Shown here piece by piece: positions 1-24,610 of a stretch of 24,610 nucleotides of DNA. How positions within the stretch are numbered: position 1 is the first letter of the stretch; every line of letters begins with the position of its first letter. This DNA is from a virus: IMG/VR virus record IMGVR_UViG_3300043466_000334, positions 1 to 24,610 of that record; one strand, written 5' to 3'. Under the pieces are notes generated by a model. That model was not told where the DNA came from and did not search any database. It saw nothing but the letters and a program-made list of their open reading frames with translations. The translations under genes were made by a program, and so were the position numbers.

Positions 1-60
1 GGCCTCGATCTTCAGCGTCTTGGTCACGGTCGCACGGATCGTCACTTCGTAGGTCTTCAT
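1..60 (-). CDS. Small phage protein, DpnD-like N-terminus (partial)
   Basis: Only the first 20 codons lie inside the window; the gene runs off the left edge. It begins MKTYEVTIRA and continues as alternating polar and hydrophobic residues, as in the beta strand at the start of small DpnD/PcfM-like phage proteins. A GAGGAG Shine-Dalgarno (70-75) lies nine bases before the ATG at 60. The preceding gene stops at 63, so this is the most distal visible member of the leftward operon. The family call rests on 20 residues and is tentative; no function is claimed. Confidence 0.5.
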   Translation of the reverse strand, partial: MKTYEVTIRATVTKTLKIEA

Positions 61-62
61 AC

Positions 63-233
63 TCAACTACTCCTCGGAAAATATTTGTCGCCGTCTTCGT
101 CTTCTTCCAACTCGTCCTTGGGATACCACTCGGTGTCATAGTCCCGTATCTCGACATCGACACCGTCCGGTGCCTCGATGATCTCGGGGATGCCACCTCT
201 GATGGTGATGATGACTCGCTTCTTGTCGCTCAC
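63..233 (-). CDS. Small acidic phage protein with GTG start
   Basis: A 56-residue protein translated from GTG at 233. The start overlaps the stop of the upstream gene as GTGA, and a GGAGG motif precedes it. The N-terminal half is basic and beta-like (KKRVIITIRGG), then comes APDGVDVEIRDYD, then an Asp/Glu-rich tail. The pattern of a hydrophobic strand, GG, a PxGV turn and a DYD motif recurs in small uncharacterised proteins of phages and mobile elements. Because it starts with GTG and is short, it is easily missed. The GTGA overlap implies translational coupling to the upstream 94-residue gene. Function unknown. Confidence 0.72.
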   Translation of the reverse strand: MSDKKRVIITIRGGIPEIIEAPDGVDVEIRDYDTEWYPKDELEEDEDGDKYFPRSS

Positions 234-514
234 GATTGCACCTCCACTTCCAGATACTGCACCACATAGGGATAGTCATCGTCATCCTCGTCATGGGGCG
301 GGTGGTACCAGACATTCACGCATAGCACGAACTTGTCCGGAACTTCCGTATTACGCCAGAGGAAATAGTTGCACTCCCCCTTGGCTATCCATTCGTCGTC
401 CTCACTCCTGCCATAGTTGTCCCAGTCGAGGATGACCTCACTCAGACAGCCCTCGTCAGGCAGGTTGTCGGGGTCGAAGTCCTCTTGCTTGATGATCATG
501 TAGTTCACGGTCAT
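230..514 (-). CDS. Hypothetical acidic phage protein (94 aa)
   Basis: Start chosen at the ATG at 514 (MTVNYMIIKQ). It sits in an ATGA overlap with the upstream stop and follows a GGAGGACGAGGC ribosome binding site. A longer in-frame start at 547 exists but lies inside the upstream gene without a comparable site. The protein is rich in Asp, Glu and aromatics. It has an acidic stretch (HDEDDDD, residues 74-80) followed by a hydrophobic strand (YVVQYLEVEVQ). No family is recognised. It belongs to the early leftward operon, and its stop overlaps the next gene's GTG. Confidence 0.7.
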   Translation of the reverse strand: MTVNYMIIKQEDFDPDNLPDEGCLSEVILDWDNYGRSEDDEWIAKGECNYFLWRNTEVPDKFVLCVNVWYHPPHDEDDDDYPYVVQYLEVEVQS

Positions 515-714
515 GCCTCGTCCTCCTTCTTGAGCGTCACCACGCATAGCACTTGCACCGGCCCCAACTCGTAGTCGTCCGGGTCTTTGCCCATGTCCTC
601 AAGGTTTTGCCGGACGGTCTCGATGACAATCTCATCGAACCCCAGTGGGCATCCGTACAACTCGTCAAGGCTGTATATCAATTCGACATCGGCTCTCTCG
701 CGTGTCTTGCTCAT
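511..714 (-). CDS. Small phage protein sharing a domain with the upstream Zn-finger protein
   Basis: A 67-residue acidic protein beginning MSKTRERADVELIY. Its C-terminal 34 residues align without gaps to the C-terminus of the 135-residue Cys-rich protein encoded at 905-1312. Both contain R..L.D.G.DPD.YE, then V.C.V, and end in a K-E-rich tail; I count 15 identities in 34. The two genes therefore probably share an ancestral domain, here standing alone and there fused behind a Cys-rich module. It starts in an ATGA overlap with the upstream gene and stops in an ATGA overlap with the downstream one. Function unknown. Confidence 0.72.
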   Translation of the reverse strand: MSKTRERADVELIYSLDELYGCPLGFDEIVIETVRQNLEDMGKDPDDYELGPVQVLCVVTLKKEDEA

Positions 715-908
715 GCCTTGTCCTCCTCCTTCGTCAGTTCTGCGTAGTACCCACGCAAGTATTCGTTGTGCATATCGTTGAGCGGCTCACCCGACCGTCC
801 GTACCTCAGCACATCCTCCACCCACGCCTCCAGACCACCGTCGTAGCCCTCGCAGATGTTGGTGATGACGCGATCCACGATAGCGTCGATGAGTTCCTTT
901 CTGTTCAT
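711..908 (-). CDS. Hypothetical small helical phage protein (65 aa)
   Basis: Starts MNRKELIDAIVDRVITN and looks mostly alpha-helical and acidic, with aromatic residues toward the end (YLRGYYAELTKEEDKA). It is joined to both neighbours by four-base ATGA overlaps and has a strong AGGAGG-type site upstream. The KEEDKA tail is encoded by the next gene's ribosome binding site, as in two neighbouring genes. No conserved family is recognised. It lies between the two genes that share a C-terminal domain. Confidence 0.7.
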   Translation of the reverse strand: MNRKELIDAIVDRVITNICEGYDGGLEAWVEDVLRYGRSGEPLNDMHNEYLRGYYAELTKEEDKA

Positions 909-1312
909 GCCTTGCCCTCCTCTTTGATCTGCACATCGCAGGTCACAGTCCAGTTGATGAACTCGTACTTGTCGGGGTCGAGACCTCGGTCGATCAATTG
1001 CTTCCTGAATCGGGCGTTGGCCTCATCGATGAACCCGATACCCGCCAGAAAAATATCAACCATCTCCACGCTCAACTTGTTCGGCGCGGGGTCGGCCTCG
1101 TCCACCATGTACTCGTCGGGGTCTTCGTCCCATGTCGTCCAGTACGAGTCGCTCTCCTCGTCGTCGGTCATCTCCTTCCACTCGTCGGGGGTGATGTCCT
1201 TGTGCAAGCACTCGTCGGAGCAGTAATAGGCCATGCCACCGTCTATGCAGTAGCCCTCGTTCATGCCCTTGCCGCACTCGTCGCACTCACGGGCGTACTT
1301 CTTGTAAGCCAT
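905..1312 (-). CDS. Cys-rich, probable zinc-binding phage protein
   Basis: Start placed at the ATG at 1312 (MAYKKYARECDECGKG), just after the upstream stop and behind a GGAGGG site. A start 25 codons earlier lies inside the upstream gene. Residues 10-35 carry C10-x2-C13 and C31-x3-C35, with C22 between, a treble-clef or zinc-ribbon-like arrangement. The middle is acidic and Trp/Tyr-rich (DSYWTTWDEDPDEY). Residues about 102-135 match the 67-residue protein downstream (511-714). Proteins starting MAYKKYARECDxCGKGMNEGY are frequent in environmental tailed phages; none is known to me with an assigned role. Zinc binding is inferred from the cysteines only. Confidence 0.78.
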   Translation of the reverse strand: MAYKKYARECDECGKGMNEGYCIDGGMAYYCSDECLHKDITPDEWKEMTDDEESDSYWTTWDEDPDEYMVDEADPAPNKLSVEMVDIFLAGIGFIDEANARFRKQLIDRGLDPDKYEFINWTVTCDVQIKEEGKA

Positions 1313-1313
1313 G

Positions 1314-1520
1314 TCACTCACCCTCCTTGCCAAAGATGAAATCCGCGTGGGCTTCCAACACCGCCCAGTTGATGCCCTCGTTGGCATCGTGGTAACGCTT
1401 GGCGTGCCACAGCACTTCCCGTGCTTGCTCGTCGGTCAGGTCAGGGCGCACCTCCTGCACATCACTGAAATGCCACTTGATAGTGATGGTGTCCCGGTCG
1501 TTCGTAGTCTCGTCGTTCAT
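1314..1520 (-). CDS. Small conserved phage protein, RPDLTDEQ family
   Basis: A 68-residue protein with the signature ITIKWHFSDV, then RPDLTDEQ, then GINWAVLEAHAD. I recognise this as a recurring small conserved protein of tailed phages; no function is established. The first part is probably a strand, followed by helices. It starts at the ATG at 1520, four bases from a GAGGAGGGC site and two bases past the upstream stop (TGAACATG). It is followed after one base by the Cys-rich protein gene. Likely an early protein by position. Confidence 0.75.
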   Translation of the reverse strand: MNDETTNDRDTITIKWHFSDVQEVRPDLTDEQAREVLWHAKRYHDANEGINWAVLEAHADFIFGKEGE

Positions 1521-1522
1521 GT

Positions 1523-1888
1523 TCAGCCCTCCTCGCGCTTCTTCTGGAGGCGGTACTGCATCTGGATCTTGAGCGCGGCGCGGCGCTTGCGCCCCTCGTC
1601 CAGAATCTTGTTGACCGTGTCGATGTGGTCGTGCAACGCCATGAGGTGCGTGGCGTAACGCCCGATGACCTCGCTCGGCTTGCCCGTGTCGTAGAACAGG
1701 CAGATCTCGTACGGGAAGGAAGACACGCCGTCCACGCCCCGTGCCATGTCGTTGAGGTTCACCGTCGAGACGGTCACGCCCTCCACCTCGGTCAACGCGA
1801 GGGTCTCGGGGTGGATGAACTCCCGGAGGGACGGGCGGTACTTGCCCTTCAAGAGGTCACCAAGGCTCGGCTTCTTGTCGTCGTTCAT
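1523..1888 (-). CDS. Hypothetical phage protein with basic C-terminal helix (121 aa)
   Basis: A 121-residue protein preceded by AGGAG at a good distance. The first 45 residues are mixed; residues about 75-121 form a long predicted helix that becomes strongly basic (GRKRRAALKIQMQYRLQKKREEG), compatible with nucleic-acid binding or a coiled coil. No family is recognised. It follows the short Cys-rich gene by nine bases and precedes the RPDLTDEQ gene by two. The upstream gene's TAG stop overlaps this gene's Shine-Dalgarno, suggesting coupled translation. Confidence 0.72.
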   Translation of the reverse strand: MNDDKKPSLGDLLKGKYRPSLREFIHPETLALTEVEGVTVSTVNLNDMARGVDGVSSFPYEICLFYDTGKPSEVIGRYATHLMALHDHIDTVNKILDEGRKRRAALKIQMQYRLQKKREEG

Positions 1889-1897
1889 GTCGTTCTC

Positions 1898-2101
1898 CTA
1901 GTGGTTACTGCCCCGACCGGGGCGTGTCAGTTCAGCCAGCAGTGTCTTATCCGACACCACGATGTAGTTGCTCTTGTGCATCGGGACGATGCAGTGGTTG
2001 ACTGCACGCGCCTCGCGCTCCCCGCACGGCATACAGGTCGAGTACCCCAGCGCCGCTCTCTGGGGGGACACCTCCTCACGCCTGCACCCCGCGCACCTCA
2101 C
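1898..2101 (-). CDS. Small phage Cys-rich protein (CPCGE / PMHKSNY family)
   Basis: Start assigned to GTG at 2101, overlapping the GP88-like stop as GTGA, giving 67 residues. The longer ATG-started reading frame (to 2212) would run far into the upstream gene and adds a basic, non-conserved stretch. The protein has CAGC (residues 3-6) and CMPC (23-26), then VPMHKSNYIVVSDKTLL. I recognise the combination of a CxxC pair, VSPxRxALGY, CxPCGE and PMHKxxY from small proteins in many phages. It probably forms a zinc knuckle. Role unknown. The 3' end encodes a GC-rich stem-loop (1910-1923). Confidence 0.75.
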   Translation of the reverse strand: MRCAGCRREEVSPQRAALGYSTCMPCGEREARAVNHCIVPMHKSNYIVVSDKTLLAELTRPGRGSNH

Positions 2102-2757
2102 TTGCCTGCCCTCGCGGTTGCCTCGCGGACGACCTTCATCATCGATCGACCGTGTGCCACATAGCCGATGACAGGCACCGTCTTGTCGTAGCAGGCGCGA
2201 CATGAGCCGCACTTCCCGTCGTTCACGGCGGCATGACAGAGCATCACCCCGTCCGGCACAGCATCCACGCTCGGCAGGATGGTCGAACCGTGCAGGCCGG
2301 GTACGAATTCACCCATGACTGAATCCGAAGACAGTCGAACCGATACGTTCGGCAGTTCCTGCATCAGCCGGATGACAGCCATGAACTTCGGGAACTTGTG
2401 CATCCGGGTCGGGAGCCAATGCTGACACCACGGGGTGTCGCGCATGACAAGGTAAATCTTATGGGCGAGGTTGATGTGGTACATGTCACCGCTGTCGAAC
2501 CACCGGAAGTATCGATCGTCTACCAATGAGGCGACCATGTCGCCCCACCACCCGTCGCGCTCCCAGTCCGCTCTGTTTGCGTCACGGGGCTTGCGGACAT
2601 TGGGGAAGCGGTAGTTGCCCCCCACGGCGTAGCAGCCTGCACAGGCGTCTACGAGCGTCCCGTCACCGTTCAGCGAACCGGGGCAGGTTTCGAGGGCGTT
2701 GAGTGACCAAGAGCGGATGCCATCCAGTTTCGATACCGTGCTGATGTGGACTGCCAT
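2098..2757 (-). CDS. GP88-like Cys-rich phage protein
   Basis: 219 residues from the ATG at 2757, which has GGAG six bases upstream. In-frame ATGs at 2769 and 2778 lack such a site, and 2778 falls inside repeat element A. The protein matches the pattern of the phage 'Gene product 88' family: an opening K-L-x-x-I-x-x-x-S-L segment, C25, a CAGCY motif (39-43), a V-R-K-x-x-D/N helix start, FRWFDSGD (84-91), a central barrel-like region, and a terminal cysteine cluster CGSCRAC (183-189). The biochemical function of this family is not established. The clustered cysteines suggest a metal or iron-sulfur site, which is inference. It is the first gene of the leftward operon. Confidence 0.75.
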   Translation of the reverse strand: MAVHISTVSKLDGIRSWSLNALETCPGSLNGDGTLVDACAGCYAVGGNYRFPNVRKPRDANRADWERDGWWGDMVASLVDDRYFRWFDSGDMYHINLAHKIYLVMRDTPWCQHWLPTRMHKFPKFMAVIRLMQELPNVSVRLSSDSVMGEFVPGLHGSTILPSVDAVPDGVMLCHAAVNDGKCGSCRACYDKTVPVIGYVAHGRSMMKVVREATARAGK

Positions 2758-2769
2758 ATCGGTCTCCAT

Positions 2770-2802
2770 GTTTTTCATGTCTGCGTGAAACGCTAATTAG
2801 CG
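2770..2802 (-). repeat. Element A, copy 1 of a 33-bp dyad element
   Basis: First of three related 33-bp elements (others at 3555 and 4510). It contains TTTCA-N8-TGAAA followed by a second palindrome, CGCTAATTAGCG. It agrees with copy 2 at 27 of 33 positions. It lies in the leader of the GP88-like operon, between the candidate promoter and the start codon, so it could act as an operator or an RNA element. No protein partner is known. Confidence 0.7.
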
Positions 2803-2856
2803 ACCGTACCCCATGCGCCGTAGCGCCCTACAAGATACGGTCTTCCAGCCACGCGT

Positions 2857-2865
2857 AGTATAACA
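2857..2865 (-). promoter_or_regulatory. Candidate extended -10 promoter for the GP88 operon
   Basis: On the minus strand TGTTATACT matches the extended -10 form TG-N-TATAAT with one difference in the hexamer. No convincing -35 is visible. Transcription would begin near 2850, giving a leader of about 90 bases containing element A before the first start codon. Assigned from sequence pattern only. Confidence 0.4.
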
Positions 2866-2934
2866 TAAATTGACTTTAATACCATCAGTTAAATGAATTT
2901 GTGCTGGTCGAGTTGAAATAGGCAGGGGGAGAGC

Positions 2935-2961
2935 GTTCCGGGTTTTGTTCCGTTTGTTCCG
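2935..2961 (+). repeat. GTTCCG iterons, left cluster
   Basis: Three GTTCCG hexamers at 2935, 2947 and 2956; the last two are nine bases apart within TTTGTTCCGTTTGTTCCGTG. The same pair recurs at 3078/3087 and, inverted, at 3222/3231. In both plus-strand clusters it is followed by GATTTCTAA (2972 and 3094). Confidence 0.7.
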
Positions 2962-3028
2962 TGTTGTGCCGGATTTCTAACTTTATTTATGGTACAGATT
3001 TGGGGGGGGTGAAAAGGGCGTAAGTGAC

Positions 3029-3070
3029 TGATTTCTCTAATAATAATAATATAATAAGAATATACTAATA
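3029..3070. other. AT-rich block, possible DNA unwinding element
   Basis: Nearly pure A/T stretch with repeated TAA trinucleotides (TAATAATAATATAATAAG), lying between the two plus-strand iteron clusters and directly next to the long inverted repeat. Low duplex stability plus flanking iterons is the usual layout of an origin unwinding site. Function inferred from layout. Confidence 0.45.
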
Positions 3071-3073
3071 GGG

Positions 3074-3240
3074 GTTTGTTCCGTTTGTTCCGTGATTTCT
3101 AAAGTATAAGGAGTGGTTGGCTGGCAATTTTCATGTGGGATAAAGTATGTATTAACTACCTTGCTCCGTACCTCTCGATCGCGAAATTTCTCTCAACCTA
3201 CTCCTTATACTATAAAAAACACGGAACAAACGGAACAAAC
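3074..3240. repeat. 46-bp imperfect inverted repeat carrying paired iterons
   Basis: The left arm (3074-3119) and right arm (3194-3240) are inverted copies with three mismatches and one single-base indel. Each arm contains two GTTCCG iterons at the outer end and AGTATAAGGAGT toward the loop. The 74-base loop contains TTTTCATGT, matching the start of the 33-bp elements, and CGATCG. The arms could form a large cruciform or, if transcribed, a long RNA hairpin. Confidence 0.8.
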
Positions 3241-3282
3241 TTGATTTTCGCTTTGCAATCAACGACTTACGCGTTTTGAAAA

Positions 3283-3321
3283 CGGAACAAACTTGGAACA
3301 ACCCGGAACAAATTACGGAAC
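3283..3321 (-). repeat. GGAAC iterons, right cluster
   Basis: Four inverted iterons start at 3283, 3294, 3304 and 3316: three CGGAAC and one TGGAAC. They are spaced 10-12 bases apart, close to one helical turn, so a bound protein would contact one face of the DNA. Together with the pair at 3222/3231 they form the right, oppositely oriented half of the iteron array. Confidence 0.7.
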
Positions 3322-3325
3322 AAGA

Positions 3326-3361
3326 TTGTGCCATTAGTCAAATATATACTTATGGTACAAA
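3326..3361. repeat. Dyad operator-like repeat, copy 1
   Basis: A 36-bp repeat with arms GTGCCAT and ATGGTAC around a TAGTCAAATATATACTT core. It matches copy 2 at 3461 almost completely, apart from the GTGCC arm and a one-base difference in the core length. A third half-site, TTATGGTACA with an AT-rich flank, lies at 2986-2996. Confidence 0.65.
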
Positions 3362-3460
3362 AAATTGGCAAGATGTTAGCGGCGGATTCCTACGCGGTCT
3401 GTATTTTCTGACTCCACGATTCCTAGGCAGCGCGTACAATTTTGATGGCCCAGAATGAAC

Positions 3461-3497
3461 TTTGTACCATTAGTCAAAATTATACTTATGGTACAAA
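3461..3497. repeat. Dyad operator-like repeat, copy 2
   Basis: TTTGTACCAT and ATGGTACAAA form perfect 10-bp inverted arms around a 17-base AT-rich core. The core contains a perfect TATAAT on the minus strand (3479-3484). A protein bound to the dyad would cover that -10 hexamer, as at many phage repressor operators. The region is further bracketed by a 10-bp inverted repeat, TAGGCAGCGC at 3424 and its complement at 3532. Confidence 0.65.
3479..3484 (-). promoter_or_regulatory. Candidate leftward -10 hexamer in the control region
   Basis: Perfect TATAAT on the minus strand, centred within the dyad repeat. The best -35 (TGACGG) is poor and 18 bases away. It would direct transcription into the gene-free iteron region, where no good ORF follows, so a primer or regulatory RNA is possible. 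Pattern evidence only. Confidence 0.3.
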
Positions 3498-3554
3498 CTT
3501 GGCCGTCACGCGCACATGAAGTCTTGATTGGGCGCTGCCTACACCGTTCGTAGG

Positions 3555-3587
3555 GTTTTTCATGTCTGCATGAAAGCCTAATTAAGC
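3555..3587 (-). repeat. Element B, copy 2 of the 33-bp dyad element
   Basis: The best palindromic copy: TTTCATG-TCTG-CATGAAA, followed by GCCTAATTAAGC. It lies between the terminator of the 235-residue gene and the iteron region. A second block 46 bases further on (3633-3663) matches 4577-4607 at 24 of 31 positions, showing that the wider cassettes around copies B and C are related. Confidence 0.7.
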
Positions 3588-3632
3588 GGAACTCCGCGCA
3601 GGCAAGAGCACGGTGGATCGCGCTCGCACAGG

Positions 3633-3663
3633 GACGCGCTCGAAAACAAGGAACTGGTTTCAC
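3633..3663 (-). repeat. Second conserved block of the B/C cassette, copy 1
   Basis: A 31-bp block containing CGCGCTCGAAAACAA and AACTGG, similar to 4577-4607 (24 of 31). In leftward sense both copies sit about ten bases after the T-run of a terminator and before the 33-bp element. Confidence 0.55.
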
Positions 3664-3673
3664 GGGGCGCGGG

Positions 3674-3712
3674 CAAAAAAATGCCCGCCGGAACCTTTCG
3701 GCTCCGGCGGGC
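3674..3712 (-). terminator. Rho-independent terminator of the 235-aa gene
   Basis: On the minus strand GCCCGCCGGA pairs perfectly with TCCGGCGGGC (10 bp, plus inner GG/CC pairs around a short loop) and is followed by seven T residues. The hairpin begins 14 bases after the stop codon of the leftward gene ending at 3726. Confidence 0.9.
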
Positions 3713-3725
3713 GTAGTGGCCTAGG

Positions 3726-4433
3726 TTAGGCCTTGGCCTTGGCAGCGGCCTTGGCGGCGTTGGCGGCGATGTCGGCCTCGCGCTGCGCGGCCTCACGCTT
3801 CAGGCCGTCCTGCAGCGTGGTCTCGTAAGCGGCAAGTGCTGCCTTGAGCGTTGCTTCGGACGGGATGCCCGGTTCGCCACGCTTGGCAGCGTTGTTCCGG
3901 CGAGTCAGGGCATCATTCACCATCTTGCACTCCCGCCCCATGTAGGTGGCGGCGAAGGATGATGGGGTGCGAGCCCCCTTCCCGGTGCCGCCCTTCAGGA
4001 TGTCGGCGACCTTCCGTTCCAGTTCCTTCATCGTGTTCGACTCGTACTTCTGGCAGTCTTCGCGGACAACCTTGTACGCCGCCTTGCGTGCCGGGTCATC
4101 CTGTCCCATCTTGCCGTAGTCATAGGTGGACAGATTGCACGCCATGTCGCGCGTCAGGGTGAGCACCGTTGCGCCCTTCGGTGCCTTCGGAGCCTTGCCG
4201 TTCTCGGCGGAGACTTCCTCAGCCGAAGTACCGGACAGGACGAAGTGGCGCTCTCCGGTCAGTTCGGCCTTGTGCAAGGCGATACCCTGCTCCAGTTCGG
4301 CCTTGGCCTCATCCGTCAAGCCGTTGGCGTAGCGCCGGGCGACCTCGGCGGCGATGTTTCCGGCCTTGGCCTTCATTTGACTGAAGGTGTATGCCAAGGT
4401 GGCCAAGGTGGATTTGATGATGTCAACAGACAT
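3726..4433 (-). CDS. Lys/Ala-rich hypothetical phage protein (235 aa), single-gene unit
   Basis: The protein starts MSVDIIKSTLATLAYTF behind GGAGAAAG. Residues 15-60 are helical; residues about 75-90 are a basic Pro/Lys/Ala linker (GKAPKAPKGA); a long central helical region with many Lys and Arg follows; and the last 30 residues are an Ala/Lys coil (AANAAKAAAKAKA). No family is recognised. Length, composition and absence of cysteine clusters suggest a soluble, possibly DNA-binding protein, but this is only composition. It has its own putative promoter, a 5' hairpin and a strong terminator, so it appears to be expressed alone and perhaps abundantly. Confidence 0.8.
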   Translation of the reverse strand: MSVDIIKSTLATLAYTFSQMKAKAGNIAAEVARRYANGLTDEAKAELEQGIALHKAELTGERHFVLSGTSAEEVSAENGKAPKAPKGATVLTLTRDMACNLSTYDYGKMGQDDPARKAAYKVVREDCQKYESNTMKELERKVADILKGGTGKGARTPSSFAATYMGRECKMVNDALTRRNNAAKRGEPGIPSEATLKAALAAYETTLQDGLKREAAQREADIAANAAKAAAKAKA

Positions 4434-4450
4434 AGTGCTTTCTCCGAAAT

Positions 4451-4476
4451 GCGATGTAGCGGAATTGCTGCATCGT
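4451..4476 (-). promoter_or_regulatory. 5' leader hairpin of the 235-aa gene
   Basis: CGATGCAGC pairs with GCTACATCG (nine pairs including one G-U) around a six-base loop. On the transcript the stem would begin about where transcription is predicted to start from the -10 at 4483-4488 and end just before the CGCATTT-GGAGAAAG ribosome binding site. A hairpin at the extreme 5' end commonly stabilises mRNA. Confidence 0.55.
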
Positions 4477-4482
4477 GATATG

Positions 4483-4491
4483 TTTATACCA
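4483..4491 (-). promoter_or_regulatory. Candidate promoter for the 235-aa gene
   Basis: Extended -10 TGGTATAAA on the minus strand, with CTGACT 17 bases upstream as a weak -35. Element C lies directly upstream of the -35, a usual place for a regulator site. Predicted start is near 4476, at the base of the leader hairpin. Confidence 0.5.
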
Positions 4492-4509
4492 TTCTGGCCT
4501 AGACAAGTC

Positions 4510-4542
4510 AGTTTTCATGTAGAGGTGAAAGCCTAATCAGGC
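4510..4542 (-). repeat. Element C, copy 3 of the 33-bp dyad element
   Basis: TTTCA-N8-TGAAA followed by GCCTAATCAGGC. It agrees with copy B at 24 of 33 positions. The differences concentrate in the eight-base centre, while both dyad arms and the CTAAT block are kept, as expected for a protein-binding site with a free spacer. Confidence 0.65.
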
Positions 4543-4576
4543 CGGAGCCGCGCCTAGCGTGTCGCGCCCGCACCAA

Positions 4577-4607
4577 GTCGCGCTCGACAACACATAACTG
4601 GTATCAG
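4577..4607 (-). repeat. Second conserved block of the B/C cassette, copy 2
   Basis: Matches 3633-3663 at 24 of 31 positions (CGCGCTCGA, AACA, AACTGG, TCA kept). It stands 12 bases beyond the A-run of the terminator at 4619-4647. Confidence 0.55.
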
Positions 4608-4618
4608 ATCGCTGGCGC

Positions 4619-4647
4619 AAAAAAAGGAGGAGGCCGAAGCCTCCTCC
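4619..4647 (-). terminator. Rho-independent terminator of the three-gene leftward unit
   Basis: On the minus strand GGAGGAGGC-TTCG-GCCTCCTCC, a nine-pair stem with a very stable UUCG loop, followed by seven T residues. It starts seven bases after the stop codon at 4654; the intervening AACCTAGG motif also follows the stop of the 235-aa gene. Confidence 0.92.
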
Positions 4648-4653
4648 CTAGGT

Positions 4654-4815
4654 TCAGTAGTCCGAGAGAGTCCAGAAGCCAATCCACATCAGCCAGAGCG
4701 TGGTGCGGCGCGGCAGTTCGTGGCGATACCGCAGCCGCCAGTAGGTGTACCAGTAGCCCTTGGCTTCCATCAGGTCGCGGACTTCATCGGGGGACTGATA
4801 GGACATGATGTTCAT
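4654..4815 (-). CDS. Small Trp/Tyr/Arg-rich hypothetical protein (53 aa)
   Basis: Start at the ATG at 4815 (MNIMSYQSPDEVRDLM), eight bases from GGAG in a leader like those of its neighbours. A 111-residue reading is possible only by running back across the intergenic hairpin, which is implausible. The second half is aromatic and basic (YWYTYWRLRYRHELPRR), ending in a short hydrophobic segment (LWLMWIGFWTL) that might touch a membrane. Last gene of the leftward three-gene unit; a terminator follows. No family recognised. Confidence 0.65.
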   Translation of the reverse strand: MNIMSYQSPDEVRDLMEAKGYWYTYWRLRYRHELPRRTTLWLMWIGFWTLSDY

Positions 4816-4830
4816 CTTCGTTTCTCCGTG

Positions 4831-4873
4831 GTGATGGCTCGGGGGGCTTACGCCCCCCTTGCCGTTGGGGTCA
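4831..4873 (-). repeat. Intercistronic 43-bp repeat with hairpin, copy 1
   Basis: Identical at 42 of 43 positions to 5150-5192. It begins with the stop codon of the upstream gene (TGACCCCAACGGC), contains a GGGGGGC-GTAA-GCCCCCC stem with a GNRA-type loop (4841-4858), and ends before the next gene's ribosome binding site. No T-run follows, so it is probably not a simple terminator. Confidence 0.85.
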
Positions 4874-5134
4874 CTCGCTGTGCGAGTAGCCGTTGATGCC
4901 GTGCATGGAGCGGGACACTGACTCGACCATCGCGGTGGCCGGGTAGCCCTTGATGCCGAGCATGCACATGGACTGTGCGGTGAACTCACGATCGAAGTGC
5001 GTCAGGTACTCGCGGAGGATTCGGCGAACCTCGCGGTACTTCTTATTGCCGAGCCATTGGCGACAGTCGCGAAGCGCGGTGCGTTCCTTCGCACGACGGG
5101 ACTTGATGGTCGAGTAGTCGATTGTGTGAGACAT
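4871..5134 (-). CDS. Basic hypothetical phage protein (87 aa)
   Basis: An 87-residue protein starting MSHTIDYSTIKSRRAKER behind AGGAGAAAG. The first half is strongly basic and helical (KKYREVRRILREYL); the second half has MCMLGIKGYPATAMV and ends in YSHSE. No family recognised. The basic helix could bind nucleic acid (inference). It is the middle gene of the three-gene leftward unit and is separated from both neighbours by nearly identical hairpin repeats, the downstream one beginning exactly at its stop codon. Confidence 0.7.
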   Translation of the reverse strand: MSHTIDYSTIKSRRAKERTALRDCRQWLGNKKYREVRRILREYLTHFDREFTAQSMCMLGIKGYPATAMVESVSRSMHGINGYSHSE

Positions 5135-5149
5135 GGTGCTTTCTCCTAT

Positions 5150-5192
5150 GTGATGGCTCGGGGGGCTTACGCCCCCCTCGCCGTTGGGGTCA
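5150..5192 (-). repeat. Intercistronic 43-bp repeat with hairpin, copy 2
   Basis: Second copy, hairpin at 5160-5177. It starts at the stop codon of the 71-residue gene. Perfect preservation of both stem arms and the GTAA loop, compared with one change in the flank, suggests recent duplication or selection on RNA structure. Confidence 0.85.
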
Positions 5193-5405
5193 GGCCGGGT
5201 ATCGCCCGGTCAGACGATGGTACTTCTGGATGTGCGGCGCGATGCCGTACATGAAGTGCAGGGTCGCTTGGTTCCTGCCGTACCTGCGGCGCAGGAAGTC
5301 CGCGTGATGCTCTCGGGTCATGCAGAGCAACTCTGAGGGGAAGCGAACCGTCTTGCCTTGCGGCGTGACAAGTCGCAGGTCGAAGTCGAACCTCAACTGG
5401 GTCAT
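5190..5405 (-). CDS. Hypothetical phage protein (71 aa), first leftward gene
   Basis: Start at the ATG at 5405 (MTQLRFDFDLRLVT) behind GGAGAAAGC, the same leader as three other leftward genes. An upstream in-frame start at 5453 would overlap the predicted promoter and hairpin. The N-terminus is beta-like; residues about 30-50 are helical and basic (REHHADFLRRRYGRNQATL); it ends HRLTGRYPA. No family recognised. It is the promoter-proximal gene of the leftward three-gene unit, divergent from the terminase operon. Confidence 0.7.
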   Translation of the reverse strand: MTQLRFDFDLRLVTPQGKTVRFPSELLCMTREHHADFLRRRYGRNQATLHFMYGIAPHIQKYHRLTGRYPA

Positions 5406-5422
5406 CTTGCTTTCTCCAAATG

Positions 5423-5436
5423 CGGCACGATTGCCG
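5423..5436 (-). promoter_or_regulatory. 5' leader hairpin of the 71-aa gene
   Basis: CGGCA-ATCG-TGCCG, a perfect five-pair stem, placed at the predicted 5' end of the transcript from the -10 at 5444-5449 and followed by CGCATTT-GGAGAAAG. The layout parallels the leader of the 235-aa gene. Confidence 0.5.
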
Positions 5437-5443
5437 TGGTATT

Positions 5444-5452
5444 TATATATCA
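5444..5452 (-). promoter_or_regulatory. Candidate leftward extended -10 promoter
   Basis: TGATATATA on the minus strand fits TG-N-TATAAT loosely; no good -35 is seen. A dyad (5454-5481) lies immediately upstream and could hold an activator or repressor. Confidence 0.4.
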
Positions 5453-5453
5453 A

Positions 5454-5481
5454 ACTCCAAGGGTATCGTCTACTTTGGAGT
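5454..5481. promoter_or_regulatory. Dyad in the divergent promoter region
   Basis: ACTCCAA at 5454 and TTGGAGT at 5475 are perfect 7-bp inverted arms separated by 14 bases. The position between the leftward promoter candidate and the C-rich tract suits a regulator site or a hairpin. No family is assigned. Confidence 0.4.
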
Positions 5482-5498
5482 AGTTTTAACCAAGTCTG

Positions 5499-5602
5499 AC
5501 CCCACCATACCCATACCCCCCGAAAATTTTTTGGGTCCCCCCGCTTACCCCTTACCCCTAAATCCGCACAAACGATCCCCTACTTTCTATAGAACACCCC
5601 CC
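5499..5602. other. C-rich, G-poor tract upstream of terS
   Basis: By hand count 48 C and 8 G in 104 bases, with runs such as CCCATACCCCCC and TTACCCCTTACCCC. The minus strand therefore carries many G-runs (GGGGTAAGGGGTAAGC, then six G) able to stack as a G-quadruplex. No gene lies here. Sites recognised by terminase often sit in or beside terS, so a packaging site is one possibility. Confidence 0.5.
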
Positions 5603-5612
5603 GGTCATCAAT

Positions 5613-5642
5613 TTGGTACCATGCCCCTTTATCGTATATATT
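5613..5642 (+). promoter_or_regulatory. Candidate rightward promoter for the structural operon
   Basis: TTGGTA (5613-5618) and TATATT (5637-5642) are separated by 18 bases and match the sigma-70 hexamers at four and five positions. The predicted start (about 5648-5652) coincides with the terS ATG at 5652, which lacks a Shine-Dalgarno, so the message may be leaderless. Confidence 0.45.
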
Positions 5643-5651
5643 TCCTACCTA

Positions 5652-6248
5652 ATGGACTTCCCCCTCATCCCAGACATCGAGTCTGACATCACGCTACCGA
5701 GCAACGCTCGGGAGGCCTTCCCCGACCTCACCCCTGCGCAGGAACTGGAAGTCAGGATGAACACGGTCCGCCTGATATCCGATCTGACCCTGCAGCCGAT
5801 CGTGCCTGACTCTGAAGACGAGAAGGCCGCAGCCGCTGCCGTCCGCCAGATGGTCGAAGACCCTGAGTCTCGCCCTGATTTCGACATCTATCCAAACGAG
5901 ACCATCGCACTGATGGCCGGGATCGCGGCGCGGTACAACCACATGATCGTCAAAGATCTAGCGGAACTGAAACTCTACGTGGTGAACCGCCTTTTTGAGG
6001 CCTCGGAGAGCGCCAAAGACGACAAGACGCGCATCTCGGCACTCACGAAGTTGGGTGAAGTGGACGGTGTGGACGCCTTCAAGAAGCGAAGCGAGGTCAC
6101 GCACCAGATCAAGCCCGTCCAAGAGATCGAAAAAGAGTTCAAAGAGATGCTCGCTGCCCATCGGACGCAGAAAATGCTCGAAAAACAGCGTAATTCCACG
6201 TCGATCGACGCTGAATACGTCGAAATCCGTCAAGGTGCGGCTTCGTGA
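5652..6248 (+). CDS. terS: Terminase small subunit
   Basis: 198 residues from the ATG at 5652 (MDFPLIPDIESDITLP). A TTG start 13 codons earlier would lie in the promoter candidate. Terminase small subunits bind the packaging site and deliver DNA to TerL. The N-terminal third is acidic with helices; residues about 98-160 form the recurring pattern of these podovirus-type TerS proteins: ALMAGIAARYNHMIVKDL, then LRLYV-type and KTRISALTKLGEVDGVDAF helices. A charged coil (IEKEFKEMLAAHRTQKM) and a short tail end the protein. It overlaps terL by GTGA. Call based on pattern and position upstream of an unmistakable TerL. Confidence 0.82.
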   Translation: MDFPLIPDIESDITLPSNAREAFPDLTPAQELEVRMNTVRLISDLTLQPIVPDSEDEKAAAAAVRQMVEDPESRPDFDIYPNETIALMAGIAARYNHMIVKDLAELKLYVVNRLFEASESAKDDKTRISALTKLGEVDGVDAFKKRSEVTHQIKPVQEIEKEFKEMLAAHRTQKMLEKQRNSTSIDAEYVEIRQGAAS

Positions 6249-7771
6249 CGGTCGAGAACGTCACCGACATGACGATGGAAGACGTCATGGACTTGGTGGA
6301 GATCGGTCTTACGCTGCCGGATGACAAAAAACCCGCCCATTTCGAGAAAGTAGCGGCCCTTCGCAAGCAGATCTTGCGCAATACGGGCAAGACCAACTTC
6401 TTGGACTTCATCCAGCACGTCTATCCGGGGTACAAAGTAGGCCCGCACCATCACAAACTGGCTCGTATCTTTGAAGACATCGAGGCAGGGAAGAAAAGGC
6501 GGGTCATCGTCAACATCGCCCCGCGTCATGGCAAGTCCGAGATGATCTCTTACCTCGCTCCGGCGTGGTTTTTGGGCAAAAACCCGCATAAAAAGGTCAT
6601 CATGGCGTCCCACACTGCAGATCTTGCGGTGAACTTCGGTCGCCGGGTGCGAAATCTGGTAGGAAACGAGCGTTATCATGACATTTTCCCTCAAGTCGAA
6701 CTTCAGGCCGATAGCAAGTCTGCGTCTCGCTGGGGTACGAATTTTAATGGTGAGTACTTCGCTATTGGCGTTGGCGGCGCTCTTGCTGGCCGTGGTGCCG
6801 ATCTCTTTATTATTGACGACCCTCATTCTGAACAGGACGCTAAGCAGGGTCGAGCAGAAGTATTCGAGCCAGCATGGGAGTGGTTCCAGTCAGGACCTGT
6901 CCAGCGACTGATGCCGGGGGGTTCGATCATCGTCGTCATGACCCGGTGGTCGAAGATGGACCTCACGGGCAAGATCATCGATCACATGACGAAGAACGAG
7001 GACGCTGATCAGTGGGAGGTCATCGAGTTCCCGGCGATCCTCAACGACAAACCGCTTTGGCCCGAGTTCTGGGGCATCGATGAGTTGCTCGCCAAGAAAG
7101 CCTCGATGGACGTGCGGTACTGGCAGGCCCAGTACATGCAGCAGCCGACCTCCGAGGAGGGTGCCCTCATCAAGCGCGAGTGGTGGCAGGTGTGGGAGAA
7201 GGAGACCCCCCCTGCGTGTGAACACATCATCATGGCGCTCGACGCTGCGCAGGAGACCAAGAACCGCTCGGACTACAACGCCCTCACGACGTGGGGAGTG
7301 TTCTTCAACGAGGAGACCAAGAACTACAACATCATCCTCCTGAACGCGGTCAAGGAACGCCTTGAGTTCCCTGAACTGAAAAAGCGGGTCTTGGAGGAGT
7401 ACAAGGATTGGCAACCCGATACCTTCGTGGTCGAGAAGAAGTCGAACGGGGCGGCGCTCTATCAGGAGATGCGCCGGATGGGAGTTCCGCTCATGGAGTT
7501 CACTCCGGGCAAGGGGCAGGACAAGATCAGCCGCGTGAATGCCGTGACCGACCTCTTCCACTCAGGGATCGTTTGGGTGCCTGACCGCCGCTGGGCATGG
7601 GAGGTGGTCGAAGAGTGCAACGACTTTCCTAGCGGTACCCATGATGACCTTGTAGACTCGACCACACTTGCCTTGATCCGGTTCAGGCAGGGGGGATTCA
7701 TCAGATTGCCGACCGACGAGCCGGAGCCAGTGAAATGGTTCAAGAGCCATAGACGTGAGGGTTACTACTGA
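6245..7771 (+). CDS. terL: Terminase large subunit
   Basis: A 508-residue DNA packaging motor with ATPase and nuclease domains, starting at GTG 6245 in a GTGA overlap with terS. The ATPase shows a Walker A-like APRHGKSE (92-99), Walker B hydrophobics with acidic pair LFIIDDP (187-193) and a coupling motif VVMTRW (230-235). The RNase H-like nuclease has MALDAAQ (D333), FVVEKKSNG (E397) and THDDLVDS (D467, D468, D471). All expected catalytic acids are present and length is normal, so the enzyme should be active. It acts on the prohead by docking on the portal, whose gene follows with a TGATG overlap. Confidence 0.96.
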   Translation: MTVENVTDMTMEDVMDLVEIGLTLPDDKKPAHFEKVAALRKQILRNTGKTNFLDFIQHVYPGYKVGPHHHKLARIFEDIEAGKKRRVIVNIAPRHGKSEMISYLAPAWFLGKNPHKKVIMASHTADLAVNFGRRVRNLVGNERYHDIFPQVELQADSKSASRWGTNFNGEYFAIGVGGALAGRGADLFIIDDPHSEQDAKQGRAEVFEPAWEWFQSGPVQRLMPGGSIIVVMTRWSKMDLTGKIIDHMTKNEDADQWEVIEFPAILNDKPLWPEFWGIDELLAKKASMDVRYWQAQYMQQPTSEEGALIKREWWQVWEKETPPACEHIIMALDAAQETKNRSDYNALTTWGVFFNEETKNYNIILLNAVKERLEFPELKKRVLEEYKDWQPDTFVVEKKSNGAALYQEMRRMGVPLMEFTPGKGQDKISRVNAVTDLFHSGIVWVPDRRWAWEVVEECNDFPSGTHDDLVDSTTLALIRFRQGGFIRLPTDEPEPVKWFKSHRREGYY

Positions 7772-10320
7772 TGGCCATCGACAAGAGTCTCTACGAAGCG
7801 CCGATCGGGCTTGACGCCCTGTCTCCCGAGCCAGCGATCGACATCCAGATCGAGGACCCGGAGGCAGTGTCGATCGGCATCGACGGGGCCATAATCGAGT
7901 TGATGAAGGACGAGCCTCGGGCGGAGGACTTCGACGCGAATCTTGCCGAGTACATGAGCGAGGGTGAGTTGCAGGGCCTTGCCACCGAGTTGGGTGGGTT
8001 CTACGACCAAGACATCGCCTCACGCAAAGAGTGGCTCGACACCTACGTGAACGGCCTCAAGATCCTCGGCATCAAGTACGAGGAGCGCACCGAGCCGTGG
8101 CCGGGTGCTTGCGGAGTCAACCACCCCCTCCTCATGGAGTCGGCGGTCAAGTTCCAGTCCGAGACCATCATGGAGACCTTCCCGGCGGCAGGTCCCGTCA
8201 AGGCCAAGATCATCGGCAAGGAGACCCCGGAGAAGAAGGACGCTGCGATCCGCGTTGCGGAGGACATGAACTATCAGTTGACCGAGAAGATGAAGGAGTA
8301 TCGGCCTGAGCATGAGCGCCTGCTCCTCTCGCTGTCTCTCTCGGGCAACGCCTTCAAGAAAGTCTACTTCGACCCCTCGCTCAACCGCCAGACGGCGGTG
8401 TATATCCCGGCTGAGGACATCGTCGTGCCCTACGGGGCATCGAGTCTTGAGGCGGCGGACCGGGTCACGCACCGGATGCGCAAGACAAAGAACGAACTGC
8501 GCAAACTTCAGTATAACGGGTTCTATCGGGACATCGACCTAGGCGATCCGGTCAAGATCCTCGATGAGGTGGAGAAGCAGAAGGCGCAGGACCAAGGCTT
8601 CTCAGCGACGATGGACGAGCGGTTCCTGCTCCTTGAGATGCATGTGAACCTCGACCTGCCGGGCTACCCGGATGTGGACAAGGACAACAACGAGACGGGG
8701 ATCGCCCTCCCGTACGTGGTGACGATCGACAAGGGCACGAACACGATCCTCGCCATCCGGCGCAACTGGCGTGAAGACGATGAACTCAAGGAGAAGCGAC
8801 AGCACTTCGTCCACTACGGGTACATCCCCGGCTTCGGCTTCTACTATTTCGGCCTCATCCATCTCATCGGTGGACACAGCAAGGCCGCTACTTCCATCCT
8901 TCGCCAACTTGTCGATGCAGGCACTCTCAGCAATCTTCCGGGTGGCCTCAAGTCACGCGGCCTGCGTATCAAGGGCGATGACACCCCGGTCTCCCCCGGA
9001 GAGTTCAGGGACGTAGATGTCCCGAGCGGTTCTATCCGCGACAACATCCTGCCGCTCCCGTACAAGGAGCCGAGCCAGACCCTCTCGATGCTGATGGACA
9101 AGATCGTGGAGGACGGTCGCAGGTTCGCTGCGGTGTCGGATCTCAAGATCTCGGACATGTCCGCGCAGGCCCCGGTCGGTACTACGCTCGCCGTGTTGGA
9201 GCGCGTCCTCAAGGTGATGACCGCCGTGCAGGCGCGTGTCTACTACGCCATGAAGCAGGAGTTCAAACTGCTTGCGGGCATCATCCGTGACAACACCCCG
9301 GATGAGTATTCGTACGAGCCGGAAGTGGGCGATCGGAAGGCCAAGAAGGCCGACTACGACAACGTGGACGTCATCCCGGTATCAGACCCGAACGCGGCGA
9401 CGATGTCGCAGAAGATCGTGCAGTACCAAGCGGTGCATCAACTCTCCTCGACCGCGCCGCAGATCTACAACCTGCCGTATCTCCACAGGCAGATGATCGA
9501 GACCCTCGGGGTCAAGAACGCCGACAAGATCGTGCCGCTGCCGGATGACGCCAAGCCGCGTGATCCGATCACCGAGAACATGGACGTGATGACGGGCAAG
9601 CCTGTGAAGGCGTTCATGTACCAAGACCATGAGGCGCACATCGCTGTCCACATGGCTCTCGCGCAGGACCCGAAGATTGCTCAGACGATCGGGCAGAACC
9701 CGATGGCGCAGCAGATCATGGCCTCGTTGCAGGCGCACATCATGGAGCACATGGCGTTCCAGTACCGCCGCGAGATCGAGAAGCAGTTGGGCGCTGCTCT
9801 GCCGCCCCTGCCGCAGGATGATCAGGAGGAGTACGACCTGCCGCCCGAGTTTGAGGCGCAACTCTCTCCGCTCGTCGCCGCTGCCGCAGCGCGTGTCTTG
9901 CAGAAGGATCAGGCCGAAGCGCAGGCCGCGCAGGCTCAGCAGCAGGCACAGGATCCGCTCGTCCAGATGCAGATGATGGACCTCCAGATCAAGCAGTTGA
10001 TGGCGCAGACCAAGGCCCAGCAGATGCAGATCGACGCGCAGATCAAGCAGGCTGAACAGCAGCGCAAGCAGCAGAAGGACTTGCTCGATGCAGCGGCCAA
10101 GGCTGACGAACTCGACCTTCGCAAGGCTGAGACTTCCGGTCGGCAGCAACTTGAGGCTGCTCGGCTCGGCGTGGACATCCAGAAGCACAAGGCCGAACAG
10201 GGCCGCGAAGGTGTCCGCCTCGGTGTCGAGATCGGCAAGGCAAAGGAAGCCGCCGAGATCCAGCGCGAATCCGCCCGTCAGAGGGTGCAGCAACCGCCGA
10301 AAGGCGCAGGTGAGCAATGA
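7771..10320 (+). CDS. Portal protein
   Basis: An 849-residue portal of the large podovirus type, forming the ring through which DNA enters and leaves the capsid. The N-terminus is acidic (to about residue 90), followed by EPWPGACGVNHPLLMES (about 108-124) and FQSETIMETFPAAGPVKAKI, recurring in large portals of this type, then a long stem and wing region. From about residue 690 the protein becomes a Gln/Ala/Lys-rich helix (QAEAQAAQAQQQAQDPL onwards), fitting the C-terminal helical barrel of P22-like portals. The start overlaps terL by one base; the stop overlaps the next gene as ATGA. Confidence 0.93.
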   Translation: MAIDKSLYEAPIGLDALSPEPAIDIQIEDPEAVSIGIDGAIIELMKDEPRAEDFDANLAEYMSEGELQGLATELGGFYDQDIASRKEWLDTYVNGLKILGIKYEERTEPWPGACGVNHPLLMESAVKFQSETIMETFPAAGPVKAKIIGKETPEKKDAAIRVAEDMNYQLTEKMKEYRPEHERLLLSLSLSGNAFKKVYFDPSLNRQTAVYIPAEDIVVPYGASSLEAADRVTHRMRKTKNELRKLQYNGFYRDIDLGDPVKILDEVEKQKAQDQGFSATMDERFLLLEMHVNLDLPGYPDVDKDNNETGIALPYVVTIDKGTNTILAIRRNWREDDELKEKRQHFVHYGYIPGFGFYYFGLIHLIGGHSKAATSILRQLVDAGTLSNLPGGLKSRGLRIKGDDTPVSPGEFRDVDVPSGSIRDNILPLPYKEPSQTLSMLMDKIVEDGRRFAAVSDLKISDMSAQAPVGTTLAVLERVLKVMTAVQARVYYAMKQEFKLLAGIIRDNTPDEYSYEPEVGDRKAKKADYDNVDVIPVSDPNAATMSQKIVQYQAVHQLSSTAPQIYNLPYLHRQMIETLGVKNADKIVPLPDDAKPRDPITENMDVMTGKPVKAFMYQDHEAHIAVHMALAQDPKIAQTIGQNPMAQQIMASLQAHIMEHMAFQYRREIEKQLGAALPPLPQDDQEEYDLPPEFEAQLSPLVAAAAARVLQKDQAEAQAAQAQQQAQDPLVQMQMMDLQIKQLMAQTKAQQMQIDAQIKQAEQQRKQQKDLLDAAAKADELDLRKAETSGRQQLEAARLGVDIQKHKAEQGREGVRLGVEIGKAKEAAEIQRESARQRVQQPPKGAGEQ

Positions 10321-10511
10321 GTTACACGAACGGCTTGGACTACCTTGAGGGGAAACTCAACGAGGAGACGGCTATGGTCGTCGCCAGCATCATCCAAGGT
10401 GGCCTCAGCGAGCCTGAGTACAAACGTCTTTGCGGGGTGTTACAAGGTCTTGAACTCGCAAGGAACTACATCAAAGACCTAGCAAAACGGCTGGAGGCCG
10501 CAGATGAGTAA
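10317..10511 (+). CDS. Small helical phage protein between portal and co-chaperonin
   Basis: 64 residues, almost entirely predicted helix: YLEGKLNEETAMVVASIIQGG, then EYKRLCGVLQGLELARNYIKDLAKRLEAAD. Similar short proteins with YKxLCGxxQGL stand after the portal gene in many podovirus-like phages; none has an established role to my knowledge. It might be a minor head protein or portal cofactor (inference from position). ATGA overlap with the portal and an eight-base overlap with the next gene indicate coupled expression. Confidence 0.8.
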   Translation: MSYTNGLDYLEGKLNEETAMVVASIIQGGLSEPEYKRLCGVLQGLELARNYIKDLAKRLEAADE

Positions 10512-10881
10512 TATCGACATCGAGAAGACGCAGGAAGAGGCCGCGAGGGCCAAACTTCTGCCTGACCCCAAGGGCTACCACATCCTCTGTGCAATCCCGC
10601 ACGTGGAAGAGGAGTACGAGAGCGGCATCATCAAGGCTGAGGACACCAAGCGGGTCGAGGAGCAGACTACGGTCGTTCTCTTCGTCCTGAAGATGGGCGA
10701 TCTCTGCTACAAGGATGAGAGCCGTTTCCCGACCGGGGCATGGTGCAAGGTAGGGGATTTTGTCCTCACTCGCCCGTACCAAGGTACCCGCGTGGTCATT
10801 CACGGACGTGAGTTCCGCATCATCACCGACGACAAGGTGGAAGCGGTGGTCGATGACCCCCGTGGCATCCGTCGCGCATAA
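10504..10881 (+). CDS. GroES-like co-chaperonin
   Basis: 125 residues with a GroES-type fold pattern: PKGYHILCAIP (22-32) as the first strand, a glutamate-rich loop with SGII (40-43) in the place of the GroES mobile loop GGIVL motif, TTVVLFVLKMG as the next strand, W80-CKVGDFVLTRPYQGT as the central barrel strands, and REFRIITDDKVEAVV as the last strand. GroES caps GroEL folding chambers; phages such as T4 (gp31) and some others encode their own cap for capsid protein folding. The gene sits between portal and scaffold, which supports a capsid-folding role. The first 20 and last 10 residues are extra. Confidence 0.78.
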   Translation: MSNIDIEKTQEEAARAKLLPDPKGYHILCAIPHVEEEYESGIIKAEDTKRVEEQTTVVLFVLKMGDLCYKDESRFPTGAWCKVGDFVLTRPYQGTRVVIHGREFRIITDDKVEAVVDDPRGIRRA

Positions 10882-10890
10882 GGAGCAGAG

Positions 10891-11853
10891 ATGAACACTG
10901 AAGCAGAAGAGTTCAAGTTCCCTGACGAGCAGCCTGCTGACGCACCTGCTGAGAAGGTGGAGCCTGAGTTCGAGATCAAGATCGAGGACGATACCCCGCC
11001 ACAGGACCGTGGCCGCGCCCCCATGCCCAAGGAGGTTGTGGAGGAGTTGGACAAGGACGACCTTGAGGAGTACTCGGATAAGGTCAAGAAGCGTCTCGGG
11101 CAGATGAAGAAGGTCTGGCACGACGAGCGCCGGGCCAAGGAAGCCGCATTCCGCGAGAAGGAGGAAGCCCTCCGGTTCGCTCAGATGCGTGAGCAGGAAA
11201 TTCGCCAACTGAAACAACGACTTGGAAATGGCGAGAAGGCATACATCCAAGAGGTGACGAAGGCGGCTAACACCGACCTCGCTGCCGCCAAGGAGCGCCT
11301 GAAGCAGGCTTATGACTCCGGCGATTCTGAAAAGATCACCGATGCGCAGGAAGCCCTGACCGACGCCAAGTTGAAGATCAAGCAGTACGAAAACTTCCGA
11401 CCCTCTTTACAGGAAGAGGAAAGGAGTGTAGAAAATACACAACAGTACCAAGCGCCCCCGGCGCAGCCCGTTGCGGACCCAAAAGCCGAAGCGTGGCGTG
11501 CGAACAATCCGTGGTTCGGCGTGGACGAAGAGATGACCGCTCTCGCCTTGGGACTGCACGAAAAACTGGTCCGGTCCGGCGTCGATCCGCGTAGCGACGA
11601 TTACTACGACCGAGTTAACGCGACGATGAGGAAGCGATTCCCCGAAACTTTCGAGGAAGAGCAGACTCAAACGAGTGGGGCTGAAAGGCCTTCTCGCACA
11701 AAGCCAGCCAATGTAGTGGCTCCCGTTACGAGGTCTACGGCACCTCGCAAGATCACTTTGACGCCTACTCAAGTCGCTCTCGCCAAGAGATTTGGCCTGA
11801 GCAATGAACAGTATGCCCGTGAAGTCATGAAACTGGAGAACAACAATGGCTGA
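10891..11853 (+). CDS. Scaffold-like capsid assembly protein
   Basis: 320 residues, acidic at the N-terminus, then a long helical coiled-coil region (about residues 55-165: EEYSDKVKKRLGQMKKV, RRAKEAAFREKEEALRFAQ, EQEIRQLKQRL). A Gln/Pro linker and a C-terminal domain follow (WRANNPWFG, then TLTPTQVALAKRFGLSNEQYAREV). Such proteins direct prohead assembly and are removed before packaging. The order portal - scaffold - capsid protein supports this. Start at ATG 10891 with AAGGAG upstream. The call rests on position, coil content and the YSDKVKKR signature seen in related phages. Confidence 0.8.
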   Translation: MNTEAEEFKFPDEQPADAPAEKVEPEFEIKIEDDTPPQDRGRAPMPKEVVEELDKDDLEEYSDKVKKRLGQMKKVWHDERRAKEAAFREKEEALRFAQMREQEIRQLKQRLGNGEKAYIQEVTKAANTDLAAAKERLKQAYDSGDSEKITDAQEALTDAKLKIKQYENFRPSLQEEERSVENTQQYQAPPAQPVADPKAEAWRANNPWFGVDEEMTALALGLHEKLVRSGVDPRSDDYYDRVNATMRKRFPETFEEEQTQTSGAERPSRTKPANVVAPVTRSTAPRKITLTPTQVALAKRFGLSNEQYAREVMKLENNNG

Positions 11854-12295
11854 TAACAGACTCGCCCGTGAACTCGAAAGTCGAGAGACCGCGCAGCGCA
11901 CGAAGACTTGGACGCCCCCTCAGACCCTGCCGGACCCTGCTCCGCAGCCGGGGTGGGTGTTCCGATACATCCGGACCTCCTCGATGGGCACTGCTGACCC
12001 GTCGAACACGTCTGCAAAGTTGCGGGAAGGTTGGGAGCCTGTGAAGGCCGAAGATCATCCCGAGTTGATGCATATGTCCGACCCGAATTCCCGCTTCAAG
12101 GGGAACATCGAGATCGGCGGCTTGCTGTTGTGCAAGGCACCCGAAGAACTGATGAAGCAGCGTGATGCTTACTACGAGCGTCAGGCCAAATCTCAGACCG
12201 AGTCCGTGGACAACAGTTTCATGAAGTTGAACGACCCGAGAATGCCGCTCTTCAACGAGCGCCGCTCTACGACGTCGTTCGGCAAAGGCAAATAA
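11846..12295 (+). CDS. Small phage head-region protein, hypothetical (149 aa)
   Basis: Begins MADNRLARELESRE (helix), then WTPPQTLPDPAPQPGWVFRYIRTSSMG, then LREGWEPVKAEDHPEL, then a glycine-rich strand pair and a helical tail ending in TTSFGKGK. The combination W-x-x-RYIR...G...LREGWE is a conserved small protein that I recognise beside scaffold and capsid genes of podovirus-like phages. It is probably a virion or assembly factor; exact role unknown. It overlaps the scaffold-like gene by eight bases and is followed by a 22-base gap with a TAGGAG site for the next gene. Confidence 0.75.
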   Translation: MADNRLARELESRETAQRTKTWTPPQTLPDPAPQPGWVFRYIRTSSMGTADPSNTSAKLREGWEPVKAEDHPELMHMSDPNSRFKGNIEIGGLLLCKAPEELMKQRDAYYERQAKSQTESVDNSFMKLNDPRMPLFNERRSTTSFGKGK

Positions 12296-12317
12296 ATCCA
12301 CCTCTTAGGAGTACCTA

Positions 12318-13169
12318 ATGGCTTATCCCTCTGTCGATGCCCCCTACGGGCTTAAGCCGGTCAATCTGATCGGCGGGCAGGTGTTCGCTGGCAGTACTCG
12401 GATGTACCCCATCCAGTACGGCTTCGCCACGAACATCTTCAATGGTGATTTCGTCGTCCTGTCTCGCGGGTTTGTGACCCGTGCGGCGATCGGCGCGACC
12501 ACCGCTTCCAACGCTGTCACTGGCGTGTTCGTCGGCTGTTCCTACACCAATCCGATCACCAAGCAGAAGCAGTTCTCGCAGTTCTGGCCCAGCGGTACGC
12601 AGGCTGGCGATGCGGTTGCTTACGTCGTGGACGATCCGGATACGGTGTTCAAGGCGGTCGTCTGCTCGGCTACGACGGTCCTCGCTTCGGGCGCGAAGGC
12701 GCTGGTCGGCACTAACCTGTCGGCTATCGACAACGCGGCTGTTGCGTCGAGCCTCAACACGGGCAACTCGGCCAACGCTGTCCTCGCTCCGGTTGCTACC
12801 CCGGTTTCGACCATCCTGCCGCTTCGCTGCGTCGGTGTGGTTGAGGATACCGCTTCGGTTGCCACGGGTACGGGTTCGTCCTCGGGCACGGCGATCACTC
12901 TGACTGGTTCGGGCCTCTCGGCTGCGATCCCGGTTGGTGCGAGCGTGTCGTACCTTGCGTCGAACGGCCAGATCATCGAGACCTCGTCCTTCGTGACTGC
13001 GGGCGCTTCGGCGGGTGCGACTTCGGTCACGCTCAACGCGGCGGTTGCGGTTCCGGGCGGTGTCACGGCGATCCCGGCGGCGTCCACCATCCTCTTCACT
13101 GTGTATCCGGAGATTCTGGTCAAGATGAACGTCCTGACCCACGGCTACTACAGCAGCGTCACGGCTTAA
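12318..13169 (+). CDS. Capsid-associated structural protein
   Basis: 283 residues: MAYPSVDAPYGLKPVNLIGGQVFAGSTRMYPIQYG at the N-terminus (quoted in part: DAPYGLKPV, MYPIQYG, NIFNGDFV) is typical of phage structural proteins encoded directly before the capsid gene. The middle and end are Ala/Ser/Thr/Val-rich beta sequence with few charges (for example TGTGSSSGTAITLTGSG), as in decoration or head-completion proteins. No coiled coil, no membrane segment. It ends HGYYSSVTA. Function as head decoration is an inference from position and composition. A separate AGGAG site serves each of this gene and the next. Confidence 0.75.
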   Translation: MAYPSVDAPYGLKPVNLIGGQVFAGSTRMYPIQYGFATNIFNGDFVVLSRGFVTRAAIGATTASNAVTGVFVGCSYTNPITKQKQFSQFWPSGTQAGDAVAYVVDDPDTVFKAVVCSATTVLASGAKALVGTNLSAIDNAAVASSLNTGNSANAVLAPVATPVSTILPLRCVGVVEDTASVATGTGSSSGTAITLTGSGLSAAIPVGASVSYLASNGQIIETSSFVTAGASAGATSVTLNAAVAVPGGVTAIPAASTILFTVYPEILVKMNVLTHGYYSSVTA

Positions 13170-13182
13170 GGAGCAGTAGAAA

Positions 13183-14091
13183 ATGGCTATTTCACGCGCA
13201 CAACTGTTGAAGGAACTGCTGCCCGGTCTGAACGCTCTGTTCGGTCTGGAGTACAAGCAGTACGGCGAGGAGCATAAGGAGATCTACGAGACTGAGACCT
13301 CCGAGCGTTCCTTTGAAGAAGAGACCAAGTTGTCGGGCTTCTCGGCGGCTCCGGTCAAGCAGGAAGGTCAGGCGATTGCGTACGACAATGCGCAGGAGGC
13401 TTGGACTGCCCGCTACAACCATGAGACGATCGCTCTCGGCTTCTCCCTCACGGAAGAGGCTGTTGAGGACAACCTGTACGACTCGCTCAGCAAGCGCTAC
13501 ACCAAGGCTCTTGCCCGCGCGATGGCGTACACGAAGCAGGTCAAGGCGGCTTCCGTTCTGAACTACGGCTTTTCGGCCCTTCAGACTGGCGGTGACGGCG
13601 TTCCGCTGTTCTCGGCGGCGCATCCGCTCACCTCCGGCGGTACCAACAGCAACCGCCTCACGGCTGCTGACCTCAACGAGACCTCGCTTGAGGCTGCGGT
13701 CATCCAGATCGCAGGTTGGACCGACGAGCGTGGGCTTCTCATCGCTGCGAAGCCCCGCAAACTCATCGTCCCGCCGTCCTTGATGTTCGTCGCCAAGCGA
13801 CTGCTCGACACGGAACTCCGTGTTGGCACGACCGACAACGACATCAACGCGCTGAAGGCGATGGGTTCGATCCCCGGTGGCTACACGGTGAACCACTTCC
13901 TGACCGACACGAACGCTTGGTTCCTCACGACCGACGTTCCGAACGGCATGAAGCACTTCGTCCGTACGCCGCTGGCGAACTCGATGGACGGCGATTTCGA
14001 CACGGGCAACGTGCGGTACAAGAGCCGCGAGCGTTACTCGTTCGGATGGTCCGATCCGCTCGGCATGTTCGCTTCGCCGGGTTCGGCCTGA
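13183..14091 (+). CDS. Major capsid protein, Mu gpT-like
   Basis: 302 residues with the gpT-type capsid pattern: LLKELLPGLNALFGLEYKQY (about 8-27), EEETKLSGFSAAPVKQEG, then HETIALGFSLTEEAVEDNLYD (about 80-100), a SYTKAL-type helix (KRYTKALARAMAYTKQVKAA), KPRKLIVPPSLMFVAKRLL and a C-terminal RYKSRERYSFGWSDPLGMF. It should build the icosahedral shell with an HK97-like fold, as known for the family. Preceded by AAGGAGCAG. A very stable terminator starts 12 bases after the stop, probably separating high capsid expression from the genes beyond. Confidence 0.92.
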   Translation: MAISRAQLLKELLPGLNALFGLEYKQYGEEHKEIYETETSERSFEEETKLSGFSAAPVKQEGQAIAYDNAQEAWTARYNHETIALGFSLTEEAVEDNLYDSLSKRYTKALARAMAYTKQVKAASVLNYGFSALQTGGDGVPLFSAAHPLTSGGTNSNRLTAADLNETSLEAAVIQIAGWTDERGLLIAAKPRKLIVPPSLMFVAKRLLDTELRVGTTDNDINALKAMGSIPGGYTVNHFLTDTNAWFLTTDVPNGMKHFVRTPLANSMDGDFDTGNVRYKSRERYSFGWSDPLGMFASPGSA

Positions 14092-14102
14092 TGATCCGGG
14101 GG

Positions 14103-14132
14103 GAGGGGGCTTCGGCCCCCTCTTCCCCTTTT
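14103..14132 (+). terminator. UUCG terminator after the capsid gene
   Basis: GAGGGGGC-TTCG-GCCCCCTC, an eight-pair GC stem with a UUCG loop, followed by TTCCCCTTTT. The T-run is interrupted, so read-through is likely. The placement suits a partial terminator lowering expression of the downstream genes relative to capsid protein. Confidence 0.85.
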
Positions 14133-14151
14133 GTCCCTACAGGAGTACAAC

Positions 14152-14322
14152 ATGACTGGTGAACAGATTTCAGGCATCGTCCGCGCTCTCGCCGCTTCGC
14201 TGGGCGGGTTCTTCGTTGCCAAGGGTGTGGTGGACTCGGAGACGGTTCTCGCCGTTTCGGGTGCCCTCGCCACCTTGGCTGTCGCCGCGTGGTCGGTGTG
14301 GTCGAAGCGCAAGGCCGCTTGA
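14152..14322 (+). CDS. Putative holin, Pam3-gp28 family
   Basis: 56 residues from the ATG at 14152, seven bases after AGGAG; an upstream TTG start lacks support. Two hydrophobic stretches (about 8-25 and 33-51) are separated by a short polar turn (KGVVDSET), and the tail is basic (SKRKAA). MTGEQxSGIVRA...VAAWSVWSK is the pattern of the Pam3-gp28 putative holin family. Holins form membrane lesions that start lysis. No endolysin is adjacent, so the assignment is by family pattern. It lies alone between the terminator and the structured leader of the next gene. Confidence 0.78.
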   Translation: MTGEQISGIVRALAASLGGFFVAKGVVDSETVLAVSGALATLAVAAWSVWSKRKAA

Positions 14323-14349
14323 CCTTCGTTCAGATCTAGGTAAACCCCC

Positions 14350-14403
14350 GCCGTACTGACTCGCCTAGGAGACGTTGCACAGACAGTACGGCAACTTGTG
14401 CAA
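14350..14403 (+). promoter_or_regulatory. Possible RNA pseudoknot in a leader
   Basis: GCCGTACTG (14350-14358) pairs perfectly with CAGTACGGC (14384-14392). Inside that loop TTGCACA (14375-14381) pairs perfectly with TGTGCAA (14397-14403), which lies outside the first stem. The two helices interleave as in an H-type pseudoknot or are mutually exclusive alternatives; the four-base loop between them is short for a nine-pair stem. The 3' arm ends immediately before AAGGAGT, the ribosome binding site of the gene at 14417. Confidence 0.55.
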
Positions 14404-14416
14404 AAGGAGTCTTATT

Positions 14417-14896
14417 ATGTCTTTCTCGACTTTCTCTGGCCCGCTTCGCTCGGGCACTGTCAAAGATGGCACCGTGGCTGCTGGCCGCAACACGGGCGTC
14501 GTCGTCCTCTCCCAGTCCTATGACACGGGCGTCGTGACTGCCGGTATCGGCAACGTCGATGTCCAGTTCGGCAACTTGCCGCAGGGTTCGCAGATCATCG
14601 ACATCGTGGTCGATCAGGTTGTCGTTCCGGGTGGTACGTCCACGTCCACTATCTCGGTGGGCAACGCTTCGGGTGGCGCTCAGTTGATGGCGGCGGTGGC
14701 CACCACGGCTGGCGGTCGGTTCCGTGGTACGGCGACTGCTACGACTCAACTTGCGTGGCAGACCTCGACTTCTGCTGATACGCCGCTCTGGGCGCGTTAC
14801 GCGGTGGGTACGGCGGCTGGTGTGGGCCGTGCGATCATCACGGTTGTCTACGCGCAGCGGGCGTCGGACGGTTCGCAGATCCCGGCTTCTGTCTAA
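14417..14896 (+). CDS. Phage virion-associated beta-rich protein (159 aa)
   Basis: Start at the ATG at 14417 (MSFSTFSGPLRSGTVKD) with AAGGAGT upstream; the start 14 codons earlier overlaps the leader structure. The protein is rich in Gly, Thr, Ser, Val and Ala with alternating hydrophobics (IIDIVVDQVVVPGG, STISVGNASGG) and ends in RAIITVVYAQRASDGSQ. It looks like a beta-sandwich virion protein such as a decoration or head-fibre protein. No precise family is assigned. Translation may be controlled by the pseudoknot-like leader. Confidence 0.7.
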   Translation: MSFSTFSGPLRSGTVKDGTVAAGRNTGVVVLSQSYDTGVVTAGIGNVDVQFGNLPQGSQIIDIVVDQVVVPGGTSTSTISVGNASGGAQLMAAVATTAGGRFRGTATATTQLAWQTSTSADTPLWARYAVGTAAGVGRAIITVVYAQRASDGSQIPASV

Positions 14897-14911
14897 TCTC
14901 GGAGGACTAAC

Positions 14912-15196
14912 ATGTCCACGCAAACAGACGTCTTAGCCGTCCATACGGAGGCTACGGGGACGCTGGTGACTGGGCGGTACCGTCTGAAGGGCTATCAGGG
15001 CCTCTCGGGCGGTACTGCGGGTGACTTCGTGTTCCGTGATGGCGGTGCGACTGGTCCGGTTCGGATGCAGTTCAACGTCCCTGCGAACACGAACAACCCT
15101 TTCTCCAACCTCATCCCCGGCGAAGGGATCCTGTTCTACGACAGCATCCACGTCACTTTGCCGACTTCCGCGAAGGTCACGATCTTCTATGGCTAA
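14912..15196 (+). CDS. Small phage structural protein (94 aa)
   Basis: 94 residues, MSTQTDVLAVHTEATGT followed by VTGRYRLKGYQGLSGG, a GDFVFRDGG segment, and IPGEGILFYDSIHVTLP-SAKVTIFYG at the end. Beta-rich with no charged helices. Similar short proteins accompany head genes in podovirus-like phages and are usually labelled structural. Start behind GGAGG; it overlaps the next gene by eight bases. Role inferred from neighbours. Confidence 0.7.
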   Translation: MSTQTDVLAVHTEATGTLVTGRYRLKGYQGLSGGTAGDFVFRDGGATGPVRMQFNVPANTNNPFSNLIPGEGILFYDSIHVTLPTSAKVTIFYG

Positions 15197-15443
15197 GTCA
15201 CCCGCTTGGCAGAGGAAGGAAGGAAAGAACCCTGCTGGAGGATTGAACGCCAAAGGCAGGGCTTCTTACAACAAGGCGAACCCCGGCAAGCCCGGCTTGA
15301 AGCGTCCGCAGCCTGAAGGTGGCTCTCGCCGTGACTCATTCTGTGCCCGGATGAAAGGCATGAAGAGTAAACTAACGAGCGCCAAGACGGCAAAGGACCC
15401 CAACAGCCGGATCAACAAGTCGCTCCGTGCTTGGAACTGCTGA
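15189..15443 (+). CDS. Basic phage protein, DUF6321-like
   Basis: 84 residues: MAKSPAWQRKEGKNPAGGLN, a Gly/Pro/Lys middle (NPGKPGLKRPQPEGG), and the very conserved end SRRDSFCARMKGMK...LTSAKTA-KDPNSRINKSLRAWNC. I recognise this as the family usually annotated DUF6321. Strong net positive charge and one internal and one terminal Cys. No activity is known. It opens a run of small basic proteins and starts within the end of the preceding gene. Confidence 0.82.
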   Translation: MAKSPAWQRKEGKNPAGGLNAKGRASYNKANPGKPGLKRPQPEGGSRRDSFCARMKGMKSKLTSAKTAKDPNSRINKSLRAWNC

Positions 15444-15444
15444 C

Positions 15445-15639
15445 ATGAAGCACGAAACAGGCGAAGTCTTAAAAGCCGGACTTGATGCGATTTCCGTTTT
15501 CACGATGCTTGGAGCGTTGTTCGATATGCTTCCCTCAGTCGCTGCGCTCTTCACTATCCTGTGGACTGGCATTCGCATCTACGAGACCGATACTATTCAA
15601 TCGATCATCAAGAAATTCAGGAGATCCGACGATGTATAA
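15445..15639 (+). CDS. Small membrane protein, possible second holin
   Basis: 64 residues from ATG 15445 (TGACATG junction). MKHETGEVLKAGLDAIS is followed by two adjoining hydrophobic segments (about 15-29 and 31-45: SVFTMLGALFDMLP, SVAALFTILWTGIRIY) and a charged C-terminus (IIKKFRRSDDV). Size and topology resemble small podovirus holins such as the T7 type, but no specific family is recognised. With the 56-residue protein at 14152 the phage would have two holin-like proteins, possibly holin and antiholin or a virion-linked membrane protein. Confidence 0.65.
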   Translation: MKHETGEVLKAGLDAISVFTMLGALFDMLPSVAALFTILWTGIRIYETDTIQSIIKKFRRSDDV

Positions 15640-15790
15640 GAAGGGTGCTGATGGTGTGGCCCACAAGGGCAAGACCAAAGCCAAGGTCGTGAAGATGGCC
15701 TCGGGCGGTGCTGTCCGTGGCGGCGGCTGCGAGGCCAAGGGTAAGACCCGTGGCAAGATGGTCAAGATGGCAGGCGGGGGTAAATGCTGA
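15632..15790 (+). CDS. Very basic Gly/Lys mini-protein with internal repeat
   Basis: 52 residues, MYKKGADGVAHKGKTKAKVV at the start. It contains two copies of a KGKT-x-x-K-x-VKMA-x-GG module (about residues 12-26 and 36-50), separated by AVRGGGCEA. At least 12 Lys and two acidic residues. The segment GGAVRGGGCEAKGKTRGKMV recurs near-identically at the C-terminus of the next protein. Good AGGAGAT site upstream and eight-base overlaps on both sides. Too short for confident family assignment; a nucleic-acid or virion-DNA association is only suggested by charge. Confidence 0.65.
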   Translation: MYKKGADGVAHKGKTKAKVVKMASGGAVRGGGCEAKGKTRGKMVKMAGGGKC

Positions 15791-16395
15791 TGAAACGGAT
15801 GAAAAAGTTTGCTGAAGGCGGCGAAACTGAGTTTACGTCCCAGTTCAAGCCTGAGCGTACAGACGAAGGCGTTAGCGTAAAGAAGTCCGGTGGGCAGAGT
15901 TTCAACGACGCTTTCCGCGAAGCCCGCAAGGCTGGCCTCAAGACGTTCAAGTGGCGTGGTGGGACCTATGGCACCAAGTTGGCCGGGGAAGACGCTCCTG
16001 CCAAGAAGTCTGCTCCTGCTGCTGAAAAGGAGAAGCCGGAATCCGATTCTGATTCTGCGCCCACCCGTCGCGCCGCTGCTCCTAAAGGCAAGTTGCCTCG
16101 CGGGTATCGCCCCAGCGTGAATGCTCCTACCTACGGTGAGCGGGTGTCCAGTCCATTCCGTAGACTTGGCGGAGATCTGTTCGGGCTTCGTGGTCAGGAA
16201 GACATCATGCGCAGAACTGGTGTCAGCCGAAATGAGGCTCGCGATATCGCTAAGAAGGCCGACCGCATCCGTGATTCTGAGTGGCGCGGTAGCAGTTACA
16301 AGAAAGGCGGCTCTGTCAAAAAGTACGCCAAGGGCGGCTCCGTCCGTGGCGGTGGTTGCGAGATGAAGGGCAAGACCAAGGGCAAGTTCGTCTGA
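15784..16395 (+). CDS. Basic phage protein with RGGGCE-KGKT tail (203 aa)
   Basis: Starts MLMKRMKKFAEGGE at ATG 15784 (ATG 15790 is an alternative). Residues 15-65 are mixed helix (SFNDAFREARKAGLKTFKWRGG, quoted in part), 65-110 are low-complexity Lys/Pro/Ser/Ala, 110-170 contain RRLGGDLFGLRGQ and a RTGVSRNEARDIAKKADRI helix, and the last 30 residues are GGSVKKYAKGG then VRGGGCEMKGKTKGKFV. That tail is shared with the preceding 52-residue protein. Similar KGGSV...GCxxKGKTKG tails occur in proteins of other podovirus-like phages. Function unknown. Confidence 0.72.
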   Translation: MLMKRMKKFAEGGETEFTSQFKPERTDEGVSVKKSGGQSFNDAFREARKAGLKTFKWRGGTYGTKLAGEDAPAKKSAPAAEKEKPESDSDSAPTRRAAAPKGKLPRGYRPSVNAPTYGERVSSPFRRLGGDLFGLRGQEDIMRRTGVSRNEARDIAKKADRIRDSEWRGSSYKKGGSVKKYAKGGSVRGGGCEMKGKTKGKFV

Positions 16396-16691
16396 TGAAA
16401 CCTTCACGTGGTATGGGAGTCATCGCGCCGGGCAAAATCCCCCGTGCCAAACGGCGTGGTGACTCCCAGCCCGTGATCGGTACTGGCAAGCCGATCAAGA
16501 CGTTCAGCAAGGGCGGCGAGAGCAAAGTCAACGAGGCCGGGAACTACACCAAGCCCGGTATGCGCGAGAGCCTGTTCAAGTCGATCAAGTCCCGTGCCGT
16601 GCAGGGTACGAAGGCAGGACAGTGGTCCGCTCGCAAGGCACAGTTGCTGGCGAAGCAGTACAAGACCAAGGGTGGCGGGTACCGCGATTGA
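16395..16691 (+). CDS. Small basic phage protein (QWSARKAQLLAKQYK family)
   Basis: 98 residues, TGATG overlap with the preceding gene. An N-terminal basic part (KPSRGMGVIAPGKIPRAKRR) leads to a conserved C-terminal half: NEAGNYTKPGMRESLFK and GQWSARKAQLLAKQYKTKGG. This half recurs in many phages, commonly as an uncharacterised short protein. Predicted helices with strong positive charge. The stop overlaps the next gene's TTG start. Confidence 0.75.
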   Translation: MKPSRGMGVIAPGKIPRAKRRGDSQPVIGTGKPIKTFSKGGESKVNEAGNYTKPGMRESLFKSIKSRAVQGTKAGQWSARKAQLLAKQYKTKGGGYRD

Positions 16692-16936
16692 AAACGCCCC
16701 AGAAATCGCTCAAGGCGTGGACTCAGCAGAAGTGGAGAACGAAAAGTGGTAGACGCTCTTCTGACACGGGTGAGAGGTATCTTCCAGAGGCTGCTATCAA
16801 GAGCCTCTCCGCTTCCGAATATGCCAGAACCTCCGCCGCCAAGCGTAAAGGCAAGGCGCAAGGCAAGCAATTTGTGCAACAACCCAAGGGCATTGCTGAT
16901 AAAACGCGCCGCTTCCGCCAAGCGGGCAAAGAGTAA
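16688..16936 (+). CDS. Basic phage protein, DUF5872-like, TTG start
   Basis: 82 residues from TTG at 16688, in a TTGA overlap with the upstream stop. Content: KSLKAWTQQKWRTKSGR, then GERYLPEAAIKSLSASEYA, then a Lys/Gln-rich tail with GKQFVQQPK-IADKTRRFR. KxWTxxKWxTKSG with TGERYLP and ALSxxEYA is the pattern of the family annotated DUF5872. No in-frame ATG exists before the conserved region, supporting the unusual start. Strongly basic. Unknown role, but it repeatedly accompanies the preceding family in phages. Confidence 0.8.
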   Translation: MKTPQKSLKAWTQQKWRTKSGRRSSDTGERYLPEAAIKSLSASEYARTSAAKRKGKAQGKQFVQQPKGIADKTRRFRQAGKE

Positions 16937-16942
16937 GAAATC

Positions 16943-17659
16943 GTGACCTACGAAACGACAGCCTCGACTGAGTTCAATCTCGACCTGAACGCCATTATCG
17001 AAGAGGCGTTTGAGCGGTGCGGGGCGGAACTTCGTTCGGGCTATGACTTCCGGACTGCCAAGCGGAGTCTGAACCTGCTCCTCATGGACTGGGCGAACCG
17101 TGGCGTAAACCTGTGGACACTGGAGCAGGGCACTCATGCCCTGACCTACAACACGGGTACCTACGACCTGCCCGTGGACACGGTCGATCTACTGGATCAC
17201 GTCGTCCGTACGGGGTCAGGCACGAACCAGATCGACATCAACATCAGCCGTATCTCTTCCAGCACCTACCTCGCCATTCCAAACAAGAACGCGACGGGCA
17301 GGCCGATCCAGATCTGGATCGATCGACGTACGGGGGCTACGGACTCGACGGGCAACCCCGTCTACCCCCAGTTTGTCGTGTGGCCGAAACCCGACAACGG
17401 TACGACCTATACCCTCGTCTACACGCGGTTGCGTCGGATGTTCGACGTCGGTAACGGGAGCAACGGGCAGGACATCCCCTTCCGGTTCTTGCCCTGCATG
17501 ATCGCCGGACTCGCTTACATGCTGTCCATGAAGATCCCCGGCGCGGATGCCCGGATGATGGCGCTCAAGGCCCAGTACGACGAGGCTTGGGACTTGGCGG
17601 CTGGCGAGGACCGTGAGAAGGCCCCCGTGCGGTTCGTACCGAGGCAGAGTTTCTACTGA
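16943..17659 (+). CDS. Putative head-tail adaptor or connector protein (238 aa)
   Basis: Starts at GTG 16943. Residues about 15-60 (LDLNAIIEEAFERCGAELRS, then YDFRTAKRSLNLLLMDWANRG) are helical; then LWTLEQGTHALTYNTGTYDLP and a beta-rich middle with RPIQIWIDRR and PQFVVWPKP; a helical C-terminus follows (FLPCMIAGLAYMLSMKIPG, ALKAQYDEAWDLAAGED). Helix bundle plus beta domain with this signature fits adaptor proteins that extend the portal. It is close in type to the second adaptor at 18432. Function inferred from pattern and position. Confidence 0.75.
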   Translation: MTYETTASTEFNLDLNAIIEEAFERCGAELRSGYDFRTAKRSLNLLLMDWANRGVNLWTLEQGTHALTYNTGTYDLPVDTVDLLDHVVRTGSGTNQIDINISRISSSTYLAIPNKNATGRPIQIWIDRRTGATDSTGNPVYPQFVVWPKPDNGTTYTLVYTRLRRMFDVGNGSNGQDIPFRFLPCMIAGLAYMLSMKIPGADARMMALKAQYDEAWDLAAGEDREKAPVRFVPRQSFY

Positions 17660-18036
17660 TGTCGAACAGGTTTGCAAGTGGCAAGAACGCCATCGCGGAG
17701 TGCGATCGGTGTGGTTTTCGCTACAAACTGAAGCAGTTGAAGGGCCTCGTCATCAAGACCAAGAACGTGAACATCTTGGTCTGCCAGTCATGCTGGGACC
17801 CGGATCATCCGCAGTTGTCACTCGGCCTCTACCCGGTTGATGACCCGCAGGCGATCCGGAACCCGCGCCCAGATACGAGTTACTACGCGCCCGGCAATGA
17901 CGGTGCGGGCGGTAGTAGAATGATCGAGTGGGGGTGGAACCCGGTAGGCGGTGCCAGCGGCATCGACAACGGTCTGACCCCGAACAGTCTGGCCCCGAAG
18001 GGCTATGTTGGAACCGTGACGGTCGTTACGACCTAG
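17659..18036 (+). CDS. Phage structural-region protein with two CxxC motifs (125 aa)
   Basis: 125 residues: CDRC (15-18) and CQSC (42-45) form an N-terminal zinc-ribbon-like unit, with GFRYKLKQLKGLVIK between them. Then a WDPDHPQLSLG and a PRPDTSYY segment, and a Gly-rich tail. The Cys pairs suggest a zinc site. Proteins with CxRCGFxYKLxxLK and DPQAxRNPRPD are common beside adaptor genes in podovirus-like phages and remain uncharacterised. TGATG overlap with the preceding gene. Confidence 0.75.
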   Translation: MSNRFASGKNAIAECDRCGFRYKLKQLKGLVIKTKNVNILVCQSCWDPDHPQLSLGLYPVDDPQAIRNPRPDTSYYAPGNDGAGGSRMIEWGWNPVGGASGIDNGLTPNSLAPKGYVGTVTVVTT

Positions 18037-18046
18037 GAGTATTGAG

Positions 18047-18241
18047 ATGAAGCACAGTGACATGAAGATGGACAAGGCCATGACGAAGAAGGCTGTCCAC
18101 AAGCATGAGAAGGCGATGCACCCCGGCAAGCCCCTGACCAAACTCCGTGCTGGTGGCAAGACCAACAGCGAGATGAAGACGTATGGGCGCAACATGGCTA
18201 AGGTCATGAACCAGCGTAGTCCGACCCGTGGGAGGGGCTGA
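18047..18241 (+). CDS. Small basic Lys/Met-rich phage protein (64 aa)
   Basis: 64 residues: MKHSDMKMDKAMTKKAVHKH, then EKAMHPGKPLTKLRAGGKT and a tail with YGRNMAKVMNQRSPTRGRG. High Lys, Arg, His and Met. The MKMDKAMxKKAVHKHEKAMHPG pattern is a conserved short phage protein with no assigned function. Start behind TAGGAG. It is one of the small basic gene set that resumes here after the adaptor gene. Confidence 0.75.
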   Translation: MKHSDMKMDKAMTKKAVHKHEKAMHPGKPLTKLRAGGKTNSEMKTYGRNMAKVMNQRSPTRGRG

Positions 18242-18242
18242 C

Positions 18243-18428
18243 ATGAAAAACTCGGGCAAGATCAAGAAGAACTCTGAGCCTACGGGCGAGAACGGCTACC
18301 CGGCGAAGGGCGTGAATGAGGGCATCACGCGCTCCACGATGCGTGGCGGCGGCGCTGCGACGAAGGGCAAGCAGTACACCTCGCAGATCAACCTCAGCCC
18401 CAAGGTGCAGTTCAAGCACGGCTGGTAA
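18243..18428 (+). CDS. Small basic phage protein with RGGG..KGK motif (61 aa)
   Basis: 61 residues from ATG 18243 (TGACATG junction). KNSGKIKKNSEPTGENGYP, then KGVNEGITRSTMRGGGAAT-KGKQ, then SQINLSPKVQFKHGW. The RGGG-x3-KGK segment resembles the motif in the proteins at 15632 and 15784 but lacks the cysteine. Basic, probably unstructured. Unknown role. Confidence 0.68.
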   Translation: MKNSGKIKKNSEPTGENGYPAKGVNEGITRSTMRGGGAATKGKQYTSQINLSPKVQFKHGW

Positions 18429-18431
18429 GTC

Positions 18432-19070
18432 ATGAACTACACGCAACTTTCACAGGCCATTCAGGACTACTGCGAATCGACCGAGTCGTCGTTCGTGGCG
18501 AATATCCCTGTCTTTGTGAAGGCTGCGGAACAGCGCATCTACAACACCGTCCAGATCCCCGCGCTTCGCAAGAACGTGACGGGCACCATGACGAGCGGGA
18601 CTCCGTACATGAGCCTCCCGACCGACTGGCTCGCCACGTTCTCGATCGCGGTCATCGACCCGGTGACCAACGCATACGAGTTCCTCCTGCCGAAGGACGT
18701 GAACTTCATCCGCGCTGCGTACCCCACGGTGTCCCCGAACAGCAAGCCGCAGTACTACGGTATTTTCTCACCGTACACGATGATTGTGGGGCCGACCCCG
18801 AGCGCGAACTACCAGACCGAACTGCACTACTACTATTACCCTGAGTCCATCGTGACCGCTGGTACGTCGTGGGTCGGTGACAATTTCGACACTGTTCTCC
18901 TGTATGGCTCTCTTCGCGAAGCCTACACTTACCTCAAGGGCGAGGCTGACATGATGGCCAATTACGAAGCCAAGTATCAGGAAGCCCTTGGTCAACTGAA
19001 GCGCCTTGGCGACGGGCTTGAACGTCAGGATGCTTACCGCAACGGTCAGGCCAGAGTACCTGTCACATGA
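18432..19070 (+). CDS. Phage adaptor protein (head-tail connector)
   Basis: 212 residues: MNYTQLSQAIQDYCESTESSF, then IPVFVKAAEQRIYNTVQIPALR (quoted in part), a beta-domain with YMSLPTDWLATFSIAV and KPQYYGIFSPYTMIVGPTP, and a C-terminal helix pair LLYGSLREAYTYLKGE and YEAKYQEALGQLKRL. This is the pattern of phage adaptor proteins of the SU10 type that connect portal to tail. Residues are well conserved in order and length. It likely contacts the portal ring together with the product at 16943. Confidence 0.82.
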   Translation: MNYTQLSQAIQDYCESTESSFVANIPVFVKAAEQRIYNTVQIPALRKNVTGTMTSGTPYMSLPTDWLATFSIAVIDPVTNAYEFLLPKDVNFIRAAYPTVSPNSKPQYYGIFSPYTMIVGPTPSANYQTELHYYYYPESIVTAGTSWVGDNFDTVLLYGSLREAYTYLKGEADMMANYEAKYQEALGQLKRLGDGLERQDAYRNGQARVPVT

Positions 19071-19348
19071 ACGGATTAGGCGAGATCGGAACGGTCAAGG
19101 TCTTTACCACGGTCGATCGAGGCTTCACGCCCGAAGAGATCGCGGAACGCGCCCTCGACAAAATCATCTATGTGGGTGAACGAAGCCACCCCCTTCTCCT
19201 TGAGCAGGCCCGTGCGTTCAAGGACCAACTTCGCACTGTACTCGTTCACTACCTGAAGGAAGCGCAGGACAACGAGCGGATGACCATCACCGCCAAACTC
19301 CGCGCCTCTGGACACCACAACATCGCGGACATCCTCGGAGAACTCTGA
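19067..19348 (+). CDS. Conserved small helical phage protein (93 aa)
   Basis: 93 residues: the conserved RGFTPEEIAERALDKIIYV, a short linker, HPLLLEQARAFKDQLRTVLVH, YLKEAQDNERMTI, AKLRASGHHNIADIL. All helical, amphipathic. RGFTPEEIAERAxxKI followed by QARAFxxxxRxxLxxYxxEA is a common small protein among podovirus-like phages, next to adaptor and tail genes, of unknown function. ATGA overlap with the adaptor gene and TGATG overlap with the next. Confidence 0.78.
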   Translation: MNGLGEIGTVKVFTTVDRGFTPEEIAERALDKIIYVGERSHPLLLEQARAFKDQLRTVLVHYLKEAQDNERMTITAKLRASGHHNIADILGEL

Positions 19349-19797
19349 TGCCTATCACCCAAGCAATGGCGACCTCTTTCAAGGTCGAAATCCTGAACGC
19401 TATCCACGCCTTCGGCACTACGGTAACCCGTGGTAGCACGGCGGCTGACACCTTCAAGATCGCCCTCTACACCTCGTCGGCCAACCTCGATGCGTCAACC
19501 ACGACCTACAGCACCACCAACGAAGTGGCGACTGGCGGTGGATACACCGCTGGCGGCAACACGCTGACCACGATTGCCCCGACCTCTTCGGGCACGACGG
19601 CGTTCCTCGACTTCAACGACACGACGTGGTCCACCTCGACCATCACGGCGAACGGTGCGCTGATCTACAACAGCACCCAGTCGAACCGTGCGGTTGCTGT
19701 GCTGGCCTTCGGTAGTGACAAGTCGTCTTCGGGTGGCAACTTCACCATCCAGTTCCCGACTGCGGATGCGTCGAACGCCATCATCAGGATTGCGTGA
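19348..19797 (+). CDS. Beta-rich phage virion protein (149 aa)
   Basis: 149 residues: MATSFKVEILNAIHAFG-TTVTRGSTAADTFKIALYTSS (in part), EVATGGGYTAGGN, TAFLDFNDTTWSTSTITANGALIYN, NRAVAVLAFGSDKSSSGGNFTIQFP and SNAIIRIA. This Thr/Ser/Gly-rich sequence is a recurrent virion protein in podovirus-like phages near the fibre genes, often annotated as structural. Predicted beta-sandwich. Probable tail or fibre-attached protein. TGATG overlap with the preceding gene. Confidence 0.75.
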   Translation: MPITQAMATSFKVEILNAIHAFGTTVTRGSTAADTFKIALYTSSANLDASTTTYSTTNEVATGGGYTAGGNTLTTIAPTSSGTTAFLDFNDTTWSTSTITANGALIYNSTQSNRAVAVLAFGSDKSSSGGNFTIQFPTADASNAIIRIA

Positions 19798-20093
19798 TGC
19801 GTCAGCCCGCGATGGAATGGCGTCCGACTCTTGGTTCGTGGCTGCTCCGCGTGGAGTCGCCCATCCCTGAGTGGATGGTCAAGAGATGCGTAGACTTTAT
19901 GCTCAAGGTTCAGGCCGCTCGTCGTCTGGGACTCAATCCCGGCGATACGCGGGATGACCTTGACGCAAGCGTGAAGGCCCTCAACGAGGGTCGGGTGAGG
20001 CAATGGGCTGCGGGGCCGCAGATGGACGGCAGCGGCGACATCGAAGTGTTCCGGGCCACACAAGGCTCCGGCAAAGTAATCATAGGAGTCTGA
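19797..20093 (+). CDS. Hypothetical phage protein (98 aa)
   Basis: Start taken at ATG 19797 (TGATG overlap); GTG 19794 is an alternative one codon earlier. MRQPAMEWRPTLGSWLLRVE, then PIPEWMVKRCVDFMLKVQAARR, then LDASVKALNEGRVRQW, and a Gly-rich end. Helical with several Trp; basic helix 28-46. No family is recognised. It is placed between two beta-rich virion proteins, so a small fibre- or tail-associated function is possible but unsupported. Confidence 0.65.
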   Translation: MRQPAMEWRPTLGSWLLRVESPIPEWMVKRCVDFMLKVQAARRLGLNPGDTRDDLDASVKALNEGRVRQWAAGPQMDGSGDIEVFRATQGSGKVIIGV

Positions 20094-20096
20094 CAA

Positions 20097-20618
20097 ATGG
20101 CTGCGACTTGGAGAGCAACTGGCGGCGCTATCGCCTACGCATCGAGCAAAGACATGCTCAATGTGTTCAACGGAACTTCGTCTGCGCGAATCATCCGCGT
20201 GTACCGCTGCTACTGGTTCAATAACGGAACGGCGGCGGTGACGGGCGTCCTCACGACCGCGCAGGTGCGCCGCATCACTGCGGCGTCTGGCGGCACGGCG
20301 GTGACCCCGGTCAAGCATGACACCGACAGCAGCGCCCTCAATGCGGCGACGACCTGCGGCACCAACCAGACGACCACTGGTAGCGACATCTTCCGCCGCT
20401 TCCTGTTCGTCAACGAGGAACCCATCGTCGGTGGTACCACTCAGGCGAACTGGCTGACTCTGGTCCCGTTTGCTGAAATCTGGAACGCCGGATACGGCGA
20501 CACCAATGTGGAGCCTGTGACCTGCCGCGCTACGCAGGGCCTTCAGTTGTTCCACAGCGGTTCCTCTGCGGTCGGCACTGCCGACCTCGAAATCGAGTTC
20601 ACTGATTCGGCTTCGTAA
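20097..20618 (+). CDS. Virion protein, single copy of a tripled domain (173 aa)
   Basis: 173 residues. ARIIRVYRCYWFNNG, QVRRITAASGGTAVTPVKHDT, IFRRFLFVNEEP, WNAGYGDTNVEPVTCRATQGLQLF form a pattern that recurs twice in the 419-residue product at 20803: a leading V-x-x-RCYWF/VSL strand, x-R-I/V-x-x-x-x-GG-x-x-VTP-x-x-x-DT, a linker, x-FRR-x-x-x, and x-VEP-x-x-x-R-x-x-x-G-x-x-L. Beta-rich, low charge. Most likely part of the tail or fibre baseplate. Start behind AGGAG. Confidence 0.7.
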   Translation: MAATWRATGGAIAYASSKDMLNVFNGTSSARIIRVYRCYWFNNGTAAVTGVLTTAQVRRITAASGGTAVTPVKHDTDSSALNAATTCGTNQTTTGSDIFRRFLFVNEEPIVGGTTQANWLTLVPFAEIWNAGYGDTNVEPVTCRATQGLQLFHSGSSAVGTADLEIEFTDSAS

Positions 20619-20621
20619 TAC

Positions 20622-20810
20622 ATGCCTTCTTTGCGCCACAAATCCTGCGGCCATGAGTGGGTGGTGGAGCAGGAGTTGGCAGACCGTGTTCAGCAAGATT
20701 TGAACGGCGGGGTTGGCGGCTACTCGCCGCCAATCACCTGTCCCTCTTGCAAGGTTCAAGGTCGATATGTCCGTTTCGAGGTCGTGATGGAGATTCCGCC
20801 CGATGCCTGA
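20622..20810 (+). CDS. Small zinc-ribbon-like protein (62 aa)
   Basis: 62 residues: KSCGHEWVVEQELADRVQ with C-x-H, and CPSC (39-42) separated by GGVGGYSPPIT. The C/H...C-x2-C arrangement fits a compact zinc ribbon. It follows the preceding stop by three bases with no strong ribosome binding site, so it is probably translated by coupling. It overlaps the next gene by eight bases. Unknown role; its placement between two copies of the same virion domain is notable. Confidence 0.65.
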   Translation: MPSLRHKSCGHEWVVEQELADRVQQDLNGGVGGYSPPITCPSCKVQGRYVRFEVVMEIPPDA

Positions 20811-22062
20811 AACGTACTACCTGCGGATGAATGCGGTGGACGTGCGTCCGCTTGAGGACGCGCTGCTCGCCATCCAGAACACGGCAACGGACGCTAGAGC
20901 GTATTTCGAGGTGGTGTCGCTGCGCGTGTCGCCCGCTGCGCCGTCGTCTGGGTTCTCGTCAGGTGCGACTGCAACGGGGCGCTCTGGCCTGTTCGGCTTG
21001 TATCGTGTGAGCGCGGTGACAGGCGGCGATACGGTGACGCCGATCAGGATGGACACGGCAGATGCCGCTCTGCCTTCGCAGGTCACGGTGGCCAACAACC
21101 CGAACAGTGTGACAACGACGGCGTTGTTCCGACGCATCAACGACACGCCGAACTTTTCGACGCAGACGGCGACAGGCTTGGGCAGTCGCACCTATGGCGG
21201 GTCGATGGTCACGCATCAGAAGGCGCACTACGCGGATGTCTGGCGCGGCGGTGAGAGCGTGAATGTCGAACCCATCATCCTGCGGGCAGGTGAGGGCATC
21301 GCGCTCGTTCAAGAAGCGTTTGGTCTTCCACACTCGATGATTGTTTCAGCGGTGGTCACGAACACCGCCACGAACGCTACCTACGTCTGCCGCTCGACCG
21401 ATGTTGGCACCGACCGCACGATTGGCGGGGCGCTGTACGCCATCATGAACGGCAGTGGTTCGGGCGTTACGCTCGCGGTCAAATTGATGTTCTTGCCGAT
21501 GGACGGCGAGGCCACCCTTACTCCACCGCTGCGCCTTTGCCGGATGGACGGTATCGCGCTTGACGGCGATGCCGTCACGCCTATAAGCCCCGACACGTCG
21601 AAGACCGCTCCGAGTAGCCTAAAGGTAACGAGCGGGCCGTTGCAGATTCGCTTGCCGGGCGAATGGCAGTCTGACTACTACACCACGCATGGAAACGATT
21701 TCGTCGGCGCAGGCGCAGGCGTTGCGGCATGGCTGAGATATAACCTCAACGCTGCCGTCTTCAATCGCAAGACCTACACGCCCGTCTTTCCAGATGTTGG
21801 CATCAGCAACGCCATCGGTTTTCAGTCCTCCACGATGAACGATTCCCTGATGTTCGAGGCTGATTCCGGCTCGGGCATCATCATCAAGCCCGGTCAGGGC
21901 CTTGCACTTGTGTCTGGAAGAACCTCCGTCACTGGCGAGTTCCCGCTGCTTGGCGCGTCATCGACATTCCACAACTACGACATCGAGGCGGTGATCCTCT
22001 ACTACCCGCCCCCGGCTGGCGGTGGCAACACCTACTCTCGTTCTCGTGTCGTGAACAGGTAA
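20803..22062 (+). CDS. Virion protein with two tandem copies of the tripled domain (419 aa)
   Basis: 419 residues containing two repeats of the domain seen alone at 20097: first in residues about 40-200 (GLYRVSAVTGGDTVTPIRMDT, LFRRINDTPNF, WRGGESVNVEPIILRAGEGIALV), second in residues about 220-410 (LCRMDGIALDGDAVTPISPDT, then SGIIIKPGQGLALVSGRTSV). The second copy is more divergent and has lost the FRR part. Mainly beta. Tandem duplication inside one protein plus a separate single copy next door suggests a fibre or baseplate stack. C-terminus YPPPAGGGNTYSRSR. TGA-independent start inside the end of the zinc-ribbon gene. Confidence 0.75.
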   Translation: MPETYYLRMNAVDVRPLEDALLAIQNTATDARAYFEVVSLRVSPAAPSSGFSSGATATGRSGLFGLYRVSAVTGGDTVTPIRMDTADAALPSQVTVANNPNSVTTTALFRRINDTPNFSTQTATGLGSRTYGGSMVTHQKAHYADVWRGGESVNVEPIILRAGEGIALVQEAFGLPHSMIVSAVVTNTATNATYVCRSTDVGTDRTIGGALYAIMNGSGSGVTLAVKLMFLPMDGEATLTPPLRLCRMDGIALDGDAVTPISPDTSKTAPSSLKVTSGPLQIRLPGEWQSDYYTTHGNDFVGAGAGVAAWLRYNLNAAVFNRKTYTPVFPDVGISNAIGFQSSTMNDSLMFEADSGSGIIIKPGQGLALVSGRTSVTGEFPLLGASSTFHNYDIEAVILYYPPPAGGGNTYSRSRVVNR

Positions 22063-22068
22063 CCAATC

Positions 22069-22428
22069 ATGCTGCTTCAAAGTACCGCTCGGGACCTGAT
22101 GGTGTTCATGACCGACTCGTCTGACCATGTGACGGGCAAGACGGGCGCGACCCTGACCATCACGCTCTCCAAGAACGGAGCGGCGTTCGCCTCTATTACT
22201 CCGACTGTCACCGAGCGCGGTGATGGCTGGTACAGCCTTGCCCTGACTGCGACCCACACCAATACGCTCGGTGATTTTGTCCTTCACATCACTGCGAGCG
22301 GCGCGGACCCTACTGATCTTCGTGAGGAGGTTGTTGCGGCAGTGCCTGATGTCAACGTCTCCAAGATGAACACTGCGACCCTGTACGGTAGCGGCGCGTC
22401 TGGAGACCTCTGGCGCGGAACGCCGTGA
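22069..22428 (+). CDS. Phage beta-sandwich protein, 'MTDSSDHVTGKTG' family (119 aa)
   Basis: 119 residues: MVFMTDSSDHVTGKTGATLT, LSKNGAAFASITPTVTERG, GWYSLALTATHTNTLGDFVLHI, and an acidic tail. DHVTGKTG followed by a strand pair and ERGxGWYxLxLTxxHTxTLGDxxLHI is a recurring domain in virion or tail proteins, often called a hypothetical structural protein. Probably immunoglobulin-like. It joins the following repeat protein by a GTGA overlap. Function inferred. Confidence 0.75.
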   Translation: MLLQSTARDLMVFMTDSSDHVTGKTGATLTITLSKNGAAFASITPTVTERGDGWYSLALTATHTNTLGDFVLHITASGADPTDLREEVVAAVPDVNVSKMNTATLYGSGASGDLWRGTP

Positions 22429-23276
22429 GTTCTTTCTCGACGTCGGCGTTTTCGACGTCGGCGTTCTCAACTTCGGCATTCGACATACAGGCCGGGACGG
22501 TCACCGTCTCGGTCACAGGACTCTCTGCGTCAGCCATCCTCGGGAGCGAGACTGTCCTCACGGACATGGTCTTCCCCGTCACCGGGGTGGTCGGCACGAC
22601 GACCCTTGGATCCGTCACCGTCCAGACAGGCGGCGATGTCATCATCTTCGTCTCCGGGGTCGCGGCAAGTGGCCTGCTGGGGTCTGTAACTGTCCTGACC
22701 AACGCTGTCATCCCGGTCACCGGGGTGGTGGGTACTACAGCCCTTGGAGACGAGACGGTCTCTATCAGCGCCACGGTCAACGTCACCGGGGTGGTTGGCA
22801 CGACGGCCCTCGGCAACGAGACGGTCATCACCCAGACCACGGTCACCCCGACCGGGGTGTCTGCCACGGGATCGATCGGTGCAGTCACGGCCATTGGAGT
22901 GGCCAATGTCCCGGTTACGGGGGTGGTGGGAACCACTGCCCTAGGCTCCGTCACGGCGGCGATCGGCATAGATGTCTCGGTCACCGGGGTGTCTGCCACG
23001 GGGGCGATCGGTACGGTTTCGTACTTCTCGGATGTGACCGTCCTGCTGAATGGGGTATCTGCCCTCGGTGTGGTAAATTTGGCCAACGTCTGGGGTATAA
23101 TCGACACCGCACAGACCCCGAACTGGACCGCTGTAGGTACTGCACAGACCCCGAACTGGACCGCTGTAGGTACTGCACAGACCCCAAACTGGACCGCCGT
23201 AGGCACTGCACAGACCCCGAACTGGAACCCCGTCTCAACTTCTCAGAGTGCGAACTGGACTGATATCGTTACTTGA
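22425..23276 (+). CDS. Repeat-rich fibre-like protein (283 aa)
   Basis: 283 residues from GTG 22425 (GTGA overlap). Three sections of repeats: FSTSA three times at the start; about nine units of roughly 22 residues with consensus VxVTGVxxxxxLGxVTV (about residues 27-225), all predicted beta strand and turn; then four near-perfect TAQTPNWTAVG units (11 residues) plus one degenerate, ending NWTDIVT. Such beta-repeat arrays with TPNW motifs occur in fibre and neck proteins of podovirus-like phages. It precedes the long fibre gene and may be a minor fibre or the link between fibre and particle. No catalytic residues visible. Confidence 0.75.
   Translation: MSSFSTSAFSTSAFSTSAFDIQAGTVTVSVTGLSASAILGSETVLTDMVFPVTGVVGTTTLGSVTVQTGGDVIIFVSGVAASGLLGSVTVLTNAVIPVTGVVGTTALGDETVSISATVNVTGVVGTTALGNETVITQTTVTPTGVSATGSIGAVTAIGVANVPVTGVVGTTALGSVTAAIGIDVSVTGVSATGAIGTVSYFSDVTVLLNGVSALGVVNLANVWGIIDTAQTPNWTAVGTAQTPNWTAVGTAQTPNWTAVGTAQTPNWNPVSTSQSANWTDIVT
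22434..22478 (+). repeat. 15-bp tandem repeat encoding FSTSA
   Basis: Three 15-base units encode FSTSA at the N-terminus; the first two are almost identical, the third differs at several bases while keeping the amino acids. Confidence 0.8.
22500..23100 (+). repeat. About nine ~66-bp repeats encoding 22-residue beta units
   Basis: Units share GTCACCGGGGTG and related triplets, encoding V-x-V-T-G-V. They are divergent at DNA level, with two subtypes: VVGTTALG and SATGxIG. The boundaries are approximate. Confidence 0.7.
23105..23265 (+). repeat. 33-bp tandem repeat encoding TAQTPNWTAVG
   Basis: Four copies with a strict 33-base period (ACAGACCCC at 23111, 23144, 23177 and 23210), then a degenerate fifth at 23243. 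Third-position changes only between the first three, indicating recent expansion or gene conversion. Confidence 0.9.
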
Positions 23277-23287
23277 GGTAACACACT

Positions 23288-24610
23288 ATGGCATCTACTT
23301 ACAGCACCAACCTTGCTCTGGAACTGATTGGCAACAACGATCAGGCTGGCTCTTGGGGCAACACCACGAACAACAACCTCGGTACCCTGATCGAGCAGGC
23401 CATCTCGGGCTATGTGACCCAAGCGGTCTCGACGGGCACTGACACGACCATCATCATCCCGAACGGTGCCACGGGCGTTGCCCGGAACATGTACATCGAG
23501 TTGACCGGGACGGGTGGCACGAACACCAACCTCATCGTCCCTGCCAACAAGAAACTCTACTTCATCTTCAACAACTCGACCGGAGCGGTGACCGTCAAAG
23601 TCTCGGGCCAGACGGGTGTGTCCGTCCCCGCCGCTGCCAAGATGAGCCTCGTCTGCAACGGCACCGATGTCGTCACGGCAATCTCTCACTTCTCCGCTCT
23701 CAGCGTCGGTTCCATCAACATCTCTGGAATCACCAGCACCCCTGCTGGCATATTCATGCACAGTCCCGGAGCGGACACCCTCGCTTGGGGCGTCGGCGGC
23801 AGCGAGCGCATGCGGCTCACTTCGGCGGGCAACCTTGGTATCGGTACGGCATCGCCGCAGGCAAAACTTGAAGTTTCAGCGGACACTGATGCTACGGTTT
23901 CTGCCCGCGTCTCTCAAAACAACTTGGGGTCTTCCGCTATCGCTTCGCTGCGGCTTGACACGCAAGGTAACAGTTGGTCAATCAGGAGCGGCAGAAACGG
24001 AGGGTACCTTTCGTTCCACGATGCTGGCGGCGAGCGGGCTAGGTTTGACAACACCGGCAACTTCGGCATCGGCGGATTGCTTGCTACCACCCCATCGCTT
24101 AACAAAGGGGTATATCTCCAGTCAGACAGCAACAACGCCGTCATTGGATACTCGCTGTATGTCAACGATGGCGTAAACGGTCGCCGTGGGTCGATGTTCT
24201 TGGATGACTCCACTGGCGTGTGGGGATGGGATGTCACTGCGTCAAGCGGCATTCCGTACTATGTCTGGAGAGTTGCAACCGCAGAAAAAATGCGTCTTAC
24301 GGACGACGGCAGACTTGCTCTTGCAGAAGGCAATGCCCCGACTCAGGTTATTTCCATTTATCGCACAGGCTCTTCCAACGCCCTCCTGGCTGCGGGCAAC
24401 AGCAACACCGGCCTCGACGGCACATGGTTCGGCGTCGATACAGCAGGCAACGGCATCGTTAATGTGCGCGGGGCGTTCCCGCTTCTGTTTAGCACAAATT
24501 CGCTTGAACGGATGCGCCTCGACGCGAGCGGCAACCTCGGCATCGGGACGAGTTCGCCTGCGACAAGATTGCATACCAACAAGGCTTCGCAGACTCCGGG
24601 TGACACAACG
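23288..24610 (+). CDS. Tail fibre protein (partial, open at right edge)
   Basis: The first 441 residues are in the window. N-terminus YSTNLALELIGNNDQAGSW then NNNLGTLIEQAI is typical of phage tail fibres attaching to the tail. A beta domain follows to about residue 160. Then four copies of an ERMRL-x-x-x-GNLGIG-type motif: 173-190, 249-262 (degenerate), 333-346 (degenerate) and 407-424. Such motifs typically stand in the shaft before a C-terminal S74 intramolecular chaperone, which if present lies outside the window. GAGGTAA provides the ribosome binding site. Likely receptor-binding function; host unknown. Confidence 0.85.
   Translation, partial: MASTYSTNLALELIGNNDQAGSWGNTTNNNLGTLIEQAISGYVTQAVSTGTDTTIIIPNGATGVARNMYIELTGTGGTNTNLIVPANKKLYFIFNNSTGAVTVKVSGQTGVSVPAAAKMSLVCNGTDVVTAISHFSALSVGSINISGITSTPAGIFMHSPGADTLAWGVGGSERMRLTSAGNLGIGTASPQAKLEVSADTDATVSARVSQNNLGSSAIASLRLDTQGNSWSIRSGRNGGYLSFHDAGGERARFDNTGNFGIGGLLATTPSLNKGVYLQSDSNNAVIGYSLYVNDGVNGRRGSMFLDDSTGVWGWDVTASSGIPYYVWRVATAEKMRLTDDGRLALAEGNAPTQVISIYRTGSSNALLAAGNSNTGLDGTWFGVDTAGNGIVNVRGAFPLLFSTNSLERMRLDASGNLGIGTSSPATRLHTNKASQTPGDTT

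Follow-up and report, generated by a model that had tools for sequence, protein, structure and literature searches.

An opposed iteron array at the early/late gene junction as a probable replication origin of ~60-kb phages

The window analysed here, a stretch of viral DNA that makes up a complete IMG/VR record of 24,610 bases, carries between positions 2935 and 3323 an array of short, opposed iterons which is very probably the replication origin of a ~60-kb phage. The region would be a variant of the SaPI/PICI-type iteron origin that has moved from the initiator gene to the junction of early and late genes. The first-pass annotation had named it a candidate replication origin, and this proposal is supported by the conservation of the array, by the presence of a Prim-Pol/DUF927 protein in relatives, and by the IHF sites and AT-rich blocks of these regions. 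The record is a fragment of a larger phage; a full head module is encoded in the window, and related genomes measure 59-66 kb. The array lies within ~950 bases without a convincing gene, between a GP88-type gene and the gene of protein P235, both leftward, and the rightward terminase, portal and capsid genes begin at 5613; it thus lies where the leftward early genes meet the end that bears the terminase. The genes around it are the following:

2098..2778, minus strand: GP88 gene (Pfam PF17338, phrog_1392), adjoining the array
3726..4433, minus strand: P235 gene, 235 aa, no known family, between the array and terS
5613..6248, plus strand: terminase small subunit gene (terS), identified from synteny and from its homology to relatives, with an uncertain start codon
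6245..7771, plus strand: terminase large subunit gene (TerL, phrog_38), the anchor of the comparison

Open reading frames overlapping the array reach at most ~60-70 aa, and its iterons, 8 bp long, are located in intergenic DNA. A second record (L037) contains the same array and extends 7.7 kb further left, with AAA and VWA genes, and a third one from another sample (L061) contains part of it, its P235 being 96% identical. Since the array is present in L037 and partly in L061, it is no assembly artefact. The AAA and VWA genes of L037 (3122-5384) encode a MoxR-like ATPase (phrog_1297) and a VWA/metallopeptidase-like protein (DUF2201), a pair that adjoins the putative origin in many relatives. 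An Rfam search of the window returned no RNA family, and the phage DNA database gave no nucleotide match to the array region. Elsewhere in the window, a structural protein ends in TPNWTAVGTAQ repeats, which are encoded by near-identical tandem units at 23100-23240.

Within the 390 bases of the array, GTTCCG or its complement CGGAAC occurs exactly ten times, and the variant TGGAAC once, which accounts for the eleven GTTCCG-type hexamers initially counted. Dinucleotide shuffling (500 shuffles) gave a mean of 0.27 and a maximum of 3 exact hexamers in 2900-3350, versus the ten observed, and a chance origin of the array is excluded. The layout described at first, five plus-strand copies followed by six on the minus strand at spacings of 9 and of 10-12, is correct, with distances of 9, 10, 11 and 12. 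The features of the region are, from left to right:

2935..2971, plus strand: outer-left iterons, GTTCCG at 2935, 2947 and 2956, with a degenerate TTGTGCCG at 2964
3021..3033, minus strand: predicted IHF-like site AATCAGTCACTTA, one mismatch to WATCAANNNNTTR
3035..3073, no strand: AT-rich block containing AAT repeats, a candidate DNA unwinding element
3074..3120, plus strand: left arm of the dyad, starting with the inner-left iteron pair
3076..3092, plus strand: inner-left iteron pair TTGTTCCGTTTGTTCCG, GTTCCG at 3078 and 3087, spacing 9 bp
3194..3240, minus strand: right arm of the dyad, closed off by the inner-right iteron pair
3222..3238, minus strand: inner-right iteron pair CGGAACAAACGGAACAA, CGGAAC at 3222 and 3231
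3257..3269, plus strand: predicted IHF site AATCAACGACTTA, the sole exact match to the consensus in the window
3283..3323, minus strand: outer-right iterons, CGGAAC at 3283, 3304 and 3316 and TGGAAC at 3294, spacings 11, 10 and 12

The order is therefore three plus-strand copies, the AT-rich block, two plus-strand copies, a centre of 129 bases, two minus-strand copies, a spacer and four minus-strand copies. Degenerate copies of the form TTGTGCC, at 2964 and 3327, lengthen the array, and this form is the main outer iteron in a close relative, G025. The inner pairs mark the two outer ends of a near-perfect dyad, with arms of ~47 bp, ~73 nt apart, as anticipated by an earlier description of a 46-bp inverted repeat around a 74-base loop; the ungapped match covers 57 nt at 82%, and the gapped core is GTTTGTTCCGTTTGTTCCGTGATTTCTAAAGTATAAGGAGT. 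The AT content of 3035-3073 is 82% (90% in the best 40 nt). Iterons are indeed present on either side of this block, but its earlier placement at the middle of the dyad does not hold, since it sits between the third and fourth plus-strand copies and the dyad core is not the most AT-rich part. Past the iterons, the arms of these dyads are more complementary within a phage (18.5) than between phages (14.4; permutation p = 0.0002), with the window giving the strongest single value, which indicates that the dyad itself is maintained.

Further repeats surround the array. A 36-bp palindromic repeat, TTGTGCCATTAGTC...ACTTATGGTACAAA, also written TTGTNCCATTAGTCAAA...ACTTATGGTACAAA, is found at 3326-3361, with a second copy (92% identical) at 3462-3497 and a further site at 2981-2997. 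The ends of the repeat at 3326-3361 resemble degenerate iterons, and in relatives a similar TTTACNTATNGAACAG is located close to the outer iterons; these repeats might serve as promoters or operators whose ends are degenerate iterons. The whole region is bracketed by a 30-bp direct repeat (2770-2799 and 3555-3584) that contains the inner palindrome TTTCATGTCTGCATGAAA and whose left copy overlaps the start of the GP88 gene.

Conservation was assessed by scanning viral contigs for TTGTTCCGTTTGTTCCG, which gave 117 loci. Many of them, which belong to long open frames as repeats of coding sequence, were left out, and the intergenic ones fell into two main groups: relatives of the window phage whose TerL, portal, AAA and VWA genes are homologous to its own (group A), and phages and prophages with a VapE-domain primase-helicase (group B). 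Among the relatives fetched by TerL, the array is located 1.3-4.6 kb upstream of TerL in most of those that reach far enough. Although its core varies (GGAACA, AGAACA, TGAACA, GTAACA, CTAACA and others, in phages of 36-57% GC), its geometry is steadier than the core sequence. The inner pairs are inverted, and in 17 of the 18 arrays examined they are 8-9 bp apart internally and separated by 108-138 nt. The AT-rich block lies outside the left inner pair. The AT block itself and the number of iterons differ among phages. An independent set was built from genomes fetched by their primase alone, ten of which carried the same TerL family. In every one of the ten, the strongest cluster of short repeats in the 8 kb upstream of TerL was an iteron array, at a distance of 2.0-3.1 kb from that gene and with GGAACA, TGAACA, GTAACA and TACTCA as cores. 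The iterons are thus kept in relatives that share the flanking genes, one of the checks proposed by the first-pass annotation.

Predicted IHF sites accompany many of these arrays. The motif GTAAGTCGTTGATTT adjoins the AT block, and its complement fits the IHF consensus; in the window, the IHF-like site at 3021-3033 lies in an extended motif which it has in common, inverted, with the exact site at 3257-3269; such predicted sites beside iterons and AT block are as expected of an IHF-assisted origin. The 24 origin regions of group A contain 22 exact WATCAANNNNTTR sites versus 1.1 in shuffles (maximum 5 of 300), a ~20-fold excess, with six control patterns giving 0 or 1 match each and a density 35-fold lower (0.053/kb) elsewhere in the group A loci. 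The exact site is missing from 9 of these 24 regions, and in the primase-selected set it is present in 3 of 10 and absent from the other seven, while none was found in 17 group B arrays checked. The site is therefore a frequent but not a universal part of these regions. Judging from the predicted sites, the host would have IHF and is probably a proteobacterium.

That no initiator gene is in the window, as stated from the start, is correct for this 24.6-kb record, which is a fragment; neither it nor L037 covers the region of the Prim-Pol/DUF927 gene, and the initiator considered here is taken from relatives. The large relatives encode a protein of ~950 aa that combines an N-terminal Prim-Pol-like part with a DUF927 MCM-like helicase. 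Seven contigs that also cover the sequence upstream of TerL encode it (G002, G003, G004, G024, G025, G026 and G027); in one of these, G024 (protein at L389, 1447-4332), TerL is 86% identical to that of the window. The protein was not found in G028, an array-bearing fragment of 33 kb. Four complete genomes with a homologous TerL and without this array (DSL-LC04, 023Pt_psg01, HTVC023P and HTVC027P) lack the protein as well; all four encode an AEP-TOTE-type primase, and a separate UvrD-type helicase is present in the two in which it was looked for. In profile comparisons, the helicase half of the protein matches SCCmec Cch (3.7e-23) and SaPIbov1 Rep (7.2e-21), and its AlphaFold model (mean pLDDT 83) has Cch and SaPIbov1 Rep as top Foldseek matches, followed by MCM helicases; this half is homologous to both proteins, which are initiator helicases that load themselves. 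In relatives the gene lies ~20 kb from the array, and the surroundings of the DUF927 gene itself yielded no array. In SaPI Rep and Cch2, it is a C-terminal domain that recognises the iterons (PMC7581432), and Prim-Pol proteins with a VirE or DUF927 ATPase and C-terminal winged-helix domains have been predicted to function in origin recognition (PMC5862659). When the profiles of the two primase classes were compared directly, no C-terminal domain common to both was found, and in VapE phages the covariation of iteron type and C-terminal domain is marginal (p = 0.047 after correction for core similarity). Two other candidates were rejected: P235 as initiator, which belongs to no family and was not found in G024, and the AAA/VWA pair as iteron binder, also not found in G024.

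Whether the array belongs to replication or to packaging was a main point of the comparison, given that terminase small subunits often bind repeats and that the one of this phage is encoded ~2.3 kb away, where it could bind the array to begin packaging at a pac or cos site. The usual distance of 1.3-4.6 kb to TerL fits such a role, as do the other 7-mer arrays near terS in two relatives without the DUF927 initiator, 023Pt_psg01 (L124, 13575-13790) and HTVC023P (L126, ~11680-11810), in which TGGCACA occurs seven times and CTAGGAAA five or more times; such arrays may serve packaging or be the origins of another system. A pac/cos site follows the terminase genes, though, and here DSL-LC04 has the homologous TerL and no such array, while the reverse is seen in Pseudomonas phage Rollin, in whose terminase, portal and capsid no similarity to those of group A was detected. 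Rollin and group A share only the Prim-Pol/DUF927 protein (25% identity), a small nuclease and a PolA-family polymerase, yet Rollin has TTGCATA/TATGCAA eight times in 420 bp (record positions 260-680), three copies being spaced 9 bp and facing three others in the opposite orientation, next to the AT block AATAATAATAATAATAA and to one of the only two IHF consensus sites in its 61 kb. Similarly, the group B arrays are located directly 3' of the VapE primase-helicase gene, also in the named phages Fontainebleau, Adelaide and LWP01. The presence of the array in Rollin without the group A terminase, together with the arrays at VapE genes, indicates that it follows the replication genes and not the terminase, and we regard a packaging site as improbable. 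In Rollin (L392), positions 1-900 also hold dense TTAGC/GCTAA and AAAAGGTAGTAACTTACTACCTTTT repeats beside the TTGCATA array, within an unannotated region of 1.4 kb. The VapE loci (L306-L385, and L393, L394 and L396 for the named phages) have unannotated arrays in the 420 bp that follow the stop codon of VapE, with cores particular to each phage (GGAACA, GGACAA, GTAACA, CGGCAA, AATTACA, GTGAACA and GTCAACA), and such arrays are likely the origins of many prophages.

Two further explanations concern the protein that would read the iterons. An origin bound by host DnaA or by another phage protein, with the primase in a secondary role, is unlikely in our view: the AAA/VWA genes, immediately left of the array in many relatives, would be candidates for such a binder, but none of GP88, P235 and AAA/VWA was detected in G024, where the array is intact. 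DnaA boxes (TTWTNCACA) are absent from the array of the window and present in only 3 of 21 others, and the drift of the iterons between phages suggests a phage-encoded binder. The same genome bears on the idea of an operator array for a phage transcription regulator that would act on the terminase side as well as on the leftward early genes, as no conserved regulator gene adjoins the array in all relatives. The place of the array between oppositely transcribed blocks, 157 nt upstream of the GP88 gene, and the regulatory appearance of the palindromic repeats at 3326-3361 and 3462-3497 would suit an operator. Since this explanation accounts neither for the AT block, the IHF sites and the fixed-span dyad nor for the link with primase-helicases in several phage groups, we consider it very improbable. 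GC skew, for which a switch at the array had been suggested as a check, was dropped as support for an origin: in the contigs checked, the cumulative skew is lowest ~0.7-3 kb away from the array, but this is also where the divergently transcribed blocks meet, and the maximum does not lie opposite the minimum. Because the skew follows gene direction, it is uninformative and only compatible with an origin.

For the origin bound by the phage's own primase-helicase, we infer the following course. The Prim-Pol/DUF927 initiator, in which a primase is joined to an MCM-like ring helicase that loads itself, and which relatives encode outside the region of the window, would bind the iterons (TTGTTCCG repeats), probably via its C-terminal domain, while host IHF would bend the DNA beside the AT block. 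The block would then melt, two helicase rings would load at the two inverted halves, and both forks would be primed, making replication bidirectional.

The closest known systems are the origins of SaPIs and PICIs, in which a melting site rich in AT is flanked by two iteron sets and which follow the gene of the initiator (PMC6092414), a self-loading Rep helicase (PMC6092414, PMC7581432). As in SaPIbov1, SaPI5 and the E. coli PICIs, multiple short iterons stand on both sides of an AT-rich region in the window. The helicase half of the putative initiator, as encoded by relatives, is homologous to SaPIbov1 Rep. The PICI origin, however, is immediately 3' of the initiator gene, and the satellites are small and without a full structural module, whereas the phage region has IHF sites and an extended dyad, and the phage primase and helicase are fused. 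Since it stands apart from the initiator gene and belongs to a full phage, we classify it as a variant that would work like a PICI origin, and not as a PICI origin. Cch2 of SCCmec binds AAGTG iterons just 3' of its own gene via the C-terminal domain (PMC7581432); Cch shares the DUF927 MCM-like helicase with the phage protein, but the iteron of Cch2 is a different one, the phage protein has its own Prim-Pol, and SCC replication in vivo is not demonstrated. The VapE/VirE prophages (e.g., Corynebacterium phage Adelaide, Listeria phage LWP01 and Acutalibacter phage Fontainebleau) follow the same iteron grammar, with GGAACA, GGACAA, GTAACA or GTCAACA iterons, AT-rich spacers and 8-9 bp pairs; they differ in the array directly downstream of the primase-helicase, in the helicase domain (PF05272) and in the lack of an exact IHF consensus in the 17 arrays checked. 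In P4, short direct and inverted iterons and AT-rich DNA are bound by a primase-helicase, the alpha protein; some relatives here have a GTGAACA core, but the primase and helicase families are others and the P4 iteron is absent from the window. The iterons of lambda-type origins adjoin an AT-rich stretch as well, but are longer and lie within the initiator gene O, in contrast to the intergenic ones of the window. Among the papers searched, none was found to describe iteron origins for VapE or DUF927 phages.

A broader reading, on which our confidence is evenly balanced, is that inverted NNAACA-type pairs spaced 8-9 bp beside an AT block are an architecture common to Prim-Pol/DUF927 phages, VapE prophages and PICIs, in which the iterons would drift with the fused primase-helicase as a family-wide recognition code, and from which the DUF927 phages would have departed by detaching the array from the initiator gene and acquiring IHF sites. 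Few origins of environmental phages are known, and the arrays make a probable origin recognisable in one group of ~60-kb phages and, independently of these, in many VapE prophages, which have cultured members. As the core drifts while the geometry stays, the set could show how self-loading MCM-like helicases read their origins, and Pseudomonas phage Rollin makes the proposed origin accessible in a laboratory host.
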